Shown here piece by piece: positions 1 through 64,000 of a stretch of 64,000 bases of DNA (positions are counted from its first letter, which is position 1; each line of letters opens with the position of its first letter). The stretch spans positions 1,262,501 through 1,326,500 of the forward strand of contig NZ_AP024452.1 in NCBI RefSeq assembly GCF_016865485.1. The letters are read 5' to 3'. This DNA comes from Luteitalea sp. TBR-22 (GTDB lineage Bacteria; Acidobacteriota; Vicinamibacteria; Vicinamibacterales; Vicinamibacteraceae). A program made the translations under genes and the position numbers. The notes beneath the pieces are model-generated. The model searched no databases. It was not told where the DNA came from and saw only the letters and a program-made list of their open reading frames with translations.

Positions 1-318
1 CGGCTCACGCAGGCGGCCGTGTCGACGTCGGGCAACGTCGAGCAGCACCTCGACGTCGACGGGCGTCGCTACTCGCACGTGATCGATCCCGCGTCGCGCA
101 CGGGGTTGCTCGACGACATCACCGTGACCGTGGTGGCCCGGCACGGCGTGGACGCCGACGGGCTCGACACGGCCATGGGCATCCTCGGCGTCGAGCGCGG
201 CCTGGCGCTGGTGGAACGCGACCCCGACGCCGCGGCGCTCGTCGTCGTGCGCAAGGACGGTGTGGTCACCGCGAGGGCCTCGAGCCGCATGCGCACGCTC
301 GCCGCTGCGCAGGAGTAG
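1..318 (+). CDS. apbE: FAD:protein FMN transferase (ApbE), C-terminal part
   Basis: This is the 3' end of a gene that starts before the window; the frame is open from base 1. The visible residues carry the ApbE hallmarks: an STSGN turn, a 'R(Y)SHVIDP' motif and a 'DADGLDTAMGILG' stretch, whose aspartate and threonine help bind Mg2+ in the family. ApbE enzymes attach FMN covalently to a threonine of exported flavoproteins such as NqrB/C or RnfG subunits, using FAD as donor, usually at the outer face of the inner membrane. The target and any signal peptide lie outside the window. The next gene is convergent. Confidence 0.85.
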   Translation, partial: RLTQAAVSTSGNVEQHLDVDGRRYSHVIDPASRTGLLDDITVTVVARHGVDADGLDTAMGILGVERGLALVERDPDAAALVVVRKDGVVTARASSRMRTLAAAQE

Positions 319-360
319 CGAGCGGTCTTCGATCGCGCCGCTCCGGTCACGACAGCCGCC

Positions 361-1284
361 CTACCTCGGTGGTGCTCCCTCGCGCAGCCACGCGTCGAGT
401 TCCCCCCGCGTGGGCAGCGACGGCTGCGCGCCCGAGCGGGTGACGGCAATCGCACCAGCGGCGTTGCCGCGCCGCAGCGCCACCTCGTCGGAGGCGCCCT
501 CGGCCAGGGCGACGGCCAACGCGCCGACGAACGCGTCGCCAGCCGCCGTCGAGTCGACGACGTCCACCGGGTAAGCGCGCACCATCGACTCCGCGCCAGA
601 CGCACGCAGGAGGCGGGCGCCGGCTGCGCCCAGCGTCACGACGATCGAACGCGCCCCGCGCTGGCGCAGGTGGGCGGTCGCCTGCGCGAGATCGCTCGCC
701 TCTGGCCCCGCCAGCGAGAAGAGCTCGGTCTCGTTGACGACGAGGTAGTCGACCAGCGCCAGCAGCGCGTCGGGCACCGGCGATGCCGGAGCGGCGTTCA
801 GGACGACGATGGCGCCGGACTCGCTGGCCACCTGCGCGGCCAGCGTCACGGCCGTCACTGGCACCTCCAACTGCAGCAACAGCACCCGCGCGGCCGTGAG
901 CTGCGGCGCGGCGAGCATGATGTCGGCATCGGCAAGTGTCCCGTTGGCCCCGGGGACCACCACGATCGAGTTCTCGCCGCTGCCGTCAACCGTGATCAGC
1001 GCCACGCCCGACGCCAGGCCGCCGCGGACGTCGACCGCCGTGACGTCGATGCCCTCCTCGGCCAGCCCCTGCCTCAGCGCCGCGCCGAACGCGTCCTCGC
1101 CGACGCACCCGATCATGGCCACCTGCCCACCGAGCCGCTGCGCCGCGACCGCCTGGTTGGCGCCCTTGCCGCCGGGGATGGTGAGGAAGAGATCGCCGGT
1201 GATCGTCTCGCCGGGCCGTGCGAACCGTGGCGCGCGGACCACGAGGTCCATGTTCAGGCTGCCGACGACGGCGATGCGGGGCAT
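361..1284 (-). CDS. rbsK: Ribokinase (PfkB family)
   Basis: A 307-residue PfkB-family sugar kinase that would phosphorylate D-ribose to ribose 5-phosphate with ATP in the cytoplasm. It has the ribokinase N-terminus (VVGSLNMDLV), the first PfkB signature GGKGANQ at residues 38-44, and the C-terminal signature DSTAAGDAF, in which the aspartate is the catalytic base. Length is normal for RbsK. I chose the ATG at 1284 because the family pattern starts there, although the frame stays open further upstream. No ribose transporter or RbsR regulator lies beside it, so substrate specificity rests on motif similarity only. Confidence 0.87.
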   Translation of the reverse strand: MPRIAVVGSLNMDLVVRAPRFARPGETITGDLFLTIPGGKGANQAVAAQRLGGQVAMIGCVGEDAFGAALRQGLAEEGIDVTAVDVRGGLASGVALITVDGSGENSIVVVPGANGTLADADIMLAAPQLTAARVLLLQLEVPVTAVTLAAQVASESGAIVVLNAAPASPVPDALLALVDYLVVNETELFSLAGPEASDLAQATAHLRQRGARSIVVTLGAAGARLLRASGAESMVRAYPVDVVDSTAAGDAFVGALAVALAEGASDEVALRRGNAAGAIAVTRSGAQPSLPTRGELDAWLREGAPPR

Positions 1285-1345
1285 GGGGGGAGAGTATGGG
1301 AAAGGAAGGAAGGGTAGAAGAGCAGAAGGGGAGAAGGCAGAGCGG

Positions 1346-1389
1346 GAAGGGCGAAGGGGGGAAGGGCGAAGGAGGAAGGGGTGAAGGGG
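1346..1389. repeat. Heptamer tandem repeat, unit GAAGGGN
   Basis: Five clean 7-bp units (GAAGGGC, GAAGGGG, GAAGGGC, GAAGGAG, GAAGGGG), with one extra G after the second, sit in a longer purine-only tract that begins near 1297. The last units lie directly before the ATG at 1391, so a repeat unit probably serves as its Shine-Dalgarno sequence. Confidence 0.7.
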
Positions 1390-1390
1390 T

Positions 1391-2968
1391 ATGCTGCGCT
1401 TCTTCAGGGAGGCTGTGGTGGTTGGCAGGACTCTGCGGTTCGTGTGCCTGACGGGGGTGCTCGTGGCGGGCGTGGGGATTGTCGGGGTGCGCACGCAGCC
1501 GGCCACCACGCCGCTGCAGGCGAGGCCCGATCCGTACGTCGGGCGGCCGCGGGTGTTCGTGCTCACCGACATCGCCAACGAGCCCGACGACCAGATGTCG
1601 CTCGTCCGGCTGCTCGTGTACGCCGAGGGCTTCGACATCGAGGGCCTGGTGGCCACGACCTCCACGTGGATGCGCACCGGCACGCGCGTCGACGTGATCC
1701 GAGCCGTGCTCGACGCCTACGCCGAGGTGCAGCCACGGCTGGCGACCCACGCGTCCGGCTATCCGACCGCCGACGCGCTGCGGGCCGTGGTCGCGGCGGG
1801 GCAGGGCGGCTACGGGATGGCCGCGGTCGGCGACGGCCGCGCGACCGAGGGTTCGGCGCGCCTGCTCGCTGCGGCGCGCCGCGACGACCCGCGGCCGCTG
1901 TGGGTGCTCGCCTGGGGCGGCACCAACACCCTTGCGCAGGCACTTGGCGACGCACGGGCGACGCTGTCGACCGCTGAACTCGCCTCCGTCGTCGATCGGC
2001 TGCGCGTCTACGCCATCTCCGACCAGGACGACGCAGGGCCGTGGCTGCGTCGGGAGTTCCCCACGCTGCGGTACATCGCGTCGCCGTCGACGCAGGACGG
2101 GCAGGAGTACGCAGGCGCGACGTGGACCGGCATCAGCGGCGACCGCTTCTACCGCAACGCGCCCGGCGCCGACTTCACCACGTTCGCCGACGCGTGGGTC
2201 GACGCCAACATCCGCGCGCGCGGGCCGCTCGGGCGGCTCTACCCGTACCCGTGCTGCATCCACGAAGGTGACACGCCCTCTTTCCTCGGCCTCATCGACA
2301 ACGGCCTGGCCAGCGCGATGTCGCCGACGTTCGGCGGATGGGGCGGGCGCTACGTGTGGCGGCAGCCGCGCGGCGAGTCCCGCCCCTTCTGGACGCAGGG
2401 CGGCGACGCCTACCCGGGCAACGACGACTCGCGCGACACCGTCACCGGCGCTGGCGGGCTCGTGGTCACCTCCGACCAGGCGACCGTCTGGCGCTGGCGC
2501 GAGGCCTTCCAGCACGACTTCGCGGCGCGCATGGCGTGGACGGTGCTCCCGCGTGCCGAGGCCAACCACGCACCGGAGGTCGTCGTGCAGGGGCATGACG
2601 GCCGCGGGCCGGTGATGGTGAGCGCGACGGTCGGCACGCCCGTGCGGCTCGAGGCCAGGGGGAGCGATCCGGACGGCGACGCGCTCCGCTACCGCTGGTG
2701 GTACTACGCCGAGGCCGCCACGGGACTCCCGGGCATGCCGGTCGTACGCGAGCGCCGGCGGCCACCGGTGATGGCGCCGACCGGCGGCAGCCCGCCGGCC
2801 GCCCGCGGCGACCGCCCGGGGCCGCGCGTGACCCTGCAGGGCGACACCACCCCGGTGGTCACGATCACGCCGGTCGTCGCCGGCGTGGCCCACGTGATCC
2901 TCGAGGTCGTCGACGAGGGGCGCCCGTCGCTCACGCGGTATCGGCGGATCATCCTGGACGTGCGCTGA
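1391..2968 (+). CDS. DUF1593 (Sde182-like) secreted glycan-active protein
   Basis: A 525-residue exported protein with a hydrophobic signal segment at about residues 13-33. The N-terminal half has the DUF1593/Sde182 pattern: 'VFVLTDIANEPDDQMSLVRLL', a nucleoside-hydrolase-like fold whose aspartate cluster binds metal. It is followed by the conserved 'WVLAWGGTNTLAQAL' segment. From about residue 385 there is an Ig-like beta domain (VRLEARGSDPDGDALRYRW) matching the Sde182 C-terminal domain. Such proteins occur in polysaccharide-degrading bacteria, but the reaction is not firmly established. The start is preceded by a GAAGGGG tract. It stands alone between a convergent and a co-directional gene. 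Confidence 0.78.
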   Translation: MLRFFREAVVVGRTLRFVCLTGVLVAGVGIVGVRTQPATTPLQARPDPYVGRPRVFVLTDIANEPDDQMSLVRLLVYAEGFDIEGLVATTSTWMRTGTRVDVIRAVLDAYAEVQPRLATHASGYPTADALRAVVAAGQGGYGMAAVGDGRATEGSARLLAAARRDDPRPLWVLAWGGTNTLAQALGDARATLSTAELASVVDRLRVYAISDQDDAGPWLRREFPTLRYIASPSTQDGQEYAGATWTGISGDRFYRNAPGADFTTFADAWVDANIRARGPLGRLYPYPCCIHEGDTPSFLGLIDNGLASAMSPTFGGWGGRYVWRQPRGESRPFWTQGGDAYPGNDDSRDTVTGAGGLVVTSDQATVWRWREAFQHDFAARMAWTVLPRAEANHAPEVVVQGHDGRGPVMVSATVGTPVRLEARGSDPDGDALRYRWWYYAEAATGLPGMPVVRERRRPPVMAPTGGSPPAARGDRPGPRVTLQGDTTPVVTITPVVAGVAHVILEVVDEGRPSLTRYRRIILDVR

Positions 2969-3055
2969 GCGGGCCGCGACCGTCACCTCCGGGGTGAGCG
3001 CTGCATCCTTCGTGCGTGGGCCGCGCGTGGCGCGCGGCTCCGCCCGGAGGTCCCC

Positions 3056-3613
3056 ATGTCTCGTCGCACCCTGTCGCGCGTCCTGCAGGCGGCCGCGCTC
3101 GTCCTCGCCGTGACCACCGGTGTGGCCCGGGCCCAGGGCCCGCATGGGCCACATGGGCAGGGGATGCCGCCCGGCGGCGGCCGGGGCATGGGGCCCGGGA
3201 TGACGCACGACGCGGGTCACCAGGCCGACATGGAGGTGTTCCACCAACTCCTCGACAACGGCAACAAGGTGACGCGCACGGTCACGCCGCGGCCCGACGG
3301 CGTCGAGTCGGTCACCGAGTCGGACGACCCGGTCATCGCCAAAGCCATCCAGACGCATCTGGACGCGATGTCGGCGCGCGTGAAGGAGCAGCGGCCGATT
3401 CACCAGCGCGACCCGCTCTTCCGGGAGGTGTTCGCCAACGCCGACCGGATCGTGCTGCGCCACGAGATGACACCGAAGGGCGTCAGGGCGGTCGAGACGT
3501 CGACCGACCCATACGTCGTCAAGCTCATCCAGGCGCACGCGGAGGTCGTGACCGCATTCATCGCCAACGGTCGTGCCGAGGCGATGAAGGATCATCCCGT
3601 TCCCTCCCGGTGA
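3056..3613 (+). CDS. Secreted protein of unknown function
   Basis: I do not recognise this 185-residue protein. It has a signal peptide (residues 1-26, cleavage after VARAQ), then a Gly/His/Met-rich linker (about 27-55) that could bind a soft metal such as copper. Two similar repeats of about 55 residues follow, each running 'VT..P.GV..V.ES(T)D.P.V...IQ.H...V', so the C-terminal part looks like an internal duplication. The His/Met-rich linker hints at periplasmic metal binding, but no known metal-resistance gene is adjacent. The ATG follows a GGAGG-type ribosome site. Confidence 0.7.
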   Translation: MSRRTLSRVLQAAALVLAVTTGVARAQGPHGPHGQGMPPGGGRGMGPGMTHDAGHQADMEVFHQLLDNGNKVTRTVTPRPDGVESVTESDDPVIAKAIQTHLDAMSARVKEQRPIHQRDPLFREVFANADRIVLRHEMTPKGVRAVETSTDPYVVKLIQAHAEVVTAFIANGRAEAMKDHPVPSR

Positions 3614-3700
3614 GCCGATTTTCCAACCCGGCAGGGGGAGGCCCCGTCTACCGTAAGCCGCCGACGCACGGTGCGTCTGCGGGATCGGAGGTGCCGCCCC

Positions 3701-4684
3701 ATGCCCGTGTTCGCGTCCTTGCGCTCGTCCTTGCTGTTGGTCGCCGTCCTTGCCTCACCCGTGTCGGCGCAGGACCCGGTGGCGCCCTCGTTGCCCTCCG
3801 ATCCCGCGCAGGCGACGGTGTCGACGGCCGACGTCGGTCTCTTCTGGCGCGCCTGGGACGCGTGGGTGGCCGACGGGCAGCGCCCGGAGCGCCTCGCGCC
3901 GATCCTGCAGGCCGAGTACCTGGACAAGGGGTCGGCCGGCGTGCGCGACTTCACGCCCGACCGCATCATCAGCGCCGACGCCCTGGCGACGCGCATCCTG
4001 GAGGACCGGGCGTACTACGAGCGCGTGCGGCCGATCACCGAGCGCATCGCCTCGCGCCTGCCAGACCTGCAGGGCGTCTACCGCGCGTTCGAGCAGCGGT
4101 ATCCCGACGCGGTCTTCCCGACGCTCTACGTGGTGATCGGCAGGCGCAATTCCGGCGGCATGAGCTCGCCGCGGGCGCTGATTCTCGGCGCGGAGATGTT
4201 CGCAGGGCAGGGCGCGCGCCTCGACGAGGAGGACGTGCTGCCGATGGTCGCGCACGAACTCGTGCACTTCCAGCAGCGCACGTCGGCCGAGCGGGGCGGG
4301 GGCCTGCTCGGCGCGTCGCTGCGTGAAGGCGGCGCCGACTTCATCGCCGAGCAGATCGCCGGTCGCCACATCAACACCCGCGTGAAGGGCTACGGCGACT
4401 CGCACGAGCACGATCTGTGGCCGCGATTCCTCGCCGACCTGTCACGACCGGACGGGCACCGGCCGTGGCTGTACAACGGGCGTGACCCGAACCGGGTGGG
4501 ACTGCCCGACCTCGGGTACTACATGGGCTACAAGATTGCCCAGGCGTACTTCCAGCGTGCGGCCGATCGCGATGCCGCGTTCGCCACGCTCGTGCGCATG
4601 GAGGACCCGTCGGCCATCCTCCGCGACTCGCGTTATGGCGAACGGTTCGGCGCCACGACGCCCGCCCCGAGCCCGGAGCCCTGA
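3701..4684 (+). CDS. Putative secreted zinc metalloprotease (DUF2268-like)
   Basis: A 327-residue protein with a signal peptide (residues 1-22, ending PVSAQ) and a zincin motif HELVH at residues 185-189. A downstream 'EGGADFIAE' segment could supply the third zinc ligand, as in DUF2268-type predicted zinc proteases. The segment 'FPTLYVVIGRRNSGGM' before the motif also fits that group. It probably acts in the periplasm on peptides, but no substrate can be read from the sequence. The ATG at 3701 was chosen because GGATCGGAGG lies just upstream and the signal peptide starts there. It ends 9 bp before the next gene, so co-transcription is likely. Confidence 0.65.
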   Translation: MPVFASLRSSLLLVAVLASPVSAQDPVAPSLPSDPAQATVSTADVGLFWRAWDAWVADGQRPERLAPILQAEYLDKGSAGVRDFTPDRIISADALATRILEDRAYYERVRPITERIASRLPDLQGVYRAFEQRYPDAVFPTLYVVIGRRNSGGMSSPRALILGAEMFAGQGARLDEEDVLPMVAHELVHFQQRTSAERGGGLLGASLREGGADFIAEQIAGRHINTRVKGYGDSHEHDLWPRFLADLSRPDGHRPWLYNGRDPNRVGLPDLGYYMGYKIAQAYFQRAADRDAAFATLVRMEDPSAILRDSRYGERFGATTPAPSPEP

Positions 4685-4693
4685 CCCGCCGGC

Positions 4694-5833
4694 ATGCGTC
4701 ATGATTCACCAGCCATGAGTCATGACACCGCGGCGCGCTGGCGCGCCGCCATCATCGGCACCGGCCGCATCGCGTCACTGCTCGAGCGCGACCCGCTCAG
4801 GCCCCGGCCGCACACGCACGCGGGGTGGTACCGCGCCGATGCACGGACGACGCTGGTCGCCGGCGCGGACATCGATCCCGAGCGCCTGGCCGCGTTCGGC
4901 GACGACTGGGCCATCGACGCCGCGCACCTGCATCACGACTACCGCGAGCTGCTCCGGCGCGAGCGGCCCGACATCGTGTCGATCTGCGCGTACGCGGCCG
5001 ATCGCGTGACGATGTGCCGGGAGGCGGTCGCGGCTGGCGCACGCGGGCTGTGGATCGAGAAGGCTGCCGCCTGCTCGGTGGAGGACGCCGAGGCGCTGGC
5101 CGACCTTGTTGCCGCAGCAGGCGTCGCCGCGGTCGTCGACCATCCGCGTCGCCTCGAGTCGCGCTACCGCGCGGTCGGCGCCTGGCTGGCCTCCGGGGCG
5201 CTCGGGCGGCTCGAGACGGTGCACGTGCTGTTCAGCGGCCACGTCGTGCACACCGGCACCCACGCCTGGGATCTCCTGCTGGCGTGGTGCGGCCCGTGGG
5301 CACGTGTCGACGCCACGCTCGACACCCCGGCCCAGGAGGCGGTCGCGGCTGGCGACGCGCACGACCGCGACGAGGCCGACATCGCCCGGTACGCAGCGGC
5401 CCTGCGCGGCGGCATCGTCGACCGCGGTGGGCGGGCGCGCATCGTCTTCGCCAATGGCGTCGAGGCGTTCGTCACGGGAGGCGCCAAGGGCTACTTCGTG
5501 TTCCAGTGCGACGTGATCTGCTCGCGAGGCCGCATCCGCATCGGCAACGACGTGTGGGAGGTCCTCGCGCCGGCCGAGAGCCCGCGCTACAGCGGGTACC
5601 GCGAGCTCGCGCCGATCGATCCGACCATCGACCTGCCGCCGGCGCCGCCAGGGCCGGCAGCGGTCCTCGACGCGCTGCTGCTGGCGATGGCCGACGGCCG
5701 GGAACCGGAGCTGTCGGTGCGAGCGGCCGTCGATGCCCTGGCGCTCGGCATCGCCATCGTGCAGGCCGGCGTCACGGGACGGGCCGTGACGCCCGAGACG
5801 CTGGATCGGACGATGCGCATCGACTCGATCTAG
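4694..5833 (+). CDS. Gfo/Idh/MocA family oxidoreductase (cytoplasmic)
   Basis: A 379-residue NAD(P)-dependent oxidoreductase. The Rossmann motif is 'AAIIGTGRIAS' (about residues 18-28). The usual EKP motif, whose lysine is catalytic, reads 'WIEKAAACS': the lysine is kept and the proline replaced. A histidine follows in 'VVDHPRRLE'. The C-terminal half is the alpha/beta substrate domain. The family oxidises or epimerises sugars and inositols; the substrate here is unknown. There is no signal peptide, unlike the homologue at 14.1 kb. ATGs at 4694 and 4715 are both possible. The preceding protease gene is 9 bp away. Confidence 0.8.
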   Translation: MRHDSPAMSHDTAARWRAAIIGTGRIASLLERDPLRPRPHTHAGWYRADARTTLVAGADIDPERLAAFGDDWAIDAAHLHHDYRELLRRERPDIVSICAYAADRVTMCREAVAAGARGLWIEKAAACSVEDAEALADLVAAAGVAAVVDHPRRLESRYRAVGAWLASGALGRLETVHVLFSGHVVHTGTHAWDLLLAWCGPWARVDATLDTPAQEAVAAGDAHDRDEADIARYAAALRGGIVDRGGRARIVFANGVEAFVTGGAKGYFVFQCDVICSRGRIRIGNDVWEVLAPAESPRYSGYRELAPIDPTIDLPPAPPGPAAVLDALLLAMADGREPELSVRAAVDALALGIAIVQAGVTGRAVTPETLDRTMRIDSI

Positions 5834-5894
5834 CCATGGTGCGGGCGGATCGGGCGTCGGTGCCCGGGCCCTCGCGGACGCGGGCACCCCGGCA

Positions 5895-6329
5895 TCACTC
5901 GGAGCGCGTCGGCTCAGAGACGTCGCGCACGAGATCGCCGGTCAACTCCGCCGTGGTCGCGCGGGCCAGGTCGGCTTGCGACACGATGCCGCACACGCGC
6001 CCGCCCTCGTCGACGATGGGGAGGCGGCGCACCTGGTGCGCCTGCATCATCTCGACCGCATCGCTGACGCGTGCCTCGGCGGTAAGCGACAGGGCCGGGC
6101 TGGTCATGCAGTCGGCGGCGGTGGCCGCGCGTGCGTCGCGGCCCTCGGCCAGCACGCGCAGCACCATGTCGCGGTCGGTGACCACGCCGAGGAGCGTCCG
6201 CGTCGAGGCGTGCTCGACCACGGGAATCTCACCGCAGTCGTGCGTGCGCATGAGCCGGGCGATCTCCTCGATGGGGGTGTCGGGCGTGCAGGTGGCAGGG
6301 TCTGGCGTCATCAGGGTGGCGAGCTGCAT
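5895..6329 (-). CDS. Tandem CBS-domain protein
   Basis: A 144-residue cytoplasmic protein made almost entirely of two CBS domains. The first is around residues 5-60 (MTPDPATCTPDTPIEEIARL... GVVTDRDMV) and the second around 72-130 (MTSPALSLTAEARVSDAVEMM... RLPIVDEGGRVCGIVSQADLA). Stand-alone CBS pairs bind adenine nucleotides and modulate partner proteins; no partner is evident. It diverges from the gamma-glutamyltransferase gene across only 48 bp, so both promoters must share that space. Confidence 0.85.
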   Translation of the reverse strand: MQLATLMTPDPATCTPDTPIEEIARLMRTHDCGEIPVVEHASTRTLLGVVTDRDMVLRVLAEGRDARAATAADCMTSPALSLTAEARVSDAVEMMQAHQVRRLPIVDEGGRVCGIVSQADLARATTAELTGDLVRDVSEPTRSE

Positions 6330-6377
6330 GCCCTGTTCGATGCATGTCGCGTTCCCGAATGGATTACCCTCCCCTGC

Positions 6378-8150
6378 ATGACTCGACTGCTCGGCTGCCT
6401 GCTCCTGACGGGGAGCGTGATGCTGCTGGCCTGCGGGCGCGATCATCGCCCGACCGCAGTCCCGCAGGCCCCCGAGGCGGCCAGTGGTTGGACCGACAAG
6501 CCGGGCTGGTCGGCGTCGTCGTGGATGGTGGCCGCCGCCAACCCGCTCGCGGTCGATGCGGGGACCGAGATGCTCGAGGCCGGCGGGTCGGCGCTCGACG
6601 CGGCGATTGCCGTGCAGATGGTGCTCACCCTCGTCGAGCCGCAGTCGAGTGGCATCGGCGGTGGGGCGTTCCTCGTGTACTGGGACGGCGCCAGGGTGAC
6701 CGCCCTCGACGGCCGCGAGACCGCACCGGCCGCCGCATCGCCCGAGCTCTTCGTGCGCGACGGCGTGCCGATGCGCACCATCGACGCGATCGTCGGCGGA
6801 CGTTCCGTGGGCGCCCCAGGCGTCGTGCGCATGCTGGCGCTCGCGCACGCGCGACACGGGCGACTGCCATGGGCACGGCTCTTCGGGCCCGCGATCCGGC
6901 TCTGTGACGAGGGCTTCGCGATCAGCCCGCGCCTGGCCGGCCTCCTGTCGCGGGAGGCGCACCTGTCGAAGGACCCCGAGGCGCGCGCGTATTTCTACGA
7001 GCCCGACGGCCGACCGAAGGCGGCCGGCACCCGTCTGCGCAACCCGGCCCTGGCCGCCGTGCTCCGGTCGATTGCCGCCAACGGCCCGGATGCGTTCTAC
7101 ACGGGCGACATCGCGGCGGACATCGTCACGAAGGTACGCTCGCATCCCACCAACCCCGGCGTGCTGAGCGCCGCCGACCTGGCCGCGTACCAGCCGGTCG
7201 AGCGGGAGCCGCTCTGTTTCACGTACCGGACGTCGCGCATCTGCGGCTTCCCGCCGCCGGGCTCCGGCACCCTCGCGCTCGGCCAGATCTTCGGCATCCT
7301 CGAGTCGCACGACATGCGGGCGCTCGCTCCCAGCCGAGGCGCCGACGGCCGCTGGACGATGTCGGCAGAAGCCGTCCACCTGTACACGGAAGCTGCACGG
7401 TTGGCGTTCGCCGATCGCGAGGCGTACGTCGGTGATCCGGCGTTCGTGCCCGTACCGGTGTCGGCCCTGCTCGACCCGCAGTACCTCGAGGGCCGTCGCG
7501 CGGCGATCGGCGCGCGGTCGATGGGGCGCGCCACCGCCGGCGTACCGCCCGGCCTGACGAGGGCGGCCACCGCCGGGGTGCCGCTCGAACGCCCGTCCAC
7601 CTCGCACATCTCGATCGTGGACGGCTTCGGGCACGCGCTGGCCATGACCACCACCGTCGAGGACGGCTTCGGCTCCCGCCAGTTCGTGCGCGGCTTCATC
7701 CTCAACAACCAGCTGACCGACTTCTCGCTCGCGCCGACCGACGCCGCAGGCGCGCCGGTTGCCAACCGTGTCGAGGCGGGCAAGCGGCCGCGGTCGTCGA
7801 TGACGCCGCTGCTCGTCTTCGATCGTCGGAGCGGCGCGTTGCGCATGACCCTGGGGTCGCCGGGCGGGAGCGCGATCATCAACTACGTCGGCAAGGTCCT
7901 GCTCGCGACGCTCGACTGGGGGCTCGACGTGCAGCAGGCGATTGCGCTACCCAACGTGGGCAGCCGCAATGGTCCCACCGAACTCGAGGCCGGCCGGGTC
8001 GACCCGGCACTCGGCCCGGCGCTCGAGGCCCGCGGGCACGAGGTGCGCCTGCTCGACCAGACCTCCGGCCTGCAGGCGATCGAGCGGACCGCGACCGGCT
8101 GGTTCGGCGGCGCCGACCCGCGCCGCGAGGGGATCGCGCGGGGGAAGTGA
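6378..8150 (+). CDS. ggt: Gamma-glutamyltransferase, lipoprotein form
   Basis: A 590-residue glutathione hydrolase/gamma-glutamyltransferase of the Ntn-hydrolase superfamily. The N-terminus is a lipoprotein signal (lipobox LLAC, residues 16-19), so it is probably membrane-anchored in the periplasm. Family motifs include 'GGSALDAAIAVQMVLTLVEP', 'SSGIGGGAFLV' and 'DGRETAP'. Self-cleavage is expected before Thr408 in 'PSTSHISIVD', which would become the N-terminal nucleophile of the small subunit; the usual TTH is TSH here with the first Thr retained. 'GSPGGSAIINYV' near the C-terminus is also typical. The enzyme breaks gamma-glutamyl bonds of glutathione and related peptides. A heptamer array begins at its stop codon. 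Confidence 0.9.
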   Translation: MTRLLGCLLLTGSVMLLACGRDHRPTAVPQAPEAASGWTDKPGWSASSWMVAAANPLAVDAGTEMLEAGGSALDAAIAVQMVLTLVEPQSSGIGGGAFLVYWDGARVTALDGRETAPAAASPELFVRDGVPMRTIDAIVGGRSVGAPGVVRMLALAHARHGRLPWARLFGPAIRLCDEGFAISPRLAGLLSREAHLSKDPEARAYFYEPDGRPKAAGTRLRNPALAAVLRSIAANGPDAFYTGDIAADIVTKVRSHPTNPGVLSAADLAAYQPVEREPLCFTYRTSRICGFPPPGSGTLALGQIFGILESHDMRALAPSRGADGRWTMSAEAVHLYTEAARLAFADREAYVGDPAFVPVPVSALLDPQYLEGRRAAIGARSMGRATAGVPPGLTRAATAGVPLERPSTSHISIVDGFGHALAMTTTVEDGFGSRQFVRGFILNNQLTDFSLAPTDAAGAPVANRVEAGKRPRSSMTPLLVFDRRSGALRMTLGSPGGSAIINYVGKVLLATLDWGLDVQQAIALPNVGSRNGPTELEAGRVDPALGPALEARGHEVRLLDQTSGLQAIERTATGWFGGADPRREGIARGK

Positions 8151-8192
8151 CGGCTGATGACGTCTGACGCTTGACGTCTGACGTCTGACGGG
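8148..8192. repeat. Heptamer tandem repeat, unit TGACGTC
   Basis: Six 7-bp units (TGACGGC, then TGACGTC, TGACGCT, TGACGTC, TGACGTC, TGACGGG), with a 3-bp slip after the first. The first unit begins at the TGA stop codon of the ggt gene. The same unit type recurs after dnaX at 51084. Confidence 0.75.
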
Positions 8193-8234
8193 CGGGCAGC
8201 CTGTTGGCACCCCTGAGCCGTCAGCCCTGAACCT

Positions 8235-9869
8235 CTACGAACTGCAACTGAGCATGCTGCAGCCGGCGCGATGGCGGGCCCACTCGGGGCGGCGCGCCGC
8301 GAGGTCGTCCTCGCCGGGCTGGTCGTCGTAGGGGCGCGACAGGACCCGGAGCAGCCGCTCGACGACCGACGTGTCGCCGGCCGCGGCGGCGTCGATGGCC
8401 TGCTGCGCGAGGTAGTTGCGCAGCACGTACTTCGGGTTGGCGGCACGCATGCGCGCCACGCGCGTCGCGTCGGGCTGGCCTTCGTCACGAACCCGCGTCG
8501 CCCACGCGCGCAGCCACGCCAGCACGCGGGCGCCGTGCGGACCTGCCAGGTCGTCCTCGTCGTAGAAGGCGTCACGCACCGGCGCGAGCCGCGCCTCGTC
8601 CGGCACCTCGGCGCCGACGGGCACCCGGGTCAGGCCGCGGAAGAAGATCGTCATGTCCGTCTCGGCCGCTTCCAGCATCGCGAACAGTTCCTGCAGCAAC
8701 GGGTCGTCGCCGCTGAACGTCAGCGCGTCGAGCCCGAGCTTGTCGCGCAGCATGGACGAGTAAGCGCGGTCGAACTCGTCGCGGTAGGCCTCGAGGCCGC
8801 GGTGCAGGTCGTCCACCGACTCGACCAGCGGGATCAACGCCTCCCCGAGGCGCGCGAGGTTCCAGAGGGCGATGTTCGGCTGCTGGCCGAAACGGTACCG
8901 CCTGCCCCCGGCGTCGGTGGTGTTGGGCGTCCACGCCGGGTCGTAGCCTTCGAGCCAGCCATACGGGCCGTAGTCGATCGTCAGTCCCAGGATCGACATG
9001 TTGTCGGTGTTCAACACGCCGTGCACGAAGCCGACGCGGGTCCAGTGCGCGGCCAGCACGGCGGTGCGCCGGCACACCTCCTCGAACCACGCCAGGTAGG
9101 TGTCGCGGGCGCCGGTCGGACCGAGATCCGGGAAGTGCGTGCCGATCACGTGATCGGCCAGTCGTCGCAGGAGGTCCACCTCGCCGTGGGCAGCGTGGAT
9201 CTCGAACGACCCGAAGCGCACGAACGAGGGAGCCACGCGACACACGATCGCCCCCGGTTCCGCCTCGGGACGACCGTCGTAGAACATGTCGCGGACCACC
9301 GACTCGCCCGTGGTCACCAGGCTCAACGCGCGTGTCGTCGGCACGCCGAGCGCGTGCATCGCTTCGGAGCAGAGGAACTCGCGCACCGACGATCGCAGCA
9401 CCGCGCGTCCGTCCGCCTGCCGGGAGTACGGCGTCGGTCCGGCCCCCTTCAGCTGGAGCTCGTGCACGCGACCGTCGGCACCGCGCAGTTCGCCGAGCGT
9501 GATCGCCCGCCCGTCACCGAGCTGATCGGCCCAATGACCGAACTGATGACCGCCATAGCGGGCGGCATACGGCACCGATCCCGGCAACAGCCGGTTGCCT
9601 GCGAGCACGTCGGCGACGGGGCCGGGGCCGAGGGGAGGCCGCGCCACGCCGATGTCGCGCCCCAGCGCGTCCGACCACGCCAGCAGCGACGGCGACGCGA
9701 CGCGCGTCGGCTCGACGCAAGAGTAGCTGGCGCCGGGCACCCGGCGGGGCATGTTCCTCGCGCTCGGGTCCCCGGGCATCGTCTCGACGAACCGGGCCTC
9801 GAGCGTGGCAGACGACAGATCTCGCACATCCCATCGTCGCAGGGACGTCAAGGGACGGTCGTCGAACAC
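8235..9869 (-). CDS. selO: Protein adenylyltransferase SelO (YdiU/UPF0061)
   Basis: A 544-residue pseudokinase-fold enzyme that transfers AMP from ATP to protein hydroxyl groups; in the family it has been linked to redox stress. Diagnostic blocks: 'YAARYGGHQFGHWADQLGDGRA', 'LQLKGAGPTPYSR', 'FVHGVLNTDNMSILGLTIDYGP' (metal-binding Asn and Asp) and the C-terminus 'CSMLSCSS', close to the conserved CxSCSS-type tail thought to form a regulatory disulfide. A GTG at 9869 gives an N-terminus of normal length. It lies 3 bp after the DUF3072 gene on the same strand, so the two probably form an operon. Confidence 0.92.
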   Translation of the reverse strand: MFDDRPLTSLRRWDVRDLSSATLEARFVETMPGDPSARNMPRRVPGASYSCVEPTRVASPSLLAWSDALGRDIGVARPPLGPGPVADVLAGNRLLPGSVPYAARYGGHQFGHWADQLGDGRAITLGELRGADGRVHELQLKGAGPTPYSRQADGRAVLRSSVREFLCSEAMHALGVPTTRALSLVTTGESVVRDMFYDGRPEAEPGAIVCRVAPSFVRFGSFEIHAAHGEVDLLRRLADHVIGTHFPDLGPTGARDTYLAWFEEVCRRTAVLAAHWTRVGFVHGVLNTDNMSILGLTIDYGPYGWLEGYDPAWTPNTTDAGGRRYRFGQQPNIALWNLARLGEALIPLVESVDDLHRGLEAYRDEFDRAYSSMLRDKLGLDALTFSGDDPLLQELFAMLEAAETDMTIFFRGLTRVPVGAEVPDEARLAPVRDAFYDEDDLAGPHGARVLAWLRAWATRVRDEGQPDATRVARMRAANPKYVLRNYLAQQAIDAAAAGDTSVVERLLRVLSRPYDDQPGEDDLAARRPEWARHRAGCSMLSCSS

Positions 9870-9872
9870 TCG

Positions 9873-10139
9873 TCAGCGCTGGGCGCCCCGGCCGGTGCGC
9901 TGCTGCAGTTGGTCGATGCGACGCGACGCCTCCGCCTTGGTCAGGTCGGCCGGTGGGTCCTCGCCAGCCTCCTGCGACAGCGTGCCCAGGTACGACCGCT
10001 GCGCGTCGGTCATGGGCTCGTCGCCGGTCGTCCAGTCGTCGGGATCCTTCAGCAGGTTGGACGGCCGTTCCACCCCGGTGCCGCCCGTCGCCTCGTGGTT
10101 CTCATGGATGTCGCCAGCCTGATCGCGTGGGTCGTTCAT
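9873..10139 (-). CDS. DUF3072 domain protein
   Basis: An 88-residue hydrophilic protein. The core 'LLKDPDDWTTGDEPMTDAQRSYLGTLSQEAGE', followed by 'LTKAEASRRIDQLQ', is the DUF3072 signature; the latter helix resembles the SAP-like or Lsr2-type DNA-binding helix in shape. Function is unknown in the family. It is the first gene of a pair with selO, 3 bp apart. Confidence 0.82.
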   Translation of the reverse strand: MNDPRDQAGDIHENHEATGGTGVERPSNLLKDPDDWTTGDEPMTDAQRSYLGTLSQEAGEDPPADLTKAEASRRIDQLQQRTGRGAQR

Positions 10140-10204
10140 GCGGGCGGTGATTGCACGACGGGTTCCACACCCGGCCCCCGGTCTTCTGGCCCTCGTCCAC
10201 CGCT

Positions 10205-10232
10205 CCGGTGCCCGGTGCCCGCTGCCCGATGC
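10205..10232. repeat. Heptamer tandem repeat, unit CCGGTGC
   Basis: Four contiguous 7-bp units (CCGGTGC, CCGGTGC, CCGCTGC, CCGATGC) lie just after the stop codon of the ABC ATPase gene in the 100-bp gap to the DUF3072 gene. No other feature is visible in that gap. Confidence 0.7.
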
Positions 10233-10239
10233 CTCCGTC

Positions 10240-11019
10240 CTACCAGGCGTGATAGTGACCGTCGCGGAACGACACCTCGACCGGGCGGTCGTACAGGCCC
10301 GACAGCGTCTGCGTCGTCAGCAGGCGCGGTGTCGGCCCGTCGCCGACCACGCGACCCTGCTTCAACAGGACCACCCGCCCGATCTCGGGGACGATGTCGG
10401 CCAGGTCGTGCGTGACGAGGACCAGGCTGGTGCCTGCCTGGGCCAGCGCCCGCATCGTCGCGCGGACCTCGTGCGCCGCGCCGAGGTCCAGGCTGGTCAT
10501 CGGCTCGTCGAGCACGAGCGCGCGTGGCCGGTGGATCAGGGCGCGTCCGATCAGGAGACGCCGTGCCTCCCCCGACGACATGCGCGTGAGCAGCCGATCG
10601 GCGAGGTAGGGAAGGCCGAGCCACGCCAGGACCTCGTCGACGCGAGCCCGCATCTCGTCGGTCGGCACATGGTGCGGCCACAGGCCGATGGCGCCGAAGA
10701 ACCCCGAGAGCAGCAGCTCCCGGCCGGTGATCTTCCGGGTGACCGTCGCCAGCAGGTCGTTGGACACGATCCCGAGGGCGGCGCGCAGGTCCCACAATGT
10801 CCAGCGCGACTGGCCGAGCACGGTGACGCTGGTCTGCGGCAGGTCGAGCGGGTGCAACTCCCGAGTGATGACCTTGAGCAGCGTGCTCTTGCCCGAGCCG
10901 TTGGGTCCGACGATGGCGACGTGCTGGCCGGCCGGGATGGTGAGGGAGAAGTCGTCGAGCACGCGCGCGCCATCGCGGATGACGGACACGTGGGAGAAGG
11001 CAATCAGGGCGTCGGACAT
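10240..11019 (-). CDS. ABC transporter ATP-binding protein (ModF/YlmA-like)
   Basis: A 259-residue ABC ATPase. Walker A is GPNGSGKST (about residues 38-46), the signature is MSSGEARR, Walker B is ALVLDEP followed by the D-loop SLD, and the switch histidine is in LVTHD. A long insertion between Walker A and the signature, with 'SRWTLWDLRAALGIVSNDL', resembles ModF/YlmA-type ATPases rather than nutrient importers. No permease or binding protein is adjacent, so the partner is unknown or this is a non-transport ABC protein. It is 32 bp downstream of a co-directional membrane protein gene. Confidence 0.82.
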   Translation of the reverse strand: MSDALIAFSHVSVIRDGARVLDDFSLTIPAGQHVAIVGPNGSGKSTLLKVITRELHPLDLPQTSVTVLGQSRWTLWDLRAALGIVSNDLLATVTRKITGRELLLSGFFGAIGLWPHHVPTDEMRARVDEVLAWLGLPYLADRLLTRMSSGEARRLLIGRALIHRPRALVLDEPMTSLDLGAAHEVRATMRALAQAGTSLVLVTHDLADIVPEIGRVVLLKQGRVVGDGPTPRLLTTQTLSGLYDRPVEVSFRDGHYHAW

Positions 11020-11051
11020 GGCGCCCGTGCATGGTAGCGCCGGTTCGACGA

Positions 11052-11579
11052 TCAGGCGGGCTGGCTGGCTCGCTGCTGCAGCGCGGTCATCGCGACATGT
11101 GTCGCGCTGCCGAACACCGCGTGCGCGGCAAGCATCTCGGCGTGGGTGGTCCAGGGATAGGCGCGTGGCCCGTCTGCCAGGCCCAGCAATGGCAGGGCCG
11201 TCTCGTCGGCCACCAGCCACACCGCCAGGCCGTAGGGCACGCCCCATCCACCGGCGACGGTGGGCCAGCGGTGCGCGAGGACTCCGTAGAGGGCGCCGGC
11301 CGACGCGCCGAAGGCGTAATGCACGATCGGTCCTGCAGCGCGCTTCTCCCGTTCATCGAGTGGTGCACTCGTGAGCGCCGTCACCACCTCGTCGGCCGCC
11401 TTTGTCGCGGGATCGTGGCGCCCGCCGTCGACAGGGCGGTGCGACTGTGGCTCCCGCGTGCCGGTGACCCCGCGGCCGTAGAGGGCGACGTGGAACCGGG
11501 TCATCACCCACGCCCCGACGATGCCGCCGAGCGCACCGGTCAGGGCCGCGCCTGTCCATGTTGTCGTTTGTCTCCGCAT
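11052..11579 (-). CDS. Small membrane protein, DUF1440/YagU-like
   Basis: A 175-residue protein with about four hydrophobic segments (near residues 10-28, 88-105, 112-132 and 150-168). The pattern 'HYAFGASAGALYGVL', then 'GVPYGLAVWLVADETALPLLGL', fits DUF1440/YagU-type inner-membrane proteins; in E. coli YagU is linked to acid resistance. The assignment rests on pattern only. It lies upstream of the ABC ATPase on the same strand (32 bp) and could supply a membrane partner, although it is much smaller than normal permeases. Confidence 0.6.
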   Translation of the reverse strand: MRRQTTTWTGAALTGALGGIVGAWVMTRFHVALYGRGVTGTREPQSHRPVDGGRHDPATKAADEVVTALTSAPLDEREKRAAGPIVHYAFGASAGALYGVLAHRWPTVAGGWGVPYGLAVWLVADETALPLLGLADGPRAYPWTTHAEMLAAHAVFGSATHVAMTALQQRASQPA

Positions 11580-11730
11580 CGAAGCCTCCCGGAACCTGGG
11601 TGTGCAAGGTGCTGGCCTGCCCGTCTGGACCTTGGTACAGCATGAGGCGGGTTGCCATGGTGCGGCCGAGGGCGCACCATAAGTGCGAGCACGAACAACG
11701 ACGGCACGTCACCTGCTTCAGGGAGGCGGC

Positions 11731-12495
11731 ATGGCGACAGGGCACAGCGGGAACTTGCGCAGCCTGGGGGGCATTGCGATGTCCCTGTGCGCATGCCTGC
11801 TCGGGTTTGTCGGACCAGTCGGTTCCGCGCGGGCGCAATCGGCGCCGCCGACGGCCGCCGTGGTCCCCTACCGCCCGGCGCCGCCCCTGCGGAGCTACGT
11901 GGCCATCCGTCGGCTGGAATCGTCCAACGAGCGCCACCACAAGGACGCCTGGCTCGTCGCGCGCACGGAACTGCACGACAACGGCACGTTCAGCTACCAG
12001 ATCATCGACGAAGGCGGGTCTGAGCTCATCAGGTCGCGCGTGCTGCGTGAGGCTCTCGAGAAGGAAGTGCAGGTTCACCGCGACGGGCGCGCCCGGCGTG
12101 GCGGCCTGACGCTTGACAACTACGAGTTCTCGACGCCGACGCAGGCCGATGGCGGCCTCCGCATCGCCCTGCAGCCGAAGCGTCGGGAGGACATGCTCCT
12201 GAAGGGGGCGATGTTCACGTCGTCGGACGGCGAGTTGCTCCGCGTCGAAGGCGAGCTGGTCAAGCGGCCGTCGTTCTGGACACGCTCGGTCCACATCGTG
12301 CGCCAGTACGGCCGCGTCGCCGGCGAGCACGTCCCGGTGCGGCTCGACATGACGGCGCAGGTGCGGCTCGTGGGACCGTCGCGGTTGACGGTCACCTACC
12401 AGTACGTGCAGATCAATGGCCGGCCGGTGCAGGAAATCCTGACCGGCGAGCCGACGGGGTCCGCGCGTGTCGCCTCGCGCGCCCCACAGGACTGA
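11731..12495 (+). CDS. Exported protein of unknown function
   Basis: A 254-residue protein with a signal peptide (residues 12-36, cleavage near SARAQ). The rest is rich in beta strand ('LHDNGTFSYQIIDEGGSELI', 'LRIALQPKRREDMLLKGAMFTSSDGELLRVEGELVKRPSFWTRSVHIVRQYGRVAG'). That pattern is reminiscent of LolA/outer-membrane-lipoprotein-sorting folds, in which lipid-facing strands carry 'L.RVEG.L.K.PSFW' segments. I infer a periplasmic, perhaps lipid-binding protein. The ATG at 11731 follows GGGAGGCGGC. It converges with the Na+/H+ antiporter gene. Confidence 0.65.
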   Translation: MATGHSGNLRSLGGIAMSLCACLLGFVGPVGSARAQSAPPTAAVVPYRPAPPLRSYVAIRRLESSNERHHKDAWLVARTELHDNGTFSYQIIDEGGSELIRSRVLREALEKEVQVHRDGRARRGGLTLDNYEFSTPTQADGGLRIALQPKRREDMLLKGAMFTSSDGELLRVEGELVKRPSFWTRSVHIVRQYGRVAGEHVPVRLDMTAQVRLVGPSRLTVTYQYVQINGRPVQEILTGEPTGSARVASRAPQD

Positions 12496-12538
12496 ACGAT
12501 CCGGGCTGCGACAGCCCCCGTTGCCGTTCGGGTTCCCG

Positions 12539-13987
12539 TCAGATCAACCGGTAGCAGACCACCGCCACGGCCGTCGGCAGCAAGGCGCCGAGCAGCAGGT
12601 AGAGCGGCACGATCACGCCCCCGAAGAAGCGCCCGAGCAGCGCCTGGCCGGCCGGGTTGGGCGCGTTGGCGATCACCGTCAGCCCGCCGCCGGTGACCGC
12701 CCCTTCGACGACCGCCGCCTTGGCCGCCTCCGACATGTTGGGCACCAGCGTCGCCAGGTAGGTGATGAGCGCGTTGTCGTTGAACGCGGTCAGCAACGCC
12801 GCGCCGAAGAAGAGCGGCGTCTCGCTCAAGCTGGCCAGCACGGGCGCAATCCACCAGCCCTGCAGGCCGCCGTGGATGACCAGGCCGGCGAGGAAGAAGC
12901 CCACCAGCAGCGGCGACTTGAGGGAAATCTCCGCCTGGTAGGGGCTGGTCGCCTTGACGAACCCGAGGAAGAACAGGAAGCCGCCGAGGAACAGCGCCGG
13001 GTAGTGGGAGTTGACGACGGTCCAGGCCATGAACAGCGCGTGCGCCACGACGATCCAGGCTGGCACGGGCAGCAGCGCGCCCTGGCCCGACGCCACCGCA
13101 TCGGCATCCGGGACCTCCACGTCGCGGACCGGCGGCCGCGCCGCGAGGGCGGCGAGTTCCTTGCGGAAGATCAGCAGGTAGAGCGTGGCCGACGTGAACA
13201 CCGCGATCAGCGTGCGCCACCCGAAGTGCGTGAGCACGTACATCAGGTCCCAGCCCCAGGGGCGCGCGACCATGAGGATGGGCGGCGCCGCGAAATGCGT
13301 CAGCGTGCCGCCGATCGAGACGTTGACGAACAGCAGTCCCAGCGTCGCGTACTTCAGGCGCGGGCTCGGCTGCAGGTCGTAGAACTGGCGGGCCAGCAGG
13401 AGTGCGCAGATGGTCATCGCGGCCGGCTCGGTGACCAGCGACCCGAGCATCGGGCCGACCGTGAGCGTGGCGAACCACCAGGCCGCGGGCGTGCCACCAC
13501 CCAACCCGGCCACCTTGCTCATCGCGCGCTCCGCGAACACGATGATCGGTCGCGTCGAGGCCAGCGCCATGATCACGACGACGAACAGCGGCTCGGTGTA
13601 GTTGACGGTGTCGTTCAGGTAATGCTTGGCGGTGTCCCACCCCCGCCCCCACGTGATGGCGGCCAGCAGGACGACGGCCCACAGGCCGAACACCACCTCC
13701 ACCTCGCCGATGAAGTGGAGGATCTCCGAGGGGAACGAGGGCTGGCGCGCCCGCCCCGCGGCGTCGGCCTGCTGGTCGGCGCGATGCTGCAGGTGATGGG
13801 CCAGCGCGAGCACGCGGGGCGCGATGAACGTGTGGAGGATGGCCAGCACGAAGATCACGGTGGCCACGAGGTTGAACGGGTCGTGCGCGACCCGGTCCGA
13901 CAGGGTCTGCAGCAGCCCCCCCGCAGCCGCCGGCGGGTAGTCGGGGAGCGGGGTGGGGAAGTGCGCGGGCATCTGCGGTCCGGCCAT
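12539..13987 (-). CDS. Putative Na+/H+ antiporter (PF07399-type)
   Basis: A 482-residue polytopic membrane protein with about 11-12 hydrophobic segments. 'LSDRVAHDPFNLVATVIFVLAILHTF', 'LGSLVTEPAAMTICALLLA', 'LLFVNVSIGGTLTHFAAPPILMVA' and 'FNDNALITYLATLVPN' match the putative Na+/H+ antiporter family of the ion transporter superfamily. The acidic residue in the TEPA helix and the FNDN helix are likely ion-binding sites. It would exchange Na+ for H+ across the inner membrane. It stands alone between a convergent gene and the divergent oxidoreductase at 14082. Confidence 0.82.
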   Translation of the reverse strand: MAGPQMPAHFPTPLPDYPPAAAGGLLQTLSDRVAHDPFNLVATVIFVLAILHTFIAPRVLALAHHLQHRADQQADAAGRARQPSFPSEILHFIGEVEVVFGLWAVVLLAAITWGRGWDTAKHYLNDTVNYTEPLFVVVIMALASTRPIIVFAERAMSKVAGLGGGTPAAWWFATLTVGPMLGSLVTEPAAMTICALLLARQFYDLQPSPRLKYATLGLLFVNVSIGGTLTHFAAPPILMVARPWGWDLMYVLTHFGWRTLIAVFTSATLYLLIFRKELAALAARPPVRDVEVPDADAVASGQGALLPVPAWIVVAHALFMAWTVVNSHYPALFLGGFLFFLGFVKATSPYQAEISLKSPLLVGFFLAGLVIHGGLQGWWIAPVLASLSETPLFFGAALLTAFNDNALITYLATLVPNMSEAAKAAVVEGAVTGGGLTVIANAPNPAGQALLGRFFGGVIVPLYLLLGALLPTAVAVVCYRLI

Positions 13988-14081
13988 CCGCCAACCATAG
14001 TGGACGCGGCGTCCGCCTCACAAGCACGGATGGTCCAGCCTGCGTGATACGCTCCGCGCGGTCCTGCACAGGGAGTCTCCG

Positions 14082-15239
14082 ATGGCCTCGCTCACTGCCC
14101 CCGCCCCAAGCCCTGCGGTGCGTCCGCGCACCGCGCGGCTGACCGGTCTCGTCCTCGCCGTGCTGTGCATCATCTTGGCCGCCGTGCCGGCCGGTGCGCA
14201 GGCGCCGCCCGCCGGTGCGCCGCTCCGGATCGCCATCGTCGGCCTCGTGCACGGGCACGTGCGCGGGCACATGAACGCGATGGCCAAGCGAACCGACGTC
14301 GAACTGGTGGGCGTGTACGAGCCCGACGCGGCGCTGCGCGCAAAGTTCGGCGAGACCCACGGCATCGCCGCCCCGAAGCTCTTCGCCGATCTCGATCGCC
14401 TGATCACCACCACCAGGCCCGAGGCGCTCGTCGTCTACACCAACACGTTCGACCACCTCGCCGTGATCGAGACCGCGGCCCGCCACGGCGTGCACGTGAT
14501 GGTGGAGAAGCCGCTGGCGGTGTCGACGGCCCACGCGCGAGCCATCGCTGCCGCGGCGCAGCGCGGCAGGATTCACGTGCTGGTGAACTACGAGACCACC
14601 TGGTACCGGAGCCACCGCGCCATCTGGCGCCTGATGCACGAGCAGAAGACCGGCGGGCGCATCCGCAAGATCGTCGCGATGGACGGTCACCACGGGCCGA
14701 AGGAGATCGGGACGCAGCCGGAGTTCTTCGACTGGCTGTCCGATCCGGTCCGCAACGGCGCCGGCGCGCTGTACGACTTCGGCTGCTACGGCGCCAACAT
14801 CGCCACGTGGCTGCTCGACAACCAGCGCCCCCGGCGCGTGGTGGCGGTGACACAGACCAACAAGCCGGCGATCTACGCCAGGGTCGACGACGAGGCGACC
14901 ATCGTGCTCGAGTACGACGGCGCGCAGGCGGTCATCGAGGCCTCGTGGAACTGGCCGGACCACCGCAAGGATCTCGAGGTGTACACCGAGAGTGCTGCGG
15001 CGTGGGCGACCGGCGGCAACGCGCTGCGCACCAAGGTGCGCGGGCAGCCCATCGCCGACGCGGCCGTGGAGGACTGGCCCGTCGACGAGCAGAACGCGCT
15101 GAACTACCTCTCGGCGGTCGTGCGCGGCCGCCTGGTGCCGTCCGGGCCGACCTCGCTGGAGAACAACGTCATCGTCTCGGAGATTCTCGACGCGGCGCGT
15201 GAGAGCGCGAAGACGGGCAAGGCGGTCGCCCTCAAGTAG
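14082..15239 (+). CDS. Gfo/Idh/MocA oxidoreductase, exported
   Basis: A 385-residue NAD(P)-dependent oxidoreductase carrying an N-terminal signal segment (about residues 18-40, ending VPAGAQA). The Rossmann motif follows (LRIAIVGLVHGHVRGH). The catalytic 'VEKPLAVS' motif is intact, and 'GALYDFGCYG' supplies the usual Asp near the substrate pocket. Exported members of this family are common in Acidobacteriota, Planctomycetota and Bacteroidota and act on sugars or 3-keto sugars; the substrate here is unknown. It is monocistronic, and its stop codon is followed at once by a palindromic repeat array. Confidence 0.85.
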   Translation: MASLTAPAPSPAVRPRTARLTGLVLAVLCIILAAVPAGAQAPPAGAPLRIAIVGLVHGHVRGHMNAMAKRTDVELVGVYEPDAALRAKFGETHGIAAPKLFADLDRLITTTRPEALVVYTNTFDHLAVIETAARHGVHVMVEKPLAVSTAHARAIAAAAQRGRIHVLVNYETTWYRSHRAIWRLMHEQKTGGRIRKIVAMDGHHGPKEIGTQPEFFDWLSDPVRNGAGALYDFGCYGANIATWLLDNQRPRRVVAVTQTNKPAIYARVDDEATIVLEYDGAQAVIEASWNWPDHRKDLEVYTESAAAWATGGNALRTKVRGQPIADAAVEDWPVDEQNALNYLSAVVRGRLVPSGPTSLENNVIVSEILDAARESAKTGKAVALK

Positions 15240-15249
15240 ACGTCGCGAA

Positions 15250-15463
15250 GCAGCCGTCGGGCTTGGGGAGTAGCCGTCGGGCTTGTGGCAGTAGCCGCCG
15301 GGCTCGGAAAGTAGCCGTCGGGCCTCGGACAGTAGCCGTCGGGCTTGCCCGACGGTCAGTGGTGTCTCGCCGATCGTGACCGTCGCCCGAGGGCGACGGC
15401 TACGGTCTTCGGGGCGACGGCTACGGGCCTGGGGCGACGACTACGGGCCCCGGGCGACGGCTA
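15250..15463. repeat. Inverted array of palindromic (REP-like) repeats
   Basis: Five direct copies of a 20-21 bp unit with core TAGCCGTCGGGCTTG start at about 15250, 15270, 15291, 15311 and 15332. They are followed by four copies on the opposite strand, each ending GGGCGACGGCTAC. The centre near 15332-15403 can fold into hairpins (GTCGGGCTTGCCCGAC; CCGTCGCCCGAGGGCGACGG). The last copy overlaps the stop codon of the minus-strand regulator at 15461. Confidence 0.85.
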
Positions 15464-15775
15464 CTTCTTCCCGCGCTTCGGTTCCTGCACCAGCTCGATG
15501 AGCGACGCCACGGTCCGGTGCTGCTCGATGGGGTGCCGCAGCGGCAGCTCCGGCCGCACGACGTAGTGGTTGCGCCGCCCCTCGCGGGCCCGCGACAGGT
15601 AACCTGCCTCTTCCAGTTCCGTGACGATGCGCTGCACGGCGCGCTCGGTGACGCCGACCTGCTCGGCCACCTCGCGGAGGCGCGCCTCCGGGTCGCGCGC
15701 CAGGCACAGCAGCACGTGGGCGTGGTTGGTCAGGAACGTCCAGGGAGCCTTGCCGGGCGCCGCAGGCCGGATCAT
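15461..15775 (-). CDS. Small winged-helix transcriptional regulator
   Basis: A 104-residue cytoplasmic regulator built on one winged helix-turn-helix (about residues 18-75). The recognition segment is 'LREVAEQVGVTERAVQRIVTELEEAGYLSRAREGRRNHYVV', as in MarR/ArsR-like 'helix-turn-helix transcriptional regulator' proteins. The conserved 'HPIEQHRTVASLIELV' tail is seen in a widespread small subfamily. No ligand domain is present. The target is unknown; it diverges from the isocitrate dehydrogenase gene across a heptamer-repeat spacer. Its stop codon lies in a copy of the palindromic array. Confidence 0.78.
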   Translation of the reverse strand: MIRPAAPGKAPWTFLTNHAHVLLCLARDPEARLREVAEQVGVTERAVQRIVTELEEAGYLSRAREGRRNHYVVRPELPLRHPIEQHRTVASLIELVQEPKRGKK

Positions 15776-15790
15776 GCCGGCACTGTAGCA

Positions 15791-15853
15791 GAAAGATGAT
15801 GCTTGATACATGAAACGTATTTCGTGTATCGTGATTCGCGTATCGTGGTTCCT
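15791..15853. repeat. Degenerate A/T-richer heptamer repeat between regulator and idh
   Basis: Nine contiguous 7-bp units, GAAAGAT GATGCTT GATACAT and so on, ending with GTATCGT GATTCGC GTATCGT GGTTCCT. They keep 7-bp phase while drifting in sequence. This stretch is clearly richer in A+T than its surroundings and occupies the spot where the promoters of the two divergent genes should be. Confidence 0.65.
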
Positions 15854-15964
15854 CCGTGTCCGGGACACCCGGCTGCCCCCGTGGCCGGGCAGGCACGGCG
15901 GACCACGATGCGTCCGGCGCCTGGCGGCCCGGGCCGGCATCCACCCAGCTCTCGGAGGTTTCCC

Positions 15965-17428
15965 GTGTCCTGCAAGACCACCCCGGACGGCGCCACGCGC
16001 GTCACCGTGATTCCCGGCGATGGCATCGGTCCCGAAGTCGTCGGCGCCGCGCGCCGCGTCATCGCGGCCACCGGCGTGCGCATCGCCTGGGAGGAGCGCG
16101 AGGCGGGCGCGGCGGTGTTCCGCCGCGGCTTGCCGAGCGGCGTGCCCACCGAGACGATCACCTCGATTGCCGACACCCGCGTCGTCCTCAAGGGGCCGCT
16201 CGAGACCCCGGTCGGCCACGGCGAGAAGAGCGCCAACGTCACCCTCCGCAAGCTGTTCGAGACGTACGGCAACATCCGGCCGGTGCGCGAGCTCCCGGGG
16301 GTGCCGACGCCCTTCAGCGGCCGCGGCATCGACCTGGTGATCGTGCGCGAGAACGTCGAGGACCTCTACGCCGGCATCGAGCACATGCAGACGCCGGGCG
16401 TCGCGCAGTGCCTGAAGATCATGTCCCGGAAGGGCTGCGAGAAGATCGTCCGCCTCGCCTTCGAGGTCGCCGTCGCCCAGGGCCGCCGCTCGGTGCACTG
16501 CGCCACCAAGGCCAACATCATGAAGCACACCGAGGGCCTGCTGAAGCGGACCTTCGAGGAGATCGCGCCCGAGTATCCCGGCATCGAGGCGCGCCACATC
16601 ATCGTCGACAACTGCGCGCACCAGCTCGTGCGCGTGCCCGAGCAGTTCGAGGTGATCGTCACCAGCAACATGAACGGCGACATCCTGTCGGACCTCACCT
16701 CAGGGCTGATCGGCGGCCTCGGCTTCGCGCCGGGCGCCAACATCGGCAACGACGTCGCCATCTTCGAGGCGGTGCACGGCAGCGCGCCGACCATCGCGGG
16801 CACCGACACGGCCAATCCCACCGCGGTGCTGCTCACGTCGGCGATGCTGCTCCGCCACATCGGCGAGTTCGCCGCCGCACAGCAGGTCGAGGATGCGGTG
16901 ACCTGCACCCTCGAGGACGGCGTCTTCACGCGCGACGTGCAGGCCGACGGCGCGGTGTCGACCACGGCCTTCACCGACGCGGTGATCGCCCGGCTCGGCC
17001 GGCAGCCGCGCGCCGCCGCGCCGGCCCGCGAGCACAAGCCGCTGCGGTTGCCGCAGGTCGAGTCGCGCCCGGACTTCGTGGCCGCCGGCCGCCGGCGGGC
17101 GATCGGCGCCGACATCTTCGTCGAGGCCGCCGAGACGCCCGAGTCGCTCGGCCGCAGCCTCGAGGCCCTCGCCGAGACCTCGCAACTGCGCCTGAAGATG
17201 ATCTCCAACCGCGGCACCAAGGTGTATCCGCCCTCGGGAGCGATCACCGACTGCGTGGATCACTGGCGCTGCCGCTTCGTCATGCGCGATGCGAACGCCG
17301 ACCTGTCCGACGAGGTGCTGTTCGACCTCCTGCACCGCGTCAAGTCCCGCCATCGCTGGATGCACATCGAGAAGCTGAGCGAGTTCGACGGCGCGCTGGG
17401 CTACACGCGGGCACAGGGCGAGGACTAG
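15965..17428 (+). CDS. icd: Isocitrate dehydrogenase, long (Thermus-like) type
   Basis: A 487-residue beta-decarboxylating dehydrogenase that oxidises isocitrate to 2-oxoglutarate in the TCA cycle. Motifs: 'VIPGDGIGPEV', 'KGPLETPVGHGEKSANVTLRK' (substrate serine and asparagine), 'VIVRENVEDLYAGIEH', and 'DNCAHQLV' with 'MNGDILSDL' (metal aspartates). A C-terminal domain of about 130 residues (from 'RPDFVAAGRRR' to 'FDGALGYTRA') matches the extra domain of the Thermus enzyme. The cofactor loop 'SAPTIAGTDTANPT' has T-I where NADP enzymes have K-Y, which suggests NAD use (inference). A GTG at 15965 is preceded by GGAGG 8 bp upstream, which decides the start. Confidence 0.88.
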   Translation: MSCKTTPDGATRVTVIPGDGIGPEVVGAARRVIAATGVRIAWEEREAGAAVFRRGLPSGVPTETITSIADTRVVLKGPLETPVGHGEKSANVTLRKLFETYGNIRPVRELPGVPTPFSGRGIDLVIVRENVEDLYAGIEHMQTPGVAQCLKIMSRKGCEKIVRLAFEVAVAQGRRSVHCATKANIMKHTEGLLKRTFEEIAPEYPGIEARHIIVDNCAHQLVRVPEQFEVIVTSNMNGDILSDLTSGLIGGLGFAPGANIGNDVAIFEAVHGSAPTIAGTDTANPTAVLLTSAMLLRHIGEFAAAQQVEDAVTCTLEDGVFTRDVQADGAVSTTAFTDAVIARLGRQPRAAAPAREHKPLRLPQVESRPDFVAAGRRRAIGADIFVEAAETPESLGRSLEALAETSQLRLKMISNRGTKVYPPSGAITDCVDHWRCRFVMRDANADLSDEVLFDLLHRVKSRHRWMHIEKLSEFDGALGYTRAQGED

Positions 17429-17432
17429 GACC

Positions 17433-18164
17433 ATGGCCGACGAGCGCGATGACGCCCCGCGCGTCGACGGGGTCGGGCGCGAGGCGCCCCGGGTGTACGA
17501 CATCCGGGCCTGGGCAGCCCGGCCGACGGTGCGCAAGGTGGGCGCGCCGCGCGCGCTGTGGGCCCGGGGGGCGGCCGATCGGCCCCCCACGGTCACCCCG
17601 GCGCCGATCACGCCGGTGCGCCACGTCCCGGTGCGGACGGCAGGCGCTCCGGCCGCCGCCCCCGCCCGTCCGGTGGTCCTCATCGGGTGCGCGGAATCAC
17701 CGGCGCTGGACCGTCTGGCGGCGGGCCTCGGCGCCACATCCGTGCTGAGGAACCTCGGCGGCATCAGCCCGCGGTCACCGCACCCGCGCCTGGCGCCGGG
17801 CGTGCTCGAGGAGGCGCTCGAGTCCGCCCTGCACGGGGGACATCCCCTGCACGTGGTCTGCGTCGGGCACCTCGGCTGTCACGCCATCCGCGCGTCGGCG
17901 CGGTACGCCGCGACCGGCGGGCATGGAGAGGCGCCCGAGCGGGCGGCGCGGGCCGTGGAGCACCACGTGTTCCTGCAGGTCCACCGCGTGCGCACGTACC
18001 TGCGGCGCCGCGGGCGTCACCCCGAGGTGCTCGTGAGCGGCCTGTGGGTGGACGAAGCCACCGGTCACGTGCGGGCCTTCGATCCCACTCGCCGCGCCTT
18101 TGCGCCCCTCACCGCCTTCGACCTGCGCCCCTTCGCGGCAGCGATTCCGGCCCGCGCCGACTGA
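17433..18164 (+). CDS. Beta-carbonic-anhydrase-like protein with altered active site
   Basis: A 243-residue protein. After a low-complexity N-terminal stretch of about 75 residues rich in Arg/Ala/Pro, the core follows the beta-carbonic anhydrase layout. Cys86 sits in 'IGCAES', then 'VLRNLGGISP', 'LEEALESALHGGHPLHVVCVGHLGC' with His146 and Cys149, 'FLQVHRVRTYL' and 'VSGLWVDEATGHVRAFD'. The three zinc-binding residues (Cys, His, Cys) are kept. The catalytic Asp-Arg pair of the usual CxDxR motif is replaced by Glu88 and Pro90. It may therefore be an inactive zinc protein or have a different activity. It starts 4 bp after the isocitrate dehydrogenase stop codon, so it is probably co-transcribed with that CO2-producing enzyme. 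Confidence 0.65.
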   Translation: MADERDDAPRVDGVGREAPRVYDIRAWAARPTVRKVGAPRALWARGAADRPPTVTPAPITPVRHVPVRTAGAPAAAPARPVVLIGCAESPALDRLAAGLGATSVLRNLGGISPRSPHPRLAPGVLEEALESALHGGHPLHVVCVGHLGCHAIRASARYAATGGHGEAPERAARAVEHHVFLQVHRVRTYLRRRGRHPEVLVSGLWVDEATGHVRAFDPTRRAFAPLTAFDLRPFAAAIPARAD

Positions 18165-18206
18165 CCGGTCGTCGCCCTCGCGCAACCGTCCATGCAGTGC
18201 CGGGTC

Positions 18207-18233
18207 CCCGCCGTGGCAACGCGCCACGGCGGG
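18207..18233 (+). terminator. Hairpin terminator after idh and carbonic-anhydrase-like genes
   Basis: A perfect 11-bp stem, CCCGCCGTGGC paired with GCCACGGCGGG around a 5-base loop. It sits 43 bp after the stop codon and before the next gene. There is no strong T tract. Confidence 0.7.
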
Positions 18234-18254
18234 CTGCCCATATATCCTTGACAC

Positions 18255-20936
18255 GTGCAGAAGCGGGCCCTGGGCCTCAGCGCTGTCGTGTTCGTCGCGT
18301 CGGCACTCGCCGCGGCGCTCATGGTGCGGCTCGCACGGGAAGCCGCTGTCGGCATCGTCGTCGCGCTGGGGATGCTGCAGGCCGTCAGCCTGGCCTGGCT
18401 GGTATACACGCTGGCCGAAGCGCGCGAGCGGCTCGCCCGGCGGGCGGCCGATGCCGACGCCTCGCGGCGTCGCGAGGAGGCCGGGGCCCGGGAGCTGGCG
18501 CGCGAGCTCGAGGCGGAGCGGCGTGACCGGGAGGCCCTCCGCACGAGCGAGCTGCAGTACCGCCGGGTGGTCGAGCAGGTCGAGCAGGTCATCTTCCAGC
18601 TCGATGGGGAGGGGCAGTGGACCTTCCTCAATCGTGCGTGGCGCGAGCTCACCGGCTACGACATCGACCGGACCCTGGGCCGTCCGCTGATCGAGTTCCT
18701 GCATCCCGACGATCGCCTCACGGTGCAGCAGATGTGCACCGCCCTGCTGACCTGCGAGAAGGACGAGTGCCACCAGGACATGCGGCTGGTCACCCAGCGC
18801 GGGGCGGCGTGCTGGGTGGCGGTGCATGCGCGTCCGGTCACCGAGGGCGGCGTGCTCATCGGCGTCGCCGGCACGATGACCGACATCACCGCGCGCCGCC
18901 ACGTGCAGCAGGAACTCGAGCGGGCGCGCCTCGCCGCCGAGCGGGCCAGTGCCGCCAAGAGCGAGTTCCTCAAGTCGATGAGCCACGAGATGCGCACGCC
19001 GCTCAACGGCGTCCTCGGGCTGATGGAACTGCTGTCGGGCACGCCGCTCGACGCGCAGCAGGCGCGCTACGTCGCCGTCGCGCGCGCCTCGGCGACGCAC
19101 CTGGCCACGCTGATCAACGACATCCTCGATCTCTCGCGCATCGAGGCCGGGTCGCTGACGCTGGAGCGCGTCCTGTTCGACCTGCCCGATCTCGTCGAGA
19201 GCTCGCTGGATGCGGTCGCCTCCGAGGCGAACACCAAGAAGCTCCGGCTCTCGTGCACGGTCACCCAGGACGTCCCGACGTGGGTCATCGGCGACCCGGG
19301 GCGCCTGCGGCAGGTGCTCGTCAACCTGCTGGCCAACGCCGTCAAGTTCACCGAGCAGGGCGGGGTGCACGTGCAGGCCTCCGCGCAGGTCGACCTGCAC
19401 ACGCGCCGGGCGATGGTCCGCCTCGAGGTGCACGACACCGGCATCGGCATGACCCCCGAGCTGGTCGAGCGCCTGTTCCTGCCCTTCACGCCCGGGGATG
19501 CGTCGAACACGCGTCGTCACAGCGGCACCGGCCTGGGCCTCACGATCTGCAAGCGCCTCGTCGATGCGATGGACGGCACCATCGCCGTCCGCAGCGTCGA
19601 GCGCGCCGGCGCCACCTTCACGGTCACGCTGCCGATCGAGGTGGCCGATGCCGCGATGGTCGAGACGCAGCGGCAGGGCGACGTCCCCCTGCGCGTCCTC
19701 GCCATCGTGCAGGACGAGGTCGAACGGGCCGCGATCGAGCGGCTGCTCGACGGCTGGCGGTTCGATGCCGCCGTGGTCGCCGACTGCGAGACCGCCCTCG
19801 GTCACCTGCAGGCGACGACGCCGAGCCGGTGGCGTTTCGGCGTGGTGCTGCTCGATGCCGAGGCGCCCGGCGCCACCAGCCTTGCCGCCCGGCTGCGCGA
19901 GATGGCGCCCGAGCCCGGCCTGGTGTGGATCACCCCCGAGGACGGTCGCGTGCCCACCGGCGTGACCGGCGTGCGCGAGCAGATCGTGCGCCCGGTGAAG
20001 GGGGCAGCCCTGTTCGACGCGATCATGCAGGCGGTGGTCGGCGCCGGCTCGCCGCCCGAAAGCCTCGACCCACCGGTGTCGGGTCGCCGATTGCGGGTGC
20101 TCGTCGCCGAGGACCACGACATCAACCAGATGGTCGTCCGGGAGCTGCTGGTCGGGATGGGCTGCGAGGTCGAACTGGTGGCCGACGGCCAGGCGGCGCT
20201 CGACGCCGCAACGGCCCGGCCGCACGAGGTCATCCTCATGGATTGCCAGATGCCGGTGCTCGACGGGCTCGAGGCGACGCGGCGGATTCGGCAGGCGCAG
20301 GCCGAGGGACGCGTCGTTCCGGCGCCCCTCATCATCGCGCTCACGGCCAACGCGACGGCCGGGGATCGGCAGGCCTGCCTCGAGGCCGGCATGGACGCCT
20401 ACCTCACCAAGCCCGTGCGCGGCACCGTCCTGCAGCGCACCCTGCAGCGGTTGACGGGCGGGGAGCATGTGGCCGCCGACGAGGTCGACGCGCCGCCCGC
20501 GCCGGCGCACGTCGGTGCCTCGGCCGACCCCGTCGTCGAGTCGCCGCTCGGCGAGGCACCCGACGCGGAGGACATCCTCGATCCTGCGGAGGTGCTGCTG
20601 CGATGCAACCACAACGGCGATCTGGGCGCGCGCATGCTCCAGTTGTTCGCCGAGTCCCTGCCCAACGAGCTCGAGGCACTCGAGATGGCCGCCGCGGCCA
20701 ACGACACCGCGGCGATGGGACGGATCGCGCACAAGATGCGTGGGGCGGCCGCCACGCTCGCGGCGGTCCGCCTGGCCGGGGCGATCACCGGCGTGGAGCT
20801 CTTCCTCAAGTACGGCGACGGCGGCCCGCTGTCCGAGTTGCTGGCCGACGTGCGGCACGAGAGCGCGCTGTTCCTCGGCGTGGTGCCGCAGATTGCCCGC
20901 CGGCTCACCGAGACCAGCCCCATGCCGCGCGGCTGA
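18255..20936 (+). CDS. Membrane hybrid histidine kinase with PAS, receiver and HPt domains
   Basis: An 893-residue phosphorelay kinase. Two hydrophobic segments (about residues 7-26 and 30-54) are followed by a coiled coil to about 95 and a PAS domain to about 215. The HisKA domain has the phospho-acceptor His244 in SHEMRTP, and the ATPase domain has [16 protein letters not shown] and GTGLGL. A first receiver-like region (about 477-590) lacks the acidic pair and is probably inactive. The second receiver (about 612-735) has Asp663 in MDCQMP, and the HPt domain has His826 in IAHKMRG. The likely relay is His244 to Asp663 to His826 and on to an unknown regulator. It starts with GTG just after a terminator; no cognate regulator is next to it. 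Confidence 0.87.
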
Positions 20937-21023
20937 TCTCGCGCCGGCCGTCTCGCCGGCGGGGCACCTGCCGCAATGCTCGCGATTGACGGGGTTGCTG
21001 CAGTCCGATAGCGTGGCCCCGTC

Positions 21024-21583
21024 ATGATCGACGTCACGCCTGCCGTCGAGGTGCTGGGAGCCGTGTGGTGTGTCGACACCACGCGCACGCTGCGCTGCCT
21101 GCGTCGCCTTCGCGTGCCGCACCGGTACGTCGACGTCGACGTGCACCTCGAGGCTCTGCAGGAGGTGGTCCGGCTCGCCGGCGGTGCGCGCCGCACGCCC
21201 GTGGTGCGCCTGGCCCACCGTGTCCTGGTGGAGCCGTCCAACGCCGACCTCGTGGCGGCCCTCGAAGGCGCGGGGCTGCTGGCGCCCTCCACCGTGCATG
21301 CCTTCGAGCACGGGCAGAACGTCGGCGACCTCGAGCGCCTCGTGCGCGTGGCCGGGGCAGGGCTCGCCCTGGCGGCCAGCCGCGGCCTGCCGTGGCCGGC
21401 GCGCCTGCCCGTGCGGGTGGCGGCGATCGGCCTGGCCCTGACCGGGGCGCTCGGGTGGTGTCCGGTCTACGATGCGCAGGGCGTGACGTCGGTGGGTGGC
21501 CCCGGCGATCACCCCGACGAGGCGGAGCGCGAGCCGTGGTACGCGGCCCTGCGTGCGCCCGCCACGACCCTGGAGTCCCGACC

Positions 21584-21587
<4 letters not shown>
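21024..21587 (+). CDS. Glutaredoxin-like domain fused to DUF2892 membrane domain
   Basis: A 187-residue two-domain protein. Residues 1-85 have a glutaredoxin/mycoredoxin layout: '[26 protein letters not shown]', then '[25 protein letters not shown]'. The active site has a single cysteine (Cys16, WCVDT), so a monothiol mechanism would be expected. Residues about 95-160 match DUF2892 ('[19 protein letters not shown]... [16 protein letters not shown]'), usually a pair of membrane helices found with rhodaneses. This suggests a thiol-handling domain tethered to the inner membrane. The gene overlaps glgB by 4 bp (GTGA), so translational coupling is likely. The fold calls are by pattern. Confidence 0.68.
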
Positions 21588-23773
<2,186 letters not shown>

Positions 23774-23777
23774 ACCC

Positions 23778-24983
23778 GTGGACGAACCTCCTGGCGACCG
23801 TCGTCCCGTCGACAGGATCGACGATGAGCGCCTGCTCCAACTGCAGAAGCAGGAGGCGCTCGGCCGCCTTGCCGGCGGCATCGCCCACGACTTCAGCAAC
23901 CTGTTGACGGTCGTCCTGGGCCACTGCGACGCCGCGCGGCAGGCCCTGCCGCGCAACTCCCCGGTGCTCGAGGAACTGCAGGGCATCCGCGAAGCCGCCC
24001 AGCAGGCCACCAACCTGTCGCGGCAACTCCTGACCTTCAGCCGCAGGCAGGTCGTCCAGCCCCAGCCGCTGCTGCTCGACGACGTGATCGCCCGCATGAC
24101 GCCGCTGTTCCGTCGGCTGCTCGGGCCACGCGTCGCCTTCGACGTCGTCAGCCGGCCGGGCCTGCCGAGCGTGCTCGCCGATCCCGGTCAGGTGGAGCAG
24201 GTCCTCACCAACCTGGTCGTCAACGCGCGCGACGCGATTGCCGACGCCGGCCGCGTGCGGATCACCTCGTCGCTCGCCGGCGCCTCGGCGGTGGCCGCCG
24301 ATACGGGCGTCGCGGTCCCCAAGGGCCGCCCGTACGTGTGCCTGTCCATCTACGACAGTGGCGCCGGCATGACCGAGGAAGTGCGGCGCCGCGCCTTCGA
24401 GCCGTTCTTCACCACCAAGGCCGACGACCATGGCACCGGCCTGGGCCTGCCCACGGTGCAGGCGATCGTCGCGCAGGCGGGCGGGGCGATGGCCATCGAG
24501 TCGGCGCCCGGACACGGCTGCGACGTGCGCGTGTACCTGCCGGCGTTGCCGGCCGCCGATCGGCCGCCCGCGCCGATGCCCGAGCGCGGCCACCTCCCTG
24601 GCGGCCACGAGACGATCCTCCTCGTCGAAGATCGCGAGGCGGTCCGGCGTGTCGCCGAGCGCTTCCTCGCCAGGCGTGGCTATCGCGTGATCGAGGCCGA
24701 GAGCGCGGAGCACGCGCTCGAGGTTGCCGCGGTCCACGGCGCCGCCATCGACCTGCTGCTGTCGGACGTGGTCCTCGGCGGCATGGACGGCTACTCGCTC
24801 GCCCAGGAGCTCACGGCGCGATGGCCCGGCCTGCGCGTGGTGCTGATGTCGGGCTATCCCAGCGAGATGCTCGCCCGCGCGTCCGGCTCCGGACCCGTCT
24901 TCCCCTTCGTCGACAAGCCGATCGACTTCCCGACGCTCGCGCAGGTGCTGCGCGAGCAACTGGATCGGCCCGCCCGCCGGTAG
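23778..24983 (+). CDS. Soluble hybrid histidine kinase with receiver domain
   Basis: A 401-residue cytoplasmic protein. The HisKA domain has His37 in 'GGIAHDFSNLL', the FixL/NtrB-like form. The ATPase domain carries 'NLVVNARDAI', 'DSGAGM' and 'GTGLGLPTVQAIV'. The C-terminal receiver (about residues 280-395) has its phospho-acceptor Asp330 in 'LLSDVVLGGMDG' and the conserved lysine in 'VDKPID'. There is no membrane segment and no clear sensor domain; the input may come from a partner protein. It starts with GTG 4 bp after the glgB stop codon, so it is probably in the same transcript. Confidence 0.85.
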   Translation: MDEPPGDRRPVDRIDDERLLQLQKQEALGRLAGGIAHDFSNLLTVVLGHCDAARQALPRNSPVLEELQGIREAAQQATNLSRQLLTFSRRQVVQPQPLLLDDVIARMTPLFRRLLGPRVAFDVVSRPGLPSVLADPGQVEQVLTNLVVNARDAIADAGRVRITSSLAGASAVAADTGVAVPKGRPYVCLSIYDSGAGMTEEVRRRAFEPFFTTKADDHGTGLGLPTVQAIVAQAGGAMAIESAPGHGCDVRVYLPALPAADRPPAPMPERGHLPGGHETILLVEDREAVRRVAERFLARRGYRVIEAESAEHALEVAAVHGAAIDLLLSDVVLGGMDGYSLAQELTARWPGLRVVLMSGYPSEMLARASGSGPVFPFVDKPIDFPTLAQVLREQLDRPARR

Positions 24984-25005
24984 TCCCGATCATGGAGCGC
25001 CGCTG

Positions 25006-27183
25006 ATGTATGCCCCCTCACGCTCGTTCGCCCTGCGCCTCCTGTGCGCCACCGCCGTCGTGTGCATGGTCCTGCCCCTGCCAGTCGGCGCCCAGCAGGC
25101 CCGCACGGAGGCGGCAACGCCGGACCCCTCGCGCCCGTGGTTCGACCCGGACCGGCCCCTGACCGAGCGCGTGCGCGCCCTGGTCGCGGCGATGACGCTC
25201 GAGGAGAAGGTGGGCCAGATGGTCGACCAGGCGCCCGCCATTCCCAGGCTCGGGGTGCCGGCCTACGGCTGGTGGAACGAGGCGCTGCACGGCGTGGCGC
25301 GGGCCGGCGTCGCCACCGTGTTCCCGCAGGCCATCGGCCTGGCCGCGACGTTCGACGACACGCTGATGCACCGGGTCGCCACGGTGATCAGCGACGAGGC
25401 CCGCGCCAAGCACCACGAGGCCATCAGGCAGGGGCAGCACGGCCGTTACCAGGGACTCACGTTCTTCTCGCCCAACATCAACATCTTCCGCGACCCGCGC
25501 TGGGGCCGCGGCCACGAGACGTACGGCGAGGACCCGTTGCTGACCGGCCGCATGGGCGTGGCGTTCATCCGCGGCATGCAGGGCGACGATCCCACCTACC
25601 TGAAGACCATCGCCACCGCCAAGCACTACGCCGTGCACAGCGGACCCGAGATCTCGCGACACGAGTTCGACGCGAGGCCGACCGCCCGCGACCTCGCCGA
25701 CACGTACCTGCCGCACTTCGAGCGCGCTGTCCGCGAGGGCCGCGTCGCCTCGGTGATGAGCGCCTACAACGCCGTCGACGGCGTGCCGGTGAGCGCCAAT
25801 CGCACGCTGATCGGCGACACGCTGCGCACCAGGTGGGGCTTCGACGGCTACGTCGTCACCGACTGCGGCGCCATCTACGACATGTGGAAGACGCACCACT
25901 ACTCGAAGGACGGCGCCGAGGCGTCGGCGCAGGCCGTGAAGGCCGGCACGGATCTCGAGTGCGGCTCCGACTTCCGGAAGCTCGTCGGCGCCGTGAAGGC
26001 CGGCCTGCTCGCCGAGGCCGACATCGACCGGGCGGTGACGCGGCTGTTCACCGCGCGCATGCGGCTCGGGATGTTCGATCCGCCGTCGCGCGTCGCCTAC
26101 GCGCGCATCCCGTACGAGGTCAACGACTCGGCGGCGCACCGGGCCTTCAATCGCGAGGTGGCGCGCAAGTCGCTCGTCCTGCTGGAGAACGACGGCGTGC
26201 TGCCGATCGCCGCCAGCGTCAGGCGCCTGGCGGTGATCGGGCCCACGGCCGACGACCTCGACGCGCTCGTCGGCAACTACAACGGGACGCCGTCGGCGCC
26301 CATCACGATCCTGCAGGGGCTGCGCACGGCCGCGACTGCCCGCGGCATCACGGTGACGACCACGCCGGGCAGCGCCGTCACGCGCGGCACGCCGGAGGCG
26401 CGTCGGCTCGCCCTGGACGCCGCGAAGGGCAGCGACCTCGTGGTGCTCGTGCTCGGCCTGACCCCCAAGCAGGAGGGCGAGGAAGGCGAGGACAAGAGCA
26501 ACCCGGGTGGCGACCGCAGCGCCATCGAGTTGCCGGCCGCGCAACTCGCGCTGTTCGACGAGGTCGTCGCCACCGGCACGCCGGTCGTCGTGGTGCTCAC
26601 GGGCGGCAGCGCGCAGGCGATCCCGACGGTGAAGGCCAGGGCGAGGGCCATCCTTGCGGCGTGGTACCCGGGCGGGGAGGGCGGCGGCGCGGTCGCCGAC
26701 GTGCTGTTCGGCGACGCCAATCCCGGGGGCCGACTGCCGATCACGTTCTACGCCTCGACGACCGACCTGCCGCGCTTCGACGACTACGCGATGCGCGGAC
26801 GCACGTACCGCTACTTCGAGGGCACGCCCCTCTGGCCCTTCGGGCACGGCCGGAGCTACACGACCTTCGCCTACGAGCACCTCGGCGTGTCGCGCGGCGC
26901 GTCGGGGCCGGTGGCCTCGGTCGTCGTGAAGAACACCGGCACGCGCGAGGGCGACGAGGTGGTGCTCGCCTTCGTCACGCATGCGCAGGTCGACGCCGGC
27001 GCCCCACGGCGCACGCTGGCGGCGTTCCGCCGGGTCACGTTGGCCCCGGGCGCCTCGACGCGCGTCGACCTGCCGCTCGACGCCGACGCGCTGTCGATCG
27101 TCGACGAGCGCGGCGTGCGCCAGCCGGCGACCGGCACCGTGACGGTGCACGTGGGAACGCTGACGACCACGCTACTGAGGTAG
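25006..27183 (+). CDS. GH3 family beta-glycosidase, exported (beta-xylosidase/glucosidase type)
   Basis: A 725-residue glycoside hydrolase with a signal peptide (residues 1-29, ending PVGAQQ). The GH3 N-terminal barrel has 'SPNINIFRDPRWGRGHETYGEDP', 'KHYAVHSGPE' and the nucleophile Asp286 in 'GYVVTDCGAI'. The alpha/beta sandwich and the C-terminal fibronectin-III-like domain (from 'YTTFAYEHLGVS') follow. The 'WWNEALHGVARAG' block is typical of the xylan 1,4-beta-xylosidase branch. It would release terminal sugars from plant or fungal oligosaccharides in the periplasm. A large inverted repeat follows its stop codon. Confidence 0.9.
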   Translation: MYAPSRSFALRLLCATAVVCMVLPLPVGAQQARTEAATPDPSRPWFDPDRPLTERVRALVAAMTLEEKVGQMVDQAPAIPRLGVPAYGWWNEALHGVARAGVATVFPQAIGLAATFDDTLMHRVATVISDEARAKHHEAIRQGQHGRYQGLTFFSPNINIFRDPRWGRGHETYGEDPLLTGRMGVAFIRGMQGDDPTYLKTIATAKHYAVHSGPEISRHEFDARPTARDLADTYLPHFERAVREGRVASVMSAYNAVDGVPVSANRTLIGDTLRTRWGFDGYVVTDCGAIYDMWKTHHYSKDGAEASAQAVKAGTDLECGSDFRKLVGAVKAGLLAEADIDRAVTRLFTARMRLGMFDPPSRVAYARIPYEVNDSAAHRAFNREVARKSLVLLENDGVLPIAASVRRLAVIGPTADDLDALVGNYNGTPSAPITILQGLRTAATARGITVTTTPGSAVTRGTPEARRLALDAAKGSDLVVLVLGLTPKQEGEEGEDKSNPGGDRSAIELPAAQLALFDEVVATGTPVVVVLTGGSAQAIPTVKARARAILAAWYPGGEGGGAVADVLFGDANPGGRLPITFYASTTDLPRFDDYAMRGRTYRYFEGTPLWPFGHGRSYTTFAYEHLGVSRGASGPVASVVVKNTGTREGDEVVLAFVTHAQVDAGAPRRTLAAFRRVTLAPGASTRVDLPLDADALSIVDERGVRQPATGTVTVHVGTLTTTLLR

Positions 27184-27189
27184 GGCCGC

Positions 27190-27231
27190 GTCTCCGACCC
27201 GGCCGCAATCCACAGCGGCGCGGTCGGAGAC
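27190..27231 (+). terminator. Long inverted repeat after GH3 gene
   Basis: GTCTCCGACC at 27190-27199 pairs with GGTCGGAGAC at 27222-27231. The intervening bases contain a further CCGC/GCGG pairing, so a hairpin of over 40 bases can form. It begins 7 bp after the stop codon. There is no T tract; it could be a terminator or an mRNA 3'-end protector. Confidence 0.6.
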
Positions 27232-27302
27232 CACGCCCTGCCTCATCCGGCATCGCGGCATCGCAGCATTCCCTTGGCGGCGCCCTTGCAGACAGTCAGG
27301 GC

Positions 27303-28307
27303 ATGGCGATTTTCGACATCCCGATCAGTTGGGGCGAGGTCGGCAAGCGGACGATGAAGGAGACCATCGCCGACGACTGCCTCGGGCTGGCGGCCCAGCT
27401 CTCCTATTACGTGTTCCTCGCGCTGTTCCCGGCGATCCTGTTCCTGCTCGCCCTCGGGAGCTACTTCCCCCTGCAGGACCTGTCGGGGCAGATCGTGCGC
27501 GTGCTGCGTCCGATCGCGTCACCCGACGTGATCGCCATCATCTCGGAGCAGATCCAGCGCATCGCCAACTCGGAGGACGGCGGCCTGCTGACCTTCGGCG
27601 TGCTCACCGCCCTGTGGAGCAGCTCGGCCGCGATGGTGGCCGTGACGAGCGCGCTGAACGCGGCGTACGACATCGAGGAAGGCCGCCCCTGGTGGAAGGT
27701 GCGGCTCGTCGCCGTGGGCTTGACCCTGGCCCTGGCGGTCTTCTTCCTGCTGTCGTTCACCATCGTCCTGGCCGGTCCGGCGATCGCGTCGTACCTCGAG
27801 CAGACGCTGCACCTCGGTTCGACTGTCAGCACGGCATGGCTTGTCGTGCAGTGGCCGGTCGCGTTCCTGCTGGTGTCGACGGCGATTGGCCTGGTGTACT
27901 ACTTCGCCCCGGATGCCGAGCAGGACTGGGTGTGGATCTCGCCCGGCGCGGTGCTCGCCACCGTGCTGTGGCTCACCGCGTCGTACGCCTTCCGCCTGTA
28001 CGTCACCAACTTCTCCGATTACAACGCGACCTACGGGGCCATCGGCGGGGTCATGGTCCTGCTGTTGTGGTTCTACGTGTCGAGCCTGGCCATCCTCGTC
28101 GGTGCGGAGATGAACGCCGAGATCGAGCACGCGTCGCCGCACGGGAAGAACCCGGGCGAGAAGGTTCCAGGGGAGCGGCGGATGATCGGCGCACGGGCCG
28201 CCCGCGCGTGGCGGGCGCGCATGGAAGCTCGTCGGGGAGGCGTGGCCGGCAACGGATCGCCCAAGGACCAGATTGACGGGACCGCCGGCGGTGCGTTTGC
28301 ATCCTAG
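27303..28307 (+). CDS. YihY/BrkB family inner-membrane protein
   Basis: A 334-residue protein with about six membrane segments. The family pattern is clear: 'DDCLGLAAQLSYYVFLALFPAILFL', 'ALWSSSAAMVAVTSALNAAYDIEE', 'WISPGAVLATVLWLTASYAFRLYVTNFSDYNATYGAIGGVMVLLLWFYVSSLAILVGAEMNAEIEH'. The last block is the conserved C-terminal hairpin. Members were once called ribonuclease BN or virulence factor BrkB; the true function is unsettled, and transport or envelope roles are suggested. The tail of about 50 residues after 'HASPHGKNPGEK' is basic and cytoplasmic. Confidence 0.9.
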   Translation: MAIFDIPISWGEVGKRTMKETIADDCLGLAAQLSYYVFLALFPAILFLLALGSYFPLQDLSGQIVRVLRPIASPDVIAIISEQIQRIANSEDGGLLTFGVLTALWSSSAAMVAVTSALNAAYDIEEGRPWWKVRLVAVGLTLALAVFFLLSFTIVLAGPAIASYLEQTLHLGSTVSTAWLVVQWPVAFLLVSTAIGLVYYFAPDAEQDWVWISPGAVLATVLWLTASYAFRLYVTNFSDYNATYGAIGGVMVLLLWFYVSSLAILVGAEMNAEIEHASPHGKNPGEKVPGERRMIGARAARAWRARMEARRGGVAGNGSPKDQIDGTAGGAFAS

Positions 28308-28394
28308 GGAGTGCTGCCGTCACGCGATGCGTACGGCCCCTGCCCCCCGCGAGGGTGGCGTCCTGTTCCGAGACAGTTCGAGGGAGTAGATCAG

Positions 28395-28766
28395 ATGAGC
28401 TTGCGCGATACGTACGCGGCCGCCATTCACGTGGCCAAGACCGTCGGGATGCAAGGATCGGCGGAGGAGAAGGACGGCAAGCTGGTCTTCCACGGCACGG
28501 TGACGTCCGAGGACGCGAAGAACCAGATCTGGACCGCACTCAAGTCGGTGCCTTCCTGGCAGAACGACCTGCACGCCGTGATCGACGTCGTCGCCCCGCC
28601 GTCCGTGCAGTACACGGTGCAACCGGGCGACTCGCTCAGCAAGATCGCGAAGGCGCATCTTGGCGACGCGAATGCGTACATGAAGATCTTCGAGGCCAAC
28701 AAGGACAAGCTCTCCGACCCCGACAAGATCCAGGTCGGCCAGGTGCTCACCATCCCCACGGCCTAG
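28395..28766 (+). CDS. BON/LysM domain protein (LysM type, YgaU-like)
   Basis: A 123-residue protein. The N-terminal half resembles a BON domain ('DGKLVFHGTVTSEDAKNQIWTALKSVPSW'); residues about 75-121 are a LysM domain ('YTVQPGDSLSKIAKAHLGDANAYMKIFEANKDKLSDPDKIQVGQVLTIP'). The BON plus LysM order is that of E. coli YgaU/KbpA, a potassium-binding protein. There is no signal peptide, so it is probably cytoplasmic. AGGGAG lies 11 bp before the ATG. A strong hairpin terminator follows, so it is a single-gene transcript or the end of one. Confidence 0.85.
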   Translation: MSLRDTYAAAIHVAKTVGMQGSAEEKDGKLVFHGTVTSEDAKNQIWTALKSVPSWQNDLHAVIDVVAPPSVQYTVQPGDSLSKIAKAHLGDANAYMKIFEANKDKLSDPDKIQVGQVLTIPTA

Positions 28767-28775
28767 CGCCGCGTG

Positions 28776-28800
28776 ACCGGGGCGCGTGACGCGCCCCGGT
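28776..28800 (+). terminator. Strong hairpin terminator after LysM gene
   Basis: A perfect 11-bp stem, ACCGGGGCGCG paired with CGCGCCCCGGT around a TGA loop, then a pyrimidine run CTCTTCCT. It starts 10 bp after the stop codon. Confidence 0.8.
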
Positions 28801-28902
28801 CTCTTCCTCACGTTCCCGCCCCTCGTCCGCCCGTCCACACGCCCTACAGCAGGGTTGGCGTCAGGTGTGGCATGATCCCGGCCCAACCGTACAGGAGGGC
28901 CC

Positions 28903-29949
28903 ATGGACATGGACGCGGGGGTCGACACGCTCGACCGCTACGCCTTCAACACCACCTTTGCCACCGACTGGGTGCTGGGTCGCAAGCTCGGACTCAATCG
29001 CACCGGTGAGCGCAAGTCGTGGCAGGACAAGATGGTCGCCAGGATGCAGGGGCGGCCGCTCGGGCGTGAGCTTCAGGTGGAGCGCCGGCGAGGCCTCTCA
29101 CCGGAACAGTTCCGCCGCGAGTACTTCCTCACGGGCAAGCCCGTCGTGCTCGAGGGCATCGCGAGCGAGTGGCCGGCCGTAAAGAAGTGGTCGTTCGAGT
29201 ACCTGCTCGAGCGGTGTGGCCAGGACGACATCGACGTCCTCGACGGCCACAACTGGAAGGTGCAGGCCAGGCCCGGCACCGACGTGGTCGAGGCCGCCGA
29301 ACGCGGCATGAAGGTCAAGGACCTGCTCGCCGGGGCGCGGAGCGGCAGCGGCTGGTACGGCTCCTTCATGGAGCTGCTCGACAAGTACGCCGACATGCGC
29401 GACGACATCGACTGGAACTTCGTCCGCGACTACGGCAACACCACGATGCGGCTGCCGTGGCAGCGCAACATCCTCGCGAAGATGTACGTCGGCGGGCCGC
29501 TCACCTCGACGTCGTTCCACTGCGCGCCGGTGATGAACCTGTACCTGCAGGCGTACGGCCGCAAGCGCTGGGTGCTGGTCGCGCCGAAGTTCACGCCGTT
29601 CATGTACCCGAGCCTGTCCAAGGGCCTGAACTGGCAGTCGCGCATCGACTTCCGCAATCCGAACTACGACGAGGCGCCGCTCTATCGCTACGTCGATCGC
29701 TACGAGACTGTGCTCGAGCCCGGCGACGTCCTGTGGAATCCGCCCTGGGTCTGGCACGGCGTGCAGAACCTCACCGAGTCCATCGCGGTGAGCATGTGGT
29801 GGGCCAACGTGACCCGGACGATGTCGAACAACCCCGTGCTCACGCCGCTGGCGTTCTTCGGGCGGCCCAACCCCGTCCTGCTGCAGCTCGGTCTCGAGAA
29901 GGAGCCGACCGAGAAGCGCTCGGCCTTCAGCGTCCACCTGAACAAGTAG
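28903..29949 (+). CDS. Cupin-8/JmjC-like protein with HxA instead of HxD
   Basis: A 348-residue protein. From about residue 65 it follows the cupin-8/JmjC layout: 'EYFLTGKPVVLEGIASEWPAVKKWSFEYL', then 'LAKMYVGGPLTSTSFHCAPVMNLYLQAYGRKRWVLVAP', then 'LEPGDVLWNPPWVWHGVQNL'. Most members are Fe(II)/2-oxoglutarate oxygenases with an HxD...H metal triad. Here the triad reads His206-Cys-Ala208...His285: the carboxylate is replaced by alanine, while the lysine of GRKRW that binds 2-oxoglutarate is kept. HxA/HxG triads are known from Fe/2-oxoglutarate halogenases in other branches of the superfamily; loss of activity is the other explanation. It lacks a signal peptide and stands between a terminator and a small membrane protein gene. 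Confidence 0.75.
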   Translation: MDMDAGVDTLDRYAFNTTFATDWVLGRKLGLNRTGERKSWQDKMVARMQGRPLGRELQVERRRGLSPEQFRREYFLTGKPVVLEGIASEWPAVKKWSFEYLLERCGQDDIDVLDGHNWKVQARPGTDVVEAAERGMKVKDLLAGARSGSGWYGSFMELLDKYADMRDDIDWNFVRDYGNTTMRLPWQRNILAKMYVGGPLTSTSFHCAPVMNLYLQAYGRKRWVLVAPKFTPFMYPSLSKGLNWQSRIDFRNPNYDEAPLYRYVDRYETVLEPGDVLWNPPWVWHGVQNLTESIAVSMWWANVTRTMSNNPVLTPLAFFGRPNPVLLQLGLEKEPTEKRSAFSVHLNK

Positions 29950-30006
29950 GCTGGTCTCGGGCTTGCACGGCTCCTGGAAGCGCACACCGCGCGAGGAGCC
30001 GTGCCC

Positions 30007-30225
30007 ATGTCCTCCACCCACTCGTTCCCGGCCTCCAGCACCCCGCGCTGGGTCTGGCTCACGCTCGGCCTCATCATCCTGCTCACGCTGCTGGTCGTGT
30101 TCGCGTTGCCGTCGGCGCGCAATGACGACGAGGTGGGGGAGCGCGGTCCCGGCGTGCGTCCACAGTCGGACGTCGGGCCTCCGCCGCCGCCATCGGTGGC
30201 GCGAACGCGGACCCTGGCCGCCTGA
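30007..30225 (+). CDS. Small single-pass membrane protein
   Basis: A 72-residue protein with one strong hydrophobic helix (about residues 13-34, WVWLTLGLIILLTLLVVFAL). The tail is charged and then proline-rich. No family is recognised. The ATG at 30007 is preceded by GAGGAG at 8 bp, which supports translation; an in-frame GTG at 30001 is less likely. It ends 5 bp before the LigD-type polymerase gene. Confidence 0.55.
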   Translation: MSSTHSFPASSTPRWVWLTLGLIILLTLLVVFALPSARNDDEVGERGPGVRPQSDVGPPPPPSVARTRTLAA

Positions 30226-30230
30226 ACGCC

Positions 30231-31271
30231 ATGCCCGGCAGCGACGACGCGCAGGCTCACGACGTCACGATGGCCGTCGGTGGGCGCGAGGTCACCGTGA
30301 CCCATCCGGACAAGGTGTTCTTCCCGGACTCAGGCGTCACCAAGCTGGATCTCGTGCGCTACTACGTCACCGTGGCCGACGCCGCACTCCGTGGGGTCCG
30401 CGGCCGGCCCGTCGTGCTCAAGCGACATCCGGACGGTGTCGGCGGCGAGGCCTTCTTCCAGAAGCGCGCGCCGGCGGGGCGACCGGCCTGGGTGGACACG
30501 GTCACCCTCGCCTTTCCGTCCGGCCGCACGGCCGAGGAGGTCGTGCCGCGCGAGCCGGCGACGCTGGCGTGGATGGCCAACCTCGGGTGTCTCGAACTGC
30601 ATCCGCACCCGGTGCGCGCCGACGATCTCGACCATCCCGACGAACTGCGCGTGGACCTCGACCCGGTGCCGGGCGTGTCGTGGGCGCAGGTGCGCGACGT
30701 GGCAGAGGTGGTACGCGCCTCACTCGGTGATCTCGGCTTGATCGGCTGGCCGAAGACCTCGGGATCCCGTGGCCTCCACGTCTACGTGCGCCTCCATCGG
30801 CGGTGGACGTTCGACCAGGTGCGCCGCGCGGCCCTGGCCATCGCCCGGGATGTCGAGCGTCGGGTGCCTGCACTGGCGACGAGCAAGTGGTGGAAGGAAG
30901 AACGTCACGGCGTGTTCCTGGACTACAACCAGAACGCCAAGGACCGCACCATCGCCGCCGCCTGGTCGGTGCGACCGACGGCCGATGCGCGGGTCTCGAT
31001 GCCGCTCGACTGGAGCGAGGTGCCCGACTGCGACCCGGCGGCCTTCACCATCCTGACCGCGCCGGCGCGCCTGGCCGCCGTCGGCGACCCGCACGCGGCG
31101 ATGGACGAGGCGCCGTGCGCGCTCGATGCGGCGCTCGCCCTGGCCGACCGCGACGAGCGCGAGGGCCTGGGCGACGCGCCCTGGCCGCCGCACTACAAGA
31201 AGCAGCGCAGCGAGCCGCCGCGCGTCGCGCCGTCGCGCCGGCGCAAGGACGTCAGCGGCCGCGGGCAGTGA
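30231..31271 (+). CDS. ligD: LigD-type DNA polymerase/primase, stand-alone
   Basis: A 346-residue archaeo-eukaryotic primase-fold polymerase equivalent to the polymerase domain of LigD. It has 'VTHPDKVFFPDSGVTKLDLVRYY', 'LKRHPDGVGGEAFFQKRAP', the catalytic 'VDLDP', 'TSGSRGLHVYVRL' and 'VFLDYNQNAKDRTIAAAWSVRP'. In bacterial non-homologous end joining this activity fills gaps with ribo- or deoxynucleotides. The usual ligase and phosphoesterase domains are absent; an ATP-dependent ligase is encoded on the opposite strand, overlapping its 3' end by 20 bp. No Ku gene is in the window. The symbol refers to the polymerase domain only. Confidence 0.88.
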   Translation: MPGSDDAQAHDVTMAVGGREVTVTHPDKVFFPDSGVTKLDLVRYYVTVADAALRGVRGRPVVLKRHPDGVGGEAFFQKRAPAGRPAWVDTVTLAFPSGRTAEEVVPREPATLAWMANLGCLELHPHPVRADDLDHPDELRVDLDPVPGVSWAQVRDVAEVVRASLGDLGLIGWPKTSGSRGLHVYVRLHRRWTFDQVRRAALAIARDVERRVPALATSKWWKEERHGVFLDYNQNAKDRTIAAAWSVRPTADARVSMPLDWSEVPDCDPAAFTILTAPARLAAVGDPHAAMDEAPCALDAALALADRDEREGLGDAPWPPHYKKQRSEPPRVAPSRRRKDVSGRGQ

Positions 31272-32331
31272 AGACGCGCGCCAGCTCGTACGGCGTCGTG
31301 ACCTCGAGCTGGTCGTAACGGCACGCCGCGGGCGGCTTGTCGGGCCGCCAGCGACGGAAGGTGGCGGCATGCCGGAAGCGGTCGCCCTGCAGGTGGTCGT
31401 ACGCCACCTCGCACACGCGCTCCGGGCGGAGCGGCTCCCACGACAGGTCCTTGCCGGCGCTCCACCGGCTGCTCGCGCCGGGCATGCGCGACGAGCCGGA
31501 AGCGGCGGTGGCCCAGTGGCGCCACGGATGGTCGTCGAGGGCGCCCACGCGCAGCGGGGCGAGGTCGGCGGCCAGTTGCCGGCGCACGGCCATCGTGAAG
31601 GCCGACGTCACGCCGACGTGCTGCAGCGTGCCTGCCTCGTCGAACAGGCCGAGCAGCAGCGAGCCCACGAGCTCGCCGGGCCCGGCCTTGTGCCAGCGGA
31701 AGCCCGCGACCACGCAGTCGGCAGTCCGCACATGCTTGATCTTGATCATGGTGCGCGCGCCGGCGCTGTAAGGGGCGTCGAGGCGGCGGGCGATCACGCC
31801 GTCCAGGCCTGCGCCTTCGAAGCGGGCCAGCCAGTCCACCGCCGTCGCGTGCTCGTGCGTGTGGGGCGTGAGGTGCAGCGGCGGCACGAAGGTCGCCGCG
31901 AGCCGCTCGAGGCGCGCACGCCGGGTGGAGGTCGGCGCGCTGCGCAGGTCGTCGCCGGCCTCGGCGAGCAGGTCGAAGGCCACGAACGAGGCGGGCGTCT
32001 CGCGCGCCAGGCGCTCGACACGCGAGGCCGCCGGGTGCAGTCGCATCTGGAGCGCGTCGAAGTCCAGGCCCGACGGTGTCGCGATCACGATCTCGCCGTC
32101 GACGACGCAGCCGTCAGGCAGCCCGCGCACGAGTGCGTCGTGCACCTCGGGGAAGTAGCGGTCCAGCGGCTTCAGGTCGCGGCTCTGCAGGAAGACCGTG
32201 CCCTCGTCGCGGAAGGCGATGGCGCGGAAGCCGTCCCACTTCGGCTCGTAGGCCCAGCCGTCTCCGTCGGGAATGGCGGCGGCGACCTTGGCGAGCATCG
32301 GTTCGACGGGCGGCGTCACCTGAGCGGGCAT
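31252..32331 (-). CDS. ATP-dependent DNA ligase (LigC-like)
   Basis: A 359-residue ATP-dependent DNA ligase. The adenylation motif 'YEPKWDGFRA' holds the AMP-accepting Lys31. It is followed by 'VVDGEIV', 'FVAFDLLA', 'GLDGVIARRLDAPYSAG' and 'MIKIKHVRTADCVV', then an OB domain with 'LRPERVCEVAYDHLQGDRFRHAATFRRWRPDK'. It has only the catalytic core, as in LigC-type enzymes. It probably seals nicks or breaks together with the facing polymerase gene, with which it shares 20 bp at the 3' ends. The ATG at 32331 is preferred over a GTG 12 bp upstream. Confidence 0.9.
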   Translation of the reverse strand: MPAQVTPPVEPMLAKVAAAIPDGDGWAYEPKWDGFRAIAFRDEGTVFLQSRDLKPLDRYFPEVHDALVRGLPDGCVVDGEIVIATPSGLDFDALQMRLHPAASRVERLARETPASFVAFDLLAEAGDDLRSAPTSTRRARLERLAATFVPPLHLTPHTHEHATAVDWLARFEGAGLDGVIARRLDAPYSAGARTMIKIKHVRTADCVVAGFRWHKAGPGELVGSLLLGLFDEAGTLQHVGVTSAFTMAVRRQLAADLAPLRVGALDDHPWRHWATAASGSSRMPGASSRWSAGKDLSWEPLRPERVCEVAYDHLQGDRFRHAATFRRWRPDKPPAACRYDQLEVTTPYELARVFTARGR

Positions 32332-32364
32332 GGGGACATGCACGGAAAGGGCCGGGCCTGGTCG

Positions 32365-32399
32365 AGGGCTCAGGGCTCAAGGCTCAGGGGCAAGGAAGG
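32365..32399. repeat. Heptamer tandem repeat, unit AGGGCTC
   Basis: Five 7-bp units (AGGGCTC, AGGGCTC, AAGGCTC, AGGGGCA, AGGAAGG) in the 112-bp gap between the DNA ligase and DinB genes, in the region upstream of the ligase start codon. A looser series with GGCCGAAG continues to about 32440. Confidence 0.65.
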
Positions 32400-32443
32400 A
32401 CCACGTCGGAAAGGACCAAGGCCGAAGCACGAAGGCCGAGGCG

Positions 32444-33001
32444 TCACGGTGCCCTGGCGATGCGGAGGTACTGCTGCCATGGGCCGACGGCGGCCGAGTA
32501 CTGGCGGCCGAGCACGCGGCTGATCTGCATCACGTGGTCGAGGTCGTGCGTCACCCACGTCGCGATGAGCTGGCCGAGCGTCACGGGTCCGAGCGCGGGG
32601 TGCAGGCCGGGCTTGTCCAGGTCGGCGTCCGACACGCCGAGCGCGGCCAGGTCGTCGAGGCTGCCCGTGCGCAGCGAGGCGAACTCGTCGAGCAGGTCGG
32701 TCATCGATCGTCCACGAGCCTCCTCGTGGCCCCGCATGTCGAAGGGCCTGAACGGCAGCGCCGCCCCGTGCGTGAGCAGGTGGTGCACGCGCGGCATCCA
32801 GTCGGTGCGCTCGCCGTGCGACAGGTGCGCCACCACGTCGTGCGGTGACCACGTGCCCGCGCCTTCGGTGGCGTGGACCAGGTCGTCCGGCAGGTCGCGC
32901 AGGAGCGCATCGAGCACCCATGGCGTCCGTGCGAGCAGGCGCCGGGCATCGTCGAGGGTGATGCGACGATCGAACGCGAACGTGTCGGGCGATGGAGGCA
33001 T
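32444..33001 (-). CDS. DinB superfamily protein
   Basis: A 185-residue protein of the DinB/YfiT four-helix fold: 'LLARTPWVLDALLRDLPDDLVHATEGAGTWSPHDVVAHLSHGERTDWMPRVHHLL' and 'TLGQLIATWVTHDLDHVMQISRVLGRQY'. Histidines at the 'HLSH' and 'HDLDH' positions form the metal site of the family. Such proteins act as metal-dependent thiol transferases or hydrolases; the name comes from DNA-damage induction in Bacillus. It lies 16 bp downstream of the SNF2 helicase gene, on the same strand. Confidence 0.85.
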   Translation of the reverse strand: MPPSPDTFAFDRRITLDDARRLLARTPWVLDALLRDLPDDLVHATEGAGTWSPHDVVAHLSHGERTDWMPRVHHLLTHGAALPFRPFDMRGHEEARGRSMTDLLDEFASLRTGSLDDLAALGVSDADLDKPGLHPALGPVTLGQLIATWVTHDLDHVMQISRVLGRQYSAAVGPWQQYLRIARAP

Positions 33002-33017
33002 GTCGGGCTCCTCGGGA

Positions 33018-35411
33018 TCAGGCGGGCGTGTTGATGATGGCCGCGAGCATGTGGGGGCGTCGGTCGCCGAGGCGCGGGGCGAGGCGCGCGAGCAGCCGCG
33101 GCCAGTCGTGCGCGGCCACCTCGCCAGCCGACATGCGGCGCGCGGCGAGCGGCCGGCGCGCGAACGCGTCGGCCCATTCGGGGCGCGGTCGCCCGTCGGC
33201 GTCGAGGGCGACGACCTCGAAGTGCGGGCCGTCCTTGTAGATTGCCACCAGCCCGGGGCCGTGCGGCCCCGGCACCTGCACCTCGAGGCGACCGACGCGA
33301 CCCTTCGGGTCCTCCTCGAAGTGGGCGAGCACGCCTTCCACGAGGGCATGGCCGGAGGCGAAGAAGTCGCGCGTCTCGTCCTGCACGGCGGATTCGCGAT
33401 CGAAGGTGCCGATGAAGGTCGAGCCGCCGGGCACGCCCGGCAGGCTGTCGACGAGCGCCTCGTTGCCGAACTCGATCACGTACGCGCGCCGGCCGCGGGC
33501 GTGTTCGACGCGGAAGCCGAGCCGCGACGCCGCGTTGACGACCACCTGCTCCATCAGCGCGTCGAGATCGTGAGGCACACGGGCGAGCAGCGCCGGCGCC
33601 AGCTCGGCGCGGAACGGATCGCGATGCATCTGCCGGTACACGGCGTCGTGCACGCGCGTGCGTGCCGCCTGCGCCTCGGCCAGCAGCCTGTCGACGTCGA
33701 CATCGGTCAGCATCGCGTCAGGCGCGAGCGCCAGGGCGTCGAGCGCGGCTTCCACGTGCGCCAGTTGCGGCTCGACGCCGGCAATCGGCTCGCGGAACAG
33801 GCCGAGGCGTTCGTAGAGACGCACGACGCTGGCGCCGATGCCGGCATCGGGCCGGAAGTAGACGATCTCCACGGGGATCCGCCTGCCGATGCGATCGAGC
33901 CTGCCGATGCGCTGCTCGACGGTCGACGGCTTCCAGGGCAGGTCGTAGAGGACGAGACGATCGCAGAACTCGAAGTTGCGGCCCTCGCCGCCGGCCTCGG
34001 TCGAGATCAACAGGCTCGGGCCATCCTCTGCCCGGAAGCGGGCGACCTCGAGATCGCGGCGGGCCGCGGAGAGGTCTTCGTGGAACAGGCCGGTGGCCAG
34101 GGCGGCGCGGGCGCTGCACGCGTCGCGCAGCATGTCGAGCGACTCGCGGTGGGCGACGAACACGAGCGTCTTCTGGCGTGCGTCGCGCCAGGCGGTGGCC
34201 TGCGACACCAGCCAGGCGAGTCGCGGATCCACGCGGTCGCCGGCATCGGCCTGTTCGCGGAGGGCCGAGTCGGTCGGGGCGAGTGCGGCCTTCAGGGCGG
34301 CGCCGGAGGCCAGCGAGCGTCGGACGCGGTCGAGGGCGCGCTTGCGGGCCAGGGCATCGCGCCCGGCGTCGGCGGTGAGGGTGGCGGTCGGGAGCCACCA
34401 GGCCGGCACGTCGATCGGGCGTGGGGCGCGGGGCGGCAGGCCGCCGATATCGACGCGTCGCGTCGCGCTGGTGCAGGGCGGCAGCGGCGTGCCCGACGCC
34501 AGGCGCGCGTCCACGTCGAGCGGCTCGGGGAACTCGTCGGGGCGCAGCAACTGCAGCAGCCGGAAGAACCCGTGCGCGTCGTCTTCGAGCGGCGTGGCGC
34601 TGAGCAGGAGCACATGGCGGCCGAGGGCGGCGATGGGCGCCACCGCCCGATACGCCGGCTCGCCGGGATGGCCGGGTGGTCGTCGCAGGCGCTGGGCCTC
34701 GTCGACCACCAGCAGGTCGATGCCGGCGCTGGCCGCCTGCCGGGCCAGGTCGGGGCGGTCGGCCAGCAGCTCGAGGGCGATCACCGCGCGGCGATGGACG
34801 TCGAAGGGGTTGAAGCTGGCGCCGAAGTCGCGGGCGACGTCGGCCAGGCGCGCCGCATCGAGCAGCGTGAACACCTGGTGGTACTTGCGCCACAACTCGC
34901 CGAGCCATTGCACGGTGAGCGCCTCGGGCGCCACGACCAGGCAGCGCTCGATCCGCTGCGTGTGCAACAGGCGGTTCATGATCAGCGCCGCCTCGATGGT
35001 CTTGCCGAGCCCGACCTCGTCGGCCAGCAGCCAGCGCACCGGCAGCCGCGCCGTGGCGCGCTCGGCGACGTGCAACTGGTGCGGGAACAGGCGCACGCGA
35101 CCGCCGAGGAACGACCCGAGGCCGCCGGCCTCGCGCGTCGCGAGCAGGTGCAGCACGTCGAGCCGCGTCAGCACGTCCTCGGTCTCGTCGACGTCGCCGG
35201 CCAGGAGTCGCTCGAGCGGCGTGCGATCGCGCACGGCGACCGGCGCCGCCTCGGGCACCAGCGCGTCGCTGTGTGCGGCCAGTCGGAGCGTCGTCCTGCC
35301 CTCCGGAAAATGGACGACCAGCACGCGTCCCTCGATGGCGGTGACGTGTCCGGTGCCGAGTTCGGCATTGAAGCGATGGGTCAGGTGGTCCCCGACGGAC
35401 CAGGCGTGCAT
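33018..35411 (-). CDS. SNF2/RapA-type helicase
   Basis: A 797-residue superfamily 2 ATPase. An N-terminal beta-rich region (to about residue 100) precedes the motor. Motif I is DEVGLGKTIEA (about 128-138), motif II is DEAQ, motif III is LLLSATP, and the second lobe has 'LLISTEAGGEGRNFEFCDRLVLYDLPWKPSTVEQRIGRLDRIGR'. The overall order and 'FPHQLHVAERATARLPVRWLLADEVGLGKT' resemble RapA, which recycles stalled RNA polymerase, though RapA is longer (about 970 residues). The C-terminal 250 residues are less conserved. It probably moves along DNA or remodels protein-DNA complexes. It heads a likely two-gene transcript with DinB. Confidence 0.85.
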   Translation of the reverse strand: MHAWSVGDHLTHRFNAELGTGHVTAIEGRVLVVHFPEGRTTLRLAAHSDALVPEAAPVAVRDRTPLERLLAGDVDETEDVLTRLDVLHLLATREAGGLGSFLGGRVRLFPHQLHVAERATARLPVRWLLADEVGLGKTIEAALIMNRLLHTQRIERCLVVAPEALTVQWLGELWRKYHQVFTLLDAARLADVARDFGASFNPFDVHRRAVIALELLADRPDLARQAASAGIDLLVVDEAQRLRRPPGHPGEPAYRAVAPIAALGRHVLLLSATPLEDDAHGFFRLLQLLRPDEFPEPLDVDARLASGTPLPPCTSATRRVDIGGLPPRAPRPIDVPAWWLPTATLTADAGRDALARKRALDRVRRSLASGAALKAALAPTDSALREQADAGDRVDPRLAWLVSQATAWRDARQKTLVFVAHRESLDMLRDACSARAALATGLFHEDLSAARRDLEVARFRAEDGPSLLISTEAGGEGRNFEFCDRLVLYDLPWKPSTVEQRIGRLDRIGRRIPVEIVYFRPDAGIGASVVRLYERLGLFREPIAGVEPQLAHVEAALDALALAPDAMLTDVDVDRLLAEAQAARTRVHDAVYRQMHRDPFRAELAPALLARVPHDLDALMEQVVVNAASRLGFRVEHARGRRAYVIEFGNEALVDSLPGVPGGSTFIGTFDRESAVQDETRDFFASGHALVEGVLAHFEEDPKGRVGRLEVQVPGPHGPGLVAIYKDGPHFEVVALDADGRPRPEWADAFARRPLAARRMSAGEVAAHDWPRLLARLAPRLGDRRPHMLAAIINTPA

Positions 35412-35425
35412 TCGCTCGATTCTAG

Positions 35426-35638
35426 GCGAACGAACGGTTCAGCCTTCAGGACGCGGCCACGTGGGCCACCTTCACGAGCTTTCCGCCGTTGTATCAGCGC
35501 GTGCGTGCCGGCTACGTGCAGGAGGCGCGCAGTCGCCCCGAGGAGTTCGTGACGCGCCTGGCCAACCTCGTGCCGCGGACCGCGCAGGGGCAGATGTTCG
35601 GCAACTGGAACGACGGCGGTCGTCTCGACGGCATGTGA
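35426..35638 (+). pseudogene. Remnant of a YdeI/OmdA-family gene
   Basis: A 70-codon open stretch that ends in TGA and has no plausible start codon upstream, where a TAG stands at 35423. The translation 'TWATFTSFPPLYQRVRAGYVQEARSRPEEFVTRLANLV' followed by 'AQGQMFGNW' resembles the C-terminal end of YdeI/OmpD-associated (OmdA) proteins. Those are normally about 190 residues; only the last third remains here. It lies between two minus-strand genes. The family call is from memory of the pattern and moderately sure. Confidence 0.45.
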
Positions 35639-35672
35639 CGCGCTGCGGTCGCGTGCGGGCGGGCCCAGGGCG

Positions 35673-36530
35673 TCAGGCCCACGCCTCGCGGTAGTCGTGC
35701 GCGTACTTGTCGAAGCTGATGGGGGCGCGACCGGTGATGCGCTGCACCGCATCGGTGGTCCGCTCCGCGTAGCCGGCCTTGAAGTAGCTCAGGAGCAGCA
35801 GCAGTAGGTCGGCGTATTCGGGCGACAGCCCTGCGGCCAGCAGTCCCGGACGCATGGCCTCGGGTGTCACCTCGGTGTAGCCGATGGTCCGCCCCGTCGC
35901 CTGCGACAGGATCGCGGCCACCTGATCGTGATCGAGCGCCTCGGCGCCGGTCAGGTCGAACTCGGCATTGGTGTGCGTGTCGGTGGTCAGCAGCGCGGCC
36001 GCGACTGCAGCGATGTCGCGCGCATCGATGAAGCTGCCCCTTGCCTGGCCCACCGGCAGGAAGATCTGCCCCTGCTCCCGGATGCCCTGGATCCAGTAGG
36101 AGTTGAAGTTCTGCATGAACCAGTTGGGGCGAATCACGTTCCACGCCAGCCCGCTGGCCTGCAGGTGCTTCTCGGCCAGCCGCAACGGTGACCGTTCGTC
36201 GGCATTGGCGCCCATGGCCGACATCAGCACGACGCGCCGCAGCCCGTGCGCGCGGGCGGCGTCGATGGCGGGTCCCAGCAGCACGTCCTGGTTGACGTGT
36301 CCCGGCGGCGCCATCAGGAAGGCCTGGTCCACGCCGGCCAGGGCGTCGGACAGGCCCTCGCCGGTCAGCAGGTTCAGGTGCACCTCGTCAGCGGCGTGCG
36401 GTGCCCGACTGGTGGCGCGACGAACGCGGTAGCCCCGGGCCGTCAGCAGCGGGCTCAAGGCCGAACCCACGGTGCCGTGGGCGCCGACGATGAGTGCGAT
36501 GGGAGAGGATGAGTTCGTGTGAGTTGCCAT
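35673..36530 (-). CDS. NmrA-like NAD(P)-binding protein
   Basis: A 285-residue atypical short-chain dehydrogenase: Rossmann motif 'LIVGAHGTVGSALSPLL', then 'GVDQAFLMAPP', 'RRVVLMSAMGAN', 'WNVIRPNWFMQNF' and 'GRGSFIDARDIAAVAAALL' type blocks. The catalytic tyrosine is not in a YxxxK motif, as is usual for NmrA relatives, which act as redox sensors or quinone reductases (compare QorB/YtfG). It diverges from the AraC-type gene at 36623; such pairs often have the regulator control the dehydrogenase. Confidence 0.82.
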   Translation of the reverse strand: MATHTNSSSPIALIVGAHGTVGSALSPLLTARGYRVRRATSRAPHAADEVHLNLLTGEGLSDALAGVDQAFLMAPPGHVNQDVLLGPAIDAARAHGLRRVVLMSAMGANADERSPLRLAEKHLQASGLAWNVIRPNWFMQNFNSYWIQGIREQGQIFLPVGQARGSFIDARDIAAVAAALLTTDTHTNAEFDLTGAEALDHDQVAAILSQATGRTIGYTEVTPEAMRPGLLAAGLSPEYADLLLLLLSYFKAGYAERTTDAVQRITGRAPISFDKYAHDYREAWA

Positions 36531-36578
36531 GGCGACAGTGTCAGCCCGTCATGACTGCTGTGGAATGGCAACTCGTAC

Positions 36579-36608
36579 ACAATTTCATGTCCATGAGTTC
36601 AGAATTGT
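36579..36608. promoter_or_regulatory. Inverted repeat in the NmrA/AraC intergenic region
   Basis: ACAATT at 36579-36584 and AATTGT at 36603-36608 form a perfect inverted repeat with an 18-base spacer, in the only A+T-rich stretch of the 92-bp divergent spacer. A direct repeat of GAATTG (36602 and 36613) overlaps the right arm. It is a candidate site for the AraC-type regulator or for the two promoters. Confidence 0.45.
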
Positions 36609-36622
36609 TGTTGAATTGACGC

Positions 36623-37564
36623 ATGGATCTGCTCACGGATCTGCTGCAGCAGGCGGGGGTGCGCCGTCGCCTCCTCGACCTGCGCACCCTCACGCCAGCG
36701 GCGTCGCTGCGTTTTCCGTGCGACAAGAGCATCGGGCTCCATGCGGTGACGGCAGGTCGGCTGTTCATTCATGCGCCGACCCTGCACGAGCCGCTGCTGC
36801 TGCAGGCGGGCGACGTGGCGGTGATGGCGCGCGGATGCCATCACGTCTTGAGCCTGCACGCGGAACCGCCAACCGAGGTGGTCACGCCGGGCATCTTCGC
36901 GCGTGACGGCCGCGACCCCGCGGCGGTCCACGATGCCCAGGTGATCAGCGGCGCCTACCAGCTGTGGAACGACCCGCTGCATCCCTTCTTGCGCGAGATG
37001 CCGCCGTGGTTCGTGTTGCCAGCGGAGTCCGTGCCCAGGCTGGGGCCGTTGGCCCTGACGCTCGGCCTGCTGGACGCCGAGGTCCGTCGTGGTGACCTGG
37101 GAACGTCCACCATCGTGCACGGCCTGCTCGACGCGGTGTTCACCTACGCCCTGCGTGACCTGACGCAGCGGCAGGCGGCCGAGCACCCCGGCTGGAGCCA
37201 GGCGGTGGCCGACCCGCAGATCCGCACCGTGCTGGCCGCCCTGCACGAGGACATCGCGCACCCCTGGACGCTTGACGACATGGCGCGGCGAGCCGGCCTG
37301 TCGCGCACCGCCCTGGCGGAGCGCTTTCGTGCGGCGCTGGGCGACACCCCGCTCAGCCACCTGCGCACCTTGCGCATGCAGAAGGCCATGCAGTTGCTGT
37401 CGGAGACCGACACGAACCTGGAGCAGGTGGCCCGGGCCGTGGGGTATCAGGACGCGTTCGGCTTCTCGAAGGTGTTCAAGCGGACGACCGGCATGGCCCC
37501 GCGCACGTTCCGCCAGCAGGACGCGCGGGAGCGGCTCGAGCCGCGTCGCCTCCGGTCGGAGTAG
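36623..37564 (+). CDS. AraC family transcriptional regulator
   Basis: A 313-residue regulator. Residues about 5-180 form a cupin-6 ligand domain ('CDKSIGLHAVTAGRLFIHAP', 'LQAGDVAVMARGCHHVL'). Residues about 205-305 hold two helix-turn-helix units ('WTLDDMARRAGLSRTALAERFRAALGDTPLSHLRTLRMQKAM' and 'NLEQVARAVGYQDAFGFSKVFKRTTGMAPRTFR'). The conserved histidines of the cupin-6 AraC group are present. It probably regulates the divergent NmrA-type gene. The effector is unknown. Confidence 0.88.
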   Translation: MDLLTDLLQQAGVRRRLLDLRTLTPAASLRFPCDKSIGLHAVTAGRLFIHAPTLHEPLLLQAGDVAVMARGCHHVLSLHAEPPTEVVTPGIFARDGRDPAAVHDAQVISGAYQLWNDPLHPFLREMPPWFVLPAESVPRLGPLALTLGLLDAEVRRGDLGTSTIVHGLLDAVFTYALRDLTQRQAAEHPGWSQAVADPQIRTVLAALHEDIAHPWTLDDMARRAGLSRTALAERFRAALGDTPLSHLRTLRMQKAMQLLSETDTNLEQVARAVGYQDAFGFSKVFKRTTGMAPRTFRQQDARERLEPRRLRSE

Positions 37565-37714
37565 TGCCGTGCGCCGAGTGGCGGCGTGCGGTCGCGATGG
37601 CAATTCGAAATTCGAAATCTGAGATTCTCGGGCTAGGGCCTTCGGCCGCTCGCCACGCGGGTCCAGAGGGGCGCCTCGGCGAGGCGTCCACGTCGGTGTC
37701 GCGAGGATCACTGA

Positions 37715-37736
37715 CCGTCGACCTCCGGGTCGACGG
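37715..37736. repeat. Single REP-like palindrome
   Basis: CCGTCGACC and GGTCGACGG surround TCCG, making a 9-bp stem. It resembles the GTAGGCGTCGACC... palindromes near 52960. It lies in the gene-free stretch after the AraC gene. Confidence 0.5.
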
Positions 37737-37764
37737 CCACGAACCGGGAATGGCTGTCGTGGTG

Positions 37765-38160
37765 TGCCGGACGCTGGGGCCGAGCGAAGCGAAGCCCGAG
37801 GCGGCGATGCCATCGAGCAACAGCGCAGAGAGGGTGGGAGTCGAGCTCGCGGGCACGAGCCGCAGGCGGACGGCGACGCAGCTCGGGGCCGTTCAGCGCA
37901 GTGGTGAAGTCGTGGCGGTGCGCGAGCCGCTGAGGGCGAGCGAAGCGACGCCCCGAAGCCGACCGGCCAGCGAATCACCAGCGCAGAGAGAGTGTGGGAT
38001 TCGAACGAGCGCGTCAGGATCAGCGCAGTGGTGAGGTCGAGGCGGTGTGCGCGACGCTGGGGGCGAGCGACGCGACGCCCCGACGCCGAGCGACAAGCGA
38101 ATCAACAACGCAGAGAGAGTGTGTGGGGGATTCGAGCTCGCGGGCACGAGCCGCAGGAGG
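37765..38160. repeat. Three degenerate repeats ending in tRNA-Ser-tail-like sequence
   Basis: Three diverged copies of a unit of roughly 110-140 bp. Each contains a GCGAGCGAAGCGACGCCCC-like segment, then AGCGCAGAGAGAGTGTGGGATTCGA or a close variant (about 37816, 37981 and 38110). The last part matches the 3' end of the tRNA-Ser gene read on this strand (GGAGAGAGTGGGATTCGAAC). The stretch 37565-38325 has no believable gene; open frames through it are repeat artefacts. Confidence 0.6.
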
Positions 38161-38271
38161 CACCGGGATTCGAGCTGAAGGGCCCGCGCCGCAGGACTCA
38201 CCGGGATTGGAGCTGAAGGACCCGCGCCGCAGGACTCACCGGGATTCGAGCTGAAGGGCCCGAGCCAAAGG
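38161..38271. repeat. 38-bp tandem repeat, three copies
   Basis: Units begin at 38161, 38199 and 38237, each starting CACCGGGATTCGAGCTGAAG and continuing with a GGCCCGCGCC-type half. The third unit is partly diverged after about 27 bases. The GGATTCGA part again resembles the tRNA T-arm. Confidence 0.75.
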
Positions 38272-38325
38272 CGAGGGCCCGCAGCCTGAATCCCACTCCT
38301 CCGCCACGACGAGCGTAGCGAGGAG

Positions 38326-38415
38326 TGGCGGAGAGAGTGGGATTCGAACCCACGGTAGAGTTTCCCCTACACACGCTTTCCAAGCGTGCGCCTTCAGCCA
38401 CTCGGCCATCTCTCC
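38326..38415 (-). tRNA. tRNA-Ser (anticodon GGA)
   Basis: Read on the minus strand, GGAGAGATGGCCGAGTGGCT starts the acceptor and D arms. The anticodon loop CTTGGAAAG holds GGA, a long variable arm (GTAGGGGAAACTCTAC) marks a class II tRNA, and the T arm GGGTTCGAATCCC is followed by the closing TCTCTCC, discriminator G and an encoded CCA (38326-38328). The 7-bp acceptor stem is perfect. Confidence 0.95.
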
Positions 38416-38642
38416 CTTCGACTCGCTTGGCTCACTCAGGGCAAGCCCTTCGCCTCCCCTCACTCCGGGCAAGCCCGGACTGGCGCTCACTCGGGGCAAG
38501 CCGCGCATCGGCGGACACGACAGTGTACGCGGAGGGCGGCCGCCCGCTCAACCGCTTCCGGCCCGGAGGTGGGTCTCGTCGGCCACGGGGGGTATCGGAG
38601 CTCGGGAGCGGACCGACACGCGAGGCGACCACGCTCAGCCAA

Positions 38643-38957
38643 TCACCGGCCCACCTTCTCGAGCGCGTCTGCGAGGCGGATCTTGATGAAGGTCTGCCGC
38701 GTGACGCCCAATCGCCGCGCTTCCTGATCGATCTCGCGCAGCAGGTCGACTGGAATGTCCACGTTCACGCGCTGCACCGCGCGTCCGGGGCGAGTGCCCT
38801 TGCTGAGGTCCATGTGCGCCGACATGTCCTCCCCTGCGTCGTGCACGGCATCGAGCCGGGCAGCAGACAGCGGTTCAGTCCTGGCGGTAGGCTTCTTCTT
38901 CTTCTTCTTCTTCTTCGCGTGCTCTTCTGACGGAGATGATGCGCGCTCGACCCGCAC
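38643..38957 (-). CDS. brnA: BrnA/CopG-type antitoxin
   Basis: A protein of about 104 residues with a ribbon-helix-helix DNA-binding C-terminus, 'VQRVNVDIPVDLLREIDQEARRLGVTRQTFIKIRLADAL', preceded by 'DAVHDAGEDMSAHMDLS', the BrnA pattern. BrnA neutralises the BrnT ribonuclease and represses its own operon. The start is unclear: no ATG lies before the conserved part, and I used a GTG at 38957. A run of eight AAG codons (plus-strand TTC repeats 38893-38916) lies just after it. The upstream brnT is truncated, so this looks like an orphan antitoxin. Confidence 0.6.
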   Translation of the reverse strand: MRVERASSPSEEHAKKKKKKKKPTARTEPLSAARLDAVHDAGEDMSAHMDLSKGTRPGRAVQRVNVDIPVDLLREIDQEARRLGVTRQTFIKIRLADALEKVGR

Positions 38958-39099
38958 GCGTCGTGGTGAAGGCCGACCACATCCGGGTGCCGATGCGGCC
39001 AATCACCTGCAGTCGCGGTTCGTCGATGGACCGGGCCGGGATCTCGAGCCGGTCCGGGTCCTGCCAGAGCGCCTGCGCGTCTGTCGCCGTTGGCTTCGG
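38875..39099 (-). pseudogene. brnT: 5'-truncated BrnT toxin gene
   Basis: A 74-codon open stretch ending in TGA, read in a different frame from brnA. Its product 'TDAQALWQDPDRLEIPARS', then 'DEPRLQVIGRIGTRMWSAFTTTRAGRARIISVRRARE', is the C-terminal two-thirds of BrnT, a RelE-fold ribonuclease. The first 25 or so residues (usually M-F-x-W-D-x-x-K-x-x-x-N-x-x-K-H-x-V) are missing. The frame is closed directly upstream by the stop codon of the sigma-54 regulator gene (39100-39102), so a deletion probably joined the two. Its last codons include the (GAA)8 run shared with brnA. Confidence 0.65.
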
Positions 39100-40776
<1,677 letters not shown>

Positions 40777-40790
40777 GGCCAATCACCACC

Positions 40791-40824
40791 AATCATTTTG
40801 ATAACGAATCGTATCATTATGATT
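40791..40824. promoter_or_regulatory. Candidate upstream activator site
   Basis: AATCATTTTGATA (40791-40803) and TATCATTATGATT (40812-40824) match as an inverted repeat at 11 of 13 positions across an 8-base spacer. It lies about 65-100 bp upstream of the -24/-12 promoter, the usual place for an enhancer-binding-protein site, and next to the regulator's own start codon. Confidence 0.65.
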
Positions 40825-40877
40825 GACGCCTGTTGTCATGACGGCTCGCAAGCTGTTGAAAAGACAGGGCACGAGCG

Positions 40878-40893
40878 TTGGCCAGACCTTTGC
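40878..40893 (+). promoter_or_regulatory. Sigma-54 (-24/-12) promoter
   Basis: TTGG then CCAGACCTT then TGC: the GG (40880-40881) and GC (40892-40893) are separated by exactly 10 bases, as sigma-54 requires. Consensus is TTGGCACG-N4-TTGC. It is 71 bp before the MBL-fold start codon. Confidence 0.65.
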
Positions 40894-40964
40894 GCTTCCT
40901 CTGATGGGCAGCCCCCTCGAGCGACTCGGTCCTGAGGGTCTCCGCTGCAAAGGAGTGACAGCCC

Positions 40965-41930
40965 ATGAAGAACGTCATCGTCACCGTCGTCCTCGTCGCC
41001 CTCGGCGTCGGAGGGCCGGCCGCCGCCCAGGAACCTGTGTGGGACCCGAACACGGTCGAGCTTCAGCGTCTGCCTGTCGCACCAGGCGTGTATGCCCTCG
41101 TCGCAGCCGGCGCCAAGGAGTTGGAGGCGAAGGGAGTGCCGCTCGCGACCACCGGTGGCATTGTGGTCGGCTCGCGTGCTTCGCTGGTGATCGACACGAT
41201 GCTCAATCAGCGGCTCACCGATATCGTGCTCAAGGAGGTGGGCGCGCTGACGCGAGGTGTCCCCACCTATGCCGTGAACACGAGCTACCACGGCGATCAC
41301 TCCTACGGAAACGCGCTCGTGCCGCAGTCGACGGTCGTGATTCAACACGAGGCGACCAAGGCCTACGTGGACGCCAACTTCGATGCTGACGTGAAGTTCA
41401 TGCTTGGCGCGTTCGGCCCGGGACGCGGTATCGAGACCGCTCGAGCCCGCACCGGTGACGTCCTGGTTCCCAAGAGCGGACTCGTGCGCCTGGACCTCGG
41501 CGGCAAGCTGGTCGAGATTCGCGACTTTGGCTTCGCGCAAACGGGTGGCGACCTCTGGGTCTGGCTACCGCAGGAGAAGGTTCTCTTTGCCGGCAATCCG
41601 GTCATCGCGGCGAGCCCCGCCATCCCCTGGCTGCTCGATGGCCACCTGCAAGACACGCTGGACACGTTGACGCGCGTCCGGGACTTCCTCCCCGCCGACG
41701 CGACGATCGTGCCCGGCCACGGCGCGCCGATGAAGAAGGCCAACCTCGACTGGCATGTCCAGTACCTGACGGCCCTTCGCGACCAGACGCGTGTCGCCAT
41801 TGCCAACGGCGCCACGCTCGAACAGGCCGTGGCGCGGGTCGACGTCAGCGGCGCGGAACGCTATGCGATCTACGGATGGGTCCACAAACAGATCAACGTC
41901 CCCGCGGCCTACAAGGAATTGAAGCGCTGA
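40965..41930 (+). CDS. Exported MBL-fold protein with altered metal ligands
   Basis: A 321-residue metallo-beta-lactamase-fold protein with a signal peptide (residues 1-21, ending GPAAAQ). The fold pattern is clear (GGIVVGSRASLVIDT, SYHGDHSYGN, WLPQEKVLFAGN, IVPGHGAP). Against the usual HxHxDH...H...D...H ligand set, the first His is Ser107, the third His is Gln192 and the bridging Asp is Asn211. His109, Asp111, His112 and His252 remain. This would leave one Asp-His-His metal site. Such a protein could be a mono-metal hydrolase. Promoter evidence puts it under the divergent sigma-54 regulator. Confidence 0.8.
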   Translation: MKNVIVTVVLVALGVGGPAAAQEPVWDPNTVELQRLPVAPGVYALVAAGAKELEAKGVPLATTGGIVVGSRASLVIDTMLNQRLTDIVLKEVGALTRGVPTYAVNTSYHGDHSYGNALVPQSTVVIQHEATKAYVDANFDADVKFMLGAFGPGRGIETARARTGDVLVPKSGLVRLDLGGKLVEIRDFGFAQTGGDLWVWLPQEKVLFAGNPVIAASPAIPWLLDGHLQDTLDTLTRVRDFLPADATIVPGHGAPMKKANLDWHVQYLTALRDQTRVAIANGATLEQAVARVDVSGAERYAIYGWVHKQINVPAAYKELKR

Positions 41931-42004
41931 GATGGTCGCGCACGTTGCGCCCGGGCGGATGCGGGTGGGCGAGCACGAGCGTGGGCGAACGGCGCGCCGC
42001 AGGG

Positions 42005-42715
42005 CTACTGCAGCTCGCGGATCCGGATGTTGCGATACCAGCACTCGTCCTGGTGGTACGTCAGCATGATGTGCCCGTCGATCTTGTCGCCGAACCCCGG
42101 CGCGTTCCTGAACTTGCTCGCCGCGATGCCGGCCTTCACTTCGGGGCTGCCCAACTCGTAGGTGAGGACGTGCTGGCCGTTCAGCCAGTGCTCGACGCGC
42201 GTGCCGCGGACGATGATGCGGGAGGTGTTCCACTCGCCGGCCGGCCGCAGGGCCGTGTCGGTCCGGGCGGCGAGGACGTCGTAGAAGCCCGCCGTGTGCT
42301 GCAGCGGCGTCAACGCGGCCGGGTAGCCCGTGTCGTCGATCATCTGGTACTCGTGCCCGGGCGCCGACGGGCGTGCCTCGGTCACGAAGTACTTCACGCC
42401 GTTGTTGCCGCCCGGCGCGACGCGCCAGTCCCACGCCAGCTCGAAGTCGCGGTACGCCTTGCGCGTGATGAGCTCGCTGCCCTTGACCTTGGGCACCGTC
42501 TTCAGCAGGCCGTCGCTGACCGCCCAGCCGTGCTCCGGCAGCGTCTCGCGACGATAACCACGCCACGCGTCGAGCGAGTGGCCGTCGAACAGCGGCTGCC
42601 ATCCAGTGCCGTCGACCGGCGTGGGCGACTGAGCAGAGACCGGGACGACGATGGCCTGGCAGGCCAGCGTGAGGACGAGGATCGCGAGGCGGGGGGACGG
42701 CATGGCACGAAGCAT
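42005..42715 (-). CDS. 3-keto-disaccharide hydrolase family (DUF1080) exported protein
   Basis: A 236-residue protein with a signal peptide (to about residue 29, VPVSAQS) and a DUF1080 concanavalin-like fold: 'WQPLFDGHSLDAWRGY', 'SELITRKAYRDFELAWDWRVAPGGNNGVKYFV', 'EYQMIDD', 'GEWNTSRIIVRGTRVEHWLNG', and the end 'ECWYRNIRIREL'. Members hydrolyse 3-keto-glycosides made by Gfo/Idh-type oxidases, or bind glycans, in the periplasm. The exported Gfo/Idh protein at 14.1 kb and the TIM-barrel isomerase at 56.1 kb are functionally related types but are not linked to it. Confidence 0.87.
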   Translation of the reverse strand: MLRAMPSPRLAILVLTLACQAIVVPVSAQSPTPVDGTGWQPLFDGHSLDAWRGYRRETLPEHGWAVSDGLLKTVPKVKGSELITRKAYRDFELAWDWRVAPGGNNGVKYFVTEARPSAPGHEYQMIDDTGYPAALTPLQHTAGFYDVLAARTDTALRPAGEWNTSRIIVRGTRVEHWLNGQHVLTYELGSPEVKAGIAASKFRNAPGFGDKIDGHIMLTYHQDECWYRNIRIRELQ

Positions 42716-42748
42716 ACTCACTCGTGCGGCCGACGCGTGTATGCGAAG

Positions 42749-42790
42749 GCAGTCCGCAGTCGGCAGTCGGCAGTCGGCGGTCGGCAGTCC
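42749..42790. repeat. Heptamer tandem repeat, unit GCAGTCG
   Basis: Six contiguous 7-bp units (GCAGTCC, three GCAGTCG, GCGGTCG, GCAGTCC) in the 141-bp gap between the DUF1080 gene and the next minus-strand gene. Confidence 0.75.
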
Positions 42791-42856
42791 GATCACCAGC
42801 AGCGCCGCGGCGTCGGCAACTGCGCCGGCGCGCGCGGCCTCGACTCCAGCCCGTCC

Positions 42857-43363
42857 CTACATGATTGGCGGCGGGCCGAGCAGGTACGGACGGTCCCTCA
42901 ACTCACGACTGAGCTGCGCGTGGCGCTGGCGCCACGACTCGAAGTGCGAGCCCATGGCCCTGAGCAGCCGTGCCTTCCGTGCCTGGCTTTCGGTGGCCGC
43001 GGCCCGGCGATAGAAGCCGGCGCCGAGGTCGGCATACCAGCGGATCGTGTGACGACGACGCATCTGATCCTCGAAGTACCCCGCGAGCAGCAGGCACTGG
43101 GCGCCCGCAGTCTCCATCATCCCGCTGTCCTCGCGCATGGACGTGTCGAGGACATAGGCGTCGAAGACGGCGCCGAGGTGTGCCGGCGTCGGCAGGTCGT
43201 CGGTCGATTGCGTCGAGGATTGCGCGAAGTGCGCCAGCACGCTGGCGTTGTAGAGCAGTTCGTCGCGGTCGACGTCTGGCGCCGACACCTCGCGCAGACC
43301 AACCAGGAAGAACTCCAGCGTCTGCTGATGATTGCTCCCGAGCAGTTCCCGTAGCGGCTCCAT
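42857..43363 (-). CDS. Helical protein of unknown function
   Basis: A 168-residue soluble protein I do not recognise. It appears mostly helical ('LLYNASVLAHFAQSS', 'CLLLAGYFEDQMRRRHTIRWYADLGAGFYRRAAA', 'LLRAMGSHFESWRQRHAQL'), with no signal peptide or membrane segment. A His-rich region (RRRHTIRW, HFESW, RQRH) may be of note. The 249 bp between its start and the enolase-superfamily gene at 43613 hold no other clear gene, and the spacer must carry the promoters of both. Confidence 0.6.
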   Translation of the reverse strand: MEPLRELLGSNHQQTLEFFLVGLREVSAPDVDRDELLYNASVLAHFAQSSTQSTDDLPTPAHLGAVFDAYVLDTSMREDSGMMETAGAQCLLLAGYFEDQMRRRHTIRWYADLGAGFYRRAAATESQARKARLLRAMGSHFESWRQRHAQLSRELRDRPYLLGPPPIM

Positions 43364-43612
43364 GGACCCTCCACGCCTGTGGCGCGTGCCAATGCAAGTG
43401 CCGTACCGCGGTCGCGTGGCGATTTCCAGACGAAGTTACGCGACATCGGCCGGCCCTGGCCGTGCAGGCTGCCACTGGTGACACACAAACTGTCGCTCGT
43501 CCAACAGCCGAGGACCATCTCCGACACACACGTGCTGCCCGGTTCCTCGCCGCGTCGGGGAAGCGCGTCGGCTATCATCGCCGCCATCTTCGGCCAAGTG
43601 GGGGGTGAGGAC

Positions 43613-44893
43613 GTGCGCGCAGGGCGTCGAGACGTGATGCGGTGGGGAGCGGCGGCGGTTGCGGCGACGGCCGGGCTCGGCGCCCCGGGGCGTGGCGCGG
43701 TGGCTGCGTCCACGGCGGCGCAGGACGCGTCGCCGCCTGTCGATCCGGCACGCATCGCTGCCGCGGCGGCGGGGCCCATCCTCCGGCGCGAGTTGTTCAC
43801 GAGTCCGGTGACGATCGCCTCCGTCGAACTGCTGAAGGCAGGCGACCAGTACCTCGTGCGGGTCCGGTCGCGCGAGGGTGCCACGGGACTCGCCGTCGCG
43901 CATCCGGAGGTGCTGGAGACGACGTGGCCCATCCTCACGCGCCGGGTCGCGCCGTTCTTCGTCGGCAAGGACGCGCGCGACCTCGAGGCGCTGATCGACG
44001 GGGTGTACCTGGCCGACTCCAACTACAAGTGGCAGGGCCTGTCGTTCTGGGTCCCGGTGGCGAGCGTCGAGTTCGCGGTACTCGACCTGCTCGGCCAGGT
44101 GGCGCGGCAACCGATCGGCGAGCTGCTCGGCGGCGTGCGGCGGCGCGACATCGCCGTCTATCGCGCGAGCGGCAATCGCGGCAACTCGCCGGAGGCGGAG
44201 CTGGCCTACCTGCAGCGACTCGTCGAGGAGATCGGGGCCAGGGCGATCAAGTTCCGCCTCGGCGCGCGGATGCGGTACGACGAGGCGTCGACGCGCCGCG
44301 ACCTCGCGCTCATCCCGCTGACCCGCAAGGCGTTCGGCGACGCGATGGCGATCCACGCCGACGCCAACGGGTCCTACGACGTGCCGACCGCCCTGCGCAT
44401 CGGTGCGCTGATGCGCGACCACGGCCTGGCGTTCCTCGAGGAACCCGTGCCCTTCGACAGCTACGACGAGACCAGGGCGATCGCCGACGCCTTGCCCCTG
44501 CCGGTCGCCGGCGGCGAACAGGAGAGCAGCCTCCGCCGCTTCCGCTGGATGATCGAGCACCGCGGCGTCGACGTCGTGCAGCCCGATCTCTTCTACTTCG
44601 GGGGCCTGATCCGATCGATCCGCGTCGCCCGCATGGCCGCGGTCGCCGGCATGCCCTGCACGCCGCACATGTCGGGCGGCGGCCTGGGCTATCTCTACGT
44701 CGCGCACTTCGCGTCGTGTGTCCCCAACGCCGGGCCCTTCCAGGAGTACAAGGGCCGCGAGGACGACCTGCCCGTTTCGTCCGAGACGTCCTCGCTGCGG
44801 TGCGTGAACGGCGTGCTCACCGTGCCCACCGGCCCCGGACTCGGTGTCTCCCTCGATCCGGCGTTCCTGGCCAGGGCCGTGCCCGTCGCCTGA
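43613..44893 (+). CDS. Enolase-superfamily enzyme (mandelate racemase type), exported
   Basis: A 426-residue protein with a Tat-like leader ('GRRDVMRWGAAAVAATAGLG'). The enolase-superfamily fold follows: a capping domain to about 180 and a barrel with 'AIKFRLGARM' (catalytic lysine region), metal ligands in 'HADANGSYD', 'FLEEPVPFD' and 'GGEQESS', and a late histidine in 'TPHMSGGGLG'. It probably abstracts a proton next to a carboxylate of a sugar acid (dehydratase or racemase type); the substrate cannot be read. A GTG start at 43613 follows GGTGAGG. Export of a mandelate-racemase-type enzyme by Tat is uncommon but fits the exported sugar enzymes elsewhere in the window. Confidence 0.8.
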   Translation: MRAGRRDVMRWGAAAVAATAGLGAPGRGAVAASTAAQDASPPVDPARIAAAAAGPILRRELFTSPVTIASVELLKAGDQYLVRVRSREGATGLAVAHPEVLETTWPILTRRVAPFFVGKDARDLEALIDGVYLADSNYKWQGLSFWVPVASVEFAVLDLLGQVARQPIGELLGGVRRRDIAVYRASGNRGNSPEAELAYLQRLVEEIGARAIKFRLGARMRYDEASTRRDLALIPLTRKAFGDAMAIHADANGSYDVPTALRIGALMRDHGLAFLEEPVPFDSYDETRAIADALPLPVAGGEQESSLRRFRWMIEHRGVDVVQPDLFYFGGLIRSIRVARMAAVAGMPCTPHMSGGGLGYLYVAHFASCVPNAGPFQEYKGREDDLPVSSETSSLRCVNGVLTVPTGPGLGVSLDPAFLARAVPVA

Positions 44894-45035
44894 ATCTCGC
44901 CGGCGCTGTCACGATCGGCGGCCGGCCGACCACTTCCGTTCGTCGGTCGAGTCACGGGCGTTATGCTGCCCGGGGGCCGCTGTGTGCGCACGCCGCGCGG
45001 ATCGCGCCCCATTCGAGTCAGAAAGGACCAGAATC

Positions 45036-46463
45036 ATGCGCACGTCGCTGGCCGTGTTCGCGGCAGCCGTCCCAGTCCTCGCGGTGACCGCCAGCCTGTC
45101 CGGGCTCGCGCAGGCGCCCAAGGCTGGCGCCAAACCGGCCCCGGCCGCCGCCACGCAGGAGCAGCAGGTGACCCCGCCCGAGTCGCGCTACTGGATGGGC
45201 GCCACCACCGGGAGCGGCATGCTGGCGATGAGCGGCATGGCCGGCGGTGGCCGTCCCTCGATGGGCAGCCTGATGAAGATGGCCACCTCGGGACTGCCGT
45301 CGGCGGGCCACATGATCGAGCTGCGGCTCGGCACCACTCTGGCGCCGACCGGCGAGCCCGAGGCGTTCCACACCTTCCCGGCGGGCGCGCAGGTCAACAA
45401 GCCCATCTACCTGGAAACCCCGCAGCCCGGCAAGAGCGAGTCCGGGACGGCTGCCTACAAGGCCCCGAAAGGGCAGATCACCTTCTACTGGGGATGTGGT
45501 GAGAAGGCGGGTCCGGGCCAGCCGGTCATCCTGACCTTCGACAAGCTGATGCGAGGCGAGAACGATCCTGAGCTGCAGGCGCTGGCCGCCTCGGTGTCGG
45601 CGCGTGGCGTTCGCACGCCGACGGTGACCAACTCGAAGACCTACGGTGACTGGCCGAACGCCGACCGCCGGAAGCGCAACAAGGACCTCGAGGCCACCTT
45701 CCCGGTCGGGTCCACGCTGGCCGGCCAGCACGTCATCGAGGGCACCTACACGCCGAAGATCGACTTCGCGCTGCCCGACGACAAGACCTACATGGAACCG
45801 GTTCGGTACAGCAAGACCGCCGTGCTGCCGTCCGGCGCCGTCGCCCTGAGCTGGAACGGCCAGGCGCGCGCCACCGGCTACTCGCTCGGCGTGATGGCGC
45901 CCGAGAAGGTCGACGACGAGTCGGCCAACATCGTGATGTGGTCGTCGGCAGAACGGCCCGCGACGTTCGTGCAGATGGAGCACCTCACGCCCGCCGAAGT
46001 GAAGCGCCTGATCGACCTGAAGGCCGTGCTGCCGCCGACCACGACGGACTGCGCCGTGCCGGCGGAGGTGGTCAAGGCGACCAGGAACGGGTCGATGCTG
46101 ATGTTCACCGCCTACGGCGACGAGGCGACCTTCATCCATCCCGCGCGCCCCGCCGACCCGAAGGTGACGTGGGATCAGGAGTGGTTCGCGCGCGTCAGCT
46201 TCAAGGCCGCGCGCATGGACATGATCTCGCCCGAGGGCGTCATGGACATGACGGCGATGTCGGGCGGCAGCGAGGCGGGCAAGGGCAAGCCCGATCCGTC
46301 GTTGTCCGACGAGGAGTACTGCGCGGCGCTGGCCAAGCAGGAAGCCGAGAAGCCGTCGGTGGCCGACGCCATTCCCGGCGGCCGCCTGCTGGGACGCTTC
46401 GGTCGCAAGAAGGAGACGCCGCCACCGAGCGACCCTCGCTGCGCGAACCTCAAGAAGAAGTAG
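45036..46463 (+). CDS. Large exported protein of unknown function
   Basis: A 475-residue protein with a signal peptide (residues 1-26, ending GLAQA). It has a Gly/Met-rich patch (about 55-85: GATTGSGMLAMSGMAGGGRPSMGSLMKM) and a central region with 'GQITFYWGCGEKAGPGQPVILTFDKL' and 'LSWNGQARATGYSLGVMAP'. That central region resembles Ig-like or fibronectin-like strands. The C-terminus is polar with a lysine tail. No enzyme motif is seen. GAAAGGACC lies before the ATG. Its 3' end overlaps the convergent TetR gene by 14 bp. Confidence 0.7.
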   Translation: MRTSLAVFAAAVPVLAVTASLSGLAQAPKAGAKPAPAAATQEQQVTPPESRYWMGATTGSGMLAMSGMAGGGRPSMGSLMKMATSGLPSAGHMIELRLGTTLAPTGEPEAFHTFPAGAQVNKPIYLETPQPGKSESGTAAYKAPKGQITFYWGCGEKAGPGQPVILTFDKLMRGENDPELQALAASVSARGVRTPTVTNSKTYGDWPNADRRKRNKDLEATFPVGSTLAGQHVIEGTYTPKIDFALPDDKTYMEPVRYSKTAVLPSGAVALSWNGQARATGYSLGVMAPEKVDDESANIVMWSSAERPATFVQMEHLTPAEVKRLIDLKAVLPPTTTDCAVPAEVVKATRNGSMLMFTAYGDEATFIHPARPADPKVTWDQEWFARVSFKAARMDMISPEGVMDMTAMSGGSEAGKGKPDPSLSDEEYCAALAKQEAEKPSVADAIPGGRLLGRFGRKKETPPPSDPRCANLKKK

Positions 46464-47097
46464 TCGGGCCACTCCGGGGCCACGCGCGCGCCACTCGCGT
46501 CCGTGGCCCCCCCGTTCGGCCAAGGAGCACCGTCGCGGCCCATCGCGCGTCGTGCCCGGCGGCGGGCGTGCCCTCCGCGAGCGCCCGCGCCACGGCGCCC
46601 TCGAACAGCGCCAGGAGCGCCCCGGCGACCTGGTCGGGCGACCGCACCCCGGCTTCTCGTACCACGGCAGCGACTCGTGCCTGCAGCCAGGCTCGGTGCG
46701 CCGCGAGCACCTTGCGCGCCGGATGTTCGGCGCACCCCAGTTCGCTGTCGGCGTGCTGGAACGGGCAGCCGCGGAACTCGGCCGACGCCATCCATGCCAG
46801 GCAGGTGTCGAACAGCCCGAGCAGGCGGTCCACCGGCGCCCCCTCGCCGTCGAGCACGGCGGCAAACTGCGCCTGCACCGCCTCGCTGCGGCGCGCGAGG
46901 TAGGCCGCAACCAGCTCGTCCTTCGAGGCGAAGTGCGCGTAGAGCGACGCCTTGGCGACTCCCGCCTCCTCGATGACCCGCTGGATCCCGACGGCGCGGA
47001 TCCCTTCCCGATAGAACAGCGTGCTCGCGGTGGCGAGCAGTCGCTCGCGGACCGACGTGTCGGCTGGTGGGGACGGGTCGTCGGGAGCGCGCGTCAT
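46450..47097 (-). CDS. TetR family transcriptional regulator
   Basis: A 215-residue repressor. The N-terminal helix-turn-helix is 'RERLLATASTLFYREGIRAVGIQRVIEEAGVAKASLYAHFASKDELVAAYL' (about residues 17-67). The ligand domain contains 'FRGCPFQHADSEL', a cysteine-bearing segment typical of the group related to LfrR/YxaF-like regulators. Two palindromes of the operator type lie between it and the divergent SDR gene, so it probably represses both. The last 14 bp overlap the end of the convergent gene. Confidence 0.9.
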   Translation of the reverse strand: MTRAPDDPSPPADTSVRERLLATASTLFYREGIRAVGIQRVIEEAGVAKASLYAHFASKDELVAAYLARRSEAVQAQFAAVLDGEGAPVDRLLGLFDTCLAWMASAEFRGCPFQHADSELGCAEHPARKVLAAHRAWLQARVAAVVREAGVRSPDQVAGALLALFEGAVARALAEGTPAAGHDARWAATVLLGRTGGPRTRVARAWPRSGPTTSS

Positions 47098-47102
47098 ACG
47101 CC

Positions 47103-47163
47103 TTGACTATACAGACCGTTCGGTCTAGTCTCAAGCCCGCTGCACCAGACCGATCGGTCTGGT
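47103..47163. promoter_or_regulatory. Two TetR operators over an SDR promoter
   Basis: AGACCGTTCGGTCT (47113-47126) and ACCAGACCGATCGGTCTGGT (47144-47163) are near-identical palindromes with centres 34 bp apart. The first lies between a TTGACT -35 (47103-47108) and a TAGTCT -10 (47126-47131), spaced 17 bp, facing the SDR gene. Binding would block RNA polymerase directly. The spacing suggests two TetR dimers on about three helical turns. Confidence 0.8.
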
Positions 47164-47258
47164 CCTGGCGCGGCGCGTCGCCGTCGCCTCCACGCGCCCG
47201 GCCACGGTCCGGCCAGGCGCGTGTCGTTCATCCGGGTCACTCGCAGGAGTCCGTTCCC

Positions 47259-47999
47259 ATGGCCGTGCACATCTCCGGCACCACCGCGCTCGTCACGGGC
47301 GCCAATCGCGGCATCGGCAAGGCGCTCGTCGAGGCGTTGCTCGCCCGCGGCGCCGTCCGCGTCTACGCGACGGCCCGCCGCCCCGAGTCGCTCGAGCCGC
47401 TCGTCGCGGCCGGCGCGGGCCGCGTCGTCGCCATCGCCCTCGACGTCACGCGTCCCGAGCAGGTCGCGGCGGTCGCCGACCGGGCCGGCGACGTCACGCT
47501 GCTGGTCAACAACGCCGGCGTCGCCTCGCACATGTTCGGCGCCTTCGACGACCCGCGCTGGATCACCGCCGGGCGCGAGGAGTTCGAGGTCAACGTGCTC
47601 GGCACCCTGGCGGTGACGCAGGCGTTCCGGCCGGTGCTGGCGGCGCAGGGCGGCGGCGCGGTCGTCAACATCGCGTCGGTCGGCTCGTTCGTCGGGTTCC
47701 CGGTGGCGCTGACCTATGCGGCCGCCAAGGCTGGCACCCACTCGCTCACGCAGGCGACCCGGGCGATGCTGCGCGATCAGGGCACCTTCGTCGCCGGCGT
47801 GTACCCCGGTCCCACCGACACCGACATGGCGACGCGCCTGCCCTTCGAGAAGACGCCGCCAACGGCGGTCGCGCACGCGATCCTCGACGGCCTCGAAGCC
47901 GGCGTCGAGGACATCCTGCCCGATCCGGTGGCGCGCCAGATGGGTGCGGCCTACTTCTCGGGTCCCAAGCAGCTCGAGCAGCAGGCGGTGCCGGCCTGA
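47259..47999 (+). CDS. Short-chain dehydrogenase/reductase
   Basis: A 246-residue classical SDR. The cofactor motif TGANRGIG (about residues 14-21), 'NNAGV', the catalytic serine in 'VNIASVGSF' and 'YAAAK' are all in place. 'YATARRPESL' after the second strand, with basic residues, suggests NADPH (inference). It is probably a carbonyl reductase; substrate unknown. It is preceded by a TetR-controlled promoter and followed at 103 bp by an NmrA-type gene, so the two may be co-expressed. Confidence 0.88.
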   Translation: MAVHISGTTALVTGANRGIGKALVEALLARGAVRVYATARRPESLEPLVAAGAGRVVAIALDVTRPEQVAAVADRAGDVTLLVNNAGVASHMFGAFDDPRWITAGREEFEVNVLGTLAVTQAFRPVLAAQGGGAVVNIASVGSFVGFPVALTYAAAKAGTHSLTQATRAMLRDQGTFVAGVYPGPTDTDMATRLPFEKTPPTAVAHAILDGLEAGVEDILPDPVARQMGAAYFSGPKQLEQQAVPA

Positions 48000-48102
48000 C
48001 CGGTGCGGACCACGCCGCGGCCGCTCGCGTCGCGCAACTGCGGTAGGCTCACACGGCGCACGTCCCCGGGGCGCGCGCCGGTTCCATCTTCGAGGAGAGA
48101 CG

Positions 48103-48969
48103 ATGCGCATTCTGGTGACGGGCGGGACGGGAACGGTCGGTTCACAGGTGGTGCAGCAACTGGTGGCGCGCGGCGCCGAGGTGCAGGTGCTGACGCGTGA
48201 TCCGGGCAGGGCGCGCGTGCCGCAGGGCGTCACGGCCGTGGCGGGCGACCTGACGCAGATCGCCACCGTGCGGTCGGTGTTCGCTGGCGTGGACGGCGTG
48301 TTCCTCCTGAACGCCGTGAGCCCCACCGAGTCGCAGGAGGCCCTGCTGGCGATCACCGGCATGCGCACCGCCGGCGTCAGGCACGTCGTGTATCTGTCGG
48401 TGCACCAGGTCGACGGCGGCGCGTACCTGCCGCATTTCGGCGCCAAGGTCGGCATCGAGGCCGGCCTCAAGGCGTCGGGTCTCGCTTACACGATCCTCCG
48501 GCCCGACAACTTTTTCCAGAACGACTACTGGTTCAAGGACGCCATGCTGCAGTACGGCGTCTACCCGCAGCCGCTCGGCAGCGTCGGCACCTCGCGGGTC
48601 GACGTCCGCGACATCGGCGAGGCCGCCGCGATCGCGTTCACCACGCCGGGCCACGAAGGGCAGATCTACGACCTCGTCGGCCCCGAGGTCGTGACCGGAC
48701 CTTCCACCGCGGCCGTCTGGGCCGACGTGCTGAAGCGTCCCGTGGCCTACGGTGGCGACGACCTCGACGCGTGGGAAGGGCAGGCGGCCACGATGATGCC
48801 CGACTGGATGGCCTTCGACTTCCGGCACATGTACGGCCACTTCCAGGCCAAGGGCCTGCGCGCCACCCCCGAGGCCATCGCGCGCCTGACGACGCTGCTC
48901 GGCCATCCGCCGCGCGCGTTCCGGGCGTTTGCCGAAGAGACGGCCGCCGCCTGGGGCGTCACGGGCTGA
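48103..48969 (+). CDS. NmrA-family NAD(P)-binding protein
   Basis: A 288-residue atypical SDR: Rossmann motif 'VTGGTGTVGSQVVQQL', 'GVDGVFLLNAVSP', 'RHVVYLSVHQ', 'AYTILRPDNFFQND' and 'TSRVDVRDIGEAAAIAF'. It lacks the YxxxK motif, as in NmrA/HSCARG-type redox sensors and some NAD(P)H:quinone reductases. GAGGAGA lies 7 bp before the ATG. It is a paralogue in type of the protein at 35.7 kb and is probably in the transcript of the TetR-controlled SDR. Confidence 0.85.
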   Translation: MRILVTGGTGTVGSQVVQQLVARGAEVQVLTRDPGRARVPQGVTAVAGDLTQIATVRSVFAGVDGVFLLNAVSPTESQEALLAITGMRTAGVRHVVYLSVHQVDGGAYLPHFGAKVGIEAGLKASGLAYTILRPDNFFQNDYWFKDAMLQYGVYPQPLGSVGTSRVDVRDIGEAAAIAFTTPGHEGQIYDLVGPEVVTGPSTAAVWADVLKRPVAYGGDDLDAWEGQAATMMPDWMAFDFRHMYGHFQAKGLRATPEAIARLTTLLGHPPRAFRAFAEETAAAWGVTG

Positions 48970-48978
48970 ACAGGCGAC

Positions 48979-49068
48979 AGCTGAGGCTGCAGGCTCACGG
49001 CTCACAGAGCCTTCACTCGGTCAGTATGCTTTCTGAGCCCTGAGCCCAGTCCTTGAGCCCCGAGCCCC
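48979..49068. repeat. Heptamer tandem repeats upstream of ffs
   Basis: Two short arrays. AGCTGAG, GCTGCAG, GCTCACG, GCTCACA lie at 48979-49006. TGAGCCC, TGAGCCC, then after 6 bases TGAGCCC, CGAGCCC lie at 49034-49067. They fill the spacer between the NmrA-type gene and the SRP RNA gene. Confidence 0.6.
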
Positions 49069-49116
49069 CGCGGACTACACTGGGAGTTCGGTCGCCCTCG
49101 GGTGGCCGCCGGCCGT

Positions 49117-49243
49117 GGTCGCTCGCACCGCGGCCCGGAGCCCGTGCAACGCCAGACCTCGAACCGCGTCAGGACCGGAAGGTAGCAGCGCTAAGGGGAT
49201 CCTGCCGTGTGCATGGGTACTCCGGGTCGCGGTGGGATCGACC
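49117..49243 (+). ncRNA. ffs: Signal recognition particle RNA (4.5S type)
   Basis: The conserved domain IV is present: GTCAGGACCGGAAGGTAGCA (49169-49188) with the asymmetric loop sequences that bind Ffh. Flanking arms pair to close a long hairpin: CACCGCG (49126-49132) with CGCGGTG (49228-49234), CCCGGAG with CTCCGGG, and GGTCG (49117) with CGACC (49239-49243). The RNA guides ribosomes making membrane proteins. Exact ends are estimated from pairing. It precedes dnaX, a gene order conserved in many bacteria. Confidence 0.9.
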
Positions 49244-49310
49244 CGGCCGACATCCGCCGACGTGAGACTCGGCCGCGACACCGCCCAGCACCCGAGCCAG
49301 CCCACACACC

Positions 49311-51086
49311 GTGTCACGCCCCTATCAGGTGCTCGCCCGCAAGTGGCGTCCCCAGCGCTTCGACGACGTCGTCGGGCAGGTGGGGGTCACGCAGACGCTG
49401 CGCAATGCGATCGACCGCAAGCGCATCGCCCAGTCCTTCATCTTCTCGGGAGCCCGTGGCGTCGGCAAGACGACGACCGCGCGCATCCTGGCCCGCGCGC
49501 TGAACTGCGAGCAGGGGCCGACGCCCGATCCGTGCGGCACGTGTGACGCCTGCGTCGAGATCGCGGAAGGGCGCGACATCGACGTCATCGAGCTCGACGC
49601 GGCCACCCACACGGGCGTCGACAACGTGCGCGAGGTGATCATCGAGAGCCTCGGCATCTCGCCGGCCCGCGACCGCTACAAGATCTTCATCATCGACGAA
49701 GTGCACATGCTGTCGAACAGCTCGTTCAACGCATTGCTCAAGTCGATCGAGGAACCGCCGCCGCACGTCGTCTTCATGATGGCGACGACGGAGCTGCACA
49801 AGATCCCGGAGACCATCAGGTCGCGGTCGCAGGAGTTCGAGCTGCGCACGATCGGCGCACGCAGCGTCGCCGAACAGCTCGGGCGAATCGCCGAGGCCGA
49901 GCAGTTGCAGGTCGATCCCGACGCGCTGCTGCTGCTCGCGCGTGCCGGCGAGGGGTCGATGCGCGACGCGCTGAGCGCGTTCGACCAGGTCATCGCGTTC
50001 GCGGGCGAGCGGATCACGGCGGCCGACGTGGCGAGCGTGCTCGGGCTCATCGGCCGCGACGTGCTGATGGACATGGCCGACATCGTCGCCGACGGCCGCG
50101 CCGCCGACGTGTTCGACGCCGTCGGCCGGCTTGTCGAGTCGGGGCAGGATCTCAAGCTGGTCGTGCGCGAGCTGACCGGCCTGGTGCGCGACCTGATGGT
50201 CGTCAGCGTCGATCCGTCGCGCCTCGACGACCCCGAGCTCTCCGGCGATGCCGAGCGTCTCCGGGCGCTCGCGGCGCGCTTCTCGCGCGAGGACCTGTTG
50301 CGCGCCTTCGACGTGCTCGCGCGCGCCGAGCAGGACGTGCGCTACGCCGCGCAGCCGCGCTACCACCTCGAGATGGCGCTGCTGCGCTGGATCCACCTCG
50401 GCCACCTGGCCCCGATTTCCGAGGTGCTCGAGGCGCTCGGCAGCGGACGTCCGCTGCCGGCCGGCGCCGGGGCTCGCCCCGCGGCGCCGCCGGTGGCCCG
50501 CCCTGCGCCCGTCACGCCAGCCACGCCCGCCGGGGCCGGCACGGGCAGCGCGTTGCGACGCCTGTCGGAGAGTGCACGGGCGGCCAGCCCGGTGTCGGTC
50601 GCCTCACCGGTGGCCGCGGCCACGCCTCCGGCCGCGGTGGCGCCCCGCCCGCCGGCGGCAGCGCCCCCAGCCGCCCCCGCCCCGCCCGCTCCAGAGCCGG
50701 GCGATGCGGGCACCCCGGTCGGCGGCGGGACCATCGAGCAACTCGTCGAGGCCCTGCGCAAGAGCAATCGCACGTTCTTCGGCACGGCGCTCGCGAGGGC
50801 CACGTTCGCCATCGACGGCAACAAGCTGGTGCTGACGGTGACCGGCAACTTCGAGCAGGCCCGCTGCGAGGGCCGACGGTCGTGGATCGAGGAGACGGCG
50901 CAGCAGGTGCTCGGGCGTCGTCACGTGCTCGAGATTCGCGTGGTGGCACAGGCCGCCGAGGCCGCGCCCGACCCGACCGAGCTGGACAAGGCGCGCCTGA
51001 GGGATCAGGCCCTGAAGAGCGAGGCCGTGCAGGCGACGCTCGACGTGTTTGCCGCCGACGTCAGGGACGTGGAAGAGATTCAATGA
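49311..51086 (+). CDS. dnaX: DNA polymerase III subunit gamma/tau
   Basis: A 591-residue clamp-loader ATPase. Walker A is GARGVGKT (about residues 45-52), the zinc cysteines are in 'NCEQGPTPDPCGTCDAC', Walker B is 'IIDEVHML', sensor 1 is MMATTE and the arginine finger motif is SRSQ. A Pro/Ala-rich linker (about 385-470) joins a C-terminal tau-like domain. The slippery A-rich sequence that gives gamma in E. coli is not seen, so one product is likely. The start is a GTG at 49311. A heptamer array begins exactly at its TGA stop codon. Confidence 0.95.
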   Translation: MSRPYQVLARKWRPQRFDDVVGQVGVTQTLRNAIDRKRIAQSFIFSGARGVGKTTTARILARALNCEQGPTPDPCGTCDACVEIAEGRDIDVIELDAATHTGVDNVREVIIESLGISPARDRYKIFIIDEVHMLSNSSFNALLKSIEEPPPHVVFMMATTELHKIPETIRSRSQEFELRTIGARSVAEQLGRIAEAEQLQVDPDALLLLARAGEGSMRDALSAFDQVIAFAGERITAADVASVLGLIGRDVLMDMADIVADGRAADVFDAVGRLVESGQDLKLVVRELTGLVRDLMVVSVDPSRLDDPELSGDAERLRALAARFSREDLLRAFDVLARAEQDVRYAAQPRYHLEMALLRWIHLGHLAPISEVLEALGSGRPLPAGAGARPAAPPVARPAPVTPATPAGAGTGSALRRLSESARAASPVSVASPVAAATPPAAVAPRPPAAAPPAAPAPPAPEPGDAGTPVGGGTIEQLVEALRKSNRTFFGTALARATFAIDGNKLVLTVTGNFEQARCEGRRSWIEETAQQVLGRRHVLEIRVVAQAAEAAPDPTELDKARLRDQALKSEAVQATLDVFAADVRDVEEIQ

Positions 51087-51181
51087 CGTTTGACGTTTGA
51101 CGTCTGACGTTTGACGTCTCACGTTCAACGCCGAACGCCGAACGCCGAACGCCGAACGCCGAACGCCGAACGCCGAACGCC
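51084..51181. repeat. Two-phase heptamer array after dnaX
   Basis: Fourteen contiguous 7-bp units: TGACGTT, TGACGTT, TGACGTC, TGACGTT, TGACGTC, TCACGTT, CAACGCC, then seven perfect GAACGCC. The first unit starts on the dnaX stop codon. The units change gradually from TGACGTT to GAACGCC without loss of 7-bp phase. Confidence 0.9.
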
Positions 51182-51200
51182 GGATGCACTCTCGCCGGAC

Positions 51201-51228
51201 GTAGCCGTCGCCCTTGGGCGACGGTCAG
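51201..51228. repeat. Single REP-like palindrome
   Basis: GTAGCCGTCGCCC followed by TTGGGCGACGGTCAG forms a hairpin with stem CCGTCGCCC/GGGCGACGG. It is the same element as the units of the array at 15250-15463. Confidence 0.8.
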
Positions 51229-51329
51229 GGCACGTCAGGGGAGGAAGATTTCGTAGTCGCATGACGAAGGCCGACCAGACGGGTATACCCAAGGCCGAAG
51301 GCCGAATGACGAAGGCCGACGAGGTTCAG

Positions 51330-51626
51330 ATGAACATCCAGAAGATGATGCAGCAGGCGCAGCAGATGCAGGAGAAGATGCAGCGCCAGATGGCCGAGAC
51401 CGTGATCGAGGCGACCGCCGGTGGCGGCCTCGTGAGCGTCAAGGTCAACGGCGCCAAGCAACTCCTCGCGATCACGCTCGACCCCGAGGCCGTGAACAAG
51501 GACGACGTGGAGATGCTGCAGGACGCCATCCTCGCCGCCGTGCAGGACGCGCAGCGCAAGGCCGACGAGAAGATGAACAGCACGATGAGCGGCATGCTGG
51601 GTGGACTCAAGCTGCCGGGCATGTAA
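51330..51626 (+). CDS. ybaB: YbaB/EbfC nucleoid-associated protein
   Basis: A 98-residue DNA-binding protein: 'MNIQKMMQQAQQMQEKMQR', then 'TAGGGLVSVKVNGAKQLLAITLDPEAV', 'EMLQDAILAAVQDAQRKADEKMNS' and 'GMLGGLKLPGM'. YbaB dimers bind DNA as tweezers. The ATG at 51330 follows GAGG at 9 bp and gives the usual family N-terminus; an in-frame ATG at 51261 would add 23 residues encoded by repetitive ACGAAGGCCGA sequence and is less likely. The gene sits between dnaX and recR as in most bacteria, but the gap to dnaX is widened by repeats. Confidence 0.93.
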   Translation: MNIQKMMQQAQQMQEKMQRQMAETVIEATAGGGLVSVKVNGAKQLLAITLDPEAVNKDDVEMLQDAILAAVQDAQRKADEKMNSTMSGMLGGLKLPGM

Positions 51627-52229
51627 TTGTCTTCGCCCTACCCAGAGCCGCTCGTCAGGCTCATCGAGCAGCTGCAGAAGTTCCCGGGCGTCGGCGCCAA
51701 GACGGCGCAGCGACTGGCCTTCCACGTGCTGAAGGCGCCGCGCGAGGACGCCGAGCGTCTCGCCGAGGCGCTGCGCGACGTCAAGGCGCAGGTGCAGCAC
51801 TGCTCGATCTGCAGCAACATCACCGACGTCGACCCGTGCGCCTACTGCACGAGTCCCGACCGCAACCCGCGCGTCATCTGCGTCGTCGAGGAGCCGGCCA
51901 ACGTCGTGGCGGTCGAGAAGACGCGGGACTTCCGCGGCCGGTACCACGTGCTGATGGGCACGCTGTCGCCGCTGCAGGGCATCGGCCCCGATGCGCTGAG
52001 GATCAAGCCGCTGCTGGCGCGCGTCGCCGCCGGTGACGTCGAGGAAGTGATCCTCGCCACCAACCCCACGGTGGAAGGCGAGGCCACGGCGCTCTACCTG
52101 GCCAAGCTGCTCAAGCCGCTCGGCGTGCGCGTCACGCGCATCGGCATGGGCGTGCCGGTCGGGAGCGACCTCGAGTACGCCGACGAAGTGACCATGACCC
52201 GGGCGCTCGAGGGCCGGAGGGAGATGTGA
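51627..52229 (+). CDS. recR: Recombination mediator RecR
   Basis: A 200-residue DNA repair protein. It has the helix-hairpin-helix '[20 protein letters not shown]', a four-cysteine zinc motif '[16 protein letters not shown]', and a Toprim domain ('[16 protein letters not shown]... [21 protein letters not shown]'). With RecF/RecO it loads RecA on gapped DNA. The start is a TTG directly after the ybaB stop codon (TAATTG), so translation is probably coupled. It overlaps the next gene by 4 bp. Confidence 0.95.
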
Positions 52230-52966
52230 AGGTCGTCGTGGTGATGACGCGCGCGCCGGAGCTGGCCCCGGCGGCCGTGATCACCGTCGGGGAGGCGGCC
52301 GTGGTGCGCGGACCCAAGACGCGCCTTGCGCCCGCCCTGCCCGACCCGTCGGCGCGCGAAGCGTTGCAGCGCGCTTTCCTGCGCGACGTGCTGGCCACGG
52401 CGCGGTCGGTGGCCGGCGCGGTCGTGCGCGTCGCCATCGCGCCCGGCGGCAATCCAGGCGCCTTTGCCGACCTCGGCGTGCCGGCGGGGCAGGTCATCAC
52501 CCAGAAGGGCGACACCCTCGGCGATCGCGAACGCGCGCTCTTCGCCGAGCTGTTCCGGCGCGGCGCGCGCCAGGTCATCATCGTCGGCTCCGACATCCCG
52601 CTGCTCGAGGCGCGCGTGCTCGAGGAGGCCTTCGCGGCGCTCGACGCGACGCCGTCGCCGGTCGTGCTCGGCCCGGCGACCGACGGCGGCTACTACCTGC
52701 TGGGGCTGTCGGGGCCGGACGTGCCCGACCTGTTCACGGGCGTGCGCTGGAGCACGAGGTACGCGCTGATGGACACGCTGCGTCGCTGCGAGTTCGCGGA
52801 GCGACGCGTGGTGCTGCTCGACGTCCTCGACGACGTGGACCAACCCGAGGACCTCGAGCGCCTGCGCGAGGTGTTGCGAGACGACCCGTCGCGCGCCCCG
52901 GCGACCGCGGCGTGGATGGAAGCCGCCGACCTGAAGGTCGGCGGCCACGCACAGGAGGGTTCGTAG
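52226..52966 (+). CDS. TIGR04282 (DUF2064) glycosyltransferase-like protein
   Basis: A 246-residue nucleotide-sugar-transferase-fold protein. It has 'VVVMTRAPE' and '[28 protein letters not shown]', then '[22 protein letters not shown]', '[16 protein letters not shown]' and '[13 protein letters not shown]', the TIGR04282 pattern named for arsenosugar biosynthesis. Between RAPE and GPKTRL there is an insertion of about 18 residues that the family usually lacks. The last 14 residues ([14 protein letters not shown]) are encoded partly by a REP-like palindrome. The GTG start overlaps the recR stop codon. Confidence 0.82.
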
Positions 52967-53037
52967 GCGTCGACCTTCAGGTCGACGCGCGTCGCGCCCT
53001 GACGCTAGGCCTCGTCGGCTTCGTAGGCGTCGACGGG
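52922..53037. repeat. Three REP-like palindromes at the ends of two convergent genes
   Basis: GCCGCCGACC with GGTCGGCGGC (52922-52945), GCGTCGACC with GGTCGACGC (about 52967-52988), and a half-site CGTAGGCGTCGAC (53022-53034). The first lies in the end of the TIGR04282 gene and the third in the end of the minus-strand UPF0104 gene. Confidence 0.75.
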
Positions 53038-54042
53038 ATTGAGGCCGCGCAGGCCGAGGAACAGCACCCCGACGCCGGTCCACACCAGCATCCGCGCCTT
53101 GCGGACGACGGCCAGCGTGACCCCGAGCGCCGACGAGCCGTACAGCACCTGCGTGAGCAGGCCCGACCCCGCCTCGTCGACGCCGAGCCGCATCGGCACG
53201 AACTTGAACGCCACGTTCACGAACCTGTTGATCGACTCGAGCAGGAAGGCGCCGAGCACGGTCGCCGGCGTGCCGGCCGGCAACAGCATCGCAATCGTCA
53301 GCCACGTCTCGGCGACACCGAGCACGTGATAGCTCGCCTCGAGCAGCAGCACGGGGACGGGCCGCGACGGGTGCCGGCGCGCGAACGTGTAGACCTGCTC
53401 TTCGAGCGTGCGCAGTTTCGCCGTGCGGGCCAGCAGGGCGGCCGGCCCCAGGTGATGGCGGGCCATGACGTCCAACGCCCACGAGAGGGGACGCCATCGC
53501 CCGCTCGCCAGCGCCAGCGTGACGAGCAGGAAGGCGGCCATGCCGACCAGCGCGATGAGGCTCATCACCCGCAGAGCCGGCGGGACGACGAACTCGAACA
53601 GCAGCGCGAGCGTGCCGCCGCCGATCATCGCGGCCACCGTGAGGATGTAGAAGAGGTTCTCGACCGCGATGCCCGACAGCGCGTTCATCAGCGAGACGCG
53701 GTCGCGCACGTAGGCGGCCTTGGTCGGCTCGCTCACCACCAGGCCGAGCGGCGTCAGGTTGCCGAGCGCATCGCCGCCGACGAGGGCCGGGAACGTGTCG
53801 CGGAGCCTGAGCCGATGGGGCGGGTCGGTGCAGAGGACCCAGGCCCAGGCACGGACCGCGAAACGCAGCCCGCCGAGGGCCACGATGCCGACGAAGGCCC
53901 AGCCGACCCGTGCGAAGCCACTCGCAATCGTGTCCAGGCCGGTCTGTCGCAGCGTGTACCCGAACAGCAGCACGCCGCCGAGCGCGGCCACGACACCGCC
54001 GAGGCGCCGGGAAGCGGACGGACGCGTGGCGGAGGGGGGCAT
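53005..54042 (-). CDS. UPF0104/lysylphosphatidylglycerol-synthase-type membrane protein
   Basis: A 345-residue inner-membrane protein with about eight hydrophobic helices. It has the family pattern 'TFPALVGGDALGNLTPLGLVVSEPTKAAYVRDRVSLMNALSGIAVENLFYIL' and 'RFVNVAFKFVPMRLGVDEAGSGLL'. It corresponds to the flippase-like half of MprF without a lysyl-transfer domain; such proteins often sit next to glycosyltransferases. Substrate unknown. The C-terminal 'VDAYEADEA' is encoded by a REP half-site. Confidence 0.82.
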   Translation of the reverse strand: MPPSATRPSASRRLGGVVAALGGVLLFGYTLRQTGLDTIASGFARVGWAFVGIVALGGLRFAVRAWAWVLCTDPPHRLRLRDTFPALVGGDALGNLTPLGLVVSEPTKAAYVRDRVSLMNALSGIAVENLFYILTVAAMIGGGTLALLFEFVVPPALRVMSLIALVGMAAFLLVTLALASGRWRPLSWALDVMARHHLGPAALLARTAKLRTLEEQVYTFARRHPSRPVPVLLLEASYHVLGVAETWLTIAMLLPAGTPATVLGAFLLESINRFVNVAFKFVPMRLGVDEAGSGLLTQVLYGSSALGVTLAVVRKARMLVWTGVGVLFLGLRGLNPVDAYEADEA

Positions 54043-54076
54043 GGGAGGGGGGCCGCCAGGAGCCGGCCGGGTCCAC

Positions 54077-54082
54077 TATAAT
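54077..54082 (+). promoter_or_regulatory. Consensus -10 box placed for a leaderless transcript
   Basis: A perfect TATAAT is rare in sequence this rich in G+C. Its last base is 7 bases before the A of the ATG at 54089, so transcription would start at or beside the start codon. No good -35 is seen 17 bp upstream. Confidence 0.6.
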
Positions 54083-54088
54083 GCCGCG

Positions 54089-54700
54089 ATGCTGCCGGAG
54101 ACGCTGCACGTCCCAGCCGCCGTCCTGTTCCTCGTGGGCGGTGTCCTGTCGTGCTTCCTCGGTCAGCGCACCTTCCGCATCGTCCTCGGCCTGTACGGGT
54201 TCGTCATCGGCGTGCTGGCCGCCGGATCCATTGTCGGGCCAGCCGACACCACCCGCGACATCCTGATCCTGCTGGCCGGCGGGGTGGGCGGCGCGCTGGC
54301 GCTCGTGCTCGCGTATTTCATCGGCGTCGCGCTGGTCGGCGCCGCCATGGCGGCGCTGGTCGTGCACGCCATCGCGGCACAGCTCGGCATGGAGCCGCCC
54401 GCGGTCGTGGTCATCGCGTGCACGATCGTCGGGGCGCTCGCGGCGCTCTCGTTGCAGCGCTACGTGATCGTCTTCGGCACGGCCTTCGGTGGCGCGTGGC
54501 TGCTGGTGATGGGCGCGCTCGGCCTCTGGCATCGCGAGTCGGTGACCGGCCTCGGGTCGGCGGCCACGGGCTGGCAGGCGTACCCGTTGCGCCCGGCCCC
54601 GGGCGAACACTGGGTGCTCGTCCTCTGGGTCGCCCTCGCGATCGCCGGGCTCGTCGCGCAGTTCCGTCTGTCGACGCCCCGCATGGTCCGCGCCCGCTGA
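54089..54700 (+). CDS. Polytopic membrane protein (TM7S3/DUF4203-like)
   Basis: A 203-residue protein with about seven closely spaced hydrophobic helices, glycine- and alanine-rich ('VPAAVLFLVGGVLSCFLGQRTFRIVLGLYGFVIGVLAAG', 'GVGGALALVLAYFIGVALVGAAMAALVVHAIAAQLG'). The pattern is similar to DUF4203/TM7S3-type proteins of unknown role. A consensus TATAAT sits directly before the ATG and no ribosome site is seen, so the mRNA is probably leaderless. The M24 peptidase gene overlaps its stop codon (TGATG). Confidence 0.68.
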   Translation: MLPETLHVPAAVLFLVGGVLSCFLGQRTFRIVLGLYGFVIGVLAAGSIVGPADTTRDILILLAGGVGGALALVLAYFIGVALVGAAMAALVVHAIAAQLGMEPPAVVVIACTIVGALAALSLQRYVIVFGTAFGGAWLLVMGALGLWHRESVTGLGSAATGWQAYPLRPAPGEHWVLVLWVALAIAGLVAQFRLSTPRMVRAR

Positions 54701-56007
54701 TGCGATTCGGGTCCGTCCTGCTGGCCCTTGCCGTCGCGTCGGCTCCGTCCGCGGCGCCCGCGCCGTCGAGCCCGCTCCCACCCGTCAAGACGCACCGGGA
54801 ACAGGCAGCGCTGCACCGCACCTTCCTCGAACGGCGATTCGAGCGCCTGCTGCCCGAGCTGATGCGGCGGCACGGCCTCGACATGTGGATCGTCGTGACG
54901 CGCGAGTACGACGACGATCCGGTGTTCCGGGCGCTCGCCCCGCTCACCACCTACGCCTCGCGCCGACGCACCATCCTCGTCTTCCACGACCGCGGGCCGG
55001 GCCAGGGCGTCGAGCGGCTGTCCATCGGCCGTTTCGACTACGACCGCCTGTACACGGTGGTGCCCACCCACAACGACGGGCAGTGGGCGGGCCTGCGGGC
55101 GTTGCTCGACCAGCGCCAGCCGCGGGCCATCGGCATCGACACGTCGCGCACCTTCGCGCACGCCGACGGCATCTCGCACACCGAGCACGAGGCGCTCGTC
55201 GCCGCGATCGGTCCGGTGCACGCGGCGCGCCTCCGCTCGGCCGAGCGGCTCGCCGTCGACTGGCTGGGGCGGCGGCTGCCCGAGGAGACCGCCGTCTATC
55301 GCGAGGCGCAGGCGATCGCGCACGCGATCATCCGCGAGGCCTTCTCGGCCGCTGTCATCACGCCGGGCGTGACCACGACCGACGATGTCGCGTGGTGGAT
55401 GCGGCAGCGCGTCGCCGAGCTCGGGCTCGGGCAGTGGTTCCAGCCGACGGTGGACATCCAGCGCAAGGGCGGCGTCCAGGGTGGCAGCCGCGTGATCGAG
55501 CGTGGCGACCTGCTGCACTGCGACTTCGGGATCGTGTACCTCGGATACGCCACCGACACGCAGCACAACGCCTACGTTCCGCATCAGGGCGAGCTCGCCG
55601 CGCCTGCCGGCCTGCAGGCCGGACAGCGGGCCGGCACGCGGCTGCAGGACATCGTGCTCGAGGAGGCCCGCGCCGGCGTCACGGGCAACGCGGCGCTCGC
55701 GGCGTCGCTGGCGCGCGGCCGCGGCGAGCAGTTGTCGCCCGTCATCTACTGCCATCCGATAGGCATCCATGGCCATGGCGCCGGTCCGCACATCGGCATG
55801 ACCGACTACCAGGACGGCCTGCCGGGGGCGGGCGACTACGCCTTCGAACCCGAGTCGTGGCATTCGATCGAGCTGAGCGCCTCCCGACCGGTGCCCGAGT
55901 GGGACGGACAGGTCGTCAGGTTCGCGCTCGAGGAGGACGCCGTGCTCACGTCCACCGGCTGGCGCTGGGCCCTGGCGCGCCAGGACGACCTGCTGCTGGT
56001 GCGCTGA
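54700..56007 (+). CDS. M24 family metallopeptidase, exported
   Basis: A 435-residue protein with a signal peptide (to about residue 20). An aminopeptidase P-like N-terminal domain is followed by the M24 'pita-bread' fold. Metal ligands are visible: Asp in 'LLHCDFGIVYLGYATDTQHNAYV' (two), His in 'GIHGHGAGPHIG', Glu in 'SIELSAS' and Glu in 'VRFALEEDAVLT'. Family members cleave X-Pro or other N-terminal bonds, or creatine-like substrates; here probably peptides in the periplasm. It is translationally coupled to the membrane protein gene upstream. A 13-unit heptamer array follows. Confidence 0.87.
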   Translation: MRFGSVLLALAVASAPSAAPAPSSPLPPVKTHREQAALHRTFLERRFERLLPELMRRHGLDMWIVVTREYDDDPVFRALAPLTTYASRRRTILVFHDRGPGQGVERLSIGRFDYDRLYTVVPTHNDGQWAGLRALLDQRQPRAIGIDTSRTFAHADGISHTEHEALVAAIGPVHAARLRSAERLAVDWLGRRLPEETAVYREAQAIAHAIIREAFSAAVITPGVTTTDDVAWWMRQRVAELGLGQWFQPTVDIQRKGGVQGGSRVIERGDLLHCDFGIVYLGYATDTQHNAYVPHQGELAAPAGLQAGQRAGTRLQDIVLEEARAGVTGNAALAASLARGRGEQLSPVIYCHPIGIHGHGAGPHIGMTDYQDGLPGAGDYAFEPESWHSIELSASRPVPEWDGQVVRFALEEDAVLTSTGWRWALARQDDLLLVR

Positions 56008-56039
56008 CGGCGCACCGCCGACGGCCGTCGGCCACCAGT

Positions 56040-56130
56040 CCCGACTCGCGACGCCCGACGCCCGACTCCCGACTCCCGACTCTCGACTCCCGACGCCCGA
56101 CTCCCGACTCCCGACTCCCGACTCCCGTTC
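56040..56130. repeat. Heptamer tandem repeat, unit CCCGACT (13 copies)
   Basis: Thirteen contiguous 7-bp units, eight of them exactly CCCGACT; the others are CGCGACG, CCCGACG (twice), CTCGACT and CCCGTTC. The array fills the spacer between the M24 peptidase stop codon and the next start codon at 56146. Confidence 0.92.
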
Positions 56131-56145
56131 CCCAAGAGACTCCCG

Positions 56146-57132
56146 ATGACTACGCCCGTCGATCGTCGCGCGTTCGTGCAAGGCGCGCTTGCAGCAGCAG
56201 GATTGGCACCACTGTCGTCGGCCGCGCCCGGTCCCCGTGCCGGTGAGGGGACGCACCGCCCCGAGGCCAGTGCTGGTCAGGTCGCCACCGGCGCCATCAC
56301 CGTCGCCGGACCCTCGTCGCCGTTCTTGTTCTTCTCCAAGCACCTCGGTGAGCTGGCCTGGCCCGACCTCGGGCGAGCGGTCCGCGAGATGGGATTCGAC
56401 GGCGTGGACCTCACCGTGCGTCCCGGCGGGCACGTGCTTCCCGCGCGCGTGACCGAGGACCTGCCGAGGGCCGTGGCGGCGATTCGCGACGGCGGCAGCC
56501 GCGTGACGATGATCACGACGGGCCTCACCTCGCCCGACGACCCGGCGGCGCGGCCGACGATGGCCGCGGCGCGTGCCGTGGACGTCGGCCTGCTGAAGGC
56601 GGGGTACTACCGGTACGCGTTCGCCGACGTGCGCAAGGAACTGGCCGAGGCGACGACGCAGTTCAGGGCGCTGGTGCAGATGGCGTCGGCGGCAGGCGTG
56701 GTGCTGGCCTACCACAATCACTCCGGGTACATCGGGGCGCCGGTGTGGGATGCGCTCCGCCTGATCGAGGGGCTGCCGCCGTCGGCGACCGGCCTCTATT
56801 TCGACGTGCGGCACGCGACCGTCGAGGGCGGCGAGGCCGGCTGGCGCGTCGCGACGCAGATGGCGGCGCCGTACCTGCGCATGCTCGCGGCCAAGGACTT
56901 CTACTGGGACAAGGGGCGCGACGGGCGGTGGCGGGTGGTCGACTGTCCGATCGGCGAGGGGATGGTGGACTGGAAGACGTTCGCGGCGGAGATTCGCCGC
57001 GCCGGCTTCACCGGCCCCATCTCGCTGCACGTCGAGTACGAGCCCGGGGGGCGGACACCTGCGGAGAAGACCGATCGGATGCGGGAGGCGGCGGCGCGGG
57101 ACCGGGCGCGGCTGGCGGCGCTGCTGGGGTGA
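56146..57132 (+). CDS. Xylose-isomerase-like TIM-barrel protein with Tat leader
   Basis: A 328-residue protein of the sugar phosphate isomerase/epimerase (AP_endonuc_2) group. The leader 'DRRAFVQGALAAAGLAPLSSAA' has the twin-arginine form. The barrel shows 'LGRAVREMGFDGVDLTVRPGGHV', 'GVVLAYHNHSGYIG' (metal histidines), 'GLYFDVRHATVEGG', 'LRMLAAKDFYW' and 'ISLHVEYEP' (metal glutamate). These residues form a divalent-metal site suited to keto-sugar isomerisation or epimerisation in the periplasm. The reaction is unknown. It follows the heptamer array with no clear ribosome site; its ATG lies within CTCCCGATG. Confidence 0.82.
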   Translation: MTTPVDRRAFVQGALAAAGLAPLSSAAPGPRAGEGTHRPEASAGQVATGAITVAGPSSPFLFFSKHLGELAWPDLGRAVREMGFDGVDLTVRPGGHVLPARVTEDLPRAVAAIRDGGSRVTMITTGLTSPDDPAARPTMAAARAVDVGLLKAGYYRYAFADVRKELAEATTQFRALVQMASAAGVVLAYHNHSGYIGAPVWDALRLIEGLPPSATGLYFDVRHATVEGGEAGWRVATQMAAPYLRMLAAKDFYWDKGRDGRWRVVDCPIGEGMVDWKTFAAEIRRAGFTGPISLHVEYEPGGRTPAEKTDRMREAAARDRARLAALLG

Positions 57133-57169
57133 GGATGGCCGGAGCTGGGAGGGCGCCGGCCTCTGGGGG

Positions 57170-57472
57170 CTAGCGCTTCTTCTTCTTGCTGGCCGGCGTG
57201 TCCTCGAACTTGCCGGCCCAGCGCGCGACGCGCGCGATGGCCGTGCCGTTCAGGCGGTAGCGGCGCTGGCGGCCTTCCTTGCGCACGGCGACGAGCCGCG
57301 CCTCGAGGAGCAGGCGGAGATGCTGGGAGATGGCGGGCCGGCTCATGTCGAACGGCTCTGCCAGTTCGTTGACGGTGCGATCGCCGGTGCGAAGCAGGTC
57401 GAGCAGGGCCCGACGCGTCGGATCAGCAATCGCGCGGAAGACGTCGGTCTGGGCTTGCGCGGTCACCTCCAC
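57170..57472 (-). CDS. ArsR family transcriptional regulator
   Basis: A 100-residue winged helix-turn-helix repressor: 'DVFRAIADPTRRALLDLLRTGDRTVNELAEPFDMSRPAISQHLRLLLEARLVAVRKEGRQRRYRLN'. The metal-binding ELCVCDL motif is absent, so it is of the non-metal type that often pairs with an AHSA1/SRPBCC gene, but none is adjacent. The tail is KKKKR. A TTGACA (57503-57498) and TACTGT (57478-57473), 19 bp apart, form a plausible promoter just before the GTG at 57472, which favours this start over a TTG at 57502. Confidence 0.82.
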   Translation of the reverse strand: MEVTAQAQTDVFRAIADPTRRALLDLLRTGDRTVNELAEPFDMSRPAISQHLRLLLEARLVAVRKEGRQRRYRLNGTAIARVARWAGKFEDTPASKKKKR

Positions 57473-57502
57473 ACAGTACGGAAGCCGGCGAGGAAATGTC
57501 AA

Positions 57503-58078
57503 CGCGCGCCTTCCTATTCGGCGCCGCCAGAGCCGCGCGCCGCGGCTGGCCCGGCAGCGGCGGCCCGCACCGCCCGACCCGGCCTCTCGGTGGCCTCGCC
57601 CTGGCCCGCCTGGTACGCCTCGCGCATCACCACCCTCCGGAGCCGGCCCGGACTGTCGGGAAGGCTGCCACCGCGGAGGCGGTCACGTGCAGGTGGGCGC
57701 TCTCGAGAATGCCGTTCCCACGGTTCGACCCTGTCCTTGGTATGTGCCACGCGGCAGTGAGGCCCTGGCCTCACCTGTTCGTGGTGGTCCCGCTACCGCG
57801 CTTGGTGTATGTCGGCCGGCTGGACCGTCCCTGGGGCCGATTGCACGGGCGGCCGACACCCGCCGGCCCGATGACCCCGTCGGGCCGGTCGCGTCCTCAT
57901 CACCAGCGCGGAGGACCAGGACCCCGGGGTAGGCGATTTTCCGCTGGCCGTGGGTGATCTTTCTCTCTAGAGGAACGCAGCCCGAGGCCGATGACTGCTA
58001 TGTCCTGCTGACTCGGGCGCAACGGGCGCCCAGGGCAGGGCGGCACCGCACGGTGCCCTTCCCGAGGTCGGAACGGTC
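57503..58078. other. Gene-poor spacer before the chemotaxis-type operon
   Basis: A 576-bp stretch. Open frames cross it on both strands, but none gives a recognisable or compositionally convincing protein. The short A/T-richer part at about 57936-57980 (GGCGATTTTCC, then GATCTTTCTCTCTAGAGG) is the likely promoter or leader area for the operon starting at 58079. I could not assign a sigma factor or a riboswitch. Confidence 0.5.
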
Positions 58079-59023
58079 GTGGCCACTTCACCGCTGGTAG
58101 TCGAAGTCGCAGCCCACCTGTCGGTCATCCCAAAGCTGAACGAGCAGCTCGCGGAGACGTCTCGACAGGTCGAGACCGCCGTCGTCGACATCTGCCAGCA
58201 CTTCCAGACCATCGCCGACCAAGCGCGGCGGGGTGTGCAGGCGACGACGGCCCTCGTCGAGGGCGGCCACGGCGACAGCTTCGGCACGCTGCTCGATCGC
58301 ATGCAGGACACGATGCGCGCGATGGACCGCCGCCTGACGCGGACGTCCGACCGCGCCCTGCAGGCCATCAAGCGGCTCGAGGAGCTCGAGGCGTCGCTGA
58401 GCGGCGTGTTCAACAACCTCGATCAGATCGAGGAACTCGCCACGGCGCTCCGCCTGCTGGCCATCAACGCCAAGATCGAGGCCGTCCGTTCCGGGGACCG
58501 GGGCGCCGGGTTCGCCGTCGTCGCCGACGAGATGCAGCGCGCCGGCAAGGAGTCGCGGGCGATCGCCGAGCAGATTCGCGATGGCGTCGCGCACATGACC
58601 ACCGAGACGTCCGAGCTCGCCGCGCTGCTGCGCGAGGGCGCGCAGTCCGACCTGACGAGCATCGAGGCCTCGCGCACGCAGGTGGCCGACACGTCCGAGG
58701 CGCTGGCCAAGAACCACCAGATGCTGCAGCAGCGCATCCGGGAGGGCGCGGAGCTGAGTCGGTCGCTGGCCGAGGAGATCTCGGCGTCGGTGGTCGGCCT
58801 GCAGTTCCAGGATCGCGTCAACCAGCGGATCGGCCACGTCACCGAGGCGCTGACGCACATGCGCGACGCGCTCGGTCACGCGCTGCCGGCGATCGACGAC
58901 GACACCGCCGAGGCGCGCGCCGAGCGGCAGGCGCTCGTCGAGCGGCGCCTCCACGAGACCTACACGATGTGGGAGGAGCGCCAGGACGAGGCGCCCAGCT
59001 CCGGCGACGTCGAGCTGTTCTGA
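58079..59023 (+). CDS. Soluble methyl-accepting-type signalling protein
   Basis: A 314-residue cytoplasmic, almost fully helical protein. Its centre (about residues 110-190) has the chemoreceptor hairpin: 'IEELATALRLLAINAKIEAVRSGDRGAGFAVVADEMQRAGKESRAIAEQI'. The consensus tip is '[30 protein letters not shown]'; here it is shortened and altered (LRLLAINAKIEAVRSGDRG), as in phosphatase- or scaffold-like cytosolic relatives. There is no membrane segment or sensor domain. A second helical part contains 'LQFQDRVNQRIGHV', a motif shared with the CheZ-like phosphatase motif (ExxN/DQ..Q.I). It is first in the operon with STAS, CheY and CheA genes. It starts at GTG. Confidence 0.75.
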   Translation: MATSPLVVEVAAHLSVIPKLNEQLAETSRQVETAVVDICQHFQTIADQARRGVQATTALVEGGHGDSFGTLLDRMQDTMRAMDRRLTRTSDRALQAIKRLEELEASLSGVFNNLDQIEELATALRLLAINAKIEAVRSGDRGAGFAVVADEMQRAGKESRAIAEQIRDGVAHMTTETSELAALLREGAQSDLTSIEASRTQVADTSEALAKNHQMLQQRIREGAELSRSLAEEISASVVGLQFQDRVNQRIGHVTEALTHMRDALGHALPAIDDDTAEARAERQALVERRLHETYTMWEERQDEAPSSGDVELF

Positions 59024-59034
59024 GGATCACGACC

Positions 59035-59370
59035 ATGGAAGCCACCACCGCGCCAGACGCTCCCGCCAGGCCCGCCTCCTGGGCACCGGCAGGCACGCTC
59101 ACCATCGACACGGTGAGCGAGCACTGGACGGCACTGCGCGCCTGCATCGGGCAGGGCCAGGCCGTGCACGCCGACCTGGCCGCCATCAGCCGCGTCGACA
59201 CGGCCGGCATCCAGTTGCTGCTCGAGGCGCGCCGCACGGCGGCAGGCGTCGGACAGGACTTCCGGGTCAGCGGGCTGGCGGTGCCGGCCGAGACCTGCGA
59301 GTTGCTGGGCATCACGAACGAGGCCGCCAACGCGGCATCCCCGGCGACGGTCGCCGGGCAGGAAGGGTAG
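59035..59370 (+). CDS. STAS-domain protein
   Basis: A 111-residue protein with a STAS fold: 'GTLTIDTVSEHWTALRACIGQGQAVHADLAAISRVDTAGIQLLLEARRTAAGVGQDFRVSGLAVPAETCELLGI'. The residue phosphorylated in anti-anti-sigma factors (D-S-x-G) is Thr here (DTAG). Its place between a chemoreceptor-like gene and cheY suggests an adaptor or switch role inside the chemotaxis-type module. It starts 11 bp after the upstream stop codon and ends 4 bp before cheY. Confidence 0.82.
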   Translation: MEATTAPDAPARPASWAPAGTLTIDTVSEHWTALRACIGQGQAVHADLAAISRVDTAGIQLLLEARRTAAGVGQDFRVSGLAVPAETCELLGITNEAANAASPATVAGQEG

Positions 59371-59374
59371 GACC

Positions 59375-59740
59375 GTGGCCAAGACCGCACTCATCGTGGA
59401 CGACTCGGTGTCGATGCGCCAGATGGTGTCGTTCACCCTCCAGCAGAGCGGCTTCGCCGTCCTCGAGGGCGGCAACGGCAAGGAAGCCCTCGCCACGCTC
59501 GGCGCCAACAAGGTCGACATCGTCATCACCGACCTGAACATGCCCGAGATGGACGGCATCACGTTCATCAAGGAACTGCGCACGCGCCCGAACGCCAAGT
59601 TCACGCCGGTCCTCATGCTCACCACCGAGTCGCAGGAGAGCAAGAAGGCCGAGGGCAAGGCCGCCGGCGCCACGGGCTGGATCGTCAAGCCCTTCAATCC
59701 CGAGAAGCTCCTGGCCGTCGTCGGCAAGCTCGTGCCGTGA
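59375..59740 (+). CDS. cheY: CheY-type response regulator
   Basis: A 121-residue single receiver domain. The acid pair is in 'LIVDDSVSMRQM', the phospho-acceptor Asp is in 'VITDLNMPEMDGITFI', the conserved Thr is in 'MLTTES', and the lysine is in 'GWIVKPFNPEKLL'. This is the form found next to CheA in many environmental bacteria. It receives phosphate from the CheA encoded downstream and would act on a motor or another output. Start GTG. Confidence 0.93.
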   Translation: MAKTALIVDDSVSMRQMVSFTLQQSGFAVLEGGNGKEALATLGANKVDIVITDLNMPEMDGITFIKELRTRPNAKFTPVLMLTTESQESKKAEGKAAGATGWIVKPFNPEKLLAVVGKLVP

Positions 59741-59749
59741 CCCCCACTT

Positions 59750-59790
59750 GTGACCCGGTACCCGGAACCGCTCCCCGTGACCCGGTGACC
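59750..59790. repeat. Short heptamer-like repeat, unit GTGACCC
   Basis: GTGACCC, GGTACCC, GGAACCG, then CTCCCC, GTGACCC and GGTGACC occupy the cheY-cheA gap. The phase slips by one base once. The cheY end itself reads GTGCCGTGACCCCC. Confidence 0.55.
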
Positions 59791-59794
59791 CGCC

Positions 59795-61933
59795 ATGCAG
59801 ATTGATCTCTCGCGCTTCAAGGACACCTACTTCGAGGAGGCCACCGACCACGTGGCCACGATCGAGTCCTCGCTGCTCAACCTGGAGGAACGCGGCGGCG
59901 ACCGTGAAGTGCTCGACGCGATCTTCCGGGCGGCGCACTCGGTGAAGGGCGGCAGCGGCGTCTTCGGCCTGACGGCCATCGGCGAGTTCACCCACGCGCT
60001 CGAGAGCGTGCTCGATCGCCTCCGCGAGGGAGAGATCGCCTGCACGCGCGATCTCATCGACCTGCTCCTGCAGGCCAACGACGTGCTGCGCGGCCTGTTG
60101 GCCTCGGCGCGCACCGGGGTGGCCGAACCCGGCGAGCGCGAGGCCGTCCTGGTGTCGCTGGGCGAGGTGCTCAAGGGCGCGACCGCCGCCGAGGCCGCTG
60201 CCGACGCCACGGCCGCGGTGGTCGCGGTTGCTGCCGCGGCGACCGAGGCCGTCGAGGTCTCGCCCGCCAGCGACGCCGTGACCAGAGGCGCTGCGGGTGG
60301 CGCCGTGACCGTGCCGCGCTGGCGCGTCCACTTCATTCCCAACAAGGACCTGTTCCGGCAGGGGCTCGATCCCCTCGTCCTGTTCCGCGACCTGGCCGAG
60401 GTGTCCCGCATCCTGCGCGTCACGCTGCACGAGGACGCGCTGCCCGACCACGACACCTTCGACGCCGAAAGCTGCTATCTGGGCTGGACGTTCGAGGTCG
60501 AGACGGCGGGCGGCGAAGGCCCGCTCCGCGACGTGTTCCTGTTTGCCGAGGACGACGCGGTGCTCGAGATCACGCCCGTCGTCGATGCGCCAGTACCGCA
60601 GGCCGCTCCTGCCGCGCCTGCCGTCGACGGCACTGCGGCAGCCCCGGGCGCGCTCGTCACCCCGGCGCCTGCCACGCCGGCGCCGGAGGAACGTCGCCTC
60701 GGCCAGCGCCGCGTGCTGGCCGATCGTCGTCCGGCCGCCGAGAATGCCTCGATCCGCGTCGCGACCGAGAAGGTGGATCGGCTGATCGACCTGGTGGGCG
60801 AGGTGGTGATCTCGCAGTCGATGGTGGCCAACATCATCGACACGTTCTCCGAGGAGAAGCTCCTCACGCTGCGCGACGCGGTCGGCGTGCTCGCCCGCAA
60901 CACCCGCGAACTGCAGGAGCGGATCATGGGCATCCGCATGATGCCCGTGGGCGGCGTGTTCGCGCGCTTCCCGCGCGTCGTCCACGACATCGCCGGCGCG
61001 CTGGGCAAGGACATCCAGGTCGTCTTCGAGGGCGAGGAGACCGAGCTCGACAAGGGGGTCATCGAGCAGATCGGCGATCCGCTGACGCACATGGTCCGCA
61101 ACGCGGCCGACCACGGCATCGAGCTGCCCGCCGACCGCGCCGCCGCCGGAAAGCCTGCGCAGGGCACCATCCGCCTCAGCGCGTTCACGCGCGGCGGCAA
61201 CGTCGTGATCGAGGTGGCCGACGACGGCAAGGGCCTCGACACCGAGCGCATCCGCGCCAAGGCGCTGTCGCAGGGGCTCATCAGCGAGCACGAGACGCTG
61301 AGCGACGAGCAGGTCAACGCGCTGATCTTCGCGCCCGGCTTCTCGACGGCCGACCAGGTGAGCAGCCTGTCGGGCCGCGGCGTCGGCATGGACGTGGTCC
61401 GCCGCAACGTGCAGGCCCTCAACGGCACGGTCGCCGTCGAGAGCAAGCCGGGCAAGGGCTCGCTGTGCCGCATCACGCTGCCACTCACGCTGGCCATCCT
61501 CGACGGCCAGTCATTGACGGTCGGGGGCGGCCAGTACGTGTTGCCGATCACCTCGATCGTCGAATCCCTCCGGCCCCGCCCGCAGGACGTCCAGGTCGTC
61601 GTGGGACGTGGCGAGGTGGTGCTGGTCCGAGGCGAGGCGGTGCCGCTGGTGCGGCTGCACCGACTCTTTGGCGTACCGACCGACCGCACCGATCCCTGCA
61701 CCGGGATTGTCGTGCTCGTGGAGCACGACGGACAGCGTGCGGCCCTGCTCGGCGAGGAACTCCTCGGCCAGCAGCAGGTCGTCATCAAGAGTCTCGATAC
61801 CCACTACCGTCGGACCGACGGGGTGATGGGCGCGACCATCATGGGTGATGGCTCCGTGGCCCTGATCCTCGACGTGCCCGGCTTGTTGCGGCTGGCCGGT
61901 CAGGGACGCCGCGTCGCCGAGAGCGCGGCCTAG
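59795..61933 (+). CDS. cheA: Chemotaxis histidine kinase CheA
   Basis: A 712-residue kinase. The HPt domain (about residues 1-110) has the phospho-histidine in 'RAAHSVKGGSGVFG'. After an Ala-rich linker, a P2-like domain (about 172-265, 'RWRVHFIPNKDLFRQGLDPLVLFRDL') would dock CheY. The dimerisation domain ('VDRLIDLVGEVVISQSM'), the ATPase ('HMVRNAADHGIELPADR', 'ADDGKGLD', 'GRGVGMDVVRRNV') and the CheW-like regulatory domain follow. It phosphorylates the CheY encoded just upstream under receptor control. Some 50 bp separate it from the receptor gene downstream. Confidence 0.95.
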   Translation: MQIDLSRFKDTYFEEATDHVATIESSLLNLEERGGDREVLDAIFRAAHSVKGGSGVFGLTAIGEFTHALESVLDRLREGEIACTRDLIDLLLQANDVLRGLLASARTGVAEPGEREAVLVSLGEVLKGATAAEAAADATAAVVAVAAAATEAVEVSPASDAVTRGAAGGAVTVPRWRVHFIPNKDLFRQGLDPLVLFRDLAEVSRILRVTLHEDALPDHDTFDAESCYLGWTFEVETAGGEGPLRDVFLFAEDDAVLEITPVVDAPVPQAAPAAPAVDGTAAAPGALVTPAPATPAPEERRLGQRRVLADRRPAAENASIRVATEKVDRLIDLVGEVVISQSMVANIIDTFSEEKLLTLRDAVGVLARNTRELQERIMGIRMMPVGGVFARFPRVVHDIAGALGKDIQVVFEGEETELDKGVIEQIGDPLTHMVRNAADHGIELPADRAAAGKPAQGTIRLSAFTRGGNVVIEVADDGKGLDTERIRAKALSQGLISEHETLSDEQVNALIFAPGFSTADQVSSLSGRGVGMDVVRRNVQALNGTVAVESKPGKGSLCRITLPLTLAILDGQSLTVGGGQYVLPITSIVESLRPRPQDVQVVVGRGEVVLVRGEAVPLVRLHRLFGVPTDRTDPCTGIVVLVEHDGQRAALLGEELLGQQQVVIKSLDTHYRRTDGVMGATIMGDGSVALILDVPGLLRLAGQGRRVAESAA

Positions 61934-61987
61934 GGCCGCTCGTCCGCCTGCCCCCAGCCGAGGGCGACGGTCCGGAAGGAGCACATC

Positions 61988-63946
61988 ATGCAGTGGTTCA
62001 AGAACCAGAAGATGGCCGTCAAGCTGACGCTCGGTTTCGGCGTCAGCTTCATCCTCACGCTGGTCGTGGGCGTCATGGCGCTCCGCAGCCTGTCGACGGT
62101 CAAGGATCTCAACAACGTGATGTACCAGAATCACGCGTTGGGCATCGCGCACATCAAGGAAGCCAACATCTCGGTGGTCCGCGCCTCGCGCGCCCTCCGC
62201 AACGCGATCATCGACGACGCGGTCGCCGACAAGCAGAAGCGCTGGGACGACGCCAGGAAGTACCGCGTCGAGTTCGCGGCGGCGATGGAGAAGTTCGACA
62301 AGACGATCGTGTCCGAGGAGGTCCGCAAGCAGAGCCGCGAGGCGCAGGAGAAGTTCAAGGAAGTGTCCGACGGCCAGGACGTCGCCTTCGAGTTGACGAT
62401 TTCGGGCAAGGCCGACGAGGCCAAGGAGATGCTCAAGAGCCTGCGTGCGCAGGCCGACGAGATCGACAAGATCGTCGACACGATCGAGGCCGACAAGATG
62501 AAGCGCCTCGAGGCGGCCGCCGACGAGATCGACAGCACCTACACCAGCACGCGCTCGACGCTGATCGGCATCATCGCGACGTGCATGGGCCTCACCGTCC
62601 TGCTGATCTGGACGATCGCGCGCCTCATCACCAGGCCGCTCGGTGAGACGGTCAGCGTGCTGCAGCACGTCGCCAAGGCCGACTTCAGCGAGACCATCAA
62701 GCTCGACACCCACGACGAGATCGGCGACCTGGCGCGCGCCACCAACGCCGCCATCACCCAGATCAAGGACGCGCTGGGCAACGTGCGGTCGGCGGCCGAG
62801 GCGATGGCCAAGGGCGACTTCAGCGTCGAGGTGCGCAAGGACCTGCCCGGCGAGCTCGGCGTGATGGCCAATGCGCTGGGCACCGGCCTGACGTCGCTGC
62901 GCGGCGCCGTCGCCAACGTGCGCGAGGCCTCGCAGGGCCTGGCCAACGGCGACCTGACGATCGCGGTCCGCAGCGACCTGCCGGGCGAGCTCGGCGTGAT
63001 GGCCGCGGCCCTGAACGAGGCGGTGACCAAGCTGCGCCAGGCGATGAGCGACGTGCGCGAGACCGCCAATGCGGTGGCCTCGTCGGCCGACCAGCTCGCG
63101 GCGGCCTCGCAGGAGATCTCGAGCGGCGCGCAGGAGCAGGCCAGCAGCCTCGAGGAGACGGCAGCCAGCCTCGAGGAGATGACGGCGACGATCAAGCAGA
63201 ATGCCGACAACGCACAGCAGGCCAGCCAGCTGGCCGGCGGGGCGCGCAGCACGGCCGAGGACGGCGGCCAGGTGGTGAGCGAGGCGGTGCAGGCGATGAG
63301 CGCCATCAACGACTCGTCCAAGAAGATCGCCGACATCATCACGACGATCGACGAGATCGCCTTCCAGACCAACCTCCTCGCCCTGAACGCGGCAGTGGAA
63401 GCGGCGCGGGCCGGCGAGCAGGGCCGCGGCTTCGCGGTGGTCGCGGCCGAAGTCCGCAACCTGGCGCAGCGCAGCGCGACGGCCGCCAAGGAGATCAAGG
63501 ACCTGATCTCCGACTCGACGCGCAAGGTCGAGGCCGGATCGGCGCTGGTCAACGCCTCGGGCAAGACGCTCAACGAGATCGTCGCCGCCGTCAAGCGCGT
63601 CACCGACATCGTCGCCGAGATCGCCGCGGCGAGCCGCGAGCAGTCCTCGGGCATCGAGCAGGTCAACAAGGCCGTCACGCAGATGGATCAGGTGACGCAG
63701 GCCAACGCCTCGCAGACCGAGGAGATGTCGGGCACGTCCGAGTCGCTCTCGGGCGAGGCCGGCAAGCTGCAGGGGCTGGTGCGCCGCTTCAAGCTCGGCG
63801 AGGAGGCGATGGCCGAACAGCAGCGCCCCGCGGCGCGCAAGCCCGTGGCGATGATGAGCCGCAAGCCAGCCGCCGGCCGCCGTCCGCAGGCGCCGACCTC
63901 CGGCACGGCCGCGCTCGCGCTCGACAACGAGTTCCAGGAGTTTTGA
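61988..63946 (+). CDS. Methyl-accepting chemotaxis protein
   Basis: A 652-residue inner-membrane receptor. TM1 is at about residues 12-32; a four-helix-bundle sensor (about 35-190, 4HB_MCP type) faces the periplasm; TM2 is at about 193-213. A HAMP domain is followed by two further HAMP-like repeats, each with 'G(D/N)F/L.....[10 protein letters not shown]'. The signalling hairpin is at about 400-600, with the tip '[51 protein letters not shown]'. The C-terminal 'NEFQEF' fits the loose CheR-docking pattern (aromatic-x-x-aromatic). GGAAGGAG precedes the ATG. Confidence 0.94.
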
Positions 63947-63975
63947 ACGCTCGTCATCGAGTGGAGGGCTGAGCC

Positions 63976-64000
63976 ATGACGACACAGCAGGCAGTGGACC
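63976..64000 (+). CDS. Start of a gene, probably CheW
   Basis: An ATG at 63976, 8 bp after GGAGGG, opens a frame (M-T-T-Q-Q-A-V-D) that runs off the window. In this operon context the next gene is most often cheW, but only eight codons are visible. Confidence 0.4.

Follow-up and report, generated by a model that had tools for sequence, protein, structure and literature searches.

On balance, the evidence leans towards the Cupin_8 protein of the soil bacterium Luteitalea sp. TBR-22 being a catalytically competent Fe(II)/2-oxoglutarate (2OG) halogenase within the Cupin_8/JmjC group, related to OocP. Halogenation is the leading reading because the protein belongs to a clade in which the iron-binding Asp is replaced (HxA) and the rest of the site is intact, and because a known halogenase falls inside this clade. 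The Luteitalea protein is perhaps a distant, stand-alone member of the OocP lineage. Its gene and the residues discussed below are listed in Table 1, with positions in the 64,000-nucleotide stretch of the genome that was analyzed (the window); proteins with the same His-Cys-Ala metal motif are referred to as HCA proteins.

Table 1. The HCA gene of Luteitalea sp. TBR-22, its domain and its putative active-site residues (positions in the window).
Feature	Position	Strand	Basis
Gene for a Cupin_8/JmjC-fold Fe/2OG enzyme with HCA metal motif, 348 aa	28903..29949	+	ORF, ATG start; Pfam; orthologue
Cupin_8 domain, residues 67-303, double-stranded beta-helix core	29101..29811	+	Pfam PF13621, E 2.1e-36; model
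H206-C207-A208 (first iron His, conserved Cys, Ala for iron-binding Asp)	29518..29526	+	ORF, alignments
N212, expected near 2-oxoglutarate	29536..29538	+	alignment to JMJD5; JMJD5 N327 by spacing
K221 (2OG lysine, JMJD5 K336) and W223	29563..29571	+	alignment
H285 (distal iron ligand), V287 and N289, HxVxN	29755..29769	+	alignments

The metal site and its conservation

The start assigned to the gene is also that of its orthologue in an Acidobacteria MAG (L002), whose product is 74% identical to the Luteitalea protein. Both the profile match and the double-stranded beta-helix fold place the protein in the Cupin_8/JmjC superfamily, and a profile search of its own genome (6.47 Mb, one contig) gave no second Cupin_8 match. 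The first motif stretch reads SFH206-C207-A208-PVMN212-LYLQAYGR-K221-R-W223 and the distal one WNPPWVWH285-G-V-Q-N289. By spacing, N212 corresponds to JMJD5 N327, which we take to lie close to 2OG. The arginyl hydroxylase JMJD5 (KDM8) is the best match of the protein both as a single sequence (phmmer E 2e-25 for the human enzyme) and in fold, and alignment together with spacing equates H206, A208, K221 and H285 with JMJD5 H321, D323, K336 and H400, the roles of which are given in the partial text of PMC9712658. The His and Lys positions are thus the same in the two proteins, but D323 of JMJD5 sits on the metal (PMC9712658, partial text), whereas the Luteitalea protein has Ala there. The HxD/E...H iron triad is therefore incomplete, as the preliminary description had maintained in pointing to Ala208 in place of the iron-binding Asp, with both histidines and the 2OG lysine kept; the JMJD5 alignment bears this out. 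Taken as a set, HxA, H285 and the 2OG lysine K221 agree with the residue pattern of Fe/2OG halogenases.

The structure model, built from a six-row alignment (mean pLDDT 67.8, pTM 0.73; low confidence outside the core), matched JMJD5 best (Z 24.6, 230 residues, 2.2 A), and PDB entry 8a82 over more of the chain (Z 21.2, 303 residues, 4.2 A, 18% identity). An earlier model with a mean pLDDT of 39.6 was set aside as unusable.

Homologues were taken from Acidobacteriota, from Bacteroidota and from plasmid records, and 112 of the 115 rows were distinct. Both His were retained in all of these 112, and the place of the 2OG lysine was occupied by K in 106 and by R in 6 of them. The third motif residue was Ala in all four HCA rows, which come from three phyla (Acidobacteriota, Cyanobacteriota and Bacteroidota). 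Besides the Luteitalea protein, these are L002 (MAG JADZCN010000031.1, of the same order as the Luteitalea genome and a different family), which keeps the whole metal site, L117, encoded by a Planktothrix agardhii plasmid, and L142, from one Bacteroidota genome (G621). H206, C207, A208, N212, K221, W223, H285 and N289 are invariant in the four proteins; N at the N212 position also occurs in 40 of the 108 other rows, and Cys at the Cys207 position in only one (L160, motif HCD). No invariant acid replaces the Asp in the HCA alignment, where the only invariant acids are E56 and D275, the latter adjoining the near-universal Gly274 and being D also in 54 of 111 other rows. L016 (G435), the sole Cupin_8 row outside the HCA group to lack Asp as the third motif residue, reads HWHN, with His in that place followed by Asn.

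Scattered loss of the Asp with decay of the site, named in the preliminary description as the outcome that would refute it, was not what we saw: the third motif residue was Asp in 107 of the 108 distinct non-HCA rows, and the HCA proteins formed one clade. Random decay of the Asp is rejected, because the HCA motif is conserved over three phyla. Comparison of the Luteitalea gene with that of L002 gave dN 0.197 and dS 0.657 (dN/dS about 0.3, 347 codons), and for the core dN 0.086 and dS 0.38 (dN/dS about 0.22), which points to purifying selection on the HCA gene between these two genomes. A pseudoenzyme, or a non-redox metal- or 2OG-binding protein selected for a non-catalytic role, would account for the missing third iron ligand, and FIH, too, loses its activity upon the Asp-to-Ala change (PMC10947486, partial text). 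We nevertheless consider it improbable, as the four HCA proteins, from three phyla, have kept both His, Lys221 and Asn212 without exception, as OocP, a member of their clade, is active in vivo (PMC11260071, partial text), and as FIH D201A was crystallized with Fe(II) and 2OG all the same (title of 2ilm). The dead enzyme that the preliminary description offered as an alternative is likewise weakened by the dN/dS of about 0.3 and by the invariance across phyla.

Kinship to OocP

The title of PDB entry 8A82 is 'Fe(II)/aKG-dependent halogenase OocPQ', and the Cupin_8 name of chain A suggests that this chain is OocP and not OocQ. In the oocydin polyketide synthase (PKS), OocP acts in trans as the halogenase, with OocQ as an auxiliary protein; chlorination by OocP was absent in a strain without oocQ and oocR and was restored by a plasmid with oocQ and part of oocR (PMC11260071, partial text). 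An earlier source, as far as its partial text goes, mentions only a cupin-like domain in OocP, makes no assignment, and predicts flavin enzymes for the halogenation (PMC4552970). OocP was the sole Cupin_8/JmjC halogenase met in the literature and PDB searched; no other was named in the open-access titles and abstract openings examined for this or in the partial texts of PMC3475032 and PMC12871659. The preliminary description had held that a halogenase in this branch would be new. This is wrong, since OocP, with HxG, precedes it.

OocP from Serratia plymuthica resembles the HCA proteins in belonging to Cupin_8, in having two His and the 2OG Lys but no Asp (HQG), and in the spacing of 15 residues from the motif to the lysine. 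It also shares with them W223 and HxVxN; W223 is found in the four HCA proteins, in OocP and in 9 of 111 other rows, and N289 in the four, in OocP and in 17 of 111 other rows. The two differ in the motif itself, which has Gln and Gly in OocP but Cys and Ala in the Luteitalea protein. As OocP has Gln at the middle position, halogenation as such can do without a Cys there. This bears on a further explanation, in which Cys207 would be a thiolate ligand or a redox group of a new two-His-one-Cys iron centre, as its invariance in the four HCA proteins and its occurrence in only one of 108 other rows might suggest. Such a centre is the least credible of the explanations weighed here: apart from the Gln of OocP, L160 carries the Cys alongside an intact Asp, and the x of HxD, being part of a beta strand, normally faces away from the metal.

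A likeness at the position of the lost Asp extends to halogenases outside Cupin_8. In SyrB2 (motif HxA) and CytC3, and in the WelO5/BesD/DAH halogenases, the triad Asp is replaced with Ala or Gly as well, but these enzymes are other branches of the 2OG superfamily than Cupin_8, and they were absent among the PDB sequence matches listed for the Luteitalea protein. The DAH halogenase motif is HxG (PMC12346261, partial text).

Searched singly, the two acidobacterial proteins matched JMJD5 better than 8a82 (2e-25 versus 3e-11 for Luteitalea, 5.7e-25 versus 1.2e-8 for L002). L117, in contrast, had 8a82_A as its best PDB match, and L142 placed 8a82 first (E 3.8e-15), with only TYW5 besides it at E <=0.01. 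When the four HCA proteins were combined into a profile and run against 177,635 PDB sequences, 8a82_A came out best (E 1.4e-30, JMJD5 1.7e-22), whereas a control profile of 7 Asp-type homologues put JMJD5 at the top (225 bits) and 8a82 in place 40 of 42 (42 bits). In a search of 72,556 plasmid records at E <=0.01, the Planktothrix HCA protein was the only match of the 8a82 fragment and likewise of L142; the L002 protein retrieved 38 records there at E <=0.05. The identity of any HCA protein to OocP is 27-28% at best.

Trees were built after masking the alignment columns that correspond to residues 205-209. The HCA clade had a support of 99/94 with 3 HCA proteins among 65 rows and of 100/97 with 4 among 93 rows, the bootstrap in the latter being rough according to the tool. 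With OocP added, the joint clade had an SH-aLRT of 97 in a quick run (5 of 94 rows) and 100/98 with 5 of 75 rows. Quick runs without L142, without L117, without both, and without OocP gave 99, 87, 95 and 96, respectively, and the value remained at 97 when G85, W223, H285, V287 and N289 were masked too; the lowest support, 87 upon the removal of L117, was not starred. The branches in these trees are long, and the tool warns that long branches may join L142 and OocP. The 65-row tree omitted L103 (a copy of L003) and L124 (a fragment), the 93- and 94-row trees omitted 22 loci (near-copies and fragments), and the 75-row tree and the leave-out runs omitted 41 loci, including L035, L016, L028 and L040 as long branches. 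In the 65-, 93- and 94-row trees, in which L016 was present, it fell outside the HCA clade each time. As to the check proposed in the preliminary description, namely whether HxA is conserved as a clade, all four HCA proteins group together with the motif masked and have the rest of the site intact. Both the masked trees and the profile searches point to an ancestor common to the HCA proteins and OocP but not to Asp-type Cupin_8 proteins. Judged from these relatives, the loss of the Asp is old.

Gene neighbourhoods and occurrence

The Luteitalea HCA gene is flanked by genes for a LysM-domain protein and a LigD primase-polymerase, and no pathway partner was found among the six window ORFs scanned. 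The ORF at 27329-28273 of the window had no match and may be a wrong frame. At 30231-32343, the LigD primase-polymerase (+) and an ATP-dependent DNA ligase (-) are encoded by two distinct genes that converge and overlap by about 20 bases. The Luteitalea and L002 neighbourhoods have the HCA gene (with its overlapping frames) alone in common, one further match between them being of 32% (window 6525-8090). As only this gene is common to both, either the HCA gene or its surroundings have moved.

In L002, the HCA gene is within a run of same-strand genes (L002 3604-12192; L020 6732-9744). The run includes a c-type cytochrome-like gene, which has no Pfam match and resembles di-heme cytochrome c peroxidase at a score under the family cut-off, alpha/beta hydrolase and FAD oxidase genes, and a haem peroxidase gene. 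Among proteins of solved structure, this peroxidase is closest to fatty-acid alpha-oxidase/alpha-dioxygenase (E 5.5e-92). Next on the contig come genes for an NTE-type patatin and for a CMAS-type methyltransferase. A PF03098 search for a partner gene in the Luteitalea genome gave no match, but control genomes gave none either, so such a gene may yet be present. The HCA gene of P. agardhii plasmid p2 lies in an apparent terpenoid cluster (NZ_LR882940.1, 40000-62266) with a prenyltransferase/squalene oxidase-repeat protein, a member of the phytoene/squalene synthase family, four P450 features and three Rieske proteins. Beside L142, no clear partner gene was seen among the ORFs, which were viewed by eye. 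From two of these four contexts, we would guess that HCA enzymes act on a small lipid or terpenoid. No PKS or ACP gene was found among the scanned neighbours in Luteitalea, L002 and Planktothrix, whereas OocP works in a trans-AT PKS module with OocQ (PMC11260071, partial text). On two sphingomonad plasmids (L155, L158), genes for SapC, an Asp-type Cupin_8 protein and a member of the tryptophan halogenase family stand in a row.

HCA proteins were encoded by 2 of 193 Vicinamibacteria genomes (10 had a homologue match), and in the sample of the phylum Acidobacteriota, where 9 of 396 genomes matched, by the Luteitalea genome only. In two overlapping samples of Bacteroidota, 51 of 296 and 57 of 335 genomes matched and one, G621, had HCA; the motif readings cover 49 matches in the former sample and 30 loci in the latter, not every listed place. 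Within the family of G621, HCA was found in 1 of 92 genomes (query L142), and within its order in 1 of 128 (query L117). Cyanobacteriota were sampled through plasmid records alone.

A viral or phage origin of the HCA gene was considered and rejected. An Asp-type alignment used as a query did retrieve 3 viral loci, all HxD. No relative was found in phage records with the Luteitalea protein and L117 as queries, or in viral contigs with the Luteitalea protein and A1. A DNA pattern for NPPWxWH occurred at 23 viral loci, 9 of which had the peptide in a frame of >80 aa, and none of these appeared Cupin_8-like by eye.

Halogenation or hydroxylation

If the Luteitalea protein is a halogenase, Fe(II) would be held by H206 and H285, 2OG would be bound at K221 and probably at N212 too, and the place vacated by the Asp (A208) would let chloride or bromide coordinate the iron. 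With O2 and 2OG, a haloferryl would then form, which would take H from an aliphatic C-H and give the halide back to the carbon radical. The binding of iron and 2OG is suggested by the conserved residues, and the halide step by kinship to OocP. The preliminary description had derived halogenation from the Asp replacement. Its reading gains from the inclusion of OocP in the HxA clade, but the loss of the Asp is in itself no proof, as AspH is a hydroxylase with HxG. Moreover, of ten plant 2OG enzymes with an Asp-to-Gly/Ala change only 2 halogenated, with hydroxylation still favoured in both, and the other 8 showed no halogenation, many being insoluble or inactive (PMC12346261, partial text).

The Luteitalea protein might instead be a two-His hydroxylase resembling AspH, with water in the vacated site and a protein or a small molecule as the substrate. 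AspH, a natural HxG hydroxylase, has an iron site of two His without Asp/Glu and does not halogenate its substrate (PMC10947486 and PMC13168262, partial texts), and FIH retains some activity upon the Asp-to-Gly change (PMC10947486, partial text). It also fits such an enzyme that the Luteitalea protein is singly nearest to JMJD5, an arginyl hydroxylase, and that its gene has no visible pathway neighbours. However, in FIH, which has the same fold, activity survives Gly but not Ala (PMC10947486, partial text), so a natural Ala suits a plain hydroxylase less well. The water of AspH is tightly held, and (pseudo)halide seems ill suited to displace it; the loss of D721, four residues before the distal His, destabilizes this water (PMC13168262, partial text). 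The place of D721 is occupied by Pro, Pro, Pro and Ser in the HCA proteins and by Lys in OocP, and hence the water-holding Asp of AspH has no counterpart in the four HCA proteins as judged by spacing only, although another residue could serve. As OocP, in addition, falls within the HCA clade, we regard an AspH-like hydroxylase as rather unlikely, though still as the main rival of the halogenase reading.

Returning to halogenation, a broader proposal is that the HCA clade as a whole consists of stand-alone, carrier-independent JmjC-fold C-H halogenases with lipid or triterpenoid substrates, thinly spread over three phyla, without a PKS module and with HxA rather than HxG. We put it forward tentatively, as a possibility that more probably fails than holds in all its parts. 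Distant kin of OocP in other phyla and contexts would suggest that halogenation arose a single time in this fold and was then retained; the HCA clade would supply candidate stand-alone halogenases. Since FIH and JMJD5, for which there are studies of the corresponding Asp, have this fold too, the HCA proteins also let one ask what besides the loss of this Asp makes a halogenase, with W223 and N289 as candidates.
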